Source of the DNA: Polyangiaceae bacterium
GTDB taxonomy: Bacteria; Myxococcota_A; Polyangia; Polyangiales; Polyangiaceae
DNA length: 64,000 nt
Assembly (NCBI GenBank): GCA_022842465.1
Contig: JALHPN010000014.1
Coordinates: forward strand, 1-64,000
Direction: 5' to 3'
The position numbers and the translations under genes are program-made. Positions 1 through 64,000 of the stretch are shown here, piece after piece; position 1 is the first letter of the stretch, and each line of letters starts with the position of its first letter. The notes below the pieces were generated by a model, which saw nothing but the letters and a program-made list of their open reading frames with translations, ran no database searches and was not told the DNA's origin.

Positions 1-758
1 GCGAGGACCACCACGAGCGCGCGGCCCGCCGGCGCGAGCGGTGAGGCGGCGGTGAAGGGCGCGAGGCCGCGGAGCGTGAGCGAGCCCACCCGCACGTGGA
101 CGCCCACGCCGGCGGGGCCTTCGAGCCGGAGCCGCGCGTCGTCGAGCTCGATGCGCCGGAGATCGTCGCTCACGCGCGCCGCGCTCGCGGTGAAGACGAT
201 CCCGCCGAGCGGCGAGCGCCCGACGAGGCGCGGCGTCGCGTTCGTGCCCGTCCCGCAGAGCCAGGTCGCCGAGACGAACGGCACCGCGTTCGAGGTCGGC
301 GAGCTCGCCGCCGCACAAACGCGGTGTCCTTCCTGGAGGAGCCCGTCGACGATCTGGCCCGGCGAAGCCGACATCCGCCCGAGCGAGAAGGAGGTGAGCG
401 CGAGGATCACGGCGAACGCGACGCCCTGCGGGACGAGGCGTTCTGCCGACCGGAGGGGGGACTCGCCGAGCGACGCGAGCACCCGCGCCTCCCCGCGATC
501 GACGAGGCGGTACGCGGCGAGAGCCCACCCCATCGGCCATCCCGTGAGGAGAGCGACCTCGATCGCGATGACGGCGAGGCTCTTCGCGAACGGCGCGAGC
601 GTCTCCTTGCCGATCCGAGGATCGAGCACCCACGGGAGGAGGCGGACGGACGCTCCGACGGCGGCGGCCACCAGGAGGAGCGCCGTCGCCATCACGGAGA
701 AGCGCAGCGCGGAGGACGCGAGCGGATCCGTGGCGCGCTCCCCGGAATCGACCGGCAC
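1..758 (-). CDS. Membrane protein, possibly LptF/LptG-like permease (3' end outside window)
   Basis: The reading frame runs from GTG at 758 off the left edge, giving 252 visible residues. Three hydrophobic segments lie near residues 20-43, 61-82 and 112-127. A charged stretch (YRLVDRGEARVLASLGESP, near 83-101) joins the second and third. It resembles the coupling helix of LptF/LptG-type permeases, with a soluble domain after the third segment as in that family. The similarity is weak and is my inference; the conserved part of the family would lie outside the window. A TACCCT hexamer (766-771) ends 7 bases before the GTG, which supports this start and a leaderless message. Divergent from the secreted protein at 875. 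Confidence 0.6.
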   Translation of the reverse strand, partial: MPVDSGERATDPLASSALRFSVMATALLLVAAAVGASVRLLPWVLDPRIGKETLAPFAKSLAVIAIEVALLTGWPMGWALAAYRLVDRGEARVLASLGESPLRSAERLVPQGVAFAVILALTSFSLGRMSASPGQIVDGLLQEGHRVCAAASSPTSNAVPFVSATWLCGTGTNATPRLVGRSPLGGIVFTASAARVSDDLRRIELDDARLRLEGPAGVGVHVRVGSLTLRGLAPFTAASPLAPAGRALVVVL

Positions 759-765
759 GGGCCCC

Positions 766-771
766 AGGGTA
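766..771 (-). promoter_or_regulatory. -10 hexamer for leaderless start at 758
   Basis: TACCCT on the minus strand, 7 bases before the GTG. No convincing -35 was identified. Confidence 0.45.
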
Positions 772-874
772 CCGCCGAACGCGCCAGACGCGCGTATCCA
801 TGTGCCGTTCGACGCGTCTTCCGGCCCGGGTGAACGTCGTGGTAGCGTCACGCCACCAACCGGAGAGCTTGATC

Positions 875-1654
875 ATGCGCCCCTTCGAGTCCTGCGCCGA
901 CGTGACGCGCCTTCCCCCTTCCCAGCGAGCCCCCCGTGGGACGAGCGGGAAGCGCGCAGGCGCCGTCGCGCTCGCGATCCTCACCGCTTGCACCGCCCTC
1001 GCGCCGCGCACTGCGCACGCCGAGGAGGTGACGCCGACGGCCAAAGGCATCGTCGGGACGGCCCTCCTCGGAGGCGAGCTCGTCGTCTTCGCGGAGGCGA
1101 TCTTCGGCGTCCAGTCGGGCACCGCGTACCTGCTCGGCGCGGCCGGCGGAGCGGTGGCCGGCGGCGTCGGCGGCTACTTCATCGAGCAGGCGGTCGACGA
1201 CGGCCGCATCCCCGCCTACCTCCTCGCGGGCGGCCTCGCCCTCACGATCCCCGCCATCGTCGTCGCGCTCGATGCCACGCGCTATCGCGCGACGGAGGGC
1301 GCGCGCGAGGACAAGCCCTCGTCCATGCCCGCCTCCGATCCCGGCAAGCCCGGTGGCAGCGCGGTGATCGGCGCCGAGCCGCCCGGATCGCCGGCTCCCG
1401 CCCCGCCTCCCGCGACGGGGCCCAACGCGACGCCTCCGAGCGGAACGACGCCGGCCCCTGCCCCCGGCGGCGGTGGCGGCGGCGGAACGCAGGGACCCGC
1501 CGCGTCGCTCTTCGACGTGCGCGGAGGTGCGTTCCGCGTCGGCGTGCCCGTTCCCGAGGTGCGGCCCGTCCTCGGATCGGCCGAGCGGAAGTCGTTCGGC
1601 GTGCAGAACACGGGGAGCGAAGTGCGCTTCCCGGTCGTCCACGTCACCTTCTGA
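875..1654 (+). CDS. Secreted protein, unknown function
   Basis: A 259-residue protein with an export signal (basic N-terminus, hydrophobic AGAVALAILTACTALA, then AHAEE as a likely cleavage site). Two more hydrophobic glycine/alanine-rich segments follow (GTAYLLGAAGGAVAGGVGG and YLLAGGLALTIPAIVVAL). Next come a Pro/Gly-rich linker and a C-terminal segment, SLFDVRGGAFRVGVPVPEVRP. Myxobacterial genomes hold many such envelope proteins, but I do not recognise this one. GGAG at 862-865 gives a loose ribosome site for the ATG. Confidence 0.7.
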   Translation: MRPFESCADVTRLPPSQRAPRGTSGKRAGAVALAILTACTALAPRTAHAEEVTPTAKGIVGTALLGGELVVFAEAIFGVQSGTAYLLGAAGGAVAGGVGGYFIEQAVDDGRIPAYLLAGGLALTIPAIVVALDATRYRATEGAREDKPSSMPASDPGKPGGSAVIGAEPPGSPAPAPPPATGPNATPPSGTTPAPAPGGGGGGGTQGPAASLFDVRGGAFRVGVPVPEVRPVLGSAERKSFGVQNTGSEVRFPVVHVTF

Positions 1655-1810
1655 CGGCCCGGGACGCTGCCATCGGTCACCCGCACGCGCGCGTCTGAGC
1701 TGTTTCATTTGACGACGCGGCGCTGTACCCTCCTCGAAGTTTCTCGGCACCTCCGCGTCTCGTAGACGAGGGAGCGAGTCGAGCCTTCGATCGGCACGAG
1801 GGAACGCACC

Positions 1811-3544
1811 TTGGTCAACAGCACGCGCAACGTGACGAAGCCGCAGGACCCCATGCTCGGGCGCGTCGTCGCCGGGCGATATCGGCTCGAGGCCCGCGCC
1901 GGCGAGGGCGGCATGGGCGTGGTCTACCGGGCGCGGCACGTGCTCATCGACCGCGTCGTCGCCCTCAAGCTGATCCGCCCGGACCTCCGGGGCGAGACGC
2001 ACCTCCGCGCGTGGATGCTCCGCGAGGCCCGCGCCGCGAACCGCGTCGATCACGCGCACATCATCGACATCCACGACATCGGCGAGACGGAGGAGGGCGA
2101 GCTCTATCTCGTGATGGAGTACCTCGTCGGGACCTCGCTCTCGAGCGAGCTCGCGAAGGGCCCCATGCCGCTCGCGCGTGCGGTCGACATCCTCGAGCAG
2201 ATGTGCGCCGCGCTCGCCCGCGCGCACGACCTCGGCGTCGTCCACCGGGACCTGAAGAGCGACAACATCCTCCTGTCCTCTCGCGGAGGACGGAAGGACT
2301 TCGTGAAGATCCTCGACTTCGGCCTCGCGCACCTCGCGATGGACCCGCGCCTCGCCCCGAAGGGCGCGGTGTTCGGGACGCCGGAGTACATGTCCCCGGA
2401 GCAGGCGCGCGGCGAGGAGGCGGGGCCCCCGAGCGATCTCTACGCGCTCGGCGTCCTCTTCTTCGAGATGTTGACGGGCCAGCTCCCCTTCCGCTCGAAC
2501 GACCGCGACACATTGCTCGAGATGCAGCGCACGGCGCCGCCGCCGAAGCCGAGCGCGATCAAGCCGGACACCCTCCCCGCCGCGGAGAGCATCGTCCTCA
2601 AGCTCCTCGAGAAGGAGCGCCGCAAGCGCTACCAGGACGCGCACCACCTCCACGAGGAGCTGAAAGCGCTCCAGCGGTCGCTCCCCGCGACCCCGTGGGA
2701 GGTGCAGTCGAGCCCCGAGAACGCGGCGCCTCCGCCTCCTCCGCCGCCGCAGTCTCCGGGCGTCATCGAGTGGGCGAACCGGGCGGCCCTCTTCTCCCGG
2801 ATGGTGTCGCGCGTGTACCCGACGGGGAACATCCCCCCCGAGATCCAGACCGGGATGGTCCAGGCGTGGGATCTCGCGTCCCGCGCGACGCGCCTCGAGG
2901 GAGAGGTCGCGAGCCACACGCGGAAGCTCGAGTCGCTCGAGCGCCGTGGTCGCGCGCTCCGCGCGGAGATCGGTCGTAAGGTCGAGGAGCTCGCCCACGA
3001 GGAGTCGCGCGCGCTGCGCGACGCCGCGGGCGAGCAGCAGGAGGCCGCGAAGCTCCGCGAGCTCGTGCTGGTCGCCGAGCGCGCCGCGGGGACCGCGAAG
3101 TCGCAAGCCGATCAGGCGGCGCAGCAGAGCGGCAGCGGCGGAGCCCTCCGCGCGATCTACGAGCGCGCTGGCGCCGCGGCCGCCCTCCTCGACGCGCGGC
3201 GCGAGGCGCTCTCCGAGCGCGAGCAGAAGGCCCAGGTGAAGGACCAGCAGGCGCGCGATCTCCGGCGTCAGATCGAGGAGCTCCGCGCGCAGCTCGCGCG
3301 GTACGCCGAAGCGCTCGAGGAGGATCTCGCCGCCGGTCGCGAGAAGGTCGCGTCGCGCACGCGCGAAGGCCTGAGCTTCGAGAAGGCGTTCAGCGACGTC
3401 TCGACGCTCCTCTTGAACCACCTCAAGACGAAGCCCGAAGCCCGCGATCTCATCCAGGAGCTGATGTCGAACATGCTCGCGGGCGTGCAGGGAAGCGCGC
3501 AGCGCCCGATGAGCCCGGGCGGACCCGAGAGCCGCGGTCCGTAG
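1811..3544 (+). CDS. Ser/Thr protein kinase with C-terminal coiled coil
   Basis: Hanks-type kinase of 577 residues. The glycine loop GEGGMGVVY is at 31-39, the ATP-anchoring Lys (VALKLI) at 53, the catalytic HRDLKSDN at 145-152, the metal-binding DFG at 169-171, and the activation-segment end GTPEYMSPEQ follows. A Pro-rich linker leads into a long charged coiled coil (about 355-530). I see no transmembrane segment, so it is probably cytosolic and oligomeric. The start is TTG at 1811 with GAGGGAA a suitable distance upstream; ATG at 1853 is the alternative. It is the only one of the four kinases here without a -10 hexamer placed for leaderless initiation. Confidence 0.9.
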   Translation: MVNSTRNVTKPQDPMLGRVVAGRYRLEARAGEGGMGVVYRARHVLIDRVVALKLIRPDLRGETHLRAWMLREARAANRVDHAHIIDIHDIGETEEGELYLVMEYLVGTSLSSELAKGPMPLARAVDILEQMCAALARAHDLGVVHRDLKSDNILLSSRGGRKDFVKILDFGLAHLAMDPRLAPKGAVFGTPEYMSPEQARGEEAGPPSDLYALGVLFFEMLTGQLPFRSNDRDTLLEMQRTAPPPKPSAIKPDTLPAAESIVLKLLEKERRKRYQDAHHLHEELKALQRSLPATPWEVQSSPENAAPPPPPPPQSPGVIEWANRAALFSRMVSRVYPTGNIPPEIQTGMVQAWDLASRATRLEGEVASHTRKLESLERRGRALRAEIGRKVEELAHEESRALRDAAGEQQEAAKLRELVLVAERAAGTAKSQADQAAQQSGSGGALRAIYERAGAAAALLDARREALSEREQKAQVKDQQARDLRRQIEELRAQLARYAEALEEDLAAGREKVASRTREGLSFEKAFSDVSTLLLNHLKTKPEARDLIQELMSNMLAGVQGSAQRPMSPGGPESRGP

Positions 3545-3586
3545 CCGGCCCGGGAACTTCGGCTCGCCGAGGGAGTCGCACCTTCC

Positions 3587-4996
3587 GTGAGACGCTCGCG
3601 GCTTTCGTGGATCGCCGTCGCCGCCGCCCTGGGAGGCTGCGCGGGCGGCCCGACGCGCCCTCCGAGCACGGCAGAGGTGCGGGTCTCTGCTCCGGCGAAG
3701 ACAGCGACGGCCGGCCGGACGGCGCGCCCGCCGGCGAAGGCCGCCCGGCAGCCGGACGAGGAAGATCGGGCCGTGCCGTGTCGGACTGGCACGAGCGAGC
3801 ACGCCGCCGCCGAGTCCACGATCGACGTGATCGACACGCAGATCACGGCGCTCCCTCCCGCGGGGGATCCGAAGCCCGTCGAGCGTTCGCTCACCGCGCT
3901 CCTCCAGACCCCGTGCTTCGCCCTCGCGAGGGGCGACGGCGGGGACGAAGGCGACCTCGTCTTCGACGCTCCCTTGTCCCTCCAGCGATGGTGGAGCGAC
4001 GGCGGCGAGGCGTGGGTCCGTCACTTCCTCGAGCTCTCGGGCGCGCCCGGAGAGCCGAACGATCCGGTCTGGAGCTGGGTGCCCCCGACGCCCCGTACCG
4101 CCCTCACGCGCGAGTCGAAGGGCGCGGGCGCGCTCCTCCCTCTCCTGTGTCCCGCGAAGGACGAGACGTGCGGGCGCGAGACGCTCGGCTGGCAGAGGCG
4201 CGCCGAGAGCGCCTTCGACGCGCATGCGCGGGCACGCCTGCGCGGCGACGAAGCCGCCGTCGACGACCCGCTCGAGCACTGCCGCTCGAAGGCGAGCGCC
4301 GCGCCCGAGGAGACCCGCTACGACGCCTGGCGAGAGTGCCTCGGGAGCACGACGCCGCACGTCGACGCTCTCCCCCTCGGCCGCTTCCGCGCGCCGACAG
4401 ACGGGTGGCTCGTCCTCCGCGGTCGACGCGGTCACTACGCCTTCTGCGACGAGGTCCGCGCGTACGATCTCGCGACCGGGAGCGCATGGACGAACGGGAC
4501 CTGCTCGCGCCTCGCGCTTCGCGACGACGGCTCGGTGGACGGGGCCGCGACGAACGCGCAGCGCGTCCCGCAGACGACCATCGGACGCCTCCCCCTCGAG
4601 AACCTGCGCGAGGCCGCCCTCCTCACGTTGCTCTCGCCGCACGCGCAGACCAAGGTCGTGCGGGAAGGCTACGCCCGCGCGCTCCCGGCCGACGTCACCC
4701 CCGTCCGGACCGGGTTCACCGTCCATGGCCTCGGCATGTCGGCGACGGTCTCGAGCGGACAGACGACGCTCGCGTGGAGCTGGGTCGTGAAAGGCGCGAC
4801 GGTCGCCTCGGGGGAGCTCACGTTCCCGAACGACTTCAACGACGCCGTCCGCGACCACGCCGTGAGCCTCCTCCAGATCGCGGAGGCGGCCTTCACGCCG
4901 CTCGCGCCGGCCGAGTGCGCCGCGGGAGCTCCCCCGTCTTCGCTGCCGTTCGACGTCAAGCGCGCGCGGATCTGCGGCAGAGGCGGCGCGCGCTGA
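3587..4996 (+). CDS. Lipoprotein, unknown function
   Basis: A 469-residue exported protein starting at GTG. The signal sequence ends in the lipobox LGGC (Cys near residue 18), followed by a low-complexity Ala/Pro/Lys linker. The rest contains paired cysteines (for example CPAKDETCG) and no recognised domain. It lies 42 bases after kinase 1 on the same strand, so the two may be co-transcribed. It converges with the DUF1232 gene 6 bases downstream. Confidence 0.75.
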   Translation: MRRSRLSWIAVAAALGGCAGGPTRPPSTAEVRVSAPAKTATAGRTARPPAKAARQPDEEDRAVPCRTGTSEHAAAESTIDVIDTQITALPPAGDPKPVERSLTALLQTPCFALARGDGGDEGDLVFDAPLSLQRWWSDGGEAWVRHFLELSGAPGEPNDPVWSWVPPTPRTALTRESKGAGALLPLLCPAKDETCGRETLGWQRRAESAFDAHARARLRGDEAAVDDPLEHCRSKASAAPEETRYDAWRECLGSTTPHVDALPLGRFRAPTDGWLVLRGRRGHYAFCDEVRAYDLATGSAWTNGTCSRLALRDDGSVDGAATNAQRVPQTTIGRLPLENLREAALLTLLSPHAQTKVVREGYARALPADVTPVRTGFTVHGLGMSATVSSGQTTLAWSWVVKGATVASGELTFPNDFNDAVRDHAVSLLQIAEAAFTPLAPAECAAGAPPSSLPFDVKRARICGRGGAR

Positions 4997-5002
4997 CCTC
5001 GG

Positions 5003-5548
5003 TCAAGCGAGCTTGGCGCTCAGGAAGGCCTTCAGCTTGATGAGCGTCTTCACGTCGCGCGTGAAGCTCGGCACCTGGTAGTCCTTGGCCCAGGCCGTCA
5101 CCTCGGCGAGGAACGAGGCCCGCATCGACTCGTCGGTGAGGATGTCCTCCACCGTCCGCCCCCGCGCGGCGCCCTTCTTCAGCCCGCGAACGTAGGTCAC
5201 GAGGCGCGCGTAGTCCTCGCCGAGGAACTCCTCGACCTGCTTCGCGTCGTCCGCGAGGCGACCGACGACGCCGTCCTTCACCGCGGGGTTCGCCTCGCAC
5301 GCCAGCGCGGAGGCCACGCGGATCACGAACGCGTCGTCGCAGAAGCCGAGGTCGTCGATACCGTCGGGGATGAGGTCGAGCGACTTGAAGATGTAGTTGA
5401 GCCCCGACGCGACGAGCCGCCTCGTCTCCTCGTCCTCCTCCGGCTTGCCGACGACGGCGCCGAGCGCGCCAGCGTCTTCCCCGAGGGTGCGAAGCCAGGA
5501 GGGGAACACGTCGAGGTAGCGCGTGAGCTGGGCGTTGTCGGTCGTCAT
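5003..5548 (-). CDS. DUF1232 (YkvA-like) family protein
   Basis: About 181 residues. The stretch SLDLIPDGIDDLGFCDDAFVI near the middle matches the DUF1232/YkvA core, an acidic amphipathic motif of unknown function. Other YkvA proteins are usually smaller and membrane-associated; this one has extra helical N- and C-terminal regions. ATG at 5548 is preferred; an in-frame upstream start at 5581 would add 11 residues. The gene follows kinase 2 closely on the minus strand and is probably in one unit with it. Confidence 0.8.
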   Translation of the reverse strand: MTTDNAQLTRYLDVFPSWLRTLGEDAGALGAVVGKPEEDEETRRLVASGLNYIFKSLDLIPDGIDDLGFCDDAFVIRVASALACEANPAVKDGVVGRLADDAKQVEEFLGEDYARLVTYVRGLKKGAARGRTVEDILTDESMRASFLAEVTAWAKDYQVPSFTRDVKTLIKLKAFLSAKLA

Positions 5549-5585
5549 GGCGACCACGGAGGCTATCCCAGGAGCCTCCACTCCC

Positions 5586-6899
5586 TCAATGCATGCGTGC
5601 GGAGGCGTGACCGAGGAGGAACCCGGCCGCGAGGGCGGTCACGACGAGGAGCGCGACGATCCACGGCGCGACGCCGCGGCGGGCGCCGTACGCGCTCAGC
5701 ATGGGCAGGTTCTCGGACGGCAGCGTGCCCGAGGCGATCACGACCTGCGGCGCCGGGGGCTGGGAGAGGAGGCGTCCCTTCGGGCTCGCCAGCGTTCCGC
5801 TCGGACCGGGCCCGTTCTCGTCCGCCGCCGGCGGCAAGGTCGCCATCGTGGGCGCCGCGTCGCGGACGGCCTGCGAGTGCGACGGCGGCTTCATCGACGG
5901 CGCGGCGAGGAAGACGCTCGGCACGTCGGGCAGGCGACTCAGGGGATGGGCCGGGAGCGCCGCCCCCTGCTGCGTCGCGGGCGCGCCGGCCGTCTGCGAG
6001 GACGAGGCGCCGGAGGCCCCCCCCTCCGCGCCGATCGCCGCCGAGAGCGCGCGCGCCATCTCGAGCGCGGATCCGAACCGCTGCGTGCGGTCCTTCTGCA
6101 TGGCGAGCTGGACGAACGCCGAGAGCCGGGCGAGCGACGGGTCGACGTGCTCGAGCGGCGGCGGCGTCGCGTTGAGGACGGCGGCGAGCCGCGCGTACTC
6201 CGTCGGCGCAGGGAACGCGATCCGTCCCGTGAGCATCTCGTAGAGCATCACGCCCGCGCTCCAGAGGTCCGAGCGCGCGTCGACCTCCTTCGCGTTCTTG
6301 ATCTGCTCCGGGCTCATGTACGCCGGCGTCCCGAGGAGCGCGCCGGTCTTCGTCTTCTGGCCCATGCCGCCGGCCACATCCATGACCTTGGCGATCCCGA
6401 AGTCGAGGATCTTGGCGCAAAACGATCCGTTCGGCTCCCGCGCGAGGAAGACGTTCTCGGGCTTGAGATCGCGGTGGACGACGCCCTGGGCGTGCGCCGC
6501 GCCGAGCCCCGCGAGGATGCCCTGCAGGATGGGCGCCGCCTGCATCATCGGCACGCGCACGCCCGAACGCGTGTACGCGCTGAGGGGCACGCCCTCGAGC
6601 CGCTCCATCACGATGTATGGGCTCCCGTCCTCCGCCTCGGCGGCGCCTTCCACACGGACGATGTTCGGGTGGATGAGCCGCTGGCACATCCGCCCTTCGT
6701 CGAGGAAGCGCGCCTTGATCTCGTCGTCGCCGAGCCAGTCGACGGCGAGGATCTTGATGGCGACCGTGCGGTTGTCGTCGAGCGTCTGCGCCTCGTACAC
6801 GGAGCCCATCCCGCCCGTCCCGATGAGGCGTACGAGCCGGAAGCGGCGCGAGAGGATCGCGCCGGACAGATCCGCGGTCGGGCTGGGTTCCGCCGTCAC
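5586..6899 (-). CDS. Ser/Thr protein kinase, C-terminal membrane anchor
   Basis: A 437-residue Hanks kinase. It shows GTGGMGSVY (27-35), Lys49 in VAIKIL, HRDLKPEN (142-149), DFGIAK and GTPAYMSPEQ. A low-complexity Ala/Pro linker leads to one transmembrane helix (APWIVALLVVTALAAGFLL) just before the C-terminus, so the kinase is tethered with its catalytic domain in the cytosol and almost nothing outside. TAGGAT (6906-6911) ends 6 bases before the GTG, which indicates its own promoter at the tail of pheT. Confidence 0.9.
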   Translation of the reverse strand: MTAEPSPTADLSGAILSRRFRLVRLIGTGGMGSVYEAQTLDDNRTVAIKILAVDWLGDDEIKARFLDEGRMCQRLIHPNIVRVEGAAEAEDGSPYIVMERLEGVPLSAYTRSGVRVPMMQAAPILQGILAGLGAAHAQGVVHRDLKPENVFLAREPNGSFCAKILDFGIAKVMDVAGGMGQKTKTGALLGTPAYMSPEQIKNAKEVDARSDLWSAGVMLYEMLTGRIAFPAPTEYARLAAVLNATPPPLEHVDPSLARLSAFVQLAMQKDRTQRFGSALEMARALSAAIGAEGGASGASSSQTAGAPATQQGAALPAHPLSRLPDVPSVFLAAPSMKPPSHSQAVRDAAPTMATLPPAADENGPGPSGTLASPKGRLLSQPPAPQVVIASGTLPSENLPMLSAYGARRGVAPWIVALLVVTALAAGFLLGHASARMH

Positions 6900-6905
6900 G
6901 GGTCC

Positions 6906-6911
6906 ATCCTA
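6906..6911 (-). promoter_or_regulatory. -10 hexamer for kinase 2, leaderless
   Basis: TAGGAT, 6 bases before the GTG at 6899, in the 17-base gap after pheT. Confidence 0.5.
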
Positions 6912-6916
6912 GGCCT

Positions 6917-9427
6917 TCACGCGCGGAGCGTCGCCCCGAAGCGCGCGGAGACCTCCTTCACGACGTTCGCGTGGGCGAGGTCGACCTCGGCGTCCTTCAG
7001 CGTGCGATCCGGAGCGCGATACACGATCCGAAACGCGAGGTTCGAGTGTCCTTCCGGGACCGGCGCTCCGACGAAGCGGTCGAAGAGGTGGACGTCCTCG
7101 GCGAGCGGTCCAGCAGCGGCCCGGACGGCCGCCTCGACTTCGCCGGCCGCGATGCCGTCCTTCACGACGAGCGCGATGTCGCGCGGGCTCGCCGGGAAGC
7201 GAGCGATGGGCGCGTAGGCGGGGAGCTTGGGGCCGGCGACGAACGGATCGAGCTCCATCTCGAGGACGAGCACTTCGCCGTCGAGCTCGAGGGCGTCTGC
7301 AGCATCCGGATGGAGGATGCCGAACGTGCCGACCTCGCTGCCGGAGACGCGGATCACGCCAGCCCCGCGCGGGTGGAGGTGGCGAGGGGCTCTCCCCGGC
7401 TCGAACGGCGACGCCTCGGCGCGCACGCCGGCGAGGCGGCTCGCGAGCTCGAGCGCGTAGCCCTTCATGTCCCAGACGTCGTGGGGCAGAGCGGGCGTGA
7501 GCCATGCGGGGCGGTCGCCCGCGAGCACGACCGCGATCCGGAGACGCTCGTCGGGGAGCGTCTCGTCCTTCGGGCGCGGCGGCGTCGTGCTCGTCGCCCT
7601 CCCGCCTTCGCGGGCGAGGAAGACGGGCCCGACCGTGAACTCCTTCACGTTGCGCTCGCCGTGACGGCGCGCGTGGAGGACCGCGTCGAGGAGACCCGGG
7701 AGCAGGGTCGTCCGCATCACGACCTGATGGTCGGCGAGCGGATTCGCGAGGACGACGGTCGGCTCCGGGGCGTGGAGGGCGAGGAGCGCCTTCCGGGACG
7801 TGAAGCTGAAGGTGATCGCCTCCGAGAGACCGAGCGCGACGGCAAGAGCCCGCGCGCGCGAGGCGAGCTCCTCGCGCCCGCCGACGTCGCGCGTGGCGCG
7901 GACGGCCGGGAGCTCGGCCGGGACGGCGTCGATGCCGAACACGTTGATGACCTCCTCGACGAGATCGACCTCGCGCGAGAGGTCGGGACGGTGCGTCGGC
8001 GCGAGGACCGTCACGGACGACTCCGTCCGCGCGGTGATGGTGCACCCGAGGCGCTCGAGGATCGCGCACGCCTCCGCGAAGGGGACGCGGATCCCGAGGA
8101 GATCGTCGACGCGGTGTGAGCGGAGGGAGATGCTCCTCCGAGCGGGTGGCGTCGGCTCGGCCGAGATCCGTGCTCCCTGCACGTGGATCTGCCCCCGCGT
8201 CGCCGCGGCGCCCGCGAGCGCGCACGTGAGGGACACGGCGCGCGCGAGCACGTGCGCGACGTCGCCCGGGTCGACGCCGCGCTCGAAGCGATGGCTCGAC
8301 TCGGTGTGCATCCCGTTCCGTCGTGCCGTGCGGCGGACGCCGCGGGGCTCGAACCAGGCCACCTCGAAGAGGACCCGCTTCGTCGTCTCGCGGATCTCGC
8401 TGTCTTCCCCGCCCATGATCCCGGCGAGAGCGGTCGGCCCCTCACCGTCGCAGATGAGGAGATCGTCGACCTCCAGCTTGCGCGCGATGCCGTCGAGCGT
8501 CGTCATCGTCTCCCCCGCCTTCGCGCGGCGGACGACGATGGCGGGCTTCCCCACGGGGCGCACGCGATCGAGATCGAACGCGTGCATCGGGTGTCCCCAC
8601 TCGAGCATGACGAGGTTCGTGACGTCGACGACGTTCGAGATCGAGCGGACACCGAGCGCCTGGAGGCGGTACCTCACCGCCGGCGGCGAGGGGCCGATCG
8701 TGACGTCGACCGCGCCGGCTGCCCCGTAGTGGGGGCATCGCTCGCCGTCGTCGACGCGGATCGTGACGAGGTCCGTCGTCGCGACCGCGCTCGAAGCCGG
8801 CTCTGGGGCCACGGGCAACGCGAAGGGAAAGCCGTACACCGCAGAGAGCTGACGGGCGAGGCCGATGTGGCCGAGCCCGTCGGGACGGTTCGGCGTGAGG
8901 TTCACCTCGAGCACCGTGTCCCGCGCGTTCGGCACGGCCTCCACGAAGCGTGTCCCGGGCGCGGCGAAGCCCTTCGGGAAGACGAGGATGCCGCCGCCGT
9001 CCTCGCCCAGCCCGAGCTCGGACTCGGAGCACAGCATGCCCTCGCTCTCGACGCCTCCGATCGCGCGCTTCGCGATGACGAGACCCGCCGCCGGCAACTT
9101 CGCGCCGAGCGGGGCGAGGACGACCATGCCGCCCGGCTCCGGGACGTTCGGCGCGCCGCAGACGACCTCCTGCTGCCCGGCCTCGGGGGGCTCTCTGCCC
9201 CCCGCCCCCCCGGAGCCGCGATCGACGGTGACGAGGCGGAGCCCGCTCTTCGTCGGGTGCGGACGCACGGAGACGACGGCGGCGAGGAGGCACGCCTCCG
9301 CGCCCTCGCCGAACTCGGTGATCCCCTCGACCTCGATCCCGGAGCCGGTGAGGCGCGCGGCGATCTCCCGTGGAGACTCGGTGAGCTGCGGAACGAGCTC
9401 GCGCAGCCACGTGATGGAAGCCTTCAT
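6917..9427 (-). CDS. pheT: Phenylalanyl-tRNA synthetase beta subunit
   Basis: An 836-residue protein with the full PheT order: N-terminal tRNA-binding OB fold (near 40-165, with VVCGAPN), B3/B4 editing region, B5 domain, catalytic-like core, and C-terminal FDX-ACB domain ending near VVKEVSARFGATLRA. With PheS it forms the alpha2beta2 enzyme that charges tRNA-Phe in the cytosol. It lies 12 bases downstream of pheS. Oddity: about 15 residues of Gly/Arg/Pro-rich sequence (GSGGAGGREPPEAGQ) interrupt the OB fold just before VVCGAPN. They are encoded by a G/C-run palindrome at 9185-9203. Confidence 0.97.
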   Translation of the reverse strand: MKASITWLRELVPQLTESPREIAARLTGSGIEVEGITEFGEGAEACLLAAVVSVRPHPTKSGLRLVTVDRGSGGAGGREPPEAGQQEVVCGAPNVPEPGGMVVLAPLGAKLPAAGLVIAKRAIGGVESEGMLCSESELGLGEDGGGILVFPKGFAAPGTRFVEAVPNARDTVLEVNLTPNRPDGLGHIGLARQLSAVYGFPFALPVAPEPASSAVATTDLVTIRVDDGERCPHYGAAGAVDVTIGPSPPAVRYRLQALGVRSISNVVDVTNLVMLEWGHPMHAFDLDRVRPVGKPAIVVRRAKAGETMTTLDGIARKLEVDDLLICDGEGPTALAGIMGGEDSEIRETTKRVLFEVAWFEPRGVRRTARRNGMHTESSHRFERGVDPGDVAHVLARAVSLTCALAGAAATRGQIHVQGARISAEPTPPARRSISLRSHRVDDLLGIRVPFAEACAILERLGCTITARTESSVTVLAPTHRPDLSREVDLVEEVINVFGIDAVPAELPAVRATRDVGGREELASRARALAVALGLSEAITFSFTSRKALLALHAPEPTVVLANPLADHQVVMRTTLLPGLLDAVLHARRHGERNVKEFTVGPVFLAREGGRATSTTPPRPKDETLPDERLRIAVVLAGDRPAWLTPALPHDVWDMKGYALELASRLAGVRAEASPFEPGRAPRHLHPRGAGVIRVSGSEVGTFGILHPDAADALELDGEVLVLEMELDPFVAGPKLPAYAPIARFPASPRDIALVVKDGIAAGEVEAAVRAAAGPLAEDVHLFDRFVGAPVPEGHSNLAFRIVYRAPDRTLKDAEVDLAHANVVKEVSARFGATLRA
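9185..9203. repeat. Perfect GC palindrome inside pheT
   Basis: A 7-base stem GGGGGGC / GCCCCCC with a 5-base TCTCT loop, followed by another C run. It encodes part of an extra segment in the PheT OB fold and may be a small repeat element inserted in frame. Confidence 0.6.
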
Positions 9428-9439
9428 GGTCGTCTTCTT

Positions 9440-10510
<1,071 letters not shown>

Positions 10511-10571
10511 GACCGCTGCTTCCTAGCACACAAGAGCGCCCAAAGGACTCGGAGGAGGCCATGTTCCCAGG

Positions 10572-10577
10572 TACCCT
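10572..10577 (+). promoter_or_regulatory. -10 hexamer, leaderless start at 10584
   Basis: TACCCT, 6 bases before the GTG. It decides the start, since GGAGG would be too close to act as a ribosome site. Confidence 0.5.
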
Positions 10578-10583
10578 GGAGGC

Positions 10584-11915
10584 GTGGATCGCGAGCTCTC
10601 CCTGACGTTCCCCGCGGAGCCGCCGGCGCTCCGTAGCCGACCCCGGCTCGTGTGGTCCGATCTGACGGGCGCGCACACGGTCGACCTCGACGGCGCGGCC
10701 GTGCTCGGCTCGGCCGAGCGCAGCGAGGTCGTCGTCACCGACAAGTCCGTCTCGCGCATCCACGCGGAGCTCGCGCCGCGCGAGGACGGGCTCTGGATCC
10801 GTGACCTCGGGAGCCGGAACGGAACGTACGTCGCGGGCGTCAAGGTCGATCGCGCGCGGGTGCCGAGCGGAGCCGTCGTCCGGGTCGGCACGACGGACAT
10901 GATCGTCACGTACGGCACGCCGCGCGCGCCGGATCTCCTCTGGCCCGAGACGCAGTTCCAGGGGATGGTCGCGAGGTCGGCGGCGATGCGCGAGGTCTTC
11001 GCGCAGGTCGCGCACCTCGCGCGCTCGTCGATCTCCGTCGTCCTCCACGGCGAGATGGGGACCGGCAAGCGCGCCCTCGCGCGAGCGCTCCACGACCTTT
11101 CGTCGCATCGCGAGCACCCCTTCGTCGTCGTCGACTGCGCCGCGCTCCCCGAGGGGATGCGGGCCGTCGAGCAGGTGGACGACGCGCTCCGCCTCGCCGA
11201 AGGCGGCACCCTCCTCCTCGACGAGGTGGGCGACCTCGCTCCCGCGCTCCAGCGCGAGGTCTTCGGCGCGCTCCTCGCGGACGCGTTCCGCCCGATCGTC
11301 ACGAGCACGCGCGATCTCCGCGAGCTCACGAACCAGGGCGCCTTCCGCGAGGACCTCTATTTCCGCCTCGCGGGCGCGACCATCGTGGTGCCTCCGCTCC
11401 GGCAGCGGCTCGTCGACCTCGACATCCTCCTCGCTCGGTTCCTGGGCGACGACGCGGCGCTCCTCCACCAGGATCTCGTCGCGGACCTGTCGCGCCTCCG
11501 CTGGACGGGCAACGTTCGCGAGCTCCAGCTCTTCGTCGAGACGCTGCGCGCGACGAAGGACGTGAGCGCCGTGCGCGTCCCCGAGACGCAGTCGTGGGAC
11601 GTCGTCGGCGAGACGCGCGATCTCTTCGAGAAGACGACCGAGATCAAGGCGCTCCCCGACCCCGGGCTCGAGTCGCCACACTCCCCGGTGCCGGTGCCCG
11701 GCTCCGGCCCCCTCCAGACGGTGCTGCCTCCCGGCCTCGAACCCTGGTTCGAGATCGGCTTCAAGGAGTTCCGGGAGAAGTGGATCGAGCTCGGCGAGAG
11801 GGAATATCTGCGTCGCCTGATGCTCCGCACCCACCGCTCGAGCAGCCTCGCGTCGCGGGAGGCCGGCCTCGAGCGCACGTACCTCTACAGGCTCATCAAG
11901 AAGCACGGCGTCTGA
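10584..11915 (+). CDS. FHA-AAA+-HTH regulator lacking the GAFTGA loop
   Basis: A 443-residue protein. An FHA phosphothreonine-binding domain (about 25-110; SRIHAEL, SRNGTYV) is followed by an AAA+ domain of the sigma-54 activator type and a Fis-like HTH at the C-terminus (LASREAGLERTYLYRLIKK). The Walker A is altered (GEMGTGKR, 156-163; Arg where Ser/Thr is normal). Walker B (TLLLDEVGDL) and the FREDLYFRL sensor region are recognisable. The segment that should hold GAFTGA, which touches sigma-54, is missing: CAALPE runs almost directly into the Walker B region. I infer it cannot activate sigma-54 and may instead be a phosphoprotein reader that binds DNA. The gene 24 bases downstream is a paralogue. 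Confidence 0.9.
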   Translation: MDRELSLTFPAEPPALRSRPRLVWSDLTGAHTVDLDGAAVLGSAERSEVVVTDKSVSRIHAELAPREDGLWIRDLGSRNGTYVAGVKVDRARVPSGAVVRVGTTDMIVTYGTPRAPDLLWPETQFQGMVARSAAMREVFAQVAHLARSSISVVLHGEMGTGKRALARALHDLSSHREHPFVVVDCAALPEGMRAVEQVDDALRLAEGGTLLLDEVGDLAPALQREVFGALLADAFRPIVTSTRDLRELTNQGAFREDLYFRLAGATIVVPPLRQRLVDLDILLARFLGDDAALLHQDLVADLSRLRWTGNVRELQLFVETLRATKDVSAVRVPETQSWDVVGETRDLFEKTTEIKALPDPGLESPHSPVPVPGSGPLQTVLPPGLEPWFEIGFKEFREKWIELGEREYLRRLMLRTHRSSSLASREAGLERTYLYRLIKKHGV

Positions 11916-11926
11916 CGCGGTTCGGG

Positions 11927-11932
11927 TATCCT
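11927..11932 (+). promoter_or_regulatory. -10 hexamer, leaderless start at 11940
   Basis: TATCCT, 7 bases before the ATG, in the 24-base gap between the two FHA regulators. The second gene can therefore have its own transcript. Confidence 0.5.
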
Positions 11933-11939
11933 CCGCCTC

Positions 11940-13319
11940 ATGTCCGGAGCCCCCGACGCCCAGGCCTCCCGCGGTCTCGAAGATGCCCCGCCGCGCGCGA
12001 GCCCCCACCTGAGCTGGACGGACGGCACGGGTCCGCACGGGCTCGATCTGCGCGACGCGCGCACGCTCGGCTCCGCCCCCGGCCTCGGCGTCAGCGTCGT
12101 CGACCGCGCGGTCTCCCGGGTCCACGCCGAGCTCGTCGCGAGAGAGGACGGGCTCTGGGTGCGAGATCTCGAGAGCCGCAACGGCACCTACGTGGCCGGC
12201 GTCAAGGTGCAGGATGCACGCGTCCCGAACGGAGCCGTCCTCCGCGTGGGCGCGACCGAGATCACGGTGACGTACGGCTCGCCGCTCCGGCCGATGGATC
12301 TCTGGCCCGAGCCAGGGTTCGGGCAGCTCGTAGGGGGCTCCGCCGTGATGCGCGAGCTCTTCGCGCAGCTCGACAAGCTCGCGCGCACGGACGGGGCGGT
12401 CCTCGTGACGGGGGAGCCGGGAACGGGGAAGGGCGCGGTCGCGCGCGCCCTCCACGACGCGTCGCCGCGCGCCGACAAGCCCTTCGTCGTCGTCGAGTGT
12501 CAGGCGTTCGCTTCGATGATGCTCGACGGCGAGATCTTCGGCCGTGCCACCGACGAGCGTCTCGGCGCGATCGAGAACGCCGAGGGCGGTACGCTGTTCC
12601 TCGACGACGCTTCGGAGCTCCCACTCGCCGTGCAGCAGAAGCTCGCGCGCGTGCTCGAGACGAAGTCGACGCAGCGGGTGGGTGAGGCCGGCGCCGGGCG
12701 GCCGTTCGACGTGCGCCTGGTCACGGCGTCGTCGCGCGATCTGCGCGTGATGGTGAACCGCGGGACCTTCCGCGAGGACCTCTACCTCCGCCTCGCCGGA
12801 ACGACGGTGACGGTGCCTCCCTTGCGCGATCGCATGGTGGATGTCCCGCTCCTCGTCGAGCGCTTCCTCGCGGGGCAGCCTGCCGGGCCGGACCTCGCGG
12901 CCGAGCTCGCGAAGCTGCCGTGGCCGGGGAACGTGCAGGAGCTCAAGGTCGTCGTCGAGCGGATGGGCGGCGCTGCCGATCGCGTCGCGCTCCTGTCCGA
13001 GTCGACCGGCGGCGACGCGCCGACGATGGACATGACCGGCCGCGGGGCGCCCGGCCTGCCCTCCGGGGCCCTCCCGCTCGATCCGGGGGACGCGCCCGGG
13101 ACGCCCGCAGGCTCGACCGAAGAGCCGATGCCGAGGTTCCTCGAGCCGTGGTTCGGTGCAGGTTACAAGGATTTTCGCGAGCGGTGGCAGGACCTCGGCG
13201 AGCGCGAGTACCTGAAGCGGCTCATGCTCCGGACGGGGCGGATCAGCTCCGTCGCCTCGCGCGAGAGCGGGCTCGATCGGACGTACCTCTATCGCCTCCT
13301 CAAGAAGCACGGCGTGTGA
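11940..13319 (+). CDS. FHA-AAA+-HTH regulator lacking GAFTGA (paralogue of 10584)
   Basis: 459 residues with the same order as its neighbour: FHA (VSRVHAEL, SRNGTYV), AAA+ and C-terminal HTH (VASRESGLDRTYLYRLLKK). The Walker A is GEPGTGKG, keeping Lys but with Gly where Ser/Thr normally binds Mg-ATP. Walker B is TLFLDDASEL. The GAFTGA position reads GRATDERLGAIENAEGG, so the sigma-54-contacting loop is absent here too. The shared C-terminal block before the HTH (LEPWF, REYL, RLMLRT) shows a tandem duplication. Its stop codon overlaps the GTG of the small lipoprotein downstream. Confidence 0.9.
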   Translation: MSGAPDAQASRGLEDAPPRASPHLSWTDGTGPHGLDLRDARTLGSAPGLGVSVVDRAVSRVHAELVAREDGLWVRDLESRNGTYVAGVKVQDARVPNGAVLRVGATEITVTYGSPLRPMDLWPEPGFGQLVGGSAVMRELFAQLDKLARTDGAVLVTGEPGTGKGAVARALHDASPRADKPFVVVECQAFASMMLDGEIFGRATDERLGAIENAEGGTLFLDDASELPLAVQQKLARVLETKSTQRVGEAGAGRPFDVRLVTASSRDLRVMVNRGTFREDLYLRLAGTTVTVPPLRDRMVDVPLLVERFLAGQPAGPDLAAELAKLPWPGNVQELKVVVERMGGAADRVALLSESTGGDAPTMDMTGRGAPGLPSGALPLDPGDAPGTPAGSTEEPMPRFLEPWFGAGYKDFRERWQDLGEREYLKRLMLRTGRISSVASRESGLDRTYLYRLLKKHGV

Positions 13320-13522
13320 GGCGGCTCACGTCGCACCTCCTCCTCGTCGCTCTCGCGGCCGCCGCATGGGTCGGCTGCGGGAGCGAGAAGAGGACGTGCC
13401 GTGTGAACGACCAGTGCTTCGCCTGCCCCGACGAGGCAGCCGTGGCGAAGTGCAAGGCCGACCCCACGCGCTCGCGCTGCAAGTGGACGCCGATGTCCGA
13501 CTGCGAGGGCAAGGCGCGCTGA
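13316..13522 (+). CDS. Small cysteine-rich lipoprotein
   Basis: A 68-residue protein starting at a GTG that overlaps the stop of the FHA regulator (GTGA), so it is probably translationally coupled. The signal peptide LLLVALAAAAWVGC ends in a lipobox. The mature part has five further cysteines (CRVNDQCFACPDEAAVAKC, SRC, DC), which suggests a disulfide-stabilised fold. No family recognised. It is followed 3 bases later by the glucosyltransferase gene. Confidence 0.75.
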   Translation: MRRLTSHLLLVALAAAAWVGCGSEKRTCRVNDQCFACPDEAAVAKCKADPTRSRCKWTPMSDCEGKAR

Positions 13523-13525
13523 GCC

Positions 13526-15190
13526 GTGCTCGCCCGGCGCGTGATCTTCTTCGGGCTCGCGGGGGTGATCGGCGGTCTCCTCCTCCGACTCGCGTGCGTC
13601 GGGCTCGCGCCGGGAGGCCTCACCGCGTGGAAGGTCCTCGTGCTCGTGGGGTTCGGGGGGAACCTGCCGTGGTCGGCCATCTCCGCGGCGAACGCGCTCA
13701 TCGGTGTCGCCCTCCGTCTCGGGTGCCGCGATCCGGCCCTCGCCGTGCTGCCGGCGTTCCGGCGCGCTCCGCCTCCGCCGCGCGTCCGCACGGCCGTCGT
13801 CGTCCCCGTGCGCGACGAGGAGCTCGCGCGCGTGCTGCCGCCCCTCGGCGCGCTCCTCGACGGACTGCCCGAGGCGACCTTCTCGCTGTGGATCCTCTCC
13901 GACACCACCTCGGCCGCGCGCGCTCGAGGAGAGGACGCCGCGCTCGAGGCCTTCCGCAGCGGACGGCACGACGCGTCACGCATCCATCTCCGGCGGCGCG
14001 CCGCGCCCGTCGGGTTCAAGGCCGGCAACGTGATGAGCTTCCTCGACCACGACGCGGGCGACCACGAGCTCTTCGTGTGCCTCGACGCCGACAGCGAGAT
14101 GTCGCCTGCGGCCGTCCTCCGTCTCGTGGGGGTGATGGAAGCCGACGACCGGATCGCGATCGTGCAGCAGCTCGTCGTCGGCCGCCCGACGCGGGCCCCC
14201 TTCGCGCGGCTGTTCCAGTTCGGGATGCGCGCGGGGATGCGGACGTGGGCGACCGGCCAGGCCTTCTGGCAGGGACCCGCTGGCCCCTACTGGGGCCACA
14301 ACGCGGTCCTCCGCGTCGCGCCCTTCCGTCGCCACGCGCGGCTCGCCCCCCTCCCCGACGGGACGACGCTCCTCAGCCATGATCAGGTCGAGGCCGCCCA
14401 GCTCCATGCCGCCGGCTGGAAGGTGATGTGCCTGCCGGAGGAGGAGGGCAGCACCGAGGGGACGCCGCCTTCGCTCCCCGAGTTCGCGGCGCGCGATCGG
14501 AGATGGGCGGACGGCAACATGCAGTACCGCGCGCTCTTCTTCCGGCCGGGGCTGACGTGGATGGGGCGCTGGCAGCTCCTGCAGGCGATCCTCCTCTTCC
14601 TCGGCTCGCCTCTCTGGGTGCTCGTGCTCCTCGCCTCGACGTGGGGTGCCGTCGACGCGCGGCCCGAGAGCGCCGTCGATCGCACGGCGCTCGCGATCCT
14701 CGCCGTCGCCACCGTCCTCGCGACGACGGCGCCGAAGCTGACGGGCTACCTCGAGGTCCTCCTCGTCCCCTCGCTCGCGAGGCGGTACGGAGGGCGCGGG
14801 CTCTTCGTCGTCGGCGCGCTGGCCGAGCTCCTCTTCTCCGCGCTCCTCGCGCCCGTGTCCGCCGTCAACCGCAGCCTCGCGGTGGCGGGAGCCCTCGCGC
14901 GCCGGACCCCGCGTTGGGCTCCCCAGGATCGGACGGGAGGCCGCGTGCCGCTCGCGCACGCCGCCCGGCTCCTGTGGCCGCACACCCTCCTCGGCGCCGT
15001 CGTCGTCGCGGTCGCCGTCGCATGGGCTCCCCGCGCGTGGCCATGCATCGCGCCGTTCGCGGCCGGGCTCGTCCTCGCGGTGCCGTTCTGTGTGGCGACG
15101 AGCTCACCGCACCTCGCCGCCGCGCTCGAGCGACGCGGCATCGCGAAGACGCCGGAGGAGCACGCTCAGGGCGGCGTCCTCCGGACGTAG
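13526..15190 (+). CDS. OpgH/MdoH-like membrane glucosyltransferase
   Basis: A 554-residue family 2 glycosyltransferase. Two N-terminal membrane helices precede a GT-A domain with VVVPVRDEE, the metal-binding LDADS, HNAVLR, the general-base DQVEAA, and RDRRWADGN matching the (R/Q)xxRW acceptor motif. Several membrane segments follow. The motifs fit OpgH, which makes beta-1,2-linked periplasmic glucans from UDP-glucose, but the protein is well short of the roughly 850-residue E. coli enzyme. No OpgG lies nearby, so the product is uncertain. Start GTG. Its last 25 bases overlap the convergent SelO-like gene. Confidence 0.85.
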   Translation: MLARRVIFFGLAGVIGGLLLRLACVGLAPGGLTAWKVLVLVGFGGNLPWSAISAANALIGVALRLGCRDPALAVLPAFRRAPPPPRVRTAVVVPVRDEELARVLPPLGALLDGLPEATFSLWILSDTTSAARARGEDAALEAFRSGRHDASRIHLRRRAAPVGFKAGNVMSFLDHDAGDHELFVCLDADSEMSPAAVLRLVGVMEADDRIAIVQQLVVGRPTRAPFARLFQFGMRAGMRTWATGQAFWQGPAGPYWGHNAVLRVAPFRRHARLAPLPDGTTLLSHDQVEAAQLHAAGWKVMCLPEEEGSTEGTPPSLPEFAARDRRWADGNMQYRALFFRPGLTWMGRWQLLQAILLFLGSPLWVLVLLASTWGAVDARPESAVDRTALAILAVATVLATTAPKLTGYLEVLLVPSLARRYGGRGLFVVGALAELLFSALLAPVSAVNRSLAVAGALARRTPRWAPQDRTGGRVPLAHAARLLWPHTLLGAVVVAVAVAWAPRAWPCIAPFAAGLVLAVPFCVATSSPHLAAALERRGIAKTPEEHAQGGVLRT

Positions 15191-16650
15191 GCGGCGACCT
15201 TCGCGCGCGCCTCGACGAGCGAGGCGAGGAGCGTGTCGAGGTCCTCGATCGACTCGAGCTCCGCGAGGAGGCCGTGCAAGAAGAGCGACTCGTCCACCCA
15301 CTCTCGACGCGGCGTGCTCCCGAGGACGGCCGAGAACGAGAGGCTGCCCGAGATCCCGCCGCGTCCGGGGTCGATCTCGAAGGGGCGGGTCGTGAGCTCG
15401 ACGTGCTCGACCAGGACGCGCTCGAGGCGCCACGTCGACGCGGTGAGGGTCATCCGCTCGAGCTCCGGCCACGCGCTCTCGGAGACGTCGCAGAGCTCGC
15501 GGTACCAGCCGAGGAGGACGCGGGCGGCGGCGCGCCCGTCGCGGAGCGGATGATCCGGCGTGATCACCTCGTCGAGCGCGACGGGCAGCTGGGCGACGAA
15601 GTCGCGCTCCCCGCTCGAGAAGTCGAAGTCGAGCTCGGGGAGCAGCGCGAAGCGAGCGCGGAGGAGCTTCACGAAGATCCGGATCTGGTAGAGCACGCCG
15701 AGGACGTTGAGCCCGAAGAGGCGGATCGGGTCCGTCTCGGGGACGCGCACCGTCGCGCCGGCGCCCATGAGACCGATGAACGGGCCGCCGACGAACTGCG
15801 GCAGATCGAGGTCGAGGAAGCGACCGTCCATCGCGACGTTGTTCTGCGGCGTCCCCCAGTAGACGCCGGCGCGGAAGAAGTCCCGGAAGGTCGCGAGCGT
15901 CCGCTCGATCGCCGCCCCGAGCTCCGTGGCGATGCGCGTCGGCGAGATGTCCCCTGGGCGGAGGGCGCGCGTCGGATCGAGGTACTGCGTGAAGAGGAAG
16001 AGGAAGTGCACGAGCCCGTCGCGCGACATGAACAGATCCATGTTGTTCATGAGCCAGACGAAGTTCGAGTAGCGCGCGAACGTCGAGCCCTTCACCGTCA
16101 GACCCTGGATGCGACGATCGCACGGGAACGCGAGGGCGCCGATCGCGCCGAGCCCGATCTCCGCCTCGTCCGCGTCGCGGAGCGCGGCCTCCTGGTGGCT
16201 CCTGAGCGCTGGGTCGAGCGGCGCGAGGAGGAGGCCTTCGCACGGGTTGATCCGATGCGAGAGCCCCTTGGCTTCGAGCACCCAGCTCACGAAGAGCTCG
16301 CGGATCGCGGACGTCGTCGCGAGGTGACCGGTCGCGTGCGACTGATCGACGCGCTCGTTCCAGTTCGCGGCGAGCGGCGTCCGGCCGACGCCCTTCAGGT
16401 ACTTCCCGCGATGGTGCCCGGCGCGCCCCGAGCCGAGCCGTCCGGGGATGACGTAGTCGGGCACGGTCTGGAAGTCGGCGTAGAGGAGCTCGTCCGGCGG
16501 GACCGGCTCACGGCGAGCGCCGAAGGGGCCGAGGCGCCCGAGATCCGTGACGACGTTGAACTCGGCGTGCCGCGGCTCGAGCGGCACGAACGCACCTTCC
16601 CGGACGGGCACGGGATAGTTCCAGGGATGCAGCTCGTGAGCGTGCGTCAT
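15166..16650 (-). CDS. SelO-like protein (pseudokinase-fold AMPylator family)
   Basis: 494 residues, close to SelO's usual length. KGVGRTPLA (near 85) matches the SelO KGxGRTP motif with the ATP-contacting Lys. TSAIRE, about 30 residues on, matches its SIRE segment. TPQNNVAMDGRFLDLDLP resembles the SelO Asn...Asp metal-binding region. SelO proteins transfer AMP from ATP to protein hydroxyls; the family link here is by motif only. The ATG overlaps the methyltransferase stop (ATGA). Last gene of the five-gene operon, so AMPylation of a pathway enzyme or product is possible but unproven. Confidence 0.65.
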   Translation of the reverse strand: MTHAHELHPWNYPVPVREGAFVPLEPRHAEFNVVTDLGRLGPFGARREPVPPDELLYADFQTVPDYVIPGRLGSGRAGHHRGKYLKGVGRTPLAANWNERVDQSHATGHLATTSAIRELFVSWVLEAKGLSHRINPCEGLLLAPLDPALRSHQEAALRDADEAEIGLGAIGALAFPCDRRIQGLTVKGSTFARYSNFVWLMNNMDLFMSRDGLVHFLFLFTQYLDPTRALRPGDISPTRIATELGAAIERTLATFRDFFRAGVYWGTPQNNVAMDGRFLDLDLPQFVGGPFIGLMGAGATVRVPETDPIRLFGLNVLGVLYQIRIFVKLLRARFALLPELDFDFSSGERDFVAQLPVALDEVITPDHPLRDGRAAARVLLGWYRELCDVSESAWPELERMTLTASTWRLERVLVEHVELTTRPFEIDPGRGGISGSLSFSAVLGSTPRREWVDESLFLHGLLAELESIEDLDTLLASLVEARAKVAAYVRRTPP

Positions 16651-17519
16651 CGCGACTCCGGTTCTCGAGGCAGCGGGCCAGCGTACAGATCCTCGTGTCC
16701 GACACGGAGGCGAGACTCGCCGCGCCTCACGAAGTGCTTGCGGCGGGCGAGCCACGGGCCCGCCGCCGCGCAGCCCGCCTCGCTCGCGGCCGCGGCGATG
16801 CCGGCGAGCAGAGCCTCCTGGATCGCGACGTCGCGGTCGAGCTCCCAGTCGCTCGTCCTCCGCTCGACGTCGAGCCCGTGGCCGGCGAGCCGCGCGGCGA
16901 GGTGGGCGGCAGCGGCAGGACCGAGCGCCGGGCCGAGGCCCTTCTCCCGTCGCATGTGCGCGTGGAACGCGGCGAGCACCTCGCGATCGGCGGCGTCCTC
17001 CGGCGCGAGGACGTGGCGTCCGTCGACGCTGAGCGTCGCGAGGAGGAGGCATCCGCTCTCTGCGACGGACGCGGCGAGCTCGTCGAGCCAGACCTCGCCC
17101 GCGAGATCGAGGAGGGCCGAGGTCACGACCGCGTGCGCGCCGGCGATCGCTCGCGAGAGGTCGCGAGCGAGCGGCACGACGTCCCACGTCACCTCGACCT
17201 CGAACGACGACGCCACGAGCCGGAGCGCGGACGACGTCGACGTCACGTGCGCCTCGTTCGCGCCCGCCCAGCCTGCGATCACGCCGGGGAGCGCGTCGAG
17301 GTGAGCCACGTCGTGATCGACGAGGTGCCAGCGCTGGTGCCCGCCGAGACGAGGCGCGAGGTGGAGGAGGTTTCCGCCCCGCCCCGCGCCGAGATCCACG
17401 ATGCGCGCGCCCTCCGGCAGCGCGCGCCGGAGACGCTCCTCCAGAGCGACGCTCCGCGCGGCGGAGTCGTGAGGTGCGCGAAGCGCGAGCCAGCGAGCGG
17501 CGAAGGTCTCGCCGCTCAT
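16647..17519 (-). CDS. Class I SAM-dependent methyltransferase
   Basis: 290 residues. Motif I (IVDLGAGRGGNLLHL, near 38-52) binds S-adenosylmethionine, and WHLVDHD follows as the acidic loop. Substrate unknown. The start ATG overlaps the glycosyltransferase stop, and its own stop overlaps the SelO-like start, both as ATGA. This indicates translational coupling. In this context it most likely methylates the product of the RibD/dehydrogenase/GT4 steps. Confidence 0.85.
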   Translation of the reverse strand: MSGETFAARWLALRAPHDSAARSVALEERLRRALPEGARIVDLGAGRGGNLLHLAPRLGGHQRWHLVDHDVAHLDALPGVIAGWAGANEAHVTSTSSALRLVASSFEVEVTWDVVPLARDLSRAIAGAHAVVTSALLDLAGEVWLDELAASVAESGCLLLATLSVDGRHVLAPEDAADREVLAAFHAHMRREKGLGPALGPAAAAHLAARLAGHGLDVERRTSDWELDRDVAIQEALLAGIAAAASEAGCAAAGPWLARRKHFVRRGESRLRVGHEDLYAGPLPREPESR

Positions 17520-18553
17520 GCGATCCCGATCGCGCGCGCGAAGGCCGCCCCTTGCTCCGGCCAGCGCGGAAGGCGCTCGCGCGCGGCGAGCGCTCCCCGG
17601 CGGAGGCGTGCCACGACGCCGGGGTCCGAGAGCACCGCGCGGAGCGCGCCACGCAGCGCCGGAGCCGAGCCGGGCGCGACGAGGAGCCCCGCGTCCGCCG
17701 GGACCACATCCGGGATCGCGCCTGCCGTCGTCGACACGATCGGGAGCCCGCGCGCGAGCGCCTCGGCGAGGACCATGCCGTAACCCTCGTGGTGGGACGC
17801 GAGCACGAAGACGTCCGCGTCGGCGTAGAGCCGGGCGAGACCCTCGTCGTCGACCTCGCCGAGGAGGTCTATGCGGGCGCCGAGCCCCGCGGCGTCGATC
17901 TGCGCGCGGAGCGCGTCGACGCAGGCGCGGTCGCGGGCCGTGCTGCCGGCACACACGAGGTGGAAGGGCAGGTCGCGGAGCTCGGCGAGCGCGGACACGA
18001 GGAGCGCGTGGCCCTTCCTCGGTGTGATCGTCGCGGCGCAGAGGAGGCGCCCGCCGCGCGGGGACGGGGCCGACACCGGCGAGGGGTCCGTCCCCGGGAG
18101 GACCACCGTGATGCGGTCGCCGAGGACCCCGGAGGCTTCGAGCTCTCTGGCGGTCGTCGGGCTCGTCACGATCACGCGACGCGCGACGGCGAGGAGCGCA
18201 CCCTCGACCTCCGCCAGCGCGGCGGCGTCTCGGGGGGAGAGCCCGGTCTCGCGCGCGAGGGGGTGGTGGACGAGCGCGACGAACCCTCGCTCCGCGAGCG
18301 ACGCGCGAAAGCGGGCGAACGCCGGCAGCGCGAGACCGTCGACGACGAGGAGCGCGGCCGGATCGAAGGCGAGGCACGCCCCCGCCGACGCGACGGCCGC
18401 CCTGTCGACCAACGGGAACGCCCCGGCGAGCTCGCTCACGTCCACCCGAGCGCCTCCGGCGCGCAGCTCCGCGACGATGCGTGCGTCATACATATAGCCG
18501 CCGGTCCGCTGGGCGAGCGTCCCCGGCACGACGAGGCGGACGGACGAGCTCAC
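17516..18553 (-). CDS. GT4-family glycosyltransferase
   Basis: A 345-residue GT-B enzyme. The C-terminal half has [39 protein letters not shown] and the EX7E pair (EGYGMVLAE) that binds the sugar nucleotide. The N-terminal half has [10 protein letters not shown], typical of acceptor binding. It transfers a sugar from a nucleotide donor to an unknown acceptor. Its GTG overlaps the TGA of the dehydrogenase gene. Third gene of the operon. Confidence 0.88.
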
Positions 18554-19554
18554 CGCGTGACGGGCCCGTCCATCGCGGGCGGGTAAGTGACGACGTGACA
18601 GAAGAGCCCGGGACGGCCGCGTGCGAGCTCCGGCATCACCGACGGGAGCGCCTCGAGCGGACACGTGCCCGTGAGGAGCGCATCGAGGCGCGGCTCCGAC
18701 GCGAGCAGCTCGAGGGCGAGCGCGAGCCGGTCGCGACGCTCCCGGCGTGCCCGGCGCGCAGCCGCGACGTGCCCCACCTGGCTCGACTGGAGGGTGAGCC
18801 GGCGGCTGTGGAAGCCCTCCCCGAGCGGCACCGGCACCTGCGCATCGCCATACCAGCTCAGCTCGACGACGAGGGCCTCGAAGCCCGCGATGGAGAGGGC
18901 GAGGGCGAGCCCGGCCGGCGTCCCGCTCGCGTGGATGACGACGTCCCGCTCCCCGCGAGCCTCCGCGGGGGCGACGAGACGAAGGCCGAGCGAGCCCAGC
19001 GCGCTCTCCTTCGTGGCGTCGACGTCGACGACCTCGAGATCGACGCCAGGGATGCCGCCGGCGAGCGTGGCGCACGCAGCGCCGACGACGCCCGCGCCGA
19101 TGACGGTCACGCGATCGCCGATGCGGACGGCCGCGTCCCACAGCGCGTTCACCGCCGTCTCGACGTTCGCCGCGAGCACCGCGCGACGCGGCGGCAGCGA
19201 CGGCGGAAGCGGGACGACGGCCTCGCGCGGCACGACGAAGCGATCCTGGTGCGGATGAAGGCAGAAGACGTGGCGACCGACGAGGTCGGGCGCGCCCTCC
19301 AGCACCTCGCCGACCATCGCGTAGCCGTACTTGACGGCGGTGCCGAAGTCGCCGACCTGGAACGGGCACCGCATCGTCGCCTGCTCGCTCGCCGGCACCC
19401 TGCCCTCGAAGACCAGGCGCTCCGTACCGCGGCTCACTCCGCTCGCGAGCGCGCGGACGAGGACCTCTCCCTCGCGCGGGGCGCGGAGCTCTTCCTCACG
19501 GATCTCGGCGCGCCCTGCCGCGGTGACCCAGAAGCTCCGCGCCGTGCGGGCCAC
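18550..19554 (-). CDS. MDR-superfamily dehydrogenase/reductase, zinc Cys replaced
   Basis: 334 residues. An alcohol-dehydrogenase-like N-terminal fold and a Rossmann domain ([17 protein letters not shown]) for NAD(P). The catalytic-zinc Cys of classical enzymes lies in a segment that here reads [14 protein letters not shown], with Ser in its place, so this is probably a zinc-independent reductase. [12 protein letters not shown] and [14 protein letters not shown] are further family landmarks. It begins with GTG one base after the RibD stop. Second gene of the operon. Confidence 0.88.
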
Positions 19555-19555
19555 G

Positions 19556-20275
19556 TCACGCCCCTCCGAGCACGCACTCGACGAGCGTGTCCTCGCCGAG
19601 GCGCAGCTGACGCGTCCGCGGACGCATCGCCTCGGAGACCTCCGCGATCTCGGGCAACGCGAGGCTCGGTCGTCCGGACCCCAGGAGGAGCGGAGCGACG
19701 GTGAGATAGAGGCGCTCGAGGCACCCTGCCTCGAGGAAGCGCGAGACGGTGACGCCGCCGCCCTCGACGTACACGCGCCGGAGGCCGCGCTCCGCGAGCG
19801 CCGTCACGATCGCGCGCGGGTCGAGGATGCCGCGCGCATCCTCCGGGATCGGGAGGACCTCCGCGTCGCCCACGCGCGTCCGTCCGCGGACCCGACTCGC
19901 GGACGCGACGACGAGCGTCCTCGCGGCCCCGTCGCTCGCGACGCGCGACGATGCCGGGAGCGACAGGGACGGATCGACGATGACGCGGACCGGATTCGGA
20001 CCGGCGACGAGCCGGACGGTGAGCTCTGGATCGTCGAGCCGAGCGGTCTCGATCCCGACGACGACGGCGTCGAACAAGGCGCGCATCCGATGCGCATGAC
20101 GGAGGCCGAGCGAGCCGGACAGCCACTTCGACCCGCCGCGTGCCGTGGCGATACGACCGTCGAGGCTCTGCGCAAGATGCGCAACGGCGCAGGTCTCGGG
20201 GAGATCATGGACGAGCGAGTCATAGAGCTCGGAGAGCGCGCGCTCGTCGTCGTCGTCGAGATCTCCCTCGCCCAC
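19556..20275 (-). CDS. RibD C-terminal-type (dihydrofolate reductase fold) reductase
   Basis: About 239 residues. [28 protein letters not shown] and the terminal VYVEGGG...LTVAPLLLG belong to the RibD reductase domain, which in riboflavin synthesis reduces a ribosylaminopyrimidinone with NADPH. No deaminase domain is attached. GTG at 20275 is chosen because TAGCGT (20284-20289) lies 8 bases upstream; the frame stays open further, so a longer form is possible. First gene of the operon and its likely entry point: a pyrimidine or pteridine intermediate would be reduced here. Confidence 0.85.
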
Positions 20276-20429
20276 GGCGGGGCACGCTAGGCCGGCGGCG
20301 GGGCGAAGCCAAGCCAGGCGGGGTGCGGACTGCGATCCGTAGCGAGCTGGATCCAGGGATTGGGCAACGAAGGGCCGCGTCGTCGTCGCCCCGGTGACGA
20401 CATCGTTGACGAAGCTGCCGCGGATGCCG

Positions 20430-20445
20430 TGGCACACACCATGCT
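20430..20445 (+). promoter_or_regulatory. Possible sigma-54 -24/-12 promoter
   Basis: TGGCACACACCATGCT has GG and GC separated by exactly 10 bases and matches the -24/-12 consensus at most positions. The predicted transcript would start about 2 bases before the ATG at 20458, which fits poorly with the good ribosome site there. Confidence 0.3.
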
Positions 20446-20457
20446 CGAAGGGAGGAC

Positions 20458-20856
20458 ATGAAGAAGGAGATGACCCTCGACGCCATCGCCCGCGGGCCCC
20501 AGGTCGACCGGTGGCTCGCCGCGGCCGTCCTCGCCTTCGCCGCGGCGACGACGGCCGGCTGCGGGACCGATGGGACGGAAGACGAGGAGGGCACGAGCGC
20601 GGACGCCGTGCGGAGCTCTGACGGCTGCATCGACGTCGAGTCGAGCGACATCACGCTCAAGGATGCACCCTCCGGCGGCTACCGGCAGGACGAGGGCCGC
20701 ACGGACGACCGGCGCGAGGACGCGCCGGGCGGCGGGATCACGCGATGCCGGGACAAGCCTGCGCCCTCGAGCGGCTACGACGACGCGCCGAGCGGCGGCA
20801 CGCCCCCACCGGCGCGTGAGCCGCGCGGCGACGCCCCGTCCGGCAGTTGGTGGTGA
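20458..20856 (+). CDS. Lipoprotein with DAPSGG-type repeats
   Basis: 132 residues. A signal sequence ending TTAGC supplies a possible lipobox Cys. The mature protein is hydrophilic and repeats a short motif four times: DAPSGGY, DAPGGGI, DAPSGGT and DAPSGSWW at the very C-terminus. GGGAGGAC just before the ATG is one of the best ribosome sites in the window. No family recognised. The repeats could be a binding or anchoring sequence; a peptide-precursor role cannot be excluded, but no maturation enzyme is adjacent. Confidence 0.65.
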   Translation: MKKEMTLDAIARGPQVDRWLAAAVLAFAAATTAGCGTDGTEDEEGTSADAVRSSDGCIDVESSDITLKDAPSGGYRQDEGRTDDRREDAPGGGITRCRDKPAPSSGYDDAPSGGTPPPAREPRGDAPSGSWW

Positions 20857-20904
20857 TCCGCGTAGCGTCTTGTCCGCGCGTCGAGCCGGCCCCACCATGA
20901 GTGG

Positions 20905-21282
20905 GTGATCTCGCGCTCCACCTCCTGGGTCCTCGCCGCCGCAGTACTCGTCGCCGGACTGAGCGGATGCCAGAGGCCGGCGCTGGCGCCCGAGTCCAGA
21001 TCCGTGACCGTCACCATCCTGCCGCCGCCGGCGACGTGCGAACGTGTCGCTCTGATCGAGGGGAGAGCAGGAAGCCAGTGGGAGACGCATCCGCTCGCCA
21101 TCCAGGACGGCGCTCTCCTCACCTACGCGATGAACGATCTTCGGAACCGGGCGTCGTCGGTCGGCGCAAACTACGTCCAGCGCTCGGAGCCGACCCTCTC
21201 TGCGCCGTGGGGACGGATCACGAGCGCGGCCTACGCGGGCGTCGCCTACCGCTGCGCGACGGAGGCGCCACCTCCCTCGTAG
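20905..21282 (+). CDS. Small lipoprotein, DUF4156-like
   Basis: 125 residues from GTG. The lipobox is LSGC near residue 22. NDLRNRASSVGANYVQ recalls the DUF4156 family of enterobacterial outer-membrane lipoproteins, in which this helix precedes a conserved Cys. Here the C-terminal YRC fills that role. Function unknown. 48 bases after the repeat lipoprotein and probably co-transcribed. Confidence 0.65.
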   Translation: MISRSTSWVLAAAVLVAGLSGCQRPALAPESRSVTVTILPPPATCERVALIEGRAGSQWETHPLAIQDGALLTYAMNDLRNRASSVGANYVQRSEPTLSAPWGRITSAAYAGVAYRCATEAPPPS

Positions 21283-21311
21283 GCCTCGTCGCGCCGTGCG
21301 GCCGACCTCCC

Positions 21312-21791
21312 CTACCCACGCCGAGCTTTCTCGATGGCCGCGACGTCGATCTTTCGCATCGTCATCATCGCCGAGAAGGCTCGCTGCGCCTCCGCGCCCC
21401 CCGCGGCCATCGCCTCCGTGAGCACGCGCGGCGTGATCTGCCACGAGAGACCCCAGCGGTCCTTGCACCAACCGCACTCACTCTCCTTCCCGCCGTTGCC
21501 GACGATCGCGTTCCAGTAGCGATCGGTCTCCGCCTGGTCTTCGGTGCTGACCTGGAAGGAGAACGCCTCGCTGTGCTCGAACTGCGGACCGCCGTTGAGA
21601 CCGAGGCACGGGATCCCGAGCACCGTGAAGTCCACGGTGAGCACGTCGCCCTGCTTGCCTCCCGGGAAGTCGCCGGGCGCCCTGTGGACCGCGCGCAGCT
21701 CGCTGTTCGGGAACGTCGCCGCGTAGAAGCGCGCCGCCGCTTCGGCGTCCTTGTCGAACCACAGGCAGATCGTGTTCTTCGCAACCTTCAT
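21312..21791 (-). CDS. VOC/PhnB-like (3-dmu-9_3-mt) family protein
   Basis: 159 residues. NTICLWFDKDAEAAARFY at the N-terminus, FTVLGIPCLGLNGGP, and a second half with FSFQVSTEDQAETDRYWN and GWCKDRWGLSWQI are characteristic of the PhnB/glyoxalase-fold family PF06983. Such proteins are small dimeric beta-alpha-beta-beta-beta domains of varied or unknown chemistry. The start ATG has a strong ribosome site (AGGAGGAC) 4 bases upstream. Confidence 0.88.
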   Translation of the reverse strand: MKVAKNTICLWFDKDAEAAARFYAATFPNSELRAVHRAPGDFPGGKQGDVLTVDFTVLGIPCLGLNGGPQFEHSEAFSFQVSTEDQAETDRYWNAIVGNGGKESECGWCKDRWGLSWQITPRVLTEAMAAGGAEAQRAFSAMMTMRKIDVAAIEKARRG

Positions 21792-21964
21792 GGTGTCCTC
21801 CTACGACGTCGCCGGAGCCTAACGCGCTGCGGGCCGAGACGGGCATAGCCGTCGTGCCGCACCAGGCTCGCCCCGCTCCGGCGCGCACCGGGCCCCGGCG
21901 CCTCGGGTAGCGCGCGTCGTGCCTGCGGTCGACGAGAGAACGGGGTAGGTTGAGTGACCTCCCG

Positions 21965-22648
21965 ATGCCCCCGCGCTTCTTCGCCACGCCGCTGGTCGTG
22001 CTCCTCGCCTGCGGCGAGGCCGGCACCGCGTCCTCCCCGGACGCCTCTGCGGACACGGACGCCTCTGCGGAGGCGGACGCGGGACCGCGGCTGACCACCA
22101 TCCTGCCGAGGCCGAGCCTCGACGGCCTCCGGCCGTGGGTACTCGGCGGAGGAGACCCGGGAACGACGTTCGCCCTCGCCGGCGACGAGCTCGTCGTGAG
22201 CGGTCCCCTCCTCGGGTATCTCGCGACGAGCCGGTCGGACCACGGGGAGCTGGTCCTCTCGTTCGCGTGGCGGTGGGTGCAGGACGGGAACAGCGGGATG
22301 TTCCTCCACCTCGCCGGCCCGGATCAGATCTGGCCGCGAACCATCGAGGTGCAGCTCCTCCCTGGACAGGCCGGCGCGCTGCTCGCGCTCTCGGGCGCCG
22401 AGCTGCGCGAGGCGCCGGGCGGCGCGCTCGTCGCGAGCAAGCCGCGCTTCGCGGGCACGGAGAACCCGAGCGGGCAGTGGAACACGGGCGTCGTCGAGAT
22501 CGCCGGCGGCATGCTCCGCTTCACGATGAACGGCGTCCTCGCGAACGAGGCCTACGTCGAACCGGGCGCCCGCGGCAGCGTCGCGTTCGAGTCCGAGGGC
22601 GGCGAGATCCACTTCCGCGAGACGAGTCTGCTCGAGCCACGCCGCTGA
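21965..22648 (+). CDS. DUF1080 (3-keto-disaccharide hydrolase-like) lipoprotein
   Basis: 227 residues. The signal ends at VLLAC, followed by an Asp/Ala/Ser-rich spacer. The rest is a concanavalin-like jelly roll with FAWRWVQDGNSGMFLHLAG, TIEVQLLPGQ and QWNTGVVEIAGGMLRFTMNG, matching the DUF1080 family of secreted sugar-binding or hydrolase-like domains. The ATG at 21965 places the signal peptide correctly; an in-frame TTG at 21950 is possible. Confidence 0.82.
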   Translation: MPPRFFATPLVVLLACGEAGTASSPDASADTDASAEADAGPRLTTILPRPSLDGLRPWVLGGGDPGTTFALAGDELVVSGPLLGYLATSRSDHGELVLSFAWRWVQDGNSGMFLHLAGPDQIWPRTIEVQLLPGQAGALLALSGAELREAPGGALVASKPRFAGTENPSGQWNTGVVEIAGGMLRFTMNGVLANEAYVEPGARGSVAFESEGGEIHFRETSLLEPRR

Positions 22649-22690
22649 GAACGCGTCAGCCGGCACCGCCGCGCGTCGGGTCCGGCGGCC

Positions 22691-22816
22691 CTCGGTGGAC
22701 CGCATAGACGTCCCCGGAGTTCGCGTCGAACGGTAACGCGCGGAGGTAGCGAGCCATCCCCTCCGCATCGATCTCGCGGCCAGGGCCGAGCGCGAGCTCG
22801 TGACTCTCGCCGAGCG
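22691..22816 (-). pseudogene. 3' relic of an FkbM methyltransferase gene
   Basis: This stretch is nearly identical to 39978-40098, the 3' end of the FkbM gene in this window. Shared minus-strand coding includes GESHELALGPGRE, MARYLRALPF and NSGDVYAV. No upstream part of the gene is present. The similarity stops abruptly at 22816, at the border with the DUF1587-like fragment. Confidence 0.75.
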
Positions 22817-22820
22817 CCTG

Positions 22821-22950
22821 ACTCGTCGAGAGAGCTCTCCGCTCTTGGTGAACCCCGCGGTGCCGTTGTCCGCCGGGAAGGCCGGCTCGAGATCCGCCGA
22901 GACCCTGAGCAGATCGCGGACCGACGGGGCGTCTCCGCGGCGCGGGCCGC
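22821..22950 (-). pseudogene. Fragment of a DUF1587/DUF1592-type gene
   Basis: The minus strand reads VRDLLRVSADLEPAFPADN then GTAGFTKSGELS. This resembles the DUF1587 block (VRDLLG...FPADD...GFDN) of large secreted cytochrome-associated proteins in Myxococcota and Planctomycetes. It lacks a start and the rest of the domains and is fused end to end with the FkbM relic. Identification is by motif only. Confidence 0.5.
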
Positions 22951-22955
22951 GTCGT

Positions 22956-23897
22956 TCAGAAACGGATCGTGGCCGTCGCGAGGGCTCGCTTGGTCGGACG
23001 AGGCCACGCGAGCGCGGTGATCGCCGCCGCCGCAGCGAAGCCGCAGACCACGAACGCAACCGTCGAGACCGTCGCGTCCCGAAAGGCGTCGTCCTGGCGC
23101 GTGAGCCCGGCCGGAGGGCAAGCGCCACTCGTGCACAGTGCGTCACGGTCGTCCTTTGCACTCGCCGCGCGGACGCCGAAGAGGGCGCCGACGCCTGCGG
23201 CCGCGACCGCGACACCCGCGGCCGCCCAGAAGACGGCCGGCGGCCCCGACCCGGTTGGTGTCGTGGGAGCGACGCGCGCGATCACCGCGTCGCGAGGCGC
23301 GGCGGGTGCATCTGCGCGTACGAGCGGAGCGATCGAGACGGTCGTCGTGGCGGGCTCGGACCCGACCTCGATCGCGCGCGTCGCGGTGACGAAGCCGGGA
23401 CGCGAAGCGTCGAGCACGTGTCTTCCCGGGTCGATCGGGAAGTCGCTGCGCCACGCGGCACGAGGAACCTCCCGCCCGTCGAGCCGCAGGACGAGATCGC
23501 TGGCATCGTCCACGGGCTCGAGCCGCACGTGGGCGAGCCTCTTCTCGAGCTCGCTCGCCCTGGCGCGCGCCGTCGCTTCCAGCGCCTTCGCGTCGGCCGT
23601 TGCTTTCGTCTTCGCGAGCCGCGCGGCCTCCAGAAACTCGGCCCACGCGGTAGCGGTCTTGCCGTCCGTCTCGTGGCACGCGGCGAGGTTCATCAACGTG
23701 CCGAGTCGCGGCGCCAATCGATGGCTGTCCGCGAGCTTCGCGCACGCGCGCGCCGCGTCTCCGGCCTCGAGGAGAGCGCGGCCCTCGCGGAAGAGCGCCT
23801 CCGCGAGCACGGCGTCGGGCTCGTCGGCGCGCGCTTCTCTCGCATGTATCGATGCTGACGCGATCGCGATGGAGAAAGCGAAACGGCGCGCAAGCAT
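22956..23897 (-). CDS. Secreted protein with PEGA-like domain and two C-terminal TM segments
   Basis: 313 residues. The signal peptide is cleaved near ARADEP. A TPR-like helical part (LFREGRALLEAGD, GTLMNLAACHE) is followed by a PEGA-like beta domain (LVLRLDGREVP, IDPGRHVLDASRPG). Two hydrophobic helices flank a loop with paired cysteines (CTSGAC). The same layout appears at 32532. ATG at 23897 is chosen because TAAGAT ends 7 bases before it; ATG at 23906 overlaps that hexamer. Probably an envelope protein; function unknown. Confidence 0.8.
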   Translation of the reverse strand: MLARRFAFSIAIASASIHAREARADEPDAVLAEALFREGRALLEAGDAARACAKLADSHRLAPRLGTLMNLAACHETDGKTATAWAEFLEAARLAKTKATADAKALEATARARASELEKRLAHVRLEPVDDASDLVLRLDGREVPRAAWRSDFPIDPGRHVLDASRPGFVTATRAIEVGSEPATTTVSIAPLVRADAPAAPRDAVIARVAPTTPTGSGPPAVFWAAAGVAVAAAGVGALFGVRAASAKDDRDALCTSGACPPAGLTRQDDAFRDATVSTVAFVVCGFAAAAAITALAWPRPTKRALATATIRF

Positions 23898-23904
23898 GGG
23901 ACGC

Positions 23905-23910
23905 ATCTTA
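23905..23910 (-). promoter_or_regulatory. -10 hexamer, leaderless start at 23897
   Basis: TAAGAT, 7 bases before the second in-frame ATG; it excludes the first ATG as the start. Confidence 0.45.
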
Positions 23911-23951
23911 ACGCGACGGAGTCGAGGCGCGCGCGTATTCTCGAAGATGCC

Positions 23952-24908
23952 GTGCCGCCGCCACGCCTCTCACGTGCCCGCCCACGACGTCGAGCTCTCG
24001 CCCTCGTCGGGGCCGCGACGGTCGCGCTCGCCGGGTGCGGGGTGATCCTAGGCCTCGACCGGCTGCCGGCAGAGGACGCGAACGCGGAGGACGATGCGTC
24101 CGCCGACGCCGCTGCGCCCGCGACGGCGGATGCAGGATATTGCGCGCGCGCCGAGGCCGGGACGCTCTTCTGCGAGGACTTCGACGACGACGGCCCGCCG
24201 TTCGCGAGGTGGAAGGGCTTCCTCGGCGCCTTTCCTCCCAGCCGTGCCGAGGACGCCTCGGCGGAGCGCACGACCGACCTCTCCCACACGACGCCGGCAT
24301 CGCTCCGCGTCCAGGCACGCCGCTCGGGCGCGAGCGCGTACGCATACCTGGTGACGGAGCTCGACGATGTTCGGGGCGCACGCGCGATCGCCATGACGGC
24401 GCGGGCGAAGATCCTCGCCTGGACGGACGACCGCGACGCGGCGTTCCTGGATCCGAGCCATCCGAACCCGCGCGCCAACATCTTCGGTATCGCGGCGGCG
24501 AAAGGACCGCTCGCCGTGGGCGCGCAGCTCATGTTCTCGTCGCAGCTGCTCGGCGTCTACGCCGGTTCCCTCGCGGACACGGCGGTCACCGACGTCGCCA
24601 CGGCGCCCTTCGACTACGAGGGGGCGTCTCGCATCGCGTGGATCAGCGTCCACCTCGCAATCGGACAACCGCAAGCGGCGCGCGCCCATGCGGCGACCGC
24701 CGGCCGCGAGCCAACGTGCCCCGACGCGCCCGCGGTCGCGATTGTCTGGGCGTCGGTTCCGCTGCGCGACGCGCTCTGCATCCCGGTCGACGCCGTCTTC
24801 GCCGACCTCTCGACGCAGGCGCTCGCCGTGAACCTCGGCCTCGGTCTGGGGGACGACGCAACGGCGTCGGTCGCGCTCGACACCTTCCACGTCTGGGGGC
24901 TCCCCTGA
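23952..24908 (+). CDS. Lipoprotein with jelly-roll-like domain
   Basis: 318 residues from GTG. The lipobox is ALAGC, then an Asp/Ala-rich spacer. GTLFCEDFDDDGPPFARWKGF opens a domain typical of myxobacterial concanavalin-like secreted proteins (FC-DDFD...W). The C-terminus VALDTFHVWGLP fits the last strand of such a fold. A related design is seen in the 29571 gene. Function unknown, perhaps carbohydrate binding. Confidence 0.7.
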   Translation: MPPPRLSRARPRRRALALVGAATVALAGCGVILGLDRLPAEDANAEDDASADAAAPATADAGYCARAEAGTLFCEDFDDDGPPFARWKGFLGAFPPSRAEDASAERTTDLSHTTPASLRVQARRSGASAYAYLVTELDDVRGARAIAMTARAKILAWTDDRDAAFLDPSHPNPRANIFGIAAAKGPLAVGAQLMFSSQLLGVYAGSLADTAVTDVATAPFDYEGASRIAWISVHLAIGQPQAARAHAATAGREPTCPDAPAVAIVWASVPLRDALCIPVDAVFADLSTQALAVNLGLGLGDDATASVALDTFHVWGLP

Positions 24909-24945
24909 CGAGACGAGATGCTCGCGCCGCGCGGCGCGGTCGCGC

Positions 24946-24951
24946 TACCTT
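24946..24951 (+). promoter_or_regulatory. -10 hexamer, leaderless start at 24958
   Basis: TACCTT, 6 bases before the GTG. Confidence 0.5.
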
Positions 24952-24957
24952 CGGGGG

Positions 24958-26346
24958 GTGCCGCCGAAGACCGACGGGAGCGTCACCAAGAGCCGCGATC
25001 AGCTGATCGTGTCGCCAGATGGCGCCGTGCTCGCGGTGACGTCCGGCCCGCAGAAGGGTGTGACCTTTCCGATCCCCGGCCAGGTCGGCGGCCAGCTCCG
25101 TATCGGCAAGGCGCTGGGGAACGACATCGTCCTCGAGGACGACCTCGTCTCGCGGCAGCACATGTTGCTCGAACGCACTGACGGCGGCCTGCGGGTCCGC
25201 GATCTCGACAGCAGGAACGGAGTACGCGTCGGTGGCATCGCCGTGAAGGAGGCACTGGTCGAGCCCGGCTCGCTCATCCAGCTCGGCGACACGGAGCTGC
25301 TCGTCCGCGTCGCGGCGCGCGGCGTGGTCGTCCCGCCGAGCGAGTCGGACCGCTTCGTTCATGCGCGCGGACGTAGCCTCGCGATGCGCCGCATCTTCGG
25401 GCTCCTCGAGCGCGCCGCGCCAGGCAACGCCACGATCCTCCTCCTCGGCGAGACGGGCACAGGAAAGGACGTCCTCGCGCGAAGCGTGCATGCAGCATCA
25501 AAGCGCCACGACCAGGCGTTCGAGGTCGTCGACTGCGGCGCGATCGCGCCGACGCTGATCGAGAGTGAGCTCTTTGGGCACGAGAAGGGGGCGTTCACCG
25601 GCGCCTCCACGCAGCACGTGGGCGCGTTCGAGCGTGCGCAGGGTGGCACGCTCTTCCTCGACGAGCTCGGAGAGCTGCCGCTCGCGCTCCAAGCGAAGCT
25701 CCTGCGCGCGCTCGAGGCGCGCGAGATCCGACGCGTCGGCGGGAGCAAGGCGCTCCCGGTCAACGTGCGCGTCATCGCGGCGACGATGCGAGACCTCGAG
25801 GCCGAGGTCGCCGCAGGCACGTTCCGGCAGGACCTCTACTTCCGGCTCGCCGTCGTCCCCGTCCACGTGCCCCCGCTCCGCGGGCGGCTCGACGACCTCG
25901 CGCTGCTCGCAGAATTGCTCCTGCAGTCGGCGAGCGACGCGGCCCCGCTCTCGCTGGGTCCGAAGGCGCTCGCCCAGCTCCGCTCGTACGACTGGCCCGG
26001 CAACGTGCGCGAGCTGCGGAACGTGCTCGAGCGCGCCACCGTCCTCGCGCACGCGTGCGGCGAGACGGTGATCGAGGAGGTCGACGTGCGGCCCGGGAAG
26101 TCGCCCCTCGCCGTGGCGGCGGCGAGCGCTCTCGCGCACAAGTTCGAGGATGGCGTCACGTACCGCGACGCTCGCAATCGCGCTGAGCACGACTTCGAGA
26201 TCGCGTTCGTGACCTGGCTGCTCGGACGACACGGTGGCAACATCACCGCCGCTGCACGCGCAGCGCAGATGGACCGGAAGTACCTCGGAGACCTTGCGCG
26301 TAAGCACGCCATCCGTGCGCCCGAGGGCTCGAAGACGGAGACCTGA
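24958..26346 (+). CDS. FHA-domain sigma-54 activator (GAFTGA intact)
   Basis: 462 residues. The FHA domain (near 40-120; LVSRQHMLLE, SRNGVRVGG) senses a phosphothreonine partner. The AAA+ domain has Walker A GETGTGKD, the sigma-54 contact GHEKGAFTGA, Walker B TLFLDELGEL and the arginine-finger region FRQDLYFRL. A Fis-type HTH (NITAAARAAQMDRKYLGDL) ends the protein. It should act as a kinase-controlled activator of sigma-54 promoters. It is convergent with kinase 3, a candidate upstream kinase by proximity only. Confidence 0.95.
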   Translation: MPPKTDGSVTKSRDQLIVSPDGAVLAVTSGPQKGVTFPIPGQVGGQLRIGKALGNDIVLEDDLVSRQHMLLERTDGGLRVRDLDSRNGVRVGGIAVKEALVEPGSLIQLGDTELLVRVAARGVVVPPSESDRFVHARGRSLAMRRIFGLLERAAPGNATILLLGETGTGKDVLARSVHAASKRHDQAFEVVDCGAIAPTLIESELFGHEKGAFTGASTQHVGAFERAQGGTLFLDELGELPLALQAKLLRALEAREIRRVGGSKALPVNVRVIAATMRDLEAEVAAGTFRQDLYFRLAVVPVHVPPLRGRLDDLALLAELLLQSASDAAPLSLGPKALAQLRSYDWPGNVRELRNVLERATVLAHACGETVIEEVDVRPGKSPLAVAAASALAHKFEDGVTYRDARNRAEHDFEIAFVTWLLGRHGGNITAAARAAQMDRKYLGDLARKHAIRAPEGSKTET

Positions 26347-26456
26347 TCGACGGCGCGGCCTGAGACGGCGCTTCTTCTCGAGGCGACGTATCCTCTCTCG
26401 ACATCGCTGGGATCGACCGCGCCGCGAGCTCAGTGCCCGCCGCAGGCAGGGGCGGT

Positions 26457-27986
26457 TCACTCGCGGTCGGTGGGGATGCCGACGAGCGCGCTCGGGAGCT
26501 GGGATGGGGAAGTCCGCTGCGGAGACGGCGTGGTCGCGGCCGGGCTGACGTGAGACGGCACCTCCTTGGAGCGCCGTCGCGCCGGCGCGACCGCCTGACC
26601 GCGGGTCCCCAGCGGGGGGACCACCTCGGGCTTCGGCGCCTCGCTCGCAGGCGCGACGGGAGGGTCGACGGTGGGGAGCGGCAAGCGCGACGGCGGGTCG
26701 GCCGCGACCCGCTGCAAGGGCGACGGGGACGGGGACGGGGACGGGGACGACGGGTCGCGTCGTCCCGACACGAACACGGTGGCGGCGAGCGCCAGGGCGA
26801 CACTCGCGCCCCAGAGCGTTCGTCGTCGATGCCCCCGGGCACGTGAGCTCGCAGCCGCCGGCCTCGCGACGCCACCCTCGAAAGAGGACACGTGGGGATC
26901 TCCGGTGCTCGGCGGAGCGGGACGGGTCGGCTCGGGCTCGAGAGCACGTGGCTCGCGCGAATGCGGCGGCGCGAGCGAGCGGCCGAGCCGCGAGGCGTGG
27001 CTCGTGCTGGCGAGCTCCACGGCCGCGCGACATGCCTTCCTCCGAGCGATGCACTCCCCGAGCTCTGTGCACAAGACGGCCGCGACGTCGCTCGGCGACG
27101 CGCGGCCGAGCACCTGCTCCACGGCGGTGGCCATGGCGGCCGCCGTTGGATAGCGGGCAGCAGGATCGCTCGCCAGCGCCCGGCGTGCGACGGCGTCGAC
27201 CTCGGGTGTCAGCTCGGAGTTCACCTCGTCGACCCGGGGGATCTCGCCGTAGAGGATGTTCGCCACGGTCGCCGCGACCTCGTCGGCATAGTGCAGTCGC
27301 CGACCCGCGAGGCACTCCCAGAGCACGACGCCGGCCGCGTAGATGTCCGTCTGCGACGAGAGTGTCTCCCCACGCGCTTGCTCGGGAGCCATGTAGGCGA
27401 ACTTGCCCTTCAGCTCGCCTTGCTGCGTGGACTGCATCCGCCCCGCGGCTTTGGCGACCCCGAAGTCTGCCAGTCGCGCGACGCCGTCCGTGCCGACGAG
27501 CACGTTCGAGGGCGAGACGTCGCGATGGATGAGGTCGAGAGGGGTACCGTCCTCGGCGCACGCGCGGTGCGCCGCGTCCAGCCCCTCGAGCATGTCCACC
27601 ACCAGGGCGCCGACGACGCGCGGCGAGAGCTTCCCCCCGCGCGCCGAGACCGTGCGAAAGAGCTCCGCGAGCGATGCGCCCTCGACGTACTCCATCACGA
27701 GGACGAGCTCGCCGTCCTCCTCGACGACGTCGAGCACGCTCACGACCTTCGGGTGCCGGATACGCGTCGAGAGCCAAGCCTCGTCGCGCATCATCGGCAT
27801 CGCGTCCGAGTGGCGCGCGAGGTGTCCGTGCATCCGCTTGACGGCGACGACGCGCGCGAAGCCGGAGGCGCCCTCTTGCTTGGCCAGATAGACCGTGGCC
27901 ACACCTCCGGCCGCGATCTCGTCGTACAGGACGTACCGTCCGATCCGGCCGACGCACGGCGTCAAGCTGTCCACCTCCGACGGCAC
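26457..27986 (-). CDS. Ser/Thr protein kinase with one TM helix
   Basis: A 509-residue kinase. AAGGVATVY glycine loop, Lys50 in VAVKRM, HRDVSPSN (about 156), DFGVAK and GKFAYMAPEQ. HRDVSP instead of HRDLKP is common in myxobacterial kinases. A transmembrane helix (LWGASVALALAATVFVSG) separates the cytosolic kinase from a Pro/Ser-rich external tail with an SPSPSPSPS run. The GTG at 27986 is set by TACCGT 6 bases upstream; the much longer open frame upstream is antisense to the beta-propeller gene and is not believed. Confidence 0.9.
   Translation of the reverse strand: MPSEVDSLTPCVGRIGRYVLYDEIAAGGVATVYLAKQEGASGFARVVAVKRMHGHLARHSDAMPMMRDEAWLSTRIRHPKVVSVLDVVEEDGELVLVMEYVEGASLAELFRTVSARGGKLSPRVVGALVVDMLEGLDAAHRACAEDGTPLDLIHRDVSPSNVLVGTDGVARLADFGVAKAAGRMQSTQQGELKGKFAYMAPEQARGETLSSQTDIYAAGVVLWECLAGRRLHYADEVAATVANILYGEIPRVDEVNSELTPEVDAVARRALASDPAARYPTAAAMATAVEQVLGRASPSDVAAVLCTELGECIARRKACRAAVELASTSHASRLGRSLAPPHSREPRALEPEPTRPAPPSTGDPHVSSFEGGVARPAAASSRARGHRRRTLWGASVALALAATVFVSGRRDPSSPSPSPSPSPLQRVAADPPSRLPLPTVDPPVAPASEAPKPEVVPPLGTRGQAVAPARRRSKEVPSHVSPAATTPSPQRTSPSQLPSALVGIPTDRE
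26725..26748. repeat. GGGGAC x4 microsatellite in kinase 3
   Basis: Four perfect copies of a 6-base unit encode the Ser-Pro repeats of the extracytoplasmic tail. Copy number could vary without a frameshift. Confidence 0.8.
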
Positions 27987-27992
27987 CCCCAG

Positions 27993-27998
27993 ACGGTA
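27993..27998 (-). promoter_or_regulatory. -10 hexamer, leaderless start at 27986
   Basis: TACCGT, 6 bases before the GTG of kinase 3. Nothing else was recognised between here and 28279. Confidence 0.5.
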
Positions 27999-28279
27999 GC
28001 GCGGAACGTGCCTCTCCGGCGAACCGCCCGGCGCCTCATGAGCTCTTCGTCGCGCGATCACCCTCCGCGCCGCGGACACGCGCGGCAGCGAGACGAGGCC
28101 GGCGAGACGGGCGAGACGTCCGCTCGCAGACCGAGAGGGCCGCCGAACGCTCGCGTCGGCCGCCGCCGGACACGGGCAGCGCGCGGGCCCCGTCGACGGT
28201 CCCGCTGCCGCGGTTCGTCCGCCAGGTAAACGCGAGACAGGATCGATCCAAGAGGCCGTCGCGTCGTGGAGCCGAGCCG

Positions 28280-29488
28280 TCAGTCGACGACGCCCGGGAG
28301 TCGAAGAGCGTGGGCCGACGCGACGGCATCCGACGGCGAGGCGATGAAGACCCCCAGCGTCGGGAAGTACCGGAATCGACCGCGCGTCGGCTTCGCGTCG
28401 GTCGGCGCGAGGATCGGCGCGTGGTTGGGGTACTCCAGACGGGTGCAGCGGAACGTGTCGACATCGAGGATGTAAACGGCGCCTCCCTGATTGGGCCAAC
28501 CTACGAACCGATCGAGGACAGGATCGTAGGCCAACCCTGGTGCGTCCGCGTCGAGGAGCGGGCCGCACGTCGGCCGCGCATCGTCCGTCCTGTTCTCCAC
28601 GCTGTACCCCCCGCCCGGCAGCGAGCGGTATACCCTGAGGCCCCCGCGCCCCGCGTCGTCGTGAGCGCCGCCGAGCAGGACGAAGATTCGACGCTTCGGA
28701 TCCGATCGGCCCGTCATCTCGTAGTAGATTTCGTCCTCGCCGAGCAACCGCTCGTAGCGATCCACCGCGAGATCGTAACGCCAGAGCGACCTCTCGGTGT
28801 GCAGGAGCACCTTCCCGGTCGTCGGCTCGACGTCCGCCGCCGCGCCGAGGACCCCTTCGTCGGAGGGAAGAGAGGCGGACCTCCTCGTCCAGGTGGGCCG
28901 CCAGTCGGACTTGGTCGCGTCGGCGAGAGCGAGCGTCCACGTCGAGCGATCCATTCGGGTCGCGGTCGGGCAGTAGACGGCACCGCCGAACGCATACATC
29001 AGACGCTCGGCCTCGAGGAAGACGAGCGCGTCGAACGTCTGGCGAGACGCGGGACTTCCGTCCGATAGCGTGGTCTCGCACGCCTCGATTGGCCCCGGCG
29101 CGTTCCGACGCAAGAGCCGCGGAGGAAGGCCGAGGTCGAGCGTGTAGACCTCGTTGCCGGCGTAGTCGAAGCCACCGCCCCACAACAGGAGGAAGTTCTG
29201 CGCAGGATCGGCGATCGCGCTGCTCTCGCCCTGGACGATGAGGCGACAGTGGAACGGATAGTCGAAGGTCGTCTTGGGCGGGCATCGTGGCTGCAGCGCC
29301 GTGTCTGGCCCGAGGTCGCACCAACCGACCTCGGGGCATAGAGCCGACGGCGGCCGGCCGAGCGGCGTGTCGCCCGCGTTGGCGTCGACCGTGCTCGACG
29401 TGCCCCCACGCAGCTCGTCGTACGGCCACGCCAAGCTGCAGCCCGCGACGGCACCGACGACGAGGACGAGGGACCGACGAACGTTCAC
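28280..29488 (-). CDS. Beta-propeller (Kelch-like) lipoprotein
   Basis: 402 residues from GTG. The lipobox is AVAGC near residue 17. The mature part repeats sheet-forming blocks such as FLLLWGGGFDYAGNEVYTLDL, RLMYAFGGAVY and RIFVLLGGAHDD. The GG-aromatic pattern is typical of Kelch-like propellers. The gene at 38596 shares the DYAGNEV block and overall plan, so the two are probably diverged paralogues. It likely sits at the cell surface; ligand unknown. Confidence 0.75.
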   Translation of the reverse strand: MNVRRSLVLVVGAVAGCSLAWPYDELRGGTSSTVDANAGDTPLGRPPSALCPEVGWCDLGPDTALQPRCPPKTTFDYPFHCRLIVQGESSAIADPAQNFLLLWGGGFDYAGNEVYTLDLGLPPRLLRRNAPGPIEACETTLSDGSPASRQTFDALVFLEAERLMYAFGGAVYCPTATRMDRSTWTLALADATKSDWRPTWTRRSASLPSDEGVLGAAADVEPTTGKVLLHTERSLWRYDLAVDRYERLLGEDEIYYEMTGRSDPKRRIFVLLGGAHDDAGRGGLRVYRSLPGGGYSVENRTDDARPTCGPLLDADAPGLAYDPVLDRFVGWPNQGGAVYILDVDTFRCTRLEYPNHAPILAPTDAKPTRGRFRYFPTLGVFIASPSDAVASAHALRLPGVVD

Positions 29489-29570
29489 GCGACTCCGATA
29501 TCGTATCAGAGCTCATGGTCCTGCACCCGGGCTCCGCGCGCGTGACGACACGCCTTCGACGCGCAGTCCT

Positions 29571-30782
29571 CTACTTCGGATCCGCGATGAGCTGGCGCGA
29601 CACGATCAGCTCGTCGTACCAGGTGTACGCCCGCGGGTTGGGTCGTGAGGGCGACTTGCCGGTCATGTAGGGCAGTAGCCAGACCTTGCCGAATTTCTCC
29701 TTCAGAGCGGGGTCGCCGGCCGTCAGATGGTACGGGCCCCAGTCGAGCACTTTCATGGAGGGCTGGCCCTGCCGCGCCACCCAGAGGTCGACGTGGCTGT
29801 TCTTGAACTCATCCCCTACGAGCGCTCCAGCCGCGACGCGGACCTGGAACGTCATCCATTCGTTCGCCACGAAGGGGAAGCAGTTCCCTTGGGGTGGGAA
29901 CAGCGTCGGGGGGTTGGTCTCGCCCTGTGAGTACAGGCAGTGGGGGGCGGGCATCGCGTTCTGCATCTTGAAGTCATGGGCGCCGAACCGTTCGTAGAAG
30001 CCGTCGTACGGACCGTGAGATGCCGAGCCCCGGCACGAGTTGTACATCGTGGGGAAGTTGCCGCTGTAGGACGTGTTGGTGACGACCTCGAGCGCCGTGC
30101 ACGAGAACGCGCAGCGCCCGACACCGGGATAGCCTTCCAGGCTCAGCTGCGCGTCGGGCGTGCATCCCGGCTGGTCACCGACGCCGATGATGGTCTGCTT
30201 CCACGCGGTGACGCTGCCGTCGGCTTGCCTGAATGCCGTATCGAGGAACTCCGGGCTGAAGCGCTGCCGCCACTGGACGAAGAACTCCTCGTTTTGGCCG
30301 AACTGGACGGAGTAGTCGTCCGAGAAGTTCGCGAAGTAGGCCCCAGAGGGATCGCTCCCGGCGTTTTCGGGGATCACGAAGAGGAGCGAAGCGGCGCCGG
30401 ACGCGCGGACGCTCCGGTCGAGGACCGGCTTGCCCGTGCTGCCCGGAAGGATGCCGGTCGCGTTGCCGATGCCTCCGGCGAGGTCGGACTCCGCGTCGAA
30501 GCCGATGCATCGTAGGACGCCGGACGCCGCGCATCGCGCGGCGAAGTCGGCGGGGTCGGGAGGGGCCCCGTCCGTCGCCGTCGAAGCATCCAGCGATGCG
30601 TTCGGCGCGGCCCCGTCTGCCGCGACGCCCGCGGGTGCCGTCGGCGCCTTCTCGTCCCCGTCAGGACGAGCCCCGGCGTCGGGGACGGAGAAGTCGAGGC
30701 CGACGTTGCAGGCGGGGCCGACGACGGATGGGACCACGAGCCCGAGCGAGAGCGCCATCCAGAGCGGGATTGACTTCGTCAT
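29571..30782 (-). CDS. Secreted concanavalin-like protein, possibly carbohydrate-active
   Basis: 403 residues. The signal region ends at GPAC, a non-standard lipobox. RCIGFDAESDLAGG opens a jelly-roll-like domain with several Cys pairs, EEFFVQWRQRFSPEFL, WMTFQVRVAAG, KNSHVDLWVARQG and a closing YTWYDELIVSRQ. The last pattern is typical of lyase-like or LamG-like domains. No catalytic residues could be assigned. It shares its upstream region (188 bases) with kinase 4, including the CTTCAC repeat array. An upstream in-frame start (30851) would spoil the signal peptide. Confidence 0.7.
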   Translation of the reverse strand: MTKSIPLWMALSLGLVVPSVVGPACNVGLDFSVPDAGARPDGDEKAPTAPAGVAADGAAPNASLDASTATDGAPPDPADFAARCAASGVLRCIGFDAESDLAGGIGNATGILPGSTGKPVLDRSVRASGAASLLFVIPENAGSDPSGAYFANFSDDYSVQFGQNEEFFVQWRQRFSPEFLDTAFRQADGSVTAWKQTIIGVGDQPGCTPDAQLSLEGYPGVGRCAFSCTALEVVTNTSYSGNFPTMYNSCRGSASHGPYDGFYERFGAHDFKMQNAMPAPHCLYSQGETNPPTLFPPQGNCFPFVANEWMTFQVRVAAGALVGDEFKNSHVDLWVARQGQPSMKVLDWGPYHLTAGDPALKEKFGKVWLLPYMTGKSPSRPNPRAYTWYDELIVSRQLIADPK

Positions 30783-30885
30783 GGCCAAGCATCGAGCAGG
30801 GGATGTGCCACGTTCTCCGCGCCTCGGCGTTTCAGCGGAAAGTTCGAGCACCAGCAGGGTGACGAAGGAGAGCGTCGATCGCGAC

Positions 30886-30937
30886 CTTCACGTCCGCCTC
30901 GCATCGCCTTCACAGTTGCTTCACATCGGACTTCACG
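30886..30937 (+). promoter_or_regulatory. Helically phased CTTCAC direct repeats (PHO-box-like operator)
   Basis: CTTCACG (30886), CTTCACA (30908), CTTCACA (30919) and CTTCACG (30931) begin 22, 11 and 12 bases apart, on one face of the helix. The last copy sits where the -35 of kinase 4 would lie, given its -10 at 30959. Eleven-base-phased 7-mers are the usual binding pattern of OmpR/PhoB-family regulators; the actinobacterial PhoP unit (GTTCACC) is similar. Confidence 0.55.
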
Positions 30938-30958
30938 GTGACCGCAGGGCGCATCTGG

Positions 30959-30964
30959 TACCAT
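30959..30964 (+). promoter_or_regulatory. -10 hexamer, leaderless start at 30971
   Basis: TACCAT, 6 bases before the ATG of kinase 4, downstream of the phased repeats. Confidence 0.5.
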
Positions 30965-30970
30965 CGCGGC

Positions 30971-32518
30971 ATGACGACCGAGACGCCGCGCGTCATCGGC
31001 CGGTACACCCTGTTTGGCCCCCTCGCGGCGGGTGGAATGGCTGCGGTTCATCTCGGGCGCGTTCGTGGCGCCGGGGGGTTCAGCCGCGTGGTCGCCATCA
31101 AGCGGTTGCACGCGTTCCACTCCGCGGATCCCGTCGTCGCAGCCAAGCTGGTCAACGAGGCGCGGCTCATGGCGCGCATACGTCACGCCAGCGTCGTGTC
31201 CATACTCGACGTCGTGGCGAGCGGCGACGACGTGCTCATCGTGATGGAGTACGTTCAGGGAGAGTCGCTCTTCCACCTCGCGCGCGCGGCAGCAGGCGCG
31301 GGTGAGCCGGCGGCCGTCGCCATCGCATCGCGAGTGATGTCCGACGTGCTGCGTGGGCTTCACGCCGCGCACGAAGCGGTATCCGAGCAGGGCGACCCAC
31401 TCGGAATCGTTCATCGGGACGTGTCCCCACAGAACATCCTGGTCGGCGATGACGGAATCGCCCGCGTCGTCGACTTCGGGATTGCGAAGGCCCGCTCGAG
31501 CGCGCCGACCACACGTGAGGGCACGGTGACGGGCAAGCTGGCGTACATGGCGCCGGAGCAGGTGGAGCGTCAGCGCGTGAGTCGTGAGACGGACGTCTTC
31601 GCGGCATCGATCGTCCTCTGGGAGCTACTCGCCGGGGCGCGACTCTTCGACGGAGACGGCCCGGGAGCGGTCGCGGCGGCGGTACTCTCCGCGCCCATCC
31701 CGCGACTACGGACGGTGCGAGCGGATGCGCCGGTCGAGCTCGAGGCCGTACTTCATCAGGGCCTCACGCGCGAACGCGAGCTCCGCTTTCCCACGGCGCT
31801 GGCGATGGCGGAAGCGCTCGAGCGGGCCGCGACGCCCGCGCCGGCATCGGTCGTGGCGACATGGGTTCGCAAGCTCGCTGGGGTTGCGCTCCAGACGCGG
31901 ACCGAGATGATCGCGGCGATCGAGCGTTCGTCCGCCGACGACGGCGACGCACATGCAGCGCCCCTCGACGATCTACCTCCGGCCGTGAGCGTCGAGGTCC
32001 GCGCCATCGAGGGCCGCGTGCACCGAGCGCAGCTTCCGACCGCACCCGGAGAGTTCAGAGCACCGAACGGCGGAGCCGCGTCCGGGCCGGGCGCGACCGA
32101 CTCCGCTCGGTCGACGTCGACGGAGGCGAGCGTCGAGGCCTCGGCGTCTCCGCGGAGGTCGCGTATCCGGAACAACATGGTCCTCCTGCTTTTTGCGATC
32201 GGTATCGGTGTCGGTGTCGCATCGGTCGCCGCCGGATGGATGCGCCCTCGCGATCGCGGGGGATCCGAATCGGCGGAGGGCGCAGCGCCCGAGTCGACTC
32301 CGTCGTCGACGCAGGCCGCGCTCGAGAGCCCTTCGAGCTCGACCAGCGCCCACGTGACGAGCAGCGCAGAGCCGCCGCACGTCAGCGGCCCTCCGGTGCA
32401 CACGTCACCGCCCAGGAGCGCGTCACCGTTGGCCCGCCCCCGACCGGGCTGCGACCCGCCGTACTACTGGGACCGAGCGCGAGGCATCAAGGTCTTCAAG
32501 ACCCACTGCGTGCGATAG
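30971..32518 (+). CDS. Ser/Thr protein kinase with TM helix and Cys-pair tail
   Basis: 515 residues. AAGGMAAVHLG glycine loop, Lys44 in VAIKRL, HRDVSPQN (148-155), DFGIAK and GKLAYMAPEQ. A transmembrane helix (MVLLLFAIGIGVGVASVA) is followed by a Ser/Pro-rich external segment. The end, CDPPYYWDRARGIKVFKTHC, is a motif I recall from other myxobacterial kinases, probably a disulfide-closed sensor or wall-binding knob. The ATG is fixed by its -10. It is followed 13 bases later by the envelope-protein gene at 32532. Confidence 0.92.
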   Translation: MTTETPRVIGRYTLFGPLAAGGMAAVHLGRVRGAGGFSRVVAIKRLHAFHSADPVVAAKLVNEARLMARIRHASVVSILDVVASGDDVLIVMEYVQGESLFHLARAAAGAGEPAAVAIASRVMSDVLRGLHAAHEAVSEQGDPLGIVHRDVSPQNILVGDDGIARVVDFGIAKARSSAPTTREGTVTGKLAYMAPEQVERQRVSRETDVFAASIVLWELLAGARLFDGDGPGAVAAAVLSAPIPRLRTVRADAPVELEAVLHQGLTRERELRFPTALAMAEALERAATPAPASVVATWVRKLAGVALQTRTEMIAAIERSSADDGDAHAAPLDDLPPAVSVEVRAIEGRVHRAQLPTAPGEFRAPNGGAASGPGATDSARSTSTEASVEASASPRRSRIRNNMVLLLFAIGIGVGVASVAAGWMRPRDRGGSESAEGAAPESTPSSTQAALESPSSSTSAHVTSSAEPPHVSGPPVHTSPPRSASPLARPRPGCDPPYYWDRARGIKVFKTHCVR

Positions 32519-32531
32519 CATCGGAGGGTCG

Positions 32532-33389
32532 ATGGTTCACGCGTCTCCGCTTCAGGGCACGTCCAGACTTTGGTGGGCGGCCTCGCTCTCGGCGCTCCTC
32601 ACGCTGAGCGCCGGCGTAGCCCGCGCCGCGCCCCCAGGGCCCGAGGCGTGCGTGGCCGCACACGCACGCGCGCAGATCGAGCGCAAGGCAGGCCGCCTCC
32701 GCAGCGCGCGAGACGAGCTCTTCACGTGTGCCGACGATGGGTGTCCCAGGCTCGTGCGCAGCGACTGCGACCGGTGGCTCGACGAGGTCCGCGACTCGGT
32801 CCCGAAGCTCGTCGTCGTTGCGCGCGGTCCTCTCGATGACGACATCCGCGGCGTTCGGATCACGGTGGACGGGACAGAGCTCGCGACGCCTCTCGACGGT
32901 GCTCCGTTCGAGGTCGATCCCGGGGAGCACGCCGTCGTCTGCCGCGCCCCGAACGGAACGAGCGTCTCCGTCGCCGCGTTGGTGGCCGCGGGCGAGCGCA
33001 CGCGTACCGTCGTCTGCCGGTTCGACCGTGCCGAACCGGCGACGCCGGTGGTGACCGTGCCCCGTCCGACACCGGGCGATCGGCCCGCGACGCGAGCTTC
33101 GCGCTCCCCCTGGGTCGTCTGGGGCCTCGGCGGCGTCGCGCTCGCGGCCGCGGGGGCCGCGACCTTCTTCTACACCGCCGGCGTTCGGCGCGACGGCGAG
33201 CTACGCGACACGTGCGCTCCTCGATGTGATGACGGGGCGGTCTCGAGGGTGAGCGACATGCTCGTGGCCGGCGACGTCAGCGCGCTGATCGCGCTCGCCG
33301 CGGGTGGTGCCGCCGTCCTCCTCGCGCTCGCTCACCCTACGCCGGGGCGCACGACGGTCTTCCTACCGCGCTTGGGTGGCTCGTTCTGA
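32532..33389 (+). CDS. Secreted PEGA-like protein with two C-terminal TM segments
   Basis: 285 residues. Signal peptide cleaved near ARAAPP, a short Cys-containing helical region, a PEGA-like part (RITVDGTELATPL, FEVDPGEHAVVC), then two hydrophobic helices around a loop with CAPRC. It has the architecture of the 22956 gene. It lies 13 bases after kinase 4 with GGAGGG before the ATG, so it is almost certainly co-transcribed and may be the kinase's envelope partner. Function unknown. Confidence 0.8.
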   Translation: MVHASPLQGTSRLWWAASLSALLTLSAGVARAAPPGPEACVAAHARAQIERKAGRLRSARDELFTCADDGCPRLVRSDCDRWLDEVRDSVPKLVVVARGPLDDDIRGVRITVDGTELATPLDGAPFEVDPGEHAVVCRAPNGTSVSVAALVAAGERTRTVVCRFDRAEPATPVVTVPRPTPGDRPATRASRSPWVVWGLGGVALAAAGAATFFYTAGVRRDGELRDTCAPRCDDGAVSRVSDMLVAGDVSALIALAAGGAAVLLALAHPTPGRTTVFLPRLGGSF

Positions 33390-33407
33390 CGACGGTCGGC
33401 CGCGCGG

Positions 33408-34775
33408 TCACCCGTCCTCCTCGTCATCCGTTCGCTTTCGCGGACGAGGAAGTCCGTGCACGTCCATCCAGTTGAGGAGCGTACGGCGAGAGACCCCGAG
33501 GAGGGTGGCCGCCTTCGTCTGGTTTCCGTCGGTCGAGAGGAGGGCAGCCTCGAGACGCTTGCGCTGTTCTTCGAGCCGACGCGCCGGGAGTGAGGCGAGA
33601 TCGACCGCGGGATGCTGCGATGACGGCGGCGGCGCTCCCGCCGTCATCGGCCCTCGATCGAAGCGGATGTCGTGCGGCTCGATCGAGGCTCCGGTCGCAT
33701 GCACGGCCGCACGTTCCAGAACACGTTTGAGCTCGCGCACGTTGCCGGGAAACGAATGAGTGTCGAGCTTCGCCAACGCTGCAGGCGAGAGACCGAGCGG
33801 CGGTCGCGACGCACGCGCGCACGCCTCGGCGAGCAGCTGCCCCGCCATCGCACGGATCGCTCCCGGGCGTTCGCGTAGCGCGGGGACCGTCAGGACGAGG
33901 CCGGCGATGCGATAATAGAAGTCCTCGCGGAAGCGTCCGGCGCCGACCTCGGCCTCGATGTCGCGATGGGTGGCGGCGAGGAATCGAACGTCGAGACGGA
34001 TCGGACGGAGACCGCCGACCCGCTGCACCTCGCGGTTCTCGAGAACGCGAAGAAGCTTCACCTGCGTGGCGAGCGTCAGCTCGCCGATCTCGTCCAGGAA
34101 CACCGTGCCGCCGTTCGCCGACTCCAGAAGGCCGGGCTTCGCGTGCGCAGCCCCGGTGAACGCGCCTCGTTCGAAGCCGAAGAGCTCGGCTTCGAGCATC
34201 GTCTCGGGGAGGGCGGCGCAGTGGATCTTGACGAGCGGCTTGTCGGCCCTTCGTGAAGCGCGATGCAGGCGGTCGGCCGCGACCTCCTTTCCGGCGCCGG
34301 TCTCGCCGTAGAGGAGCACGTCGAGCTCGCTCCGCGCGATCGTCGTGAGGAGGGTCTCGAAGTCCCTCTCCGCTCCGGGCGGCCGAGGCTCGGGTTCCGT
34401 CGAGATCGCCGTCGGCTGCTGGACGACGAGCATCACCGCGCCGAGATCGACCTTGTCACCAGGCCTCAGCTCCTTCGGCGTCCGTGGTGCGAGACGAACA
34501 CCGTTGATGAACGTCCCGTTCGTGCTGCCGAGATCCTCGAGCAGGATGGCCCCCTCGCCGGACAGCCGCAGCGACGCGTGGAATCGCGAAACTGAGGAAT
34601 GGTCGACCGGGAGCTCGCACTCGAGGGCGCGGCCGGCACGAAGCTCCCCTCTCGACGGGAGCTCCCGCGCGACGTTTCCACCATCCCACACGAGGATCAC
34701 CCGAGCTTTGCGGCCCGACGGCAGGGTGACCAGGTTGGTGAACGTCTTCGTGTCGCTGAATGCGCCGCCGCTCAT
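33408..34775 (-). CDS. FHA-domain sigma-54 activator (GAFTGA intact)
   Basis: 455 residues. The FHA domain (SSVSRFHASLRL, GSTNGTFINGV) precedes an AAA+ domain with Walker A GETGAGKE, GFERGAFTGA, Walker B TVFLDEIGEL and FREDFYYRI, then a Fis-type HTH (NQTKAATLLGVSRRTLLNW) and a charged tail. Expected to activate sigma-54 promoters when its FHA domain binds a phosphoprotein. TAGACT (34782-34787) ends 6 bases before the ATG at 34775, favouring it over the GTG one codon upstream. Convergent with the kinase 4 operon. Confidence 0.95.
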   Translation of the reverse strand: MSGGAFSDTKTFTNLVTLPSGRKARVILVWDGGNVARELPSRGELRAGRALECELPVDHSSVSRFHASLRLSGEGAILLEDLGSTNGTFINGVRLAPRTPKELRPGDKVDLGAVMLVVQQPTAISTEPEPRPPGAERDFETLLTTIARSELDVLLYGETGAGKEVAADRLHRASRRADKPLVKIHCAALPETMLEAELFGFERGAFTGAAHAKPGLLESANGGTVFLDEIGELTLATQVKLLRVLENREVQRVGGLRPIRLDVRFLAATHRDIEAEVGAGRFREDFYYRIAGLVLTVPALRERPGAIRAMAGQLLAEACARASRPPLGLSPAALAKLDTHSFPGNVRELKRVLERAAVHATGASIEPHDIRFDRGPMTAGAPPPSSQHPAVDLASLPARRLEEQRKRLEAALLSTDGNQTKAATLLGVSRRTLLNWMDVHGLPRPRKRTDDEEDG

Positions 34776-34781
34776 CACGGA

Positions 34782-34787
34782 AGTCTA
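34782..34787 (-). promoter_or_regulatory. -10 hexamer, leaderless start at 34775
   Basis: TAGACT, 6 bases before the ATG; it decides between GTG 34778 and ATG 34775. Confidence 0.5.
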
Positions 34788-34850
34788 GCCAAACCCCCGC
34801 TGCCGTGGTGTCGAGGGAGAGACCGTGAACCGGATGGGCAGAAGGGTCGA

Positions 34851-35696
34851 TCAGTCGATGAAGCGCGCGTCACAGCTGGTCCTCGCCCAGGCCCGGTAGC
34901 CCGGTGCGCAGAACGGAACGTGCGCGTCTTCGACCGGCGCGCTGCAGTCGACGACGGTGCCCAGGGGCGGACAGTAGCTCGGAGCCACGACCAGATCGAA
35001 CGCGAAGCGTTGCGTTCCCGCCGTCAGCACGATCGTGTGACTTCCTACGTGGTAGGCGGTTTCCCAAGAGAGGACGGAGGCCCCCCCGTCTTGCACGATC
35101 CGCGGTCGCCCAAGCGTGCTCTCGCCGGACGTCATCCTCCAGGACGCCCGCTGGGGTAGTCGGACGACGACATCTCGACCCTCGAACACCTCGTGGCTCA
35201 TGTCCGCCCCCTCCGCCTCGAGGACGAGCGGCCGGTGCAGCTCGTCCTCAGGAGCTTCTCGGGCTCCAGGCGCCTTCATCTTGACCTTGACTTCGAACCT
35301 ACTGAGCGGCGGTGCGGCGGATGTCTGCCCGGGGCGCCGACTCTCGAAGACGATCTTGTGGCTACGGCTGCTCGGCGCGACGCGCAGGTCCTTCCACTCG
35401 AACACCTGCGTTCCCCTACCGAGCAGAAACCGCGGAGGTAAGAACCGCCCTTCGCGCGGCGCCGGGACTCCCATCGCTTTCGTGGTGCTCACGATCGTCC
35501 ACGCCGCCACATCGTCACCAGGCAGCGTGATGACGAGGTCCTGACCTTGCTCGACCTCGAACGTTCGCTTGTCGTCTCCGATCTCCACGTACCTGGTGGA
35601 GACCGCGTCCTCGGACGTAGCGCTTTGGTCATCCGGCGGCACGGCACAGGCGGGAATCATGATCGATACGCAGAGAGCGACGAGCAACGAACGCAT
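34851..35696 (-). CDS. Lipoprotein with possible chagasin-like domain
   Basis: 281 residues. Lipobox MIPAC near residue 17. Residues about 45-145 (GQDLVITLPGDD, then KIVFESRRPGQ and SRFEVKVKM) follow the strand pattern of chagasin-type (I42) cysteine-protease inhibitors. A second weaker copy appears near 170-245 (GRDVVVRLP, GSHTIVLTAGTQRFAFDLVV). The tryptophan and NPTTGY loop residues are not clearly conserved, so inhibitor function is speculative. Cys-rich C-terminus. AAGGAGA ribosome site before the ATG. Confidence 0.6.
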   Translation of the reverse strand: MRSLLVALCVSIMIPACAVPPDDQSATSEDAVSTRYVEIGDDKRTFEVEQGQDLVITLPGDDVAAWTIVSTTKAMGVPAPREGRFLPPRFLLGRGTQVFEWKDLRVAPSSRSHKIVFESRRPGQTSAAPPLSRFEVKVKMKAPGAREAPEDELHRPLVLEAEGADMSHEVFEGRDVVVRLPQRASWRMTSGESTLGRPRIVQDGGASVLSWETAYHVGSHTIVLTAGTQRFAFDLVVAPSYCPPLGTVVDCSAPVEDAHVPFCAPGYRAWARTSCDARFID

Positions 35697-35812
35697 GATG
35701 AGTCTCCTTCAAGGCCGACGAGAGCGGCAGATCTCGATTCACGGCACCGTGCGTGCCGAATCACCAGCCAAAGAAACCGTGAGAGCCCAGCCGAAAGACC
35801 TCCGCTCCTGCC

Positions 35813-36340
35813 TCAGCCCGCGTTGGCCCCTGTCTCGGTCGTCGTCAGGTCGAACATCAGATCGACGACACGATCGATGCCGCGCGCGAACACGGGGATC
35901 GCCGTGCTGGAACAGGATGCCTGCCGCGTCACGTAGGTGTAACGCGTGTTGCCCCACGTGACGGCGAGGGATGCCGTCGCCTGGTTTCGCGCGCAAGATG
36001 CGGCGCGGGCCGCCGGGTGAACGCTCTCCAGAGCGAGGCGGAAGGAGCTCAGCTCTTCCTCCGTGAGGGCTCGGTCCACCCGTCGCATTCTCGCCTCGAC
36101 ACACGCATCGCCTCGAAGCCGCGCGTCGACGAGGTCGACGGTCCACCTGCCGGAGCGCGCGCAGCTCCCCGGCACCGCCGTGTCGCGGGGCTCGGCGTCG
36201 AGGCGTACGGTGACCTCCCTGGCCTCGGCCGACCGGATCGCGGCTTCGGTCTCCACGACGGGTTCTTCGTCCGGTGAGGCGCAGCCGGCGGTCAGTCCGA
36301 CGAAGATCCCGACGAGCCATGCCTTTTCGATGGGAATCAC
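35813..36340 (-). CDS. Small lipoprotein, unknown
   Basis: 175 residues from GTG with GGAGG 7 bases upstream. Lipobox TAGC near residue 20. The mature part has five Cys (SCARSGRW, ACVEARM, ASCARNQ, ASCSS). No recognised domain. Second of five consecutive orphan lipoproteins between 34.8 and 38.4 kb; the 116 bases upstream of the preceding gene's start show nothing notable. Confidence 0.6.
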   Translation of the reverse strand: MIPIEKAWLVGIFVGLTAGCASPDEEPVVETEAAIRSAEAREVTVRLDAEPRDTAVPGSCARSGRWTVDLVDARLRGDACVEARMRRVDRALTEEELSSFRLALESVHPAARAASCARNQATASLAVTWGNTRYTYVTRQASCSSTAIPVFARGIDRVVDLMFDLTTTETGANAG

Positions 36341-36392
36341 GAGGGGCCTCCGTTCGATGACGGCAGCGTCCCGAGCCGGAGCGTGCCGCGCT

Positions 36393-36836
36393 TCACGCCT
36401 TCACCGTGCAGACGATCCGGAAGCTCTTCGTGGGATCGTTCGCTGCGCTACCTTTGGCCTTCCGCTGGAGGACTGCTCGCTCGAAGGTGCCCTCGGCGAC
36501 CAGCGAAGCGTCCGATCCCGTCCCCTGAACGTCGATCTTCAACGTTCGCTTCGCGGGGTTGAGCAGCACGAGGACGGATTCGCCCCCCGGCAAGCTCGGC
36601 AGCTCGAAGACCTCCTCGTCGAAGATCCGACCGCTCGAGCTGTCGAGCTCGAGCGTCGTCCTGAGAGGTCCGAACACCGGGCCGATCTCGCAGACCAGCG
36701 GGCTGGCCCTCTGTTGACCGAGCGCGCCGGTCGCTTCGGAGACGGGCGGGTCCTCGATCGAGTCCGCGCACGCCGTCGTCGAGAGGGCGGTGACGGAGAG
36801 CGAGACGAGGAGCAGGATCCGGTTCGCGAGGGTCAT
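36393..36836 (-). CDS. Small lipoprotein, unknown
   Basis: 147 residues. Signal MTLANRILLLVSLSVTALS with the lipobox Cys in STTAC. The remainder is beta-rich (RTTLELDSSSGRIFDEEVF, ESVLVLLNPAKRTLKIDV) with two Cys that could pair. ATG at 36836 gives the best signal peptide; the frame is open upstream to 36953. No family recognised. Confidence 0.6.
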   Translation of the reverse strand: MTLANRILLLVSLSVTALSTTACADSIEDPPVSEATGALGQQRASPLVCEIGPVFGPLRTTLELDSSSGRIFDEEVFELPSLPGGESVLVLLNPAKRTLKIDVQGTGSDASLVAEGTFERAVLQRKAKGSAANDPTKSFRIVCTVKA

Positions 36837-37038
36837 GACGTACATGTAAGCAGCTCGCGTACCGTTCGAGGATTCGCGCTCCTGCAGGCCGACAGGGGCC
36901 TCCCCTCCCCGTCCCTCGGTGAGCACAGGGGGCTGCACGCACCAGGCGCCCACTCGCTACGTCGTGCCGGATCCCGCGAACAAGGGGCTGGCTCCCGTGA
37001 CCGGGCGTCGGGGTACGAGAGGTGCCTGACGGATCGCC

Positions 37039-37728
37039 ATGAAGACGAACGCAATCAAGTCAGCAGCCTCGATCGCCGCCACCCTCCTCGCGGCTTGTGG
37101 CGCCCCTTCGCAACCGCCGTCGACGAACGAGAGCCCTGACGGCGCGGACGCGGACATCGTCCTCGCGAGCGAGACGACGCCCTGCGCCTCGACGACGAAT
37201 CTCACACTCGAGAAGCTGCGTCCGAAGCTCCGCGCGTTGGGCGGGCACCCCTACGAGCTGACGTACGAAGACGGAAGGACGACGGCCGCCACGATCAAAG
37301 TGCTCGCCTACGGTGAGGCCCGATGTCGTGCAGGACGAAGCTCGGCAGGGGGGACGGCGCCGCTGGGTGCGAGCGTCCGTATCCCGACGACGGTCTCGAT
37401 CGCGACCGAGGACGGCGACTTCGTCGGGACACTCGAGGGCGTCGTGACGTTCCGTGCGAGCACGTTCTCTCACGTCGAAACCGACGGCGGGACGATCGTC
37501 CAGACGTTCGCCGCGAGCGCAGACTTCTCGGCTCTTCGCGGAACGCGGAAGCCGTCCCTGGAGATTCCCGGCCACGACGAACACAGCCTCGAGCTGGCGG
37601 ACGAGGCTCCCGGCGACGAGGCCGTGCACGGGGAGTCCATGGCTGCCCTCGTCCTGTTCGAGCTCGCGTTCGCCCGCGAGCCCTACAGTCAGGAGGGGAC
37701 CCGGCTCGGGCGACTCCGCGCGAAGTGA
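37039..37728 (+). CDS. Lipoprotein, unknown
   Basis: 229 residues from ATG. Signal with lipobox LLAAC near residue 20, then a Ser/Pro/Asp spacer. The mature domain has two Cys and beta-rich stretches (GASVRIPTTVSIATEDGDF, GTLEGVVTFRAS). No family recognised. Divergent from the 36393 gene across 202 bases in which I see no clear promoter. Confidence 0.6.
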   Translation: MKTNAIKSAASIAATLLAACGAPSQPPSTNESPDGADADIVLASETTPCASTTNLTLEKLRPKLRALGGHPYELTYEDGRTTAATIKVLAYGEARCRAGRSSAGGTAPLGASVRIPTTVSIATEDGDFVGTLEGVVTFRASTFSHVETDGGTIVQTFAASADFSALRGTRKPSLEIPGHDEHSLELADEAPGDEAVHGESMAALVLFELAFAREPYSQEGTRLGRLRAK

Positions 37729-37779
37729 GACTCCGCAGCACCCCCGGTCGAAGCCGGCTCGCCACCGGCGAGCCGGTCC

Positions 37780-38424
37780 CTACTCCGAGGCCGTCACGAA
37801 GATCACCATGCGCGACCGCAAGGAGTAGGCGGAAAACCCCATCGACGTGGTCCGGTTCACCACGTCGGCTTCCTCGCAGGACGCTGCGAGGAAGTGGCCC
37901 CCGAGCTTCCGCGCCTCCCACCGGATCGTGCGCTCGCACGTGTCGATGTGCGAGTCGGCCATGCGTCCGACCTCGTGCGCGTCGCTTCCGTGGCGCCAGC
38001 TCTCGACCTCCTGCCCGAGCACCCGAACGGGCTCCACGGCCGAGAGCACCGTGACGGTCGCCGTCGACGTGAAGCGAATCGGGCCCATCGTGGACTGGGT
38101 ACGCCGGGGGTCTCCACAGCGCGCGGATCCGGGGGCGATACGCGATCGATAGCGTTGCTCCTGCAGCGTGAGCCAGCGCTTGCAGCGCGCCTCCCAGTCC
38201 TGACGCGCCTTCTCATCCTCTCGTCCGGGCTCCCGGTCTGCCCACGCCGAACCGAGGATCGTCGCGCTGATCGCGGCATGGTATCGGAGCGTGGCCTCCT
38301 CCGTCTGCGCTGCCGCCCGCTCGCCGGCGTCGTCGTCGGCGAGCGGCGCCGCGCACCCGAGGAGGTTCAGTCCCAGTGCGCAGGCGGTGAGAAGGCCGGT
38401 GGACCGGCGCAGGTCGGGGGTCAT
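37780..38424 (-). CDS. Lipoprotein, unknown
   Basis: 214 residues. Lipobox LNLLGC near residue 24 after MTPDLRRSTGLLTACALG. The mature part is helical with several Cys (RCKRWL, RCGDPR, TCERTIRW, SCEEADV). A start 10 codons upstream (38454) is possible but weakens the signal peptide. No family recognised. Fifth of the orphan lipoprotein run. Confidence 0.6.
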   Translation of the reverse strand: MTPDLRRSTGLLTACALGLNLLGCAAPLADDDAGERAAAQTEEATLRYHAAISATILGSAWADREPGREDEKARQDWEARCKRWLTLQEQRYRSRIAPGSARCGDPRRTQSTMGPIRFTSTATVTVLSAVEPVRVLGQEVESWRHGSDAHEVGRMADSHIDTCERTIRWEARKLGGHFLAASCEEADVVNRTTSMGFSAYSLRSRMVIFVTASE

Positions 38425-38595
38425 GTCGTCCCGGGCAAGCGAGCCGCATGCCACCGGCAGAGCGCATGCCCAGAGGCTGCGCAGCGCCTGCGCAACCGCG
38501 TCTCTCCGCCTGCGCGAGGCATGAAGGCGGATTCGAACGATCTCGGACGCTTTGCGCGAGCGCCGATGTGGCGCGGTGCCTGCTCTCGGCTGGGC

Positions 38596-39873
38596 ATGAT
38601 CATCGTCCGAGCCTCCCTGACCGTCCTCGCTCTCGCGTCGCTCGCGGCCTGCGCCATCGAGCTTGGCCCCCTCGCCGAGGCCGAGAAGGAGGGGCGCGCC
38701 CCCTCCGGCGACGTCGGCGTGACCGACGGCGCCGACGGCGGAGCCCGCGGAGCCCGCGGGGCGGATGTGACGCTGGACGCCGGGGCCGCGCAGCCCGATG
38801 GGGCCACGCCCGACTCGAGCTCACCCATGCCGCCTCCGCCTCCGCCTCCGCTTCCGGGCACACGCCCGAGCTGGCAGAGCGGACAGGGCCTCTTCGCATG
38901 GCGCGCCGTCCCAGGAACCAAGCTCTCGAGCGCCCCTCCGTCGGCCATCGTTCCGGGCAACACCGGACCGATCTCCAAGGTGATCGCGTGGTGCGGAATG
39001 GCCCTCGACACCCGAGACAGCACGCTCTACTCGGCCGCGAACGGTGGCCACATGGACTACGCTGGCAACGAGGTCAACGCGATCCGCCTCTCGAACGACA
39101 CACCGAGCTGGACCGAGCGACGGGCGCCGACCCCCGCGGGCCAGGTCATCTTCAACGCGGGGTACTACGCCGACGGGCGCCCCACGTCGCGCCACAGCTA
39201 CTTCGCCGAGGTCTTCGTCGAGTCGAAGGGCCGGGTGATGACCGTCGGCGCCGGATCGGCGTGGGGCCCCGGCGACGGCAAGTCGTTCGTGGACGGGTTC
39301 GACCCGGCCACGAACGACTGGGACCCGGCGGGCACGTATCCCAGCGTTCCGTCGCTGCAGGGCCCTTCCTATACGGTGGCGAAGGATCCGAAGACGGACG
39401 ACGTCTATGTCGTCAGCAACTACCGGCTGATGCGCTTCCGCACGACGATGAACTCGCGGACGACGCTCACCGCGAGCTTCGCGGTCTACGGCTACGAGAC
39501 CGCCGCAGCGGTCGACACGAAGCGCAACCGGATCCTCTTCGTGGGCGGCCAGGCCAATGGCGCCGGGTACGTCTACCCGATAGCCGGCGGCGCCGGCGCC
39601 GTCGCGAACCTCGGCATCACGGAGGGCGCGCTCGGCATCGCCTACGTTCCTTCGCTCGACGCCTTCCTCGTGCGCTCGGCCTCCGGTGGAGGTCAGGTCA
39701 CGCGTATCGACGCAGGTAGCCTCCAGGTCACGTCACTGTCGACGACCGGCGGCGCGGGGATCCCGAGCTCGACGAACGGCGTCTACACCCGCTTCGCCTA
39801 CGCGCCCGGCCTGGGCGGCGTCGTCTACGTCCCAGGCTACGACTCCGACGTCTACTTCCTGCGCCTCGAGTAG
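38596..39873 (+). CDS. Beta-propeller (Kelch-like) lipoprotein
   Basis: 425 residues. Lipobox LAAC near residue 19, a long Asp/Ala/Pro spacer, then propeller-like blocks: STLYSAANGGHMDYAGNEV, RNRILFVGGQANG and GVVYVPGYDSDVYFLRLE. Shares the DYAGNEV block with the 28280 gene; the two are likely paralogues. The ATG at 38596 is the start that gives a signal peptide; the frame is open far upstream without coding character. Convergent with the FkbM gene across a hairpin. Confidence 0.75.
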   Translation: MIIVRASLTVLALASLAACAIELGPLAEAEKEGRAPSGDVGVTDGADGGARGARGADVTLDAGAAQPDGATPDSSSPMPPPPPPPLPGTRPSWQSGQGLFAWRAVPGTKLSSAPPSAIVPGNTGPISKVIAWCGMALDTRDSTLYSAANGGHMDYAGNEVNAIRLSNDTPSWTERRAPTPAGQVIFNAGYYADGRPTSRHSYFAEVFVESKGRVMTVGAGSAWGPGDGKSFVDGFDPATNDWDPAGTYPSVPSLQGPSYTVAKDPKTDDVYVVSNYRLMRFRTTMNSRTTLTASFAVYGYETAAAVDTKRNRILFVGGQANGAGYVYPIAGGAGAVANLGITEGALGIAYVPSLDAFLVRSASGGGQVTRIDAGSLQVTSLSTTGGAGIPSSTNGVYTRFAYAPGLGGVVYVPGYDSDVYFLRLE

Positions 39874-39909
39874 CTCGCGTGATGCTGCAGTAGCGCTGGC
39901 GGCAGGATC

Positions 39910-39931
39910 CGCTTCACGTTGACGTGAAGCG
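39910..39931. terminator. Hairpin between convergent genes
   Basis: A perfect 9-base stem CGCTTCACG / CGTGAAGCG with a TTGA loop, directly abutting the FkbM stop codon and 36 bases after the propeller gene. There is no T run, so a bidirectional terminator is likely but not certain. Confidence 0.5.
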
Positions 39932-40735
39932 CTATCCGGCCCAGCCGCGGCGAGACGCGCCGTCCGGGAGCTCGTGGTAGACCGCATAGACGTCCCCCGA
40001 GTTCGCCTCGAACGGTAGCGCGCGGAGGTAGCGACTCATCCCCTCCGCATCGAGCTCGCGGCCAGGGCCGAGCGCGAGCTCGTGACTCTCGCCGAGCGAG
40101 ACGTCGAACATGTAGGGACCGAGGGCAGCGAGGTGCGCGACGCACGCGAGCGCAACCTCGCGCTGGAGCGTCGTCACCTCGAAGGAGAGCGCGCGGAGGG
40201 GACGCTCGAGCGACGCGAGGACCTCGAGCTCGAAGCCCTCGACGTCGATCTTCACGAAGTCCGGCTCGCCGTACGTCGCGACGAGATCCCGGAGCGTGAC
40301 GGCGGGCACCTCGGTCCGCGCGTCCCAGGCCTGCCCCTCCCAGCCGGGTGCGCCGGCGACGGCGGAGGCGACGAACGACTCGGACGCGGTCGAGACCGTC
40401 GGGTTCTCCGAGTTCACGAGCAGCGTCAGGCGCCCCGCCTCCCGCGCGCAGGCCGCTGCGACGAGCACAACGCCGGCATCGGCGCCGAGGGTCGCGCGGA
40501 GGAGAGCCACGCACGCGGCCTGCGGCTCGACGGCGACGACCAGCACGCCGAGGCGGCGAAGGACACGAGCCCGATCGCCGACGTGGCTCCCGATGTCGAA
40601 CGCGAGACCGCCGCGCGGGACGAAGCGCGCGAGGAGGGCCTCCATGCGTGCCTCGCGCGCGAGATCGCCGAGGTACACGTCGATGGACCGACGGAGCGTC
40701 GGGAACGCGGCCGCGAGCGCCTCTCGGTCCAGCAT
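39932..40735 (-). CDS. FkbM-family methyltransferase
   Basis: 267 residues. The SAM-binding core AFDIGSHVGDRARVLRRLG, VVAVEPQ as the acidic loop, and FVKIDVEGFELEVLASL (the FkbM signature IDVEG) identify the family. It transfers methyl groups from SAM to hydroxyls of polyketide or sugar substrates; no biosynthetic cluster is adjacent. ATG at 40735 is preferred to one 10 codons upstream. A nearly identical copy of its 3' end lies at 22691-22816. Confidence 0.92.
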   Translation of the reverse strand: MLDREALAAAFPTLRRSIDVYLGDLAREARMEALLARFVPRGGLAFDIGSHVGDRARVLRRLGVLVVAVEPQAACVALLRATLGADAGVVLVAAACAREAGRLTLLVNSENPTVSTASESFVASAVAGAPGWEGQAWDARTEVPAVTLRDLVATYGEPDFVKIDVEGFELEVLASLERPLRALSFEVTTLQREVALACVAHLAALGPYMFDVSLGESHELALGPGRELDAEGMSRYLRALPFEANSGDVYAVYHELPDGASRRGWAG

Positions 40736-40805
40736 CACGAACGAAAGCCGGCCACCTCTCCCCATCGCGGGGCGAGGCGCCGGCTTCGTACCGACGGCGA
40801 GGCGC

Positions 40806-41159
40806 TCAGGCCTTCGCGGAGACGGTCTTCGCGACCTTGGAGAACGCGGCCGGATCCGCGACCGCGAGGTCGCTGAGGATCTTGCGGTCGATGGCGACCT
40901 TCGCGTTCTTGAGGCCGTGCATCAAGCGCGAGTACGACGTGCCGTTCGTGCGAGCGGCGGCGTTGATGCGCGTGATCCAGAGGCGGCGGAAGTCACGCTT
41001 GCGGCGGCGGCGATGGGCGTAGGCGTACACCCAGGCCTTCATCACGACCTCCTTCGCGTACGCGAAGAGGCGCGAGCGCGCTCCGTGATAGCCGGAGGCG
41101 TGCTTCAGGATGCGGTTACGACGGCGGCGGGCCTTGAAGCCTTTTTTTGCGCGGGGCAT
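40806..41159 (-). CDS. rplT: 50S ribosomal protein L20
   Basis: 117 residues, the normal length. [20 protein letters not shown] and [13 protein letters not shown] are L20 hallmarks; it binds 23S rRNA early in large-subunit assembly. It lies 18 bases after rpmI. The usual neighbours infC and pheST are not attached; pheST lies some 30 kb away in this window. Confidence 0.98.
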
Positions 41160-41177
41160 GGTTCTGCTACTCCAGAA

Positions 41178-41375
41178 TCAATCGTAGGGAAGGAGACGCC
41201 TGATCTTCCGCTGGAGCGTCTTCGGAACCATGTCGTTGTTCCGCAGGCGACGGAGCCGCTTGCGGTTCTTGTTGATGAGCCCGTGATTGCCGCCCGCCTT
41301 GGGGCGCCGAACCCGGCCCGAACCGCTGACCTTGAAACGCTTGGCCGCGGTCTTGTTCGTCTTCATCTTCGGCAT
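41178..41375 (-). CDS. rpmI: 50S ribosomal protein L35
   Basis: 65 residues, normal length. MPKMKTNKTAAKRFKVSGSG and the basic middle part are diagnostic. First gene of rpmI-rplT, with a recognisable promoter and a leader of about 90 bases. Confidence 0.98.
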   Translation of the reverse strand: MPKMKTNKTAAKRFKVSGSGRVRRPKAGGNHGLINKNRKRLRRLRNNDMVPKTLQRKIRRLLPYD

Positions 41376-41421
41376 GATGCGCCTGACCTCTCGTGAGGAC
41401 CGCTCCCGTTTCTAGGAGGCC

Positions 41422-41439
41422 GACCGGCGAATTCCGGTC
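41422..41439 (-). promoter_or_regulatory. Leader hairpin before rpmI
   Basis: GACCGG / CCGGTC, 6-base stem with a 6-base loop in the predicted 5' leader. L20 autogenously represses this operon in several bacteria through leader RNA; a role for this hairpin is speculative. Confidence 0.35.
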
Positions 41440-41472
41440 TGTTCTCGAGCCTGGGGGATGCGGGGGTGGCGG

Positions 41473-41501
41473 GTTATGGCGGACGGGGCCCCGGATGTCA
41501 A
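41473..41501 (-). promoter_or_regulatory. Sigma-70-type promoter of rpmI-rplT
   Basis: On the minus strand TTGACA (41501-41496), a 17-base spacer, then CATAAC (41478-41473). It lies just after the mutase stop codon, so the ribosomal genes have their own transcription start. Confidence 0.65.
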
Positions 41502-41512
41502 GGACGGCCGGT

Positions 41513-43282
41513 TCACACCGCGATCGCCACGAACGCGTCCGACAGGGCCTTCATGACGCGGTTCGCCCGCTGCTGGGCGGTGACCATCGTGTCCTCGGGC
41601 GTCATCGGCTCGCGGACGTCGAAGTAGAACTTGGCCTTGGGCTCGGTCCCGCTCGGCCTCGCGATGACGCGGCTCCCGGAGGCGAGCTCGAAGGCCAGCA
41701 CGTCGCTCTTCGGCAGCGAGAGCACGCTCGTCTTCCCGTCCTTGGTCGTCGCGACCTGGGCCTGGTAGTCGCGCACGGCGACCACCTCCTGGTCGCCGAT
41801 GCGCCACGGCGGCTTCGCGCGCAGCCGCGCCATGATCGCGCGGAGCTCGGCGACGCCGGACGCCCCCTTCCGGGTGAGGTTGACCTGTGAGCTCGTGAAG
41901 AGCCCGTAGCGACGGTAGAGCTCCTCGAGGTGCGCGAGGACGCTCGTGCCCTCCGCGCGCAGGACCGACGTGAGCTCCGCGAAGAGCAGGGCCGCGCTGA
42001 TGCCGTCCTTGTCGCGCACGAGCTCGAAGGCGGTGTAGCCGAGCGCCTCCTCGTAGCCGAACACGAAGCGGAGGCCCTCGCTCTTCTTCAGGTCCATCGC
42101 GCGGTTCGCGATCCACTTGAAGCCCGTGAGCGTCTCGTCGTACCGCGCGCCGAGGGCGCCAGCGATGTGGCCGAGCATCGGCGAGGACACGATCGACGCG
42201 AGGACGAGCGGCTCACCGCGGGAGCGATCGGCGGCGCCCCGCGTGCGGAGGCCGTTCGTGAGGAGGTAGTGCCCGAGGAGGACCCCGACCTGGTTGCCCG
42301 TGAGCTGCACGTAGCCGGTCTCCGAGGACGCCGACGGGAGCGCGACGGCGAGGCGGTCGGCGTCGGGGTCGTTGGCGACGACGAGGTCGGCCTTCTTCGA
42401 TCGCGCGAGCGCGAACGCGAGGTCCATCGCGCCCTTCTCCTCCGGGTTCGGGAACTCCACGGTCGGGAACGCGCCGTCGGGCTCCTGCTGCTCGGGCACG
42501 CTCGTCACGTTCGTGAACCCCGCGCGGGCGAGCGCGAGGCGCGTCAGCTTGTCTCCGACGCCGTGCATCGGGGTATAGACGATGCAGAGATCGCGATGCC
42601 CCTCGTCGCGCACGCCGAGCGCGACGACGGCTTCGACGTACTTCTCCTCGAGCTCCTTGCCGATCATCCGGACACGACCGAGCCGCTTCGCCTCGGCGAG
42701 GTCCATCCGCGGGACGTCCTTCGCGGGCGGCGCGCCCTCGATCGCGCGCGCGATGCCCACGTCCATCGGCGGGATGATCTGCGCGCCGTTCCCCCAGTAC
42801 GCCTTGTACCCGTTGTACTCGGGCGGATTGTGGCTCGCGGTGACCATCACCCCCGACGTGGCGCCGAGATCGGCGACGGCGAACGCGAGGAGCGGGGTCG
42901 GCACGACGTCGTCGAAGAGGTAGGCGGGGTTCCCCTGCGCGGCGAGCACGCACGCGGTGTCCTCCGCGAACGTGCGGCTCATCCGGCGCCCGTCGTAGCC
43001 GATGACGGTCCCACGCTCCGGGCCGCTCGTCTCGGCGACGTACTTCGCGAGGCCCCAGGTGGTCTTGAGGACGACGGCGCGGTTCATCCGGTTCGGTCCC
43101 GCGCCGATGACGCCGCGGAGCCCCGCGGTGCCGAACTCGAGCGAGCCGGCGAAGCGGTCGGCGAGATCCGTCTTCGCGAGGTCGGACGCGGCGAGGAGGG
43201 TCTCGATCTCCTTCTGCGTCTCCTGGTCGGGGTCTTGCTCGGCCCACGTTCGTGCGCGCGTCACGAGGTCGTCGGTGCTCAT
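41513..43282 (-). CDS. Phosphoglucomutase/phosphomannomutase (phospho-sugar mutase)
   Basis: 589 residues, alpha-D-phosphohexomutase superfamily. FGTAGLRGVIG opens domain 1; TASHNPPEYNGYKAY carries the phosphoserine; VANDPDADRLAV binds Mg; FGYEEALGY binds sugar; RPSGTEPKAKFYF binds phosphate. Length and motifs fit the PgcA-type enzymes that interconvert hexose 1- and 6-phosphates in the cytosol; glucose or mannose specificity is not decided. Confidence 0.95.
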   Translation of the reverse strand: MSTDDLVTRARTWAEQDPDQETQKEIETLLAASDLAKTDLADRFAGSLEFGTAGLRGVIGAGPNRMNRAVVLKTTWGLAKYVAETSGPERGTVIGYDGRRMSRTFAEDTACVLAAQGNPAYLFDDVVPTPLLAFAVADLGATSGVMVTASHNPPEYNGYKAYWGNGAQIIPPMDVGIARAIEGAPPAKDVPRMDLAEAKRLGRVRMIGKELEEKYVEAVVALGVRDEGHRDLCIVYTPMHGVGDKLTRLALARAGFTNVTSVPEQQEPDGAFPTVEFPNPEEKGAMDLAFALARSKKADLVVANDPDADRLAVALPSASSETGYVQLTGNQVGVLLGHYLLTNGLRTRGAADRSRGEPLVLASIVSSPMLGHIAGALGARYDETLTGFKWIANRAMDLKKSEGLRFVFGYEEALGYTAFELVRDKDGISAALLFAELTSVLRAEGTSVLAHLEELYRRYGLFTSSQVNLTRKGASGVAELRAIMARLRAKPPWRIGDQEVVAVRDYQAQVATTKDGKTSVLSLPKSDVLAFELASGSRVIARPSGTEPKAKFYFDVREPMTPEDTMVTAQQRANRVMKALSDAFVAIAV

Positions 43283-43336
43283 GCCCTTCGCCTACCACAC
43301 GCCGAGGCCGGGCGGGACCGGCGGCGAGCCGCAGGG

Positions 43337-44083
43337 TCAGATGACGCCGAGCCAGAGCGGCGAGACGACGGCCGCGAGGTACGAGCCCCACTCGTGCCGG
43401 CGCTTGTACGACGGGAGCACCGTCCAGGTGGTCTTCGCCTGCGCGATGGCCTCCTTCGCGCCCTTGCCGTCGTCGCGCCGCGCACGGACGCGCGCGAGCC
43501 TCACGTAGGCCCCCACCGACGACTGGTTGTGCGAGAGGAAGCGCTCGATCGCGTCCTCCGCCTCCTCCCATTTCTTCAGCTTCCCGAGCGCCTCGGCTGC
43601 GACGTAGTACGGCTCGCCGTAGGCGAGATCGGGCGTGATCGCGACGGCGGCGACGAGCGAGTCGAGCGCCTCGTCCGGCTTCCCCGAGCGCAGGCGTGCG
43701 AGGCCGAGCAGGTAGAGGAGCTCCGCGTCGTCGCGCGAGCCGAGCGGGTGGCGCGTCGACTGCGCCATCCGCTCGCGCGTCTGCTCGAGGAGCGTGACGG
43801 CCTTCCGCGGGCGCTTCGTGTCGAGGTAGAGGCGGGCGAGGTCGCGCGTCGCGACCATGTTCGCCGGATTCAGCTCGATCTCGGCGCGCAGCTTCTGCCT
43901 CCGTCGGAAGCTCCGGAGGAGGAGCACCGGGTCCGGCAGGAAGCCCCGCGAGAGCCAGAAGACGACCGCCAGCACCGCGACACCCGGGTACTGCGTCGCG
44001 TAAGCGATACCGAACGTGAGGAGGTAGTAGGTCCAGTAGCCCATCGACGACGTCACCGTGCGGCCTCTCGGGTCACCGAGCAC
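43337..44083 (-). CDS. TPR-repeat membrane protein
   Basis: 248 residues. One or two membrane helices near the N-terminus (WTYYLLTFGIAYATQYPGVA and following) are followed by TPR-like helices (TRDLARLYLDTKRPRKAV, AELLYLLGLARLRSGKPDEA, EPYYVAAEALGKLKKWEEA). A last hydrophobic stretch ends the protein. Probably an assembly scaffold. GTG at 44083 has TATCAT 5 bases upstream; ATG at 44044 is an alternative that keeps the first helix. Confidence 0.8.
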   Translation of the reverse strand: MLGDPRGRTVTSSMGYWTYYLLTFGIAYATQYPGVAVLAVVFWLSRGFLPDPVLLLRSFRRRQKLRAEIELNPANMVATRDLARLYLDTKRPRKAVTLLEQTRERMAQSTRHPLGSRDDAELLYLLGLARLRSGKPDEALDSLVAAVAITPDLAYGEPYYVAAEALGKLKKWEEAEDAIERFLSHNQSSVGAYVRLARVRARRDDGKGAKEAIAQAKTTWTVLPSYKRRHEWGSYLAAVVSPLWLGVI

Positions 44084-44146
44084 CTCCCATGATACGGCAA
44101 GAGCCCTCCGTCCTGCCGCTGTCGCGGAAAAACGTGACGGTCGGGC

Positions 44147-45022
44147 TCACTCGAGCGTGACGAAGCCCGCCTCCCGGACCACGTCCTGACCGGGTCCGAG
44201 GAGGAAGCCGAGCACCGCGCGGGCACTCGGAGAGGGTTCACGTCGCGAGATCACGAAGAGATCCCGCCGGAGCGGGTACGCCCCCGAGCGGATCGTCGCG
44301 GGCGTCGGGGGCACGGCGTTGACGCTGCCGGCTGTGAGGCGGAGCGCCTTCGTCGCCCCCGTCGCGAGGAACGTCACGTACCCGATCGCGTTGGGATCGA
44401 GCCGCACGCGCTCGGCGACGTCCTCCGTGCGGCGCACGACCTCGGCGCCGGTCGCGTAGACCTCGCCGTGATCGAGCACGGCAGCCTTCAAGACCTCGTG
44501 GGAGCCCTGCTCCGGCGGGCGGAGGAGCACGTTGATCCGCGCCGGCCGGCCGCCGAGCTCGGACCATGACGCGATCCGCCCCGTGAGGATGGCGCGGAGC
44601 TGCTCGAGCGTGAGGGAGGTGACCGGGTTGTCGGGGTGCACGACGACCGCGATGCCGTCGCGCGCGACGACGTGCTCCACGAGACCTCGGCCGCTCCCCT
44701 CCGCCGCGAGCTTCTCCGCCTCGGAGGCGGGTCGTGACGAGGCGGCGAGCTCGATCTCGCCGCGGACGAGGGCGCCGATGCCCGCGCTGCTGCTCGTCGT
44801 CTCGTAGCGGATCGTGAGATCGGGGCGGATCGCCTGGAGCGCGTTGGTGAGCGGACCGGCCAGCTCGCCGACCGTCGACGAGCCGCGGACGACGACGACC
44901 CCCTTCTCCGCCGTGGCGGCGCTGGCGGACGAGAGCGCTCGGTCGGCCAGCACGAGCCCCGTTCCGCCGACGACGAGCGTCGCGGCGAAGCTCACGAGGA
45001 AGCGGCGGAGCGCGGGGTTCAT
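44147..45022 (-). CDS. PstS-like substrate-binding protein
   Basis: 291 residues. An N-terminal membrane or signal segment (FLVSFAATLVVGGTGLVLA), then a type II periplasmic binding fold: RGSSTVGELAGPL, the AASSRPAS anion-binding loop, VVHPDNPVTSLTLEQL and LTGRIASWSELGG are typical of phosphate-binding PstS-like proteins. No PstCAB genes are near, so it may act as a sensor. ATG at 45022. The 222 bases upstream hold no other gene that I can see. Confidence 0.85.
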   Translation of the reverse strand: MNPALRRFLVSFAATLVVGGTGLVLADRALSSASAATAEKGVVVVRGSSTVGELAGPLTNALQAIRPDLTIRYETTSSSAGIGALVRGEIELAASSRPASEAEKLAAEGSGRGLVEHVVARDGIAVVVHPDNPVTSLTLEQLRAILTGRIASWSELGGRPARINVLLRPPEQGSHEVLKAAVLDHGEVYATGAEVVRRTEDVAERVRLDPNAIGYVTFLATGATKALRLTAGSVNAVPPTPATIRSGAYPLRRDLFVISRREPSPSARAVLGFLLGPGQDVVREAGFVTLE

Positions 45023-45244
45023 GGGAACGCACGAGAGGCCGATGCAAGCCTCGTTCCGCCGAACGTCGCGGTCGGCCCAGCGTGGTCTCGCGGATTTCGG
45101 AGGCTCCCATCGGAGATCCGCGCGCCCGTGGATCCGGATGGACCGGGCCGCAGGCACGCGGCGACCGGGCCGCGGCGGTCGGGAGGCCTGGGCGCGGCGA
45201 TCGGCGCCGCGGTCAGACTCGACGCGCGAGCGCAGTGTCGTCGA

Positions 45245-46243
45245 TCAGGGCGGGCACGTCGGCGTCGGCGCGGAGACCAGTCCGTTGAAGTGCACGTTGC
45301 CGTACGTGCCGGCGGCGAGGGCGGCGCCGAGCGGCGTGTTCGCGCCCGTCGTGAGATTCAGCGTTCCGATGCCGCGCTGGCTGGTGTTCGGCGCGGTGCC
45401 GATACCGAAGGCGGTGAAGACGACGTCGCGCGTCTTGTCGTACGACACACGCAGGAGGGCGGGGCCCGTCGTGACCGGCGCGCTCGCTGCGCCGGTCGTC
45501 TGGTCGAGCACGTAGAGCGAGCCCGTGTTGTTCGTCGTCGCGACGTCGAGGAGTCGCAACGTCGTCCCCACGAACGTGAAGTTGTCGGCGTCGTCCTGGT
45601 GCGTCTGGTGGGTGCCGATGCCGGTCACGTTGCCGCTGGCGACGTCCACGGTGCCGTTCCGCTCCGACAGGAACTCGGTCGCCGCGCCGGTGCCCGACGT
45701 CCCGAAGCCGATGAACCACACGCCGGTGGTCGGATGCTGCGCGATGGCCTCGACACGCCGCACGGGCGCGCCGTCGAGCGTGATCGCGGGTCCGACCGTG
45801 ATCGTCCCGTTGCAGAGATCGATGGTCCCTAGCTTCGGCGTCCCCGCGCCGCCGACGGGGGAGTACGGGTCGATCACGACCCGGGCGACCTTGGCCGTGT
45901 CGTCCCACGCGAGGACAATCCACTCCTGCGCCGTCGCGCCCACGTCGGTCAGCGCCCCGGTGGTGGTGTCCACCTTCACGAGCTTCTGATCGATGTGCGC
46001 GAAGAGCGCGTTCATCGGACCGCCGGCGTCTCCGCCCCCATCGCTCGCGGTGGCGGCGTCCGGAATCACCGGCGCAACGGTCCCGCTGTCGACCGCCGGC
46101 GTCGGCCCGCCGGTGCCCGACTCCAGATTCCCGCCGCCGGCATCGAGGCCGGGCGTGTCCGGCGACGTCGAGGAGTCGTCACAGGCGAACGCCGCCGCGC
46201 CCGAGAGGACGGTGATTCCGACGAGGAGGCCGACCCTTCGCAT
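45245..46243 (-). CDS. Lipoprotein with beta-propeller-like repeats
   Basis: 332 residues. Signal MRRVGLLVGITVLSGAAAFAC ending in a lipobox-like Cys, an Asp/Gly/Thr-rich spacer, then repeating beta blocks (KLVKVDTTTGALTDVG, GTVDVASGNVTGIG, GSLYVLDQTTGAAS, GIGTLNLTTGANTPLG). The VD-x-TTG repeats look like a surface propeller. TATACC (46250-46255) ends 6 bases before the ATG, fixing the start. Confidence 0.75.
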   Translation of the reverse strand: MRRVGLLVGITVLSGAAAFACDDSSTSPDTPGLDAGGGNLESGTGGPTPAVDSGTVAPVIPDAATASDGGGDAGGPMNALFAHIDQKLVKVDTTTGALTDVGATAQEWIVLAWDDTAKVARVVIDPYSPVGGAGTPKLGTIDLCNGTITVGPAITLDGAPVRRVEAIAQHPTTGVWFIGFGTSGTGAATEFLSERNGTVDVASGNVTGIGTHQTHQDDADNFTFVGTTLRLLDVATTNNTGSLYVLDQTTGAASAPVTTGPALLRVSYDKTRDVVFTAFGIGTAPNTSQRGIGTLNLTTGANTPLGAALAAGTYGNVHFNGLVSAPTPTCPP

Positions 46244-46249
46244 GCTCGC

Positions 46250-46255
46250 GGTATA
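46250..46255 (-). promoter_or_regulatory. -10 hexamer, leaderless start at 46243
   Basis: TATACC, 6 bases before the ATG. Confidence 0.5.
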
Positions 46256-46286
46256 GCCCATGGCGCCGGCGCGGCCCCTCACTTTC

Positions 46287-48113
46287 TCATCGAGTGTCTG
46301 GTCCGTTCATCTTGGTGGGCACGGGGAGGAACGCGCTCGCCGTCTTCCGGCACAGCTCCGCGCGCTCGGGTTTGCCTTCGGCCTCGTACGCCGCGGCGAG
46401 CACGAGGAACGGGCGGGCGTACGCCTTCATGCGGACGCCGCCCCACGAGTCCTTCGCGGGGGGGGACCCCTCGAGCTCGAGCTCCTTCAGCGTCCTCAGG
46501 TTCTCGGCGAGCAGCGCGTCGGGCGGCGGGATCTCCCGCGGTGAGCGCACGATGCGGATGAGCGGTCCGACGGGGTAGCTCGGGATCTTCTTCTCGACGC
46601 CGGCTACATACCAGTCGGTGACGTAGACGGGTCGCCCCGACTCGACGAGCTGCGCGAGGAGTTCGGGGAGGGAGAGCTTCGGGGTCTCCTCGCCCGGCCC
46701 CTTCACGCCGCGGACGATGGGAAGCCCGAGACGCGCGCTCACTTGCTCCGGGTACCAGGCGCCGAGGAGGAGGTGCGGGCTCACGATCTCGACGTCCGGC
46801 CGCTGGCGGAGCGCGCACCTCTGGTAGAGCGCCGCGCCCGTGACGTCGTCGCCGGCGCCGACCACGACCGCGTTCGGCGCCGCGACGTGGAGGACGTTGC
46901 GGAGGTAGTGCTCCGTCGTCGGCCTGTGGCTCTCGGAGACGCGGTCCCACGCCAAGCCCCCGCGAAGGAGCGCAACGGCGAGGAGCACGCCGCCGAGGAT
47001 ACGCGACCGGCGCTCGCGCTCGGCCTCGTTCGCCACGACAAGCCGCATCGTCGCTTCGATCGCGATGGCGGTGAGGACGATCGCGAGCGCCATCGGGAGC
47101 ACGTGGAAGCGTTCGACGACGTGCGCCTGGAGCCCACGCGGCGGGAGATTGAAGCGCGCGACGAAGACAGGACCTGCGAGGAGGAAGCTCGCGACGAGCG
47201 CGACGACCGTGCCCTTCGCGAAGCCGGTCTTGCCGGGACGGACGAGCGCGAGGAGGACGACCACAGCGGCGACGAACGGCACGGCCGCTAGCTCGGACGC
47301 GAGGTTCGTCACGAAGAGAGCGAGCTGCGCGGCAGGCTCCGGCGGCGCGTTCGAGATCGCGAGCTTCGTCGTTCCATAGTCTGCGCGGAGGAAGTGACGG
47401 ACGAGCGCGCCGAGATCGCCAGGCGCCCCCCACGCGCACGCTTCAGCGGCCGGCACGCTGCGCGCGACGACGAGGAGGTAGACGTACGGGACGAGTCCGA
47501 GCGCGAGGCCGAGCACGGCGAGCACGGCAGACCGCGCGGGCGACGACGAGCGACGCACGGTCGAAATGGCCGCGGCGACCCCCACCGGCGCGATGAGCAC
47601 GATCGAGTGATGGTTCGCGAGGCCGAGTCCCGCGAGGAGGCCGAGGAGGAACGCACGGCGCGGAAGCCCCTCCTCGAAGGGCGGCGCGGCGAGGCCCACG
47701 ATCGCCATCGCGAGGAGCGCGTTGAGGGCGAAGACCTCGGGTCCCGTCGCGAGCATCCACGGAAGCGGCGCGAGCGCGAAGAGGCCTGCGAGCGGGAGCG
47801 CGATCTCGCGTCTCACGCCGTGACGGAGGCAGGCCCAGACGAGGGCCGTGACGGCGCCGGCGCCGAGGATCGCGGTCGCGAGCGATGCGCGATGAGCGGG
47901 GCTCGAGGCGGGGAGCCAGGAGAGCGCACGCAGCCAGAGGACGTAGAGCGGGTAGCCGGGCGGATGCGGGACCCCGCCTGCAGCGCCGATCGCGGCGAGC
48001 TCGCCGGCGTCTCCGCCGAGGAGCCATCGCGAGGCCGTCGCGAGGTACACGACGGCCGATGCCACGAACGTCCCGACGAGGAGCGACCTCTCACGCGACG
48101 GGGGCGACGACAT
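46287..48113 (-). CDS. DUF2723-family polytopic membrane protein
   Basis: 608 residues. LLGGDAGELAAIGAAGG then VPHPPGYPLYVLW is the DUF2723 signature (DxGEf...HPPGyPLY), a GT-C-like fold with the Asp/Glu expected to act at the membrane face. About ten hydrophobic helices follow, and then a soluble C-terminal part. Related proteins are protein O-mannosyltransferase-like (TMEM260 type). Acceptor unknown. ATG at 48113 has TACGCT 9 bases upstream. Confidence 0.85.
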   Translation of the reverse strand: MSSPPSRERSLLVGTFVASAVVYLATASRWLLGGDAGELAAIGAAGGVPHPPGYPLYVLWLRALSWLPASSPAHRASLATAILGAGAVTALVWACLRHGVRREIALPLAGLFALAPLPWMLATGPEVFALNALLAMAIVGLAAPPFEEGLPRRAFLLGLLAGLGLANHHSIVLIAPVGVAAAISTVRRSSSPARSAVLAVLGLALGLVPYVYLLVVARSVPAAEACAWGAPGDLGALVRHFLRADYGTTKLAISNAPPEPAAQLALFVTNLASELAAVPFVAAVVVLLALVRPGKTGFAKGTVVALVASFLLAGPVFVARFNLPPRGLQAHVVERFHVLPMALAIVLTAIAIEATMRLVVANEAERERRSRILGGVLLAVALLRGGLAWDRVSESHRPTTEHYLRNVLHVAAPNAVVVGAGDDVTGAALYQRCALRQRPDVEIVSPHLLLGAWYPEQVSARLGLPIVRGVKGPGEETPKLSLPELLAQLVESGRPVYVTDWYVAGVEKKIPSYPVGPLIRIVRSPREIPPPDALLAENLRTLKELELEGSPPAKDSWGGVRMKAYARPFLVLAAAYEAEGKPERAELCRKTASAFLPVPTKMNGPDTR

Positions 48114-48214
48114 GCGCGCGTGAGCGTACGAGCCCGCCGCGTCGCCGGCCCAGGTTTCGGCCAGGTGGGCGACAAACGCGGTGCTTGCCGGGGTAGCGAG
48201 CTGGCACACGGGGG

Positions 48215-48570
48215 ACGCCGCGGTGCACGAGCGTTTCAACCTGCACGCCAGCGTCCATGTCCCCGCCCACGACGACCTCGCGCGCGAGCGACTCTGCCGC
48301 TACCTCGCAAGGCCCGCCTTCTACCCCTTCGGGTATCGCGAAGCGCGCTCGCTCGCGCGCTTCGGCATCCGTCGCGACGGCCTCGTCGTCTACCGGGTGA
48401 AGCGGGCCGGGCGCGGACGCGTCACGCAGCGCGTGATGACGCCGAGAGAATGCTCGCGCGCCTCGCAGCGATGGTGCCGCCGCCGCGCTACCCGCTTCTT
48501 CGGCTGCACGGGGTGCTCGCGCCGCGCCACGCATGCGCGCGCGCGCGTGGTCCCGCGCCCGCCCAAATCG
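48215..48570 (+). pseudogene. IS91-type transposase relic
   Basis: FNLHASVHVPAHDDLARERL, CRYLARPAF, YRVKRAGRGRVT and RVMTP, then in the next frame MLARLAAMVPPPRYPLLR and LHGVLAPRHA, match the C-terminal half of IS91-family Y2 transposases. A frameshift near 48447 separates the two parts and the N-terminal half is gone. The 320 bases after it, to 48891, hold nothing I can support. Confidence 0.75.
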
Positions 48571-48891
48571 CATGCAAGATGCACGCGCTCCTCGCCTCCG
48601 AACCGCGCGAACTCCAAGGCGGAAGCGACGGCGGCCGCCGTCGTTCCTCCGCTCGAGCGACCGAGGCCGCCCGCGCCGCGGGGGGACGGGCGAGGCGGCG
48701 TTCGTCCCGACCACGGAGGCCGCCCACCGCGAGGGCGAGCTTCCCGTCACGGCGCGGAATCGCCGAATCGCCGGGACGTCCGCGAGGCGTGTATGGATCG
48801 CCCGGACGGCCCGCGGTCCGCGTATGGCCGAGCGCCCTGCGAGCGCAGCGCCCGAGGAGGTCGGACTGGCCGACTCCTCTGACAGCGGGGG

Positions 48892-50043
48892 TTACCTTGA
48901 GGACACGTGCATGGGCGGCCGCCGACGGCGGAGCGCAAACACAAAGAGCCCGACGAGGAGCGCGCACCACGAACCCCTCGCACCGGAGGTCCTCGAGACC
49001 GCGCAGCTGGCGTCTCGCTCTTCGGCGTCGGGCGAGCTCTCCGCGGAGCTCTCCGCGGAGCTCGCGGGCGTCGCCTCCTCACGTACGAGCGCTGGGGAGG
49101 CGCTCGTCTCGCGGGAGTCATCCTTCGTGGCATCGCCCTCGCGGCCAGCGTCAGGCGCGACGGAGCCTTCGACGTGCGCCGCATCACCGCCTCCCCCCGC
49201 ATCGGTAGGCAGAGACGGGGCGGCAGGCGGGTTCGCCTGGATGACCTGCTCGATCCAGCTCACGTCGATAGGCGAGTACAGGACGCCGCTGCCAGGGTTC
49301 GCCAAATCATGAACCCATGTAAATGCACCGTAACTCTTCCCGTCACAGAACAGCGGGCCGCCACTGTCGCCCTGGTACGGGATGCCATTGCCCCAGTACA
49401 CTTCGATGGCGCTTGGGGAAGCAGAGCTCGGCATGACGCGTGCGGTCTTCTTCGCGAACAGCTCCCAAGTGTCCGTGCTCGTGCGCCCGAAGCCTACTGC
49501 GGTGCACTGCGAGGAACCCGTGGGCAGAGCCGTGGGAGCGCGGAGGGAGATCGGTTGAATCGTCGTCGGCGTCGCTAGCACCAGGAACCCGAGGTCCCTC
49601 GTGTACGGTTCGGTGAACAGCGAAGCTGAGGGATGAACTCCACGCTTCGCGATGGCGTGCTTCGTCATGCCCGGAAGGCTGTCGAGGAGCGTCTTCGTGA
49701 CTTTCGGAGGATTCATGATGGGAGCGCCCGGCCCCGTGTAGAACCCGTAAGTGGTGACCGGATTCGGCTGTCGGGATGTCTTGCCGAAGCAGTGGGCGGC
49801 CGTCAGCACGACGTTGGGGGAGACGAGGGAACCCGTGCAGTAGAGGTCGTCGCCACCGACGATGCCAACGGCGGGGTAACCTTGCGTGGCGTTGCCGCCG
49901 ACGATCGACTGCGTCGCCGTGCCGAGCCGCTCCTCGCCGCTGTCGCCTTGCCCGCACGCTGCGACGAGCCCGATCGCGATCCACCCCGCCGCGGTCCGGA
50001 CCGAAGCCCTCTCCAACGCACCCTGACGCATCGGTCTGCCCAT
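48892..50043 (-). CDS. Secreted trypsin-like serine protease with MYXO-CTERM-like tail
   Basis: About 383 residues. Signal/lipobox region (GLVAAC), mature start IVGGNATQGYPAVG. The S1 triad is present: His in LTAAHCFG, Asp in TRDLGFLVL, Ser in YQGDSGGPLFC. An Asp/Ser/Glu-rich linker with an AESSAESS repeat leads to a Cys, a hydrophobic helix (WCALLVGLFVFAL) and RRRR, the pattern of MYXO-CTERM surface-sorting tails. The peptidase probably acts at the cell surface. Start uncertain between 50043 and 50031. Confidence 0.9.
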   Translation of the reverse strand: MGRPMRQGALERASVRTAAGWIAIGLVAACGQGDSGEERLGTATQSIVGGNATQGYPAVGIVGGDDLYCTGSLVSPNVVLTAAHCFGKTSRQPNPVTTYGFYTGPGAPIMNPPKVTKTLLDSLPGMTKHAIAKRGVHPSASLFTEPYTRDLGFLVLATPTTIQPISLRAPTALPTGSSQCTAVGFGRTSTDTWELFAKKTARVMPSSASPSAIEVYWGNGIPYQGDSGGPLFCDGKSYGAFTWVHDLANPGSGVLYSPIDVSWIEQVIQANPPAAPSLPTDAGGGGDAAHVEGSVAPDAGREGDATKDDSRETSASPALVREEATPASSAESSAESSPDAEERDASCAVSRTSGARGSWCALLVGLFVFALRRRRPPMHVSSR

Positions 50044-50423
50044 TCTCCTGAGTTCGCCGTGTTCGCAGGTCACCTGCGCGCCGGCGCAGTCCGACGAAGC
50101 GTTGGTATCCGTTTCAGCACATCCCATGCCGCGGTCGAGTCGCCTCAATCGCCAGGGCGAAAGCAGCAGCGATGCAGCCCTGCTAGGACGCGCGAGATGC
50201 TTCACGATCCCACATCGAGCAGGCAAAGCACTCCGACAGCGCCAAACGAGAAGACACACCCGCACGACCGTGACGAGCCCAGCACGCCGAGCGTGTCGAG
50301 CTCACGCTCATGGTGACGCGTCTCCGTGGGGCCGCTCCCGCTCGTGTTCGCTCGTGGGTGCACCGCGTCCAGCTCGATACGTGGCAAGCGCCGATCAGGG
50401 TTCCCGAGCAGGCCCTTCGTAGT
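50044..50423. other. Intergenic DNA next to IS relics
   Basis: No gene, RNA or regulatory element recognised in these 380 bases. The IS3-type terminus begins at its right border. Confidence 0.5.
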
Positions 50424-50614
50424 TGAACCGCGCCGGGTTTCCCGGAGGCGGATTTCGTTGAGTCAGGCCACCGCGGCCTGACTCCTCTCTCGTCGACTGT
50501 ACTCCGCTTCGAACTCGGCCGGCGGCACGAAGCCGATGGGCCGAGCAGGCGCTCGGTGTTGAACCAGTGCACCCAGTTCAAGGTCGCGTGCTCCACGTCC
50601 TCGAGGCTGCGCCA
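50424..50614 (-). pseudogene. 3' end of an IS3-family transposase, with IS terminus
   Basis: WRSLEDVEHATLNWVHWFN and TERLLG, then after a one-base frameshift near 50540 IGFVPPAEFEAEYSRRE and a stop, are the standard IS3 orfB C-terminus. TGAACCGCGCCGGGTTTCCC at 50424 is a typical IS3 terminal repeat. An 8-base inverted repeat (GTCAGGCC/GGCCTGAC, 50462-50482) lies over the stop. Only the last third of the gene survives. Confidence 0.8.
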
Positions 50615-50736
50615 AGATGGGCGTCCGCTCGGGCGACGACCTGATGTAGCCGCTTCGTCCGCCGAACGTCGCCGAGGTCCGCGTTGACGAACTCGTGCCG
50701 AATTTCCCGCAGGTCCTTCGACCGTGCGTAGCTCAT
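50615..50736 (-). pseudogene. N-terminal fragment of an IS4/Tn5-type transposase
   Basis: MSYARSKDLREIRHEF then VNADLGDVRRTKRLHQVV matches the transposase DNA-binding domain at the start of Tn5/IS50-like transposases (F..ADLGDARRT.RL). It breaks off exactly where the IS3 fragment begins, so one element inserted into or recombined with the other. Confidence 0.65.
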
Positions 50737-50938
50737 GCCACCTTTTGGTCAGTCCGAGATCTCCGGGTCAAGGAGCAGGTGCGAGAGATGTGCGGGATCC
50801 TGTGGCCGCGGCCAGGCCGGCTCGCCAGCGGCCACCGCGCTGGCGCCCGAAACGCGCGGACGTACGAGCGCGACGCTCCGGCACGGCGCGTGCTCCTGCT
50901 AGGGCCATGTCCTCCCTCCCCGCGCCTCGACGGCGCGC

Positions 50939-50944
50939 TACGAT
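50939..50944 (+). promoter_or_regulatory. -10 hexamer, leaderless start at 50952
   Basis: TACGAT, 7 bases before the ATG of the Uma2 gene. Confidence 0.5.
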
Positions 50945-50951
50945 CGACGAC

Positions 50952-51509
50952 ATGACGCGTCCCGCTCGTCCTGCCCGCTACGCCGACATCGAGGCGCTGC
51001 CCGAGAACGTCGTCGGCGAAATCCTGGACGGCGTCCTCTACACGCACGCGCGACCGGCGACGCCCCACGCCGCCGCCGCTGCGGCGATCGGCGAGGAGCT
51101 CGGACCGCCCTTCAAGCGAAGCCGAGGCGGTCCGGGCGGCTGGATGATCCTGCACGAACCGGAGCTCCACCTCGTCGAGGACGTTCTCGTTCCGGATCTC
51201 GCCGGGTGGCGTCGGGAGCGCATGCCGGAGCTGCCTCACGCACCGGCCGTGACGCTCGCCCCCGACTGGGCATGCGAAGTCCTCTCACCGTCCACGGAGC
51301 GCGTCGACCGCGGCGTGAAGCTCGCGATCTACGCTCGCCAGACGGTCGGCCACCTCTGGCTCGTGAACCCCCTCGCCCAGACGCTCGAGATCTTGCGCCT
51401 CGACGGCGAGACGTACCGCGTCGCCGTCGTGCACGGAGGCGACGCGAAGGTGCGCGCCGAGCCCTTCGAGGCGATCGAGCTCGACCTAGCCGTGCTCTGG
51501 GCGCGCTGA
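50952..51509 (+). CDS. Uma2-family (DUF820) putative restriction endonuclease
   Basis: 185 residues. GEILDGVLYTHARP, the acidic VLVPDLAGWRRERMP, and WACEVLSPSTERVDRGVKL then YARQTVGHLWLVNP form the PD-(D/E)XK-like core of Uma2 proteins, usually of unknown target. The Asp and Glu of the expected metal site are present. It sits directly beside transposase relics. The adjacent ABC-F gene is convergent. Confidence 0.9.
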   Translation: MTRPARPARYADIEALPENVVGEILDGVLYTHARPATPHAAAAAAIGEELGPPFKRSRGGPGGWMILHEPELHLVEDVLVPDLAGWRRERMPELPHAPAVTLAPDWACEVLSPSTERVDRGVKLAIYARQTVGHLWLVNPLAQTLEILRLDGETYRVAVVHGGDAKVRAEPFEAIELDLAVLWAR

Positions 51510-51519
51510 GCCGCTCGGC

Positions 51520-53148
51520 TCAGCTCGCCTGGCGCATGCCGGGGGCCTCGCGGCCGGTCGCGGCGACGTACTCGTCGTAGGGGCCGCCGTAGACGTGCGG
51601 GCGGACGCCGGGGGCGAGCTCGATGACGCGCGTCGCGATCGCGCGGAGAAACGCGCGATCGTGGGAGACGAACACGATCGTCCCCTCGTACTCCGAGAGC
51701 GCCTTCACGAGCGCGCGCTTCGTCACGAGGTCGAGGTGGTTCGTCGGCTCGTCGAGGACGAGCAGGTTCGGCGCGTCGAAGAGGATCTTCGCGAGCGCGA
51801 GGCGGGCCTTCTCGCCTCCGGAGAGGACCTTGATCGGCTTCTCGTGATCGTCGCCGTGGAACCCGAAGGCGCCCGCGAGGCTGCGGAGCGTGCCGAGGTT
51901 CGTCGTCGGCGAGTGCGCGACGAGCTCCTCGATGACGGTGCGGCTCGCGTCGAGCTGCTCGAGCTGGTGCTGCGCGAAGTACCCCATCGTGACGGACGCG
52001 CCGACGGTCACGCTTCCCGCATCGGGAGACGTCACCCCCGCCATCATCTTGAGGAGCGTCGTCTTGCCCGCGCCGTTCTCGCCCATGACTGCCCAGCGCT
52101 CGTTGCGCCGGACGAGGAGGCTGAGCTCGTCGTGGATGACGCGGCTGCCGTACTGCTTGCCGACCTTCTCCACCTTGATGACGTCGTCGCCGGAGCGCTG
52201 CGCCTTCTTGAAGTCGAACGTCTTCTCGATGATGCGGCGGGGAGGCTCGACCTTCTCGATCTTCTCGAGCTTCTTCACGCGCGACTGGACCTGCGCGGCG
52301 TGGCTCGCGCGCGCCTTGAAGCGCGCGATGAACGCCTCCTCCTTCGCGAGCATCGCTTGCTGGCGCTCGTACTGCGCCTGCTGCTGGGCGGAGGCGAGCG
52401 CGCGCTGCTGCTCGTAGAACTCGTAGTCGCCCGAGTACGACTTGATGTCGCCCGCGTCGATCTCGACGATCTTCGCGACGACGCGGTTCATGACGTCCCG
52501 ATCGTGGCACGTCATGAGGACCGCACCGGGGTAGTCCTTGAGGAACGCCTCGAGCCAGATGATGGACTCGATGTCGAGGTAGTTCGTCGGCTCGTCGAGG
52601 AGGAGAACGTCGGGGCGCGCGAGGAGGATCTGCGCGAGCGCGACGCGCATCTTCCAGCCGCCCGAGAGCGCGCCCACGTCGCCGGCGATGAGCTCGGGGG
52701 CGAAGCCGAGCCCGGCGAGGATCGCCTGGGCGCGGGCCTCGAGGTCGTAGCCGCCGAGCTCCTGGTAGCGGGCCTGGACCTCGCCGAAGCGCTCGACGAG
52801 CGTGTTCATGTCCTCGTCGCCGGGGTCGCCGAGCTTGTGCTCGAGCTTCGCGAGCTCCTCGCCGAGCGCGCCCGCCTCCCCTGCCCCGGACAAGGTCTCG
52901 GCGAGGACGCTGCGGCCCTTCAGATCGCCGACGTCCTGGCGGAAGTAGCCGAGGCTGAGGCGCTTCGGCCGGTCGACCATGCCGTCGTCCGGATGCTCCT
53001 CGCCGGTGATGAGCCGGAAGATGGTGCTCTTGCCGGCGCCGTTCGGGCCGACCAAGCCGACCTTCTCGCCGGTGCCGAGGTGGAAGGACGCGTCGACGAA
53101 CAGGATCTGGCCGCCGTACTGCTTCGAGACGTTCGAAAACGAGATCAT
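51520..53148 (-). CDS. ABC-F family ATPase (Uup/YbiT-like)
   Basis: 542 residues with two nucleotide-binding domains and no membrane segments. Site 1: GPNGAGKST, LSGGWKMRVALA, VLLLDEPTNYLD. Site 2: GENGAGKTT, LSGGEKARLALA, LLVLDEPTNHLD. Between them is a long charged helical linker (P-site tRNA interaction motif, about 235-310). ABC-F proteins act on ribosomes, in translation rescue or antibiotic protection. Subfamily not decided. Confidence 0.96.
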   Translation of the reverse strand: MISFSNVSKQYGGQILFVDASFHLGTGEKVGLVGPNGAGKSTIFRLITGEEHPDDGMVDRPKRLSLGYFRQDVGDLKGRSVLAETLSGAGEAGALGEELAKLEHKLGDPGDEDMNTLVERFGEVQARYQELGGYDLEARAQAILAGLGFAPELIAGDVGALSGGWKMRVALAQILLARPDVLLLDEPTNYLDIESIIWLEAFLKDYPGAVLMTCHDRDVMNRVVAKIVEIDAGDIKSYSGDYEFYEQQRALASAQQQAQYERQQAMLAKEEAFIARFKARASHAAQVQSRVKKLEKIEKVEPPRRIIEKTFDFKKAQRSGDDVIKVEKVGKQYGSRVIHDELSLLVRRNERWAVMGENGAGKTTLLKMMAGVTSPDAGSVTVGASVTMGYFAQHQLEQLDASRTVIEELVAHSPTTNLGTLRSLAGAFGFHGDDHEKPIKVLSGGEKARLALAKILFDAPNLLVLDEPTNHLDLVTKRALVKALSEYEGTIVFVSHDRAFLRAIATRVIELAPGVRPHVYGGPYDEYVAATGREAPGMRQAS

Positions 53149-53206
53149 CGGGAGAGTGTCCGCCTCTTTAGCATGGCGAGCCGCGCCCGCTTATAGTGTC
53201 GGCGCG

Positions 53207-54742
53207 ATGCTCGCGTTCGCCATCCGGCGCGCGGTCTGGGCGCTGCCGACCCTGTTCGGCGTCAGCCTGGTCGTGTTCCTCCTGACCACGCTCCTGCCCG
53301 ACCCCGGCGGAGAGGGGGAGGACGCGACCGCAGAGCTCGCGTCCCGGATGCGCGCGGCCGAGCTCCGGCGGTCGCGGTTCCTCGATCTGCCTCGCTTCCT
53401 GAACACGTCCCCCCGGGACGTCGGCACGCGGGTCGACGAGTACGTCTCCCACCTGGCCGCGGCCGATGCCGAGGCCCCGTTCGCGGCCGCCCGTCTCACG
53501 CAGATGGGCGGCGCGGCGCTCCCGTGGCTCCTCCCGAAGCTCGACAACCTGACGCCTTCCGAGCGCGGCCGGGTCGCGCTCGCCCTCGCGCCGGTCGCTC
53601 GCCGCATGGGCCTTGGCGACGAGCGAGACCTAGGGACCCCCGCGCTCGCGGCCCTCTTCTGGACGCGCTTCTGGGACGACCGCTCCGTCGACTTCACGGC
53701 CCCTGCCGTCCGCCGCGGGGTCCTCCGCCTCGTGGAGCGTGGCACGGAGCTCCGGGAGCAGGAGCTCGTCCTCGTCGACACGTTCGCGCTCCGCGAGGTC
53801 ATCGCGGCGATGAAGCGGACGCGCGACCGAGAGGCGCTCGTGCGCTTGACGCGCCTCGCCGCGCACGTGACGGGACAGGGCCGCGTCGTCCCCACCGGCG
53901 CGGACCCGGCGCAGGCGAAGGCCATCGTCTCGGAGTGGTCGTCGTGGTGGTTCGTCCACGAGACCGACTACGTCGAGCTCCGTGGCGGCGAGAAGGTCGC
54001 GGCGAGCATCTCGCAGACGCGCTACGCGAAGTGGATGCTCGGGGCGGCCACCGGCCAGCTCGGGCTCTCGACCCGCGACGGGCTGCCGATCCTCGACAAG
54101 CTCCTCGTGCGCGCGCCCATCACCCTCGGGATGGCGCTCCTCGGTCTCCTCCTCGGACTGGCTCTCGCGGTGCCGCTCGGGGCCCTCGCCGCCTGGCAAC
54201 GCGGGCGCGCGATCGATCACGTCACCGGGGCGGTGATGGTCGCTCTCTACGCGCTCCCGACCTTCCTCGTCGCGGAGGTGCTGCGCGTCCGCGCCGGCGG
54301 ACAGCTCCTCTACGAGACGTTCTTCCCCGTCGTCGCGCTCGCGACCGTCGCCGTCGCCGCGACCACCCAGCAGCAGCGCGCCGCGATGATCGAGGCGCTC
54401 GCCGAGGACTACGTGCGCGTCGCACGCGCGAAGGGAGCGCGCACGCTGCGCGTCGCGGTGGTCCATGCGCTCCGGAACGCGCTCGTGCCGACGGTGACGC
54501 TCGCGGGCCTCCAGTTCCCTGCCCTCCTCGGCGCGGCGTTCGTGGTCGAGGAGGTCTTCGACATCCACGGGATGGGCTGGGAGACGCTCCGCGCGATCGA
54601 GGCGCGCGACGCGGCATGGATCGTCGGCGTGACCTTGCTCTGCGCCGTCGTCACGACGTTCGGCCTCGTCATGAGCGACGTCGCGTACGGCATCCTCGAT
54701 CCCCGCGTCCGTGAGTCGTGGGCCGGAGCGCGCCGCTCGTGA
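53207..54742 (+). CDS. DppB/YejB-type ABC permease with large extracytoplasmic insert
   Basis: 511 residues against about 310-365 for typical DppB/YejB. TM1 (IRRAVWALPTLFGVSLVVFLL) is normal. The remaining helices (VRAPITLGMALLGLLLGLALA onward) and the EAA loop (EDYVRVARAKGARTLRV) fit oligopeptide permeases. Between them lie about 250 extra residues, partly HEAT-like (GGAALPWLLPKL, ERGRVALALAPVARRM). TATAGT ends 9 bases before the ATG. No binding protein or ATPase gene is adjacent. Confidence 0.88.
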   Translation: MLAFAIRRAVWALPTLFGVSLVVFLLTTLLPDPGGEGEDATAELASRMRAAELRRSRFLDLPRFLNTSPRDVGTRVDEYVSHLAAADAEAPFAAARLTQMGGAALPWLLPKLDNLTPSERGRVALALAPVARRMGLGDERDLGTPALAALFWTRFWDDRSVDFTAPAVRRGVLRLVERGTELREQELVLVDTFALREVIAAMKRTRDREALVRLTRLAAHVTGQGRVVPTGADPAQAKAIVSEWSSWWFVHETDYVELRGGEKVAASISQTRYAKWMLGAATGQLGLSTRDGLPILDKLLVRAPITLGMALLGLLLGLALAVPLGALAAWQRGRAIDHVTGAVMVALYALPTFLVAEVLRVRAGGQLLYETFFPVVALATVAVAATTQQQRAAMIEALAEDYVRVARAKGARTLRVAVVHALRNALVPTVTLAGLQFPALLGAAFVVEEVFDIHGMGWETLRAIEARDAAWIVGVTLLCAVVTTFGLVMSDVAYGILDPRVRESWAGARRS

Positions 54743-55833
54743 GCATGGATCACGAGAGCGAGCCCATCATCCCGCTCCGGCGCCTGACGGGGCGGAGCGG
54801 CACGGTCGTCCTCGTTCCGCGGCCCGTGCCGCCCCCGCGCCCCCCTGGGGCGGTCCGAACCGCGTTCCGGGCAGCTATCAGAACCCGCCTCGGCGGCGCG
54901 GGGATGCTCGTCGTCGCGATGCTCGCCCTCGTGGCGGTCTTCGCGGATCTGCTCGCCAACGAGATGCCGATCGTCTGCGAGATCCGCGGCACGGTCTACG
55001 TCCTCCCCAACGTCACGCGACCGGCCACCCTCGAGGGCAAGGACGCGGGACGCATCGCGAGCGAGGCGACCTGGGCGGTGTTTCCGCTCGTGGCCCACGG
55101 TCCGGTCCTCCCCCCCGCCGCGTTCGAGGAGCACGTGCCCTTCGCGCGGCCGTTCGCCTCGAAGGGGCATCCGCTCGGCACCGACGGCGCGGGGCGCGAC
55201 GTCTTCGCGCGCGTCGTCCACGGCGCTCGGAGCTATCTCGTGTTCGCGCTCGTCGCTGCGCTCGCGTCGATCGCGCTGGGAGCGGGGGTGGGGGCCGTCG
55301 CCGGGCTCTACGGCGGGACGTTCGACGCGCTGCTCGGACGCGCCATCGAGACGGTGAGCGCATTTCCGCCGCTCGTCCTCGTCCTCGGCATCCAGGCCGC
55401 CGTGCCGCGCCCGACGCTCGCGACCCTCTTCTTCGCGATCGCGATCACGCGCTGGCCGGAGGTCGCGCGCCTCGTGCGCGGCGAGGTGATGCGAGTGACG
55501 ACGCGCGACTACGTGCTCGCCGCGCGGGCGCTCGGCGCGAGCCCTTGGCGCGTGCTCCGCCGCCATGTCGCGCCCCATCTCCGCGGCTCGCTAGTCGTTG
55601 CTGTCGCGGTCGGAATCTCCTCGGTCGTCCTGATGGAGGCCTCGCTCGACTTCCTCCACGTCGGCGCGCCGCCGAGCGGCGCGTCGTGGGGCGAGACGAT
55701 GAGTCAGTTTCGCGACGCGCCTCACGCGTGGTGGGTCCTCCTCTTCCCTGGTCTCTTCCTCTTCGCCACGATCATCGGGCACAACCTGAGCGCCGAAGCG
55801 CTGCGCAACGCGCTCGACCCGCGCGCTCGGTGA
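54739..55833 (+). CDS. YejE/DppC-type ABC permease
   Basis: 364 residues. A cytosolic N-terminus, TM1 (GMLVVAMLALVAVFADLLA), then a periplasmic loop with NEMPIVCEIRGTVYVLPN that recalls YejE (ANDKPxLVxYxGxYxFP). GHPLGTDGAGRDVFARVVHG and the EAA loop TRDYVLAARALGASPWRV are OppC-family hallmarks. GTG overlaps the upstream stop (GTGA); ATG at 54745 is possible. With the previous gene it forms the channel of an oligopeptide importer. Confidence 0.9.
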   Translation: MSMDHESEPIIPLRRLTGRSGTVVLVPRPVPPPRPPGAVRTAFRAAIRTRLGGAGMLVVAMLALVAVFADLLANEMPIVCEIRGTVYVLPNVTRPATLEGKDAGRIASEATWAVFPLVAHGPVLPPAAFEEHVPFARPFASKGHPLGTDGAGRDVFARVVHGARSYLVFALVAALASIALGAGVGAVAGLYGGTFDALLGRAIETVSAFPPLVLVLGIQAAVPRPTLATLFFAIAITRWPEVARLVRGEVMRVTTRDYVLAARALGASPWRVLRRHVAPHLRGSLVVAVAVGISSVVLMEASLDFLHVGAPPSGASWGETMSQFRDAPHAWWVLLFPGLFLFATIIGHNLSAEALRNALDPRAR

Positions 55834-55881
55834 GACGCCTGGCTGCTTGACGGAGCGCGCCGACCGTGTGGCAATGACCGC

Positions 55882-56910
55882 ATGGCCGCTCGGCGAAACG
55901 CTGCCCTCGGCGCCTCGGTCGCCGCGCTGGTCGCATGCGGCCCACGCGAAAAGGACGCAGCGAAGTACCTCGGCGAGCAGGGGTACGCGGACGTCACGGT
56001 GACCAAGGACGGGCAGACCTTCGCGTGGACCGCCACGAAGGGAGACCAATACTGCACCGGCACGCTCGCGATGACGAAGGGGCTCGGCAGCTCCTCGCAG
56101 ACGAACGCCGCGAGCTGCGAGCGTGACACGCGCGGGTGCAAGCCAGGCGCCGCCGCGGTCTGCACGACGATCGCCGACGAGCTCTACGGGAAGGACGCGA
56201 AGGTCTTCCCGACGAAGGCAGCCGAGCTCTATCGCGTCGCGTGCGAGGACGAGGACGCTCGCGCCTGCGCGCGGGTCGCCGAGTTCGAGAAGATCGACAA
56301 GGCCTGGGACAAGGTCCGCGCCTTCGCGAAGCGAGGCTGCGAGCTCGGATCGGGGGAGGGGTGCCGTCACCTCGCGATCACGGAGTCCGAGGGGCAGGGC
56401 ACGGAGAAGAACACGGCGAAGGGCCTCGAGCTCGCGAAGAAGGCGTGCGACCTCGACGACAAGAAGGGCTGCCGCGCGCTCGCGGGTCTCCTCGTCGACG
56501 AGCGCCGGGCGGAGGAGGCCCTCCCGATCGCCGAGAAACTCTGCGCCGCGAAGTTCGAGGACGGATGCTTCGTCCTTGCCGCCGCGCTCTTCGACGTGAA
56601 GAAGGAGTATCCGCGCGCGCTCGAGTACCTGGAGGAGGCCTGCAAGGAGCAGAAGCTCCCCGCGCGCGGCTTCGCGTGCAACCTCGCCGGCGCCATCACG
56701 CTCGGCGGGCTGGGGACGAAGAAGGACTCCGCCCGCGGCATCGCGTTCCTCGAGGCATCCTGCAAGGAGGACTACGCCGAGGGGTGCTCGAATGCGGCGC
56801 GAATGTACAGGAGCGGCGCGAACGGCGTCGCGAAGGACAAACCCAAGGGCGATGCCTTCGCCGTGCAGGCGTGCAAGCTCGGGAAGACCGAGCTCTGTGA
56901 CGGCAACTGA
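55882..56910 (+). CDS. Cys-rich Sel1-like-repeat lipoprotein
   Basis: 342 residues. Signal with lipobox VALVAC, an N-terminal beta domain (TVTKDGQTFAWTATKGDQY), then repeats of about 35 residues with Cys at fixed places (ELYRVACEDEDARACARVAE, FAKRGCELGSGEGCRHLA, LAKKACDLDDKKGCRALAG, FLEASCKEDYAEGCSNAA). These are Sel1-type repeats with one Cys pair each, so each helix hairpin is probably disulfide-locked in the periplasm. Likely a protein-interaction scaffold. Confidence 0.85.
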   Translation: MAARRNAALGASVAALVACGPREKDAAKYLGEQGYADVTVTKDGQTFAWTATKGDQYCTGTLAMTKGLGSSSQTNAASCERDTRGCKPGAAAVCTTIADELYGKDAKVFPTKAAELYRVACEDEDARACARVAEFEKIDKAWDKVRAFAKRGCELGSGEGCRHLAITESEGQGTEKNTAKGLELAKKACDLDDKKGCRALAGLLVDERRAEEALPIAEKLCAAKFEDGCFVLAAALFDVKKEYPRALEYLEEACKEQKLPARGFACNLAGAITLGGLGTKKDSARGIAFLEASCKEDYAEGCSNAARMYRSGANGVAKDKPKGDAFAVQACKLGKTELCDGN

Positions 56911-56945
56911 TCCTCGCGCGCCGACGAGGCTATGCTCGCGGCACC

Positions 56946-59678
56946 ATGTCGACATCCGCGCGCATCGAGCCCTCTGACGCGCTCCGGCGCGACGTTCGTG
57001 AGCTCGGCGCGCTCCTCGGGGAGACCCTGGTGGAGCAGGCCGGCGCGAAGCTGCTCGAGCTCGAGGAGGCGATTCGCGCCCTCGCCAAGGAGCGCCGGCG
57101 CGGCACCCGCGAGGTGAGGCGCGAGGCCGGAAGGAAGATGCGCGCGGCGATCGAGGCCCTCGACACGCACGAAGCAGCGAACGTCGCCCGCGCGTTCACC
57201 CACTATTTCCAGCTCGTGAACCTCGCCGAGCAGCATCATCGCGTTCGTCGCCTTCGCGAACGGGCGCGGAGCGGGGCTTCGTCACCGGGCTCGTTCGAGC
57301 ACGAGGTCTCGCGCCTCGCCGAGAAGGTGTCGGCCGAGGCGTTCGCGGCGGCGATCGCGCGCGTCTCGATCGCGCTCGTCTTCACGGCCCATCCGAGCGA
57401 GGCGCAGCGGCGGACGGTGCTCGTCAAGCACCGGCGCATCGCCCAGATCCTCGCGCGCCGTGAGCGAGAGGACGTCCTGCCGTCCGAGCGCGACGACCTC
57501 GCGCTCGCCCTCCGCGAGGAGATCGCGTCGCTCTGGCAGACGGACGAGATCCGCGTCTTGAAGCCGCGCGTCTCCGACGAGGTCAAGAACACCCTCTACT
57601 ATCTCGAGCAGGTCATCTTCCCGCTCGTGCCGCGCTTCTATGCGTCCCTCGAGCGGGTCGCCCGGCGCGCCTACGGCCAGGCGGTGCCGGTCGAGACCTT
57701 CCTCCGCTTCGGCTCGTGGGTCGGCGCCGACATGGACGGCAACCCGAACGTCACGCCCGAGGTGACGCTCGACACGGCCCTGGCGCAGGCGGCGCGCATC
57801 CTCGCCCTCTACCATCGCGAGCTCGAGACGCTCGGCGACGCGCTCTCCCAGAGTACGCGACGCGTCGCGGTCGATCCCGAGCTCGAGGCGTCGACCGCGC
57901 GCGACGCAGAGCTCCTCCCCGAGCTCGCATCGCACCTCGCCGACGCCGCGCGCGACGAGCCCTACCGGCGGAAGCTCCGCTTCGTCGAAGCGCGCCTCGA
58001 GGCGACACGCGACGCGATCTTCACCGCGAGGCGAACGAAGACGCACGAGCCGCCGTGGGCGCCGCACGCCTATCGCGCCCCAGATGAGCTCGTCGCCGAC
58101 CTCGAGCTCGTCGCCGCGTCACTCGCGCGGAACAAGGGCGGTCGCGCCGGCGAGCGCCGCGTCCGCGCCCTCGTGCGTCAGGTCGAGACGTTCGGTTTCC
58201 ACCTCGCGCGCCTCGACGTGCGCGTGCCCGCGGCGTGGGTCCGCGAGGCAGCCTGCAACGCGCTCTGGCTGCCGGAGGGCGCGGCCCTGGAGGGCGCCGC
58301 GCTCGATCGCGCGCTCGGGGAGGAGGGAGCTCCGCCCCGCCCCGACACTGCGGGGATGCGCGCGATGGAGGCGGTCGCCCGCGTCCGCGCCGTCACCGCC
58401 GACGGCGGCGCGGAGTCCTTCATCCTCAGCATGGCCCGCGGGCGACAAGACATGCTCGCGGCCCTCGTCCTCGCGCGTGTCGCGGGGCTCTATCGGCCGG
58501 AGGACGGCGTAGCCAACGTCTCGATCGTCCCGCTCTTCGAGACGCTCGAAGACCTGGAGCGCTGCGCGACGGAGGTGGACAGCGCCGCCGAGCACCCCGC
58601 CTACCGCCGCTATCTGGAGCTCCGCGGCGGCGTGCAAGAGGTGATGATCGGCTACTCGGACTCGAACAAGGACGCGGGCATCCTCGCCTCGAGCTTCGCG
58701 CTCTATCGCGCGCAGGAGGCGCTCGTGGCGGTCTCCAAGAAGCGCGGCCTCCACATCGAGATCTTCCACGGACGCGGCGGATCGATCGGACGCGGCGGGG
58801 GTCCGTCGCAGCGGGCGATCGAGAGCCTGCCGCCGGGGTCGATCGACGGCCGCTTCAAGCTCACCGAGCAAGGCGAGGTCGTCGGCTGGAAGTACCTCCT
58901 GCCCGACATCGCCGAGCGGAACCTGGAGCTCACCGCGAGCGGCGTGCTCCGCGCGACGCTCGATCCGCACCCCGTGCGGGAGGCGGCCTTCCTCCGCGCG
59001 TTCGAGGAGGCCTCTGCGAAGAGCCTCGAGACGTACCGCTCGCTCGTAAGCGACCCGGCCTTCCTTGCCTATTACGAAGGGTCGACGCCGCTCGCGGAGA
59101 TCTCGCTCCTCAACATCGGCTCGCGCCCGGCGCGCCGCTCGGGGACGGCGACGCGCAGCCTCGACGACCTCCGTGCGATCCCGTGGGTGTTCGCGTGGAC
59201 GCAGTCGCGCCAGATCGTGCCGGGCTGGTTCGGCGCGGGGAGCGCGCTCGTCCACCTCATCCGGGAGCACGGCGTCGACTTCGTGAGGCGGATGCGCGAT
59301 GGATGGCCGTTCTTCGCATCGACCCTCGACGCGGTGGCCGTCGCCCTCGCGACCGCAGACATGGACATCGCGCGGAGGTACGCGGACCTCGTCCCGGACA
59401 CGAAGAGCGCGGCGCGTCTCTTCGCGCGGATCGCGCTCGACCACGGCCGGGCCTCACGCGCGATCGCGGCCATCGGCGGACGTGGCGCGGTCCTCCCGCC
59501 GCAGTCGACGCTCGCGCGGGCGATCGATCTCCGTAACCCCTACGTCGACCCTCTCAGCTTCCTCCAGGTCGAGCTCCTCCGACGAAAGCGCGCGCGAGGC
59601 GGCGACGACCCCGAGCTCGACCGCGCGATCTTGCTCACGATCAACGGTATCGCCGCCGGGCTCCGCAACACGGGCTGA
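56946..59678 (+). CDS. ppc: Phosphoenolpyruvate carboxylase
   Basis: 910 residues, full length. VFTAHPSEAQRRTVLVKH holds the catalytic His; GADMDGNPNVT, GYSDSNKDAGILAS, FHGRGGSIGRGGGPS and QSRQIVPGWFGAG are PEPC active-site motifs; the C-terminus IAAGLRNTG is the usual one. Forms oxaloacetate from PEP and bicarbonate to refill the TCA cycle. TATGCT ends 9 bases before the ATG. Confidence 0.98.
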   Translation: MSTSARIEPSDALRRDVRELGALLGETLVEQAGAKLLELEEAIRALAKERRRGTREVRREAGRKMRAAIEALDTHEAANVARAFTHYFQLVNLAEQHHRVRRLRERARSGASSPGSFEHEVSRLAEKVSAEAFAAAIARVSIALVFTAHPSEAQRRTVLVKHRRIAQILARREREDVLPSERDDLALALREEIASLWQTDEIRVLKPRVSDEVKNTLYYLEQVIFPLVPRFYASLERVARRAYGQAVPVETFLRFGSWVGADMDGNPNVTPEVTLDTALAQAARILALYHRELETLGDALSQSTRRVAVDPELEASTARDAELLPELASHLADAARDEPYRRKLRFVEARLEATRDAIFTARRTKTHEPPWAPHAYRAPDELVADLELVAASLARNKGGRAGERRVRALVRQVETFGFHLARLDVRVPAAWVREAACNALWLPEGAALEGAALDRALGEEGAPPRPDTAGMRAMEAVARVRAVTADGGAESFILSMARGRQDMLAALVLARVAGLYRPEDGVANVSIVPLFETLEDLERCATEVDSAAEHPAYRRYLELRGGVQEVMIGYSDSNKDAGILASSFALYRAQEALVAVSKKRGLHIEIFHGRGGSIGRGGGPSQRAIESLPPGSIDGRFKLTEQGEVVGWKYLLPDIAERNLELTASGVLRATLDPHPVREAAFLRAFEEASAKSLETYRSLVSDPAFLAYYEGSTPLAEISLLNIGSRPARRSGTATRSLDDLRAIPWVFAWTQSRQIVPGWFGAGSALVHLIREHGVDFVRRMRDGWPFFASTLDAVAVALATADMDIARRYADLVPDTKSAARLFARIALDHGRASRAIAAIGGRGAVLPPQSTLARAIDLRNPYVDPLSFLQVELLRRKRARGGDDPELDRAILLTINGIAAGLRNTG

Positions 59679-59733
59679 GCCTCGCTCGAAATCGGCGCGC
59701 AACCCCCGCCACGAGGCGGCCGACCGTCTCCTC

Positions 59734-60207
59734 GTGTTGCGACGCATCCGCTATCTCCTCCGACTCACGCGCGGCGCCGGCCGACCGCGCGACATGATCC
59801 TGCGGCACGAGCAGCCCCATCCGATCTTCACGATCGGCGTCGAGGGCAGCTGGCAGGTGGTTGCCGAGGGCGTCCTGCCGTCACACGTCCTCGTCGCGTA
59901 CAACGGGGTCGATCTCTACGTCGCGGCCCACCCCTCGGCGAAGGGTGCCCCTGCCCCTCGAATCGACGGTGATCCGCTCACCCCACGCTGGGTCCCCGTC
60001 CGCCACACCGCGCATCTCGAGCTCGGACGCGCGATCATCGCGGTCCTCCCGCGACTGGCGGTCGTGCGCGTTCCCGCCGCATCCACCGTCCGTGACGGCG
60101 CCCTCGGCGCACCGCGCCTCGTCCGTGAGGAGACGACGGTGCCGGGCGACGCCCTCGTCATCGAGCACCTTCGTGCCGAAGCTGCACACCCCGCCACGGG
60201 AGCCTGA
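59734..60207 (+). CDS. Small protein, possibly FHA-like beta domain
   Basis: About 157 residues from GTG; ATG at 59794 would give 137. After a basic N-terminus the protein is beta-rich: IFTIGVEGSWQVVAEGVLPS, HVLVAYNGVDLYVAA, HLELGRAIIAVLP. IGVEGSWQVV and SHVLV resemble a degenerate FHA domain, but the conserved Arg/Ser/His residues are not clear. Function not assigned. No ribosome site or -10 close to either start. Confidence 0.55.
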   Translation: MLRRIRYLLRLTRGAGRPRDMILRHEQPHPIFTIGVEGSWQVVAEGVLPSHVLVAYNGVDLYVAAHPSAKGAPAPRIDGDPLTPRWVPVRHTAHLELGRAIIAVLPRLAVVRVPAASTVRDGALGAPRLVREETTVPGDALVIEHLRAEAAHPATGA

Positions 60208-60240
60208 CGATCGCGCCGAGCGACGCCAGGGCAGCGACGG

Positions 60241-61095
60241 TCAAGGGCGACGCCACGTCAGCTTCGTGACACGCCAACCGCCCGACGCGTCCCGCACGAC
60301 ATCGATCGCGTAGGAGGCTCCGCCGCCTCCGATCTGCACGACGCCTTCGCGCTCCTCGAGGAGGCTCGTCCCCACGGCCTCGCCGGAGCTCCACACGCCT
60401 GGAGCGTGGCGATCCTCGGCGAGCCTCCCGAGGTCGCTCGCGGTCAGGTTGCTGTCGGACGCGAGGAACGGCCGAACCAGCCCGATGTCCTCTCGGTCCA
60501 CGGCCTCCGCGAGCGCGTGCACCGTCGCCTCCAGAGCGCGGAACGAGTCTGCCTCCTCGCGGCGAGCAGCCCAGAGGATGCTCCACGTCGCTCCCGCGCC
60601 GCCGTCCACTTCGGGATCGAGGAGCTTCATGCCCATGGGGGTCCTCTCGACCCTCAGGAGCTTGAGCACGGCCTCGTGCCGGCACGAGCCTTCGGTTCGC
60701 GACGCGTCGAATCGCACCGCGAGCTGAGTGCCGCCGAAGTCCGCGAAGAGCTCCTGCGACGTGTACTCGACGAACGGGAAGCTGCCCGACGTCACGCGCT
60801 CGACTCGAAAGGTGTAGAAATAGCTCTGGTGCCGTTTGCCCGTCGCGCGGCGGCCCGCGCAGCTCGCGAGGAGCTCGACCCCCGGAAAGCCGGGGCCGAC
60901 GGCGCGCGTCGCGGGTGAACGTTCGGGTGCAACGGCGTTTCCGCGGGGCGGTGGGCGCGTCGCGCGGTCCGCCGCCCGCTGCGTGCTCTCCCCGCGGCAC
61001 GCGCCCAGCGCCAGCAAGAGCCCGAGCCCGACGCCCCAGCCCGTCGTCGAGGCGATGACGGGCGCGGACGAGACGAGGCGGGAGAGGCGGCTCAT
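60241..61095 (-). CDS. Lipoprotein, unknown
   Basis: 284 residues. The lipobox is LLALGAC near residue 33, followed by an Arg/Pro-rich spacer. The mature part includes ELLASCAGRRATGKRH, SYFYTFRVERVTSG, and a C-terminal alpha/beta region ending DASGGWRVTKLTWRRP. The end looks like a small NTF2-like fold, but I cannot assign it. Its ATG overlaps the stop of a 31-residue ORF (ATGA), suggesting coupled translation. Confidence 0.65.
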   Translation of the reverse strand: MSRLSRLVSSAPVIASTTGWGVGLGLLLALGACRGESTQRAADRATRPPPRGNAVAPERSPATRAVGPGFPGVELLASCAGRRATGKRHQSYFYTFRVERVTSGSFPFVEYTSQELFADFGGTQLAVRFDASRTEGSCRHEAVLKLLRVERTPMGMKLLDPEVDGGAGATWSILWAARREEADSFRALEATVHALAEAVDREDIGLVRPFLASDSNLTASDLGRLAEDRHAPGVWSSGEAVGTSLLEEREGVVQIGGGGASYAIDVVRDASGGWRVTKLTWRRP

Positions 61096-61187
61096 GGCCA
61101 GGAGCCGACGTCTCGAGCGCGGTCCCTCTCCGCGCACGATGCCGCGAGGCATGCGACGCCGGTCGCCGTGAGGAGCGCGGGCCGCAT
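61092..61187 (-). CDS. Tiny ORF (31 aa), lipoprotein-like leader
   Basis: ATG at 61187 to a TGA that overlaps the start of the 60241 gene. It encodes MRPALLTATGVACLAASC plus a short charged tail, resembling a minimal entericidin-type lipoprotein. TAGCAT (61194-61199) ends 6 bases before the ATG, the same geometry as the leaderless genes in this window. Too short for confident calling; it could be a translated leader. Confidence 0.45.
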   Translation of the reverse strand: MRPALLTATGVACLAASCAERDRARDVGSWP

Positions 61188-61193
61188 GCGTCG

Positions 61194-61199
61194 ATGCTA
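61194..61199 (-). promoter_or_regulatory. -10 hexamer before the 31-aa ORF
   Basis: TAGCAT, 6 bases before the ATG at 61187. It is probably the promoter for both the tiny ORF and the 60241 lipoprotein. Confidence 0.45.
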
Positions 61200-61333
61200 A
61201 CGCGGGACGCCTCGGCGTCACCATGGCGCGAAAGACGCGCGCCCGGGCAGTGTGCGCGCGTGTACGGCATGACGCTGCACCCGCCCCGGCCCCCTTGGTT
61301 CCGCCCCGGGGATGGGTTACTCCTCCCCGCGAG

Positions 61334-62041
61334 ATGCACATCATCGGTGGCTCGCGCCCTGGGGCGCCCGGAGGCGGAGGCGGCAGCGGAAAGAAGGATG
61401 CGGGCGTCGTCCCGTACGTGACGGAGCGCGACTTCGAGCAAGAGGTGCTCCTCGCCGAGGTCCCCGTGCTCGTCCAGTACACGTCCGAGCGGAGCCAGGC
61501 CTGCATCGCCATCGCGCCCGAAGTGGACGCGTTCGCGAAGGAGATGCAGGGAAAATGCAAGGTCGTGAAGGTCGACATCGACAAGGCGCAGGCCCTCGCG
61601 CGCCAGCTTCGCATCCAGCAGCTCCCGACGTTCATGCTCTTCGCGGAGCAGCGCCTCGCGGACGCGCAGGTCGGCCCACTGAATCGCAAGCAGCTCCGCG
61701 CGATGGTGGAGCCGTTCCTCCCCCGCCAGGAAGGCGCCCTCAAGGCGCGCGAGCTCGCCGAGCTCCTGAAGCGTGGCGGCGTCGCGCCGGTGGACGTGCG
61801 TGATGCGCAGGCCTTCGGGCGCGCGCACCTCCCGGGGGCGACGAGCCTCCCCGCCGACGCGATCGAGGGCCGGCTCGCGGAGCTCTTCATGCTCCCCGGC
61901 CAGCCTGTCCTCTACGACCGCGCGGGCGAGAAGACGAAAGAGCTCGCCGTGAGGCTCGCGGAGGCGGGCGCGCCGGTCGCGTTCCTCGAGGGCGGCATCC
62001 TCGCGTGGGAGGCCGAGGGTCTTCCGGTCGAGCGGCCCTGA
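61334..62041 (+). CDS. Thioredoxin-rhodanese fusion lacking catalytic cysteines
   Basis: 235 residues. The thioredoxin fold (about 30-135) keeps VPVLVQYTSER, KCKVVKVDIDKAQALARQL and the cis-Pro QLPTFMLF, but the CxxC site reads ERSQAC, leaving only the second Cys. The rhodanese-like domain (about 145-235; VDVRDAQAFGRAHLPGA, FLEGGILAWEAEGLP) has Asp where the sulfur-carrying Cys belongs (VLYDRAGEKTKEL). Neither domain should carry out its usual chemistry. ATG at 61334 is preferred; the frame is open to 61223. Confidence 0.85.
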   Translation: MHIIGGSRPGAPGGGGGSGKKDAGVVPYVTERDFEQEVLLAEVPVLVQYTSERSQACIAIAPEVDAFAKEMQGKCKVVKVDIDKAQALARQLRIQQLPTFMLFAEQRLADAQVGPLNRKQLRAMVEPFLPRQEGALKARELAELLKRGGVAPVDVRDAQAFGRAHLPGATSLPADAIEGRLAELFMLPGQPVLYDRAGEKTKELAVRLAEAGAPVAFLEGGILAWEAEGLPVERP

Positions 62042-62048
62042 GCGCGGC

Positions 62049-62867
62049 TCAGCCGGCTCTCGTCTCCGAGAGCTTCCGCATCAGCTCCGCCGTCGCGTCG
62101 TCCGCGGGGAAGTACGTCTCGATCCGGAGCTCCTCCGCCGTCGCGTCGATCGCGGTCCCGATCGTCGAGATCATCGTGAAGAGCCTCGCCTCGTAGGGGC
62201 CGCGCACGAGGTGGAGGGTGAGGAAGGGCCCGAGCTCCGCCCCCGAACGGAGCTCGGGTCGCGGGAGGTCGGGGATGGCGTCGAGGACGGCGCGCACCTC
62301 CGCGTAGGCCGGATCGTCTGCGGCGCGCGCCGTCTCGCGCCGCGCGCGCTCGAGCATCAGGGCGGCGGCCTCGTCGAAGTTGACGATGGACGGTCGGAGC
62401 CCGAGAGGGTGGAGGCCCGCGACGAGCACGTTCTTCATCACCTCCGGCGGCGCCGCGGCCATATCCATGAACACGGCGAGGAGGCGGAGAGCGCCCGCGT
62501 TCATGGCGAGGATGTTCCATGCGCGGTCGCACGCGATCGCCCCGTTCGGCTCGACCCCGTGGAGCACGAGGTCGACCGCCCGGCGGAGGGAGGCTGCGGC
62601 GGGCGCGTCGAGCGGCTCGTCGCGATACGCCGCCACGAACCCGGCGGCCTCGAGGAGCGTGTTGCGGTCCCGGAGGGTGAGGTCGAGCGCCGATCCGAGG
62701 AGGAGCACCATCGTCCGACTCGGCGTCGCCTTTCCGGTCTCGAGGCAGCTCAGGTGACGCGGCGAAATCTCCGCGTCGCGCGCGAGCCGCTCCTGGCTCA
62801 TGCCGCTCTTGGTACGGAACCGGCGGAGGAGCGCGCCGAAGGGCGAGGCGGAGACGACGGTGGCCAC
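62049..62867 (-). CDS. XRE-family regulator with MmyB-like ligand domain
   Basis: 272 residues. The N-terminal HTH (LLRRFRTKSGMSQERLARDA, EISPRHLSCLETGKATPS) is classic XRE. The C-terminal part (CDRAWNILAMNAGALRLL, RRAVDLVLHGVEPNGA, PFLTLHLVRGPYEARLFTMIS) matches the MmyB-like domain that follows HTH in many soluble regulators. TAACCT ends 6 bases before the GTG. The palindromic array at 62901-62933 lies over its -35 region, so autoregulation is likely. Convergent with the thioredoxin-rhodanese gene. Confidence 0.92.
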   Translation of the reverse strand: MATVVSASPFGALLRRFRTKSGMSQERLARDAEISPRHLSCLETGKATPSRTMVLLLGSALDLTLRDRNTLLEAAGFVAAYRDEPLDAPAAASLRRAVDLVLHGVEPNGAIACDRAWNILAMNAGALRLLAVFMDMAAAPPEVMKNVLVAGLHPLGLRPSIVNFDEAAALMLERARRETARAADDPAYAEVRAVLDAIPDLPRPELRSGAELGPFLTLHLVRGPYEARLFTMISTIGTAIDATAEELRIETYFPADDATAELMRKLSETRAG

Positions 62868-62873
62868 GGGCCC

Positions 62874-62879
62874 AGGTTA
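62874..62879 (-). promoter_or_regulatory. -10 hexamer, leaderless start at 62867
   Basis: TAACCT, 6 bases before the GTG of the XRE regulator. Confidence 0.5.
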
Positions 62880-62900
62880 GCGGGAGCCCCGCTGCGCCGT

Positions 62901-62933
62901 CATGACCTCCGAGGTCATGGTCGCCATGACCTC
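62901..62933. promoter_or_regulatory. Palindromic operator between XRE regulator and membrane gene
   Basis: CATGACCTC (62901-62909), one base, its exact inverse GAGGTCATG (62911-62919), five bases, then CATGACCTC again (62925-62933). The first pair is a 19-base perfect palindrome. Position over the regulator's -35 and 21 bases before the divergent ATG fits repression of both genes. Confidence 0.7.
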
Positions 62934-62954
62934 GCGGCTCCATCCTCTCCCATC

Positions 62955-63275
62955 ATGAACAACGTCCTCCGGGTCGGAGCGCCGATCGCCCTCTTCCTCG
63001 TGTTCACCGCGTACACGCTCGACGTGGCGCACACGCACGGGCTCCTCGGGTTCCTCTCGCTCGCCGGGCGCGAGCGGTGGGGCATGCAGCTCCTCCTCGA
63101 CCTCGTGATCTCCCTGTTCTTCGCAGGCGCGTGGGTCAAAAACGACGCGAGGCAGCGCGGGATCGACGCGCGGCCCTACCTCGTCGCGATGGCGCTCGGC
63201 GGCTCCGTCGGCACGTTCGCCTACGTCGTCCGCCGCTCTCTCGCGCCCGCGCCGCAGCGCCACCCGCAGCTCTGA
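62955..63275 (+). CDS. Small membrane protein, DUF2834-like
   Basis: 106 residues with three hydrophobic segments (VGAPIALFLVFTAYTL, LLLDLVISLFFAGAWV, YLVAMALGGSVGTFAYVV). WVKNDARQRGIDARPY between the second and third helices resembles DUF2834. Divergent from the XRE regulator across the palindromic operator and therefore its probable regulatory target. Confidence 0.75.
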   Translation: MNNVLRVGAPIALFLVFTAYTLDVAHTHGLLGFLSLAGRERWGMQLLLDLVISLFFAGAWVKNDARQRGIDARPYLVAMALGGSVGTFAYVVRRSLAPAPQRHPQL

Positions 63276-63287
63276 CCTGCGCGTCGC

Positions 63288-64000
63288 TCAGAACGCCACC
63301 ACCACGTCCACCGTCCGCCCCGCCCGCACCGACACGCGCGATCGCGTCTCGGGCGCATGCAGCAACATCGGCACGAGCACCCCTACCGCCGTCCCGAGGC
63401 CCGCGCCCGCGAGCGTATCGGTGAGCCAGGCGTCGTCCGAGGCGATCCGCGCGTACGCGGTCGCCGCCCCCAGCCCCATCCCGGCCCCCCAGACGAGCGG
63501 CGCGAGCCGATAGCCGCGCATCGAGGCCACCGTCCCGCTCGAGGCCGCGAGCGCGAAGGCCATCGTGGTGTGGGTGGAGGGCAGCGAGCCGAGGCCCTCC
63601 GCCGGGGCGCTCCCGACCGCGTCGACGTCGGCGCGCGCCGACGCGTGCCATCGGGGACGCTCGCGGGCGAAGGCGAGCCCGAGGCCCTGATCGAGCACGA
63701 CGGCCGCGGCGGTCGCCTCCGCGACGAGGAGCACGTCGACGAGGAGCTCGTCCTTCCGACGATCGGCGAAGGCCGCGAGGGATCCGAGGCCCAGGGCGAG
63801 CACCGGGGCGGCGCCGAACGCGAGGATGTGGCTCACGTTCCGCGCGGGGGTGGTGTCGTCGCGGACGAGCGCGTTGCGCGCCCCTTCGTCGAGCCCGTTC
63901 GACGCGCCGCCCGCCTTGCCGTCGCAGGCGCGACACGACGAGGGCACGAGATCGTCGTGGAAGACGACCGAGGTCACCGCGAGCGCGGAGAGCCCGAGCG
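63288..64000 (-). CDS. PAP2-superfamily protein with altered catalytic motif (5' end outside window)
   Basis: The frame stays open to the right edge; codons beyond 63977 read LGLSALA, probably the end of a signal peptide, so the true start is outside. Domain landmarks: AFARERPR (phosphatase motif 1), PSTHTTMAF (PSGH motif 2), and YARIASDDAWLTDTLAG for motif 3, where the family has SRxxxxxHxxxD. The nucleophilic His is Ala here, though Arg and Asp remain. Several membrane helices. Lipid-phosphate phosphatase ancestry with doubtful activity. Confidence 0.8.
   Translation of the reverse strand, partial: LGLSALAVTSVVFHDDLVPSSCRACDGKAGGASNGLDEGARNALVRDDTTPARNVSHILAFGAAPVLALGLGSLAAFADRRKDELLVDVLLVAEATAAAVVLDQGLGLAFARERPRWHASARADVDAVGSAPAEGLGSLPSTHTTMAFALAASSGTVASMRGYRLAPLVWGAGMGLGAATAYARIASDDAWLTDTLAGAGLGTAVGVLVPMLLHAPETRSRVSVRAGRTVDVVVAF

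Follow-up and report, generated by a model that had tools for sequence, protein, structure and literature searches.

The 19-bp palindrome between an MmyB-type regulator gene and a small divergent gene in this stretch of Polyangiaceae DNA (the window, 64,000 nucleotides) is very probably an operator common to two back-to-back promoters, through which the regulator would act on its own gene as well as on the small gene. This reading draws on sequence comparison: the palindrome is conserved with the regulator family, its distance from the -10 elements is rigid, and it is also present at small genes that have no regulator beside them.

The divergent region and its genes

The putative operator was read directly as a perfect 9-1-9 palindrome, CATGACCTC-C-GAGGTCATG, at positions 62901..62919 with its centre at 62910, and it is conserved upstream of homologues. 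It consists of half-site 1 (62901-62909, + strand) and half-site 2 (62911-62919, - strand), between which the central C is unpaired. A third half-site, again CATGACCTC, is located at 62925..62933 (+ strand), 5 bp from the palindrome towards the small gene, and half-sites 2 and 3 together make up a second, overlapping inverted repeat of the form 10-3-10, GAGGTCATGG-TCG-CCATGACCTC (62911..62933). The earlier note had described three half-sites in alternating orientation, one pair of which forms a perfect 19-base palindrome, and both the letters and the coordinates of this array check out. Its statement that the array fills the divergent region was overstated: the start codons are separated by 87 bases (62868-62954), and the array occupies 33 of these.

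The regulator gene (62049..62867, - strand, GTG start at 62867) encodes an XRE-type helix-turn-helix (HTH) domain and an MmyB-like ligand-binding domain (MLTR_LBD). Its putative -10 element, TAACCT at 62874..62879 on the - strand, is separated from the palindrome by 21 bp and from the GTG by 6 bp. The small gene (62955..63275, + strand, ATG at 62955) encodes 106 amino acids that look hydrophobic by eye, and its candidate -10-like element, CATCCT at 62941..62946 on the + strand, is likewise 21 bp from the palindrome. With regard to the neighbouring genes, a thioredoxin-rhodanese fusion gene (window 61334-62041) stands tail to tail with the regulator gene, and a PAP2-family phosphatase gene (window 63288-63977) comes directly after the small gene, encoded on the other strand.

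The structure model of the small protein has helices at residues 3-39, 41-68, 73-82 and 84-96, and a comparison with PDB folds gave no match (best E 7.8). Nor did the protein of the window match any Pfam family at 1e-3; at a relaxed limit an ABA4-like family (15.2 bits) and a viral E5 family (13.2 bits) appeared, both below cut-off. DUF2834 (PF11196) was unlisted for this protein at an E limit of 5; the HMMER filters drop most weak matches. Mention of DUF2834 was found in two papers. Three relatives of the small protein scored 24.8, 15.9 and 13.5 bits against DUF2834, the first of which passes the cut-off of 22.9. The previous label 'DUF2834-like' thus finds weak backing in one relative out of three and is too strong for the window protein itself, which has no Pfam match at 1e-3.

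Occurrence of the putative operator beside regulators and small genes

To examine conservation, we used a set of 99 homologues of the regulator, comprising 54 places from the family, 38 from a phylum sample and 7 from named genomes. The family source held at least 55 places, with the regulator in at least 39 of 108 genomes; one of these places, a fragment lying at the end of its contig (G052:C284), was excluded. The number of candidates scored per genome was at most 23 in the family, 6 in the phylum sample and 44 in the search for the small gene, which makes the genome counts minimum values. The regulator was found in at least 42 of the 377 genomes of the phylum sample; 4 of the 42 places were already in the set, leaving 38 further ones. 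The named genomes contributed 14 loci. Five of them were dropped, L019 as partial and L021-L024 as either partial or HTH-only, and of the remaining 9 two more, L015 and L016, were taken out because they duplicate G382 and G042, which gives 7. In two of the 99 records the upstream DNA was too short, so that 97 were scored for the consensus CATKACCTNNNAGGTMATG, with at least 13 of its 16 letters counted as a match.

By this measure the operator was present just upstream of 62 of the 97 regulators; among the controls, none of 1940 dinucleotide shuffles and two of 761 stretches of downstream DNA had it. A lack of conservation upstream of orthologues, which had been set beforehand as refuting the reading, was thus not observed. 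When the form with a 4-base centre was allowed as well, the operator was seen at 64 of the 99 homologues; the more distant homologues L098, L103, L110 and L113 have the same half-sites around a 4-base instead of a 3-base centre. A search of 1500 bp, in which both spacer lengths were scored without penalty, brought 10 of the 35 misses to at least 13/16. Seven of these sites lie between -497 and -577, where they might head an upstream unit that runs in the same direction, two have the 4-base centre and stand close to the gene, and one is a TTACAT variant. The remaining 25 still fell below 13/16; several of these have a related site that is weaker or cut short. At one close orthologue (G022:C524, 65% identical) the operator is absent within 1500 bp upstream.

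Several individual loci deserve mention. At L080 (G066), L094 (G022:C228) and L096 (G023:C253) the operator lies about 500-560 bp upstream of the homologue, and at L080 it stands before a DUF4345 gene that is followed by the regulator, so that the two genes might form one unit behind it. TTACAT-type variants of the palindrome, which may be due to chance, were seen in Actinomadura (L017, GATTACATGCCATGTCATC at -46) and in Rhizobium (L018, CATTACATCGCATGTAATT at -668, 13/16).

It is also evident that the operator goes with the small gene. The latter stands opposite the regulator at 39 of the 99 homologues (small-gene profile, E <1e-10), and the operator is present at all 39 of these loci. Within the family the small gene was found in at least 13 of 108 genomes, all 13 of them among the 39 with the regulator (p 3.9e-7, kinship ignored). 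In ten of the 13 it adjoins the regulator. In the other three (G005, G022 and G046) it lies elsewhere and carries the operator at the usual place all the same (16/16, 14/16 and 13/16, respectively), and tblastn detected no remnant of a regulator within ~2 kb of these small genes. As judged from the sequences, the operator belongs to both the regulator gene and the small gene, because it is found at all 39 divergent loci and also at the three small genes away from the regulator. The small-gene copies L178 (G022:C136) and L179 (G046:C84) contain one in-frame stop each. L180 (G005:C95:57560-57901) has a perfect operator in the promoter of a small gene without a regulator within ~2 kb, and could be either a natural trans target or an orphaned operator.

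Next we considered how rare the palindrome is. With the central base left free, it occurs without mismatches at one place in the 9.57-Mb genome; up to three mismatches added eight more places, every one with three, and the reversed control gave five in all. The 12-letter core TKACCTNNNAGGTMA, in which G/T freedom is allowed, was likewise found at one place in the genome (control 0). Half-site 9-mers with one mismatch are in excess in the window (35 vs 11 expected), scattered throughout it, and were not counted as support for the array. The earlier note saw in the array a concrete target site for an MmyB-type regulator and suggested a search for further palindromes in order to define a regulon. 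The first part holds by comparison for the palindrome, as a probable operator; the search returned a single core, and a wider regulon in this genome was rejected, there being no clear excess of places with up to three mismatches (9 vs 5 in the control). Since the core is single, there is no sign of a wider regulon, and the target set in this genome looks like just the regulator gene and the small gene.

In the 108 family genomes the form ATGACCTNNNAGGTCAT was found at 19 places (reversed control 0) and the variant ATTACCTNNNAGGTAAT at 8 (control 0). Ten of the 19 exact sites are directly upstream of an MmyB-type regulator gene. The eleventh, L092 (G062:C48, record place 4452-4468), falls between an MLTR_LBD regulator gene, at its 3' end, and the next co-directional gene, which encodes an RCC1-repeat protein, as if the target were downstream. 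The other eight are away from any MmyB-type regulator gene: one at a small gene (G005:C95), two inside coding sequence (a glycoside hydrolase in G040 and a CBS-domain protein in G102) and five elsewhere, exact off-regulator sites also being located at G022:C257, G026:C361, G082, G083 and G094. These eight would be expected if the palindrome were the site of some other regulator that merely happens to act on these genes. We nevertheless consider this highly improbable: the 13 places of ATGACCTCNGAGGTCAT are spread over 12 genomes, and the regulator is present in every one of these (p 1.4e-6, kinship ignored); in the phylum sample, too, the site is found repeatedly in front of such regulators; and a residue of the recognition helix goes with the letters of the site (see below). 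At one of the sites away from a regulator (L089, G022:C257, record place 17357-17373) the exact palindrome ends ~50 bp before a gene whose product looks outer-membrane-type by eye and has no Pfam match; G022 is also the genome that holds the regulator orthologue lacking its own operator.

Promoter geometry and the third half-site

Fifty-seven loci with a 3-base centre and at least 14 of the 16 letters were aligned on the palindrome. The strongly conserved letters stop at its edges, save for a C on the small-gene side (55/57) and a weaker G on the regulator side (33/57). On the regulator side, a TAnnnT -10 element stands 20-21 bp beyond the palindrome in 42 of 59 loci and the start codon lies 32-35 bp from the palindrome in 43 of 59, the two being combined in 36. 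The regulator gene is apparently leaderless, as far as leaderless starts can be deduced from spacing, and with the start codon taken as +1 the centre of the palindrome falls at -42 to -45 in 45/57 loci. On the small-gene side,.AnnnT was found at 20-21 bp in 27 of 38 loci, compared with 0 to 5 at any other single offset. Its first letter is C in 22 of the 27 and T in one, and such a CAnnnT is a weaker -10 than TAnnnT.

The best -35 match scored 2.88/6 on the regulator side (2.24 in shuffles) and 2.96/6 on the small-gene side (2.26 in shuffles), slightly above the shuffles in both cases, and no convincing -35 was found on either side of the palindrome across the aligned loci. A strict sigma-70 scan of 62800-63010 returned no promoter. 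The claim that the array covers the regulator's -35 is thus right by position, with no recognisable hexamer at that place; the missing -35 may only reflect poor conservation of this element in such GC-rich genomes. A reading of the palindrome as an RNA hairpin or terminator was rejected, as it lies upstream of both putative -10 elements and no terminator was found near it.

The features associated with a class-II-type activator are present, namely a fixed -10 distance, a centre near -42 and a poor -35, and a geometry centred near -43 would fit activation as well as repression. In the mechanism that we propose, the palindrome would be bound by one dimer, with a helical turn between its two recognition helices; the centre of the bound site would lie at about -43 of the regulator gene, itself apparently leaderless, and at the equivalent position for the small gene. 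Since both promoters have a -10 and lack a real -35, we lean, by analogy, towards a bound dimer that would help RNA polymerase, and perhaps towards a fatty-acid-like ligand that changes binding, being less sure of this than of the operator itself. Lambda CI aids RNA polymerase at PRM.

The same regulator on the same operator could also be a plain repressor, its dimer sitting on both -35 regions until a ligand releases it, which we hold to be plausible if short of probable. The palindrome does cover the place of both -35 elements. For a repressor, however, a constant spacing of 20-21 bp to the -10 would be unnecessary, unless the operator in part doubles as a -35, and a convincing -35 is missing. 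Two known cases speak for repression: in the available text of PMC7532634 the XRE protein MsrR represses its own gene and a divergent gene, and the divergent arrangement of regulator and target is, in the available text of PMC3406030, the rule for the MmyB paralogues of S. coelicolor (15/16).

The third half-site was scored as present when at least 7 of 9 letters matched on the side of the small gene, with exactly 5 bp between the half-site and the palindrome. It was seen in 9 of 38 small-gene loci and in 1 of 21 others, a comparison for which the tree gives too few pairs to decide on an association. Six of the nine loci form one clade (the window, G007, G001, G066, G004 and G006); outside this clade the half-site occurs in G026, G377 and G172, and also in G120, which lacks the small gene. 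On a quick regulator tree its occurrence needs at least five changes. The three half-sites had been presented as a single unit; of these the palindrome is retained at all small-gene loci (39/39) and the third half-site at a minority of them (9/38). Judged by its distribution, the latter is a recurring but patchy, not a universal, element.

The third half-site may be functionless in itself, either a remnant or something that arose as the DNA was rearranged or the palindrome copied; we find this explanation possible yet somewhat improbable. The half-site is missing at the 5-bp offset in 29 of the 38 operator-bearing small-gene loci, and by eye it has no matching partner half further out; a second palindrome built on it was rejected for want of this outer half. 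Against such an origin stands its recurrence at exactly 5 bp in lineages beyond the window clade, with different spacer letters and the several changes on the tree. Moreover, in the orientation of the third half-site all other offsets from 0 to 15 yielded one match in total, and in small-gene loci the direct orientation gave 3 matches at offset 0, 2 at offset 2 and 1 at offset 4. Where present, a functional third half-site could take up an additional subunit, or a dimer in a shifted position, and so damp the promoter of the small gene and not that of the regulator, a reading that we regard as doubtful and as our weakest inference.

Possible recognition by the regulator and relation to known systems

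The regulator matched the Pfam families PF17765 MLTR_LBD (77.1 bits, cut-off 26.3) and HTH_31 (46.6 bits, cut-off 27), and its AF2 model had a pLDDT of 84.6 and a pTM of 0.70. With this model, the top two Foldseek matches were both chains of 3pxp (MltR), with E 2.4e-11 and TM 0.52-0.55. MltR (Caur_2278, PDB 3pxp), like the MmyB family, shares the combination of HTH and MLTR_LBD and is the best fold match to the window regulator. The rmsd between the model and 3pxp was 12 over 285 columns, and the domains may thus be set differently in the two proteins. MltR also differs from the window regulator in its recognition helix, as seen in the alignment, so its site should differ too.

Residue 41 (GTG = 1) lies in the third helix, which spans 35-42 in the model (model numbering is one less), at a place that we take to be the base-contacting position in the 434 repressor. 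In association with base 4 of the half-site this residue came out on top at three redundancy cut-offs out of four, and in second place at the remaining one. Where the residue is C, Y or W (n=28), 25 of 28 operators are G/G and none T/T; with F (n=34), 7 are G/G, 11 mixed and 16 T/T. On the tree these numbers reduce to five supported independent pairs, about three with the association and one against, and a reading of half-site base 4 by residue 41 is for this reason suggestive only. As proof of binding, the residue-operator code was rejected on the same grounds.

Among known systems, the C proteins of restriction-modification (C.AhdI, C.BclI and C.Esp1396I) have the XRE HTH fold of the window regulator. 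C proteins and lambda CI combine an activating operator near -35 with one or more further sites that damp a promoter. The extra element here is, unlike theirs, a single partnerless half-site and not a second palindrome; beside the first palindrome there is a half-site only, and no second full palindrome as in a C-protein-type two-site switch. To our knowledge, C proteins have no sensor domain. A more elaborate scheme, which we consider unlikely to hold as a whole, would be a lambda-like switch with a lipid-sensing regulator: one palindrome would activate two leaderless promoters, the third half-site would be a one-sided brake, the level of regulator or ligand would choose between 'regulator only' and 'regulator plus membrane protein', and residue 41 (C/Y/W vs F) would read half-site position 4 (G/T). 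If true, the reading by residue 41 would be a usable code for predicting the sites of this regulator subfamily.

The locus resembles the MmyB family in having a regulator opposite its neighbour across a short common region, here 87 bp between the start codons. According to the available text of Xu et al. (2012, PMC3406030), MmyB-type regulators in most cases face away from their target, with a short region between the two, and a two-fold symmetric site with helices ~10 bp apart is predicted for them, which the 9-1-9 palindrome fits. The same text mentions 'B-boxes' of Streptomyces coelicolor MmyB, pseudo-palindromic sites of a related regulator that we liken to ours by description only. Unlike the targets known from the family, the partner here is a small membrane protein and not an SDR/MDR or antibiotic gene; such targets are, in the text of PMC3406030 at hand, a tendency in actinomycetes and not a definition of the family. 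MsrR of Corynebacterium glutamicum, as portrayed in the accessible part of PMC7532634, is also an XRE regulator that acts on its own and a divergent gene via one intergenic region; it differs in that it senses oxidation and represses. In that text MltR is counted with the small number of XRE regulators that have been studied.

A 2025 survey of XRE palindromes reports, in its main text, 223 motif clusters (PMC12565409), and its motif table may list the present operator motif. No defined motif for MmyB/MltR-type regulators was found in the part of the PMC literature covered, and no PMC paper contained any of six forms of the operator core as strings. Sites of MmyB/MltR-type regulators thus seem hardly described so far, and the operator with its promoter geometry, as predicted from the sequences, would be newly defined for a member of a known regulator family. 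A motif that keeps a constant promoter geometry and goes with a single small membrane protein offers a direct way to find targets of such regulators. It also lets activation and repression be tested against each other, and a reporter be set up for a ligand search.
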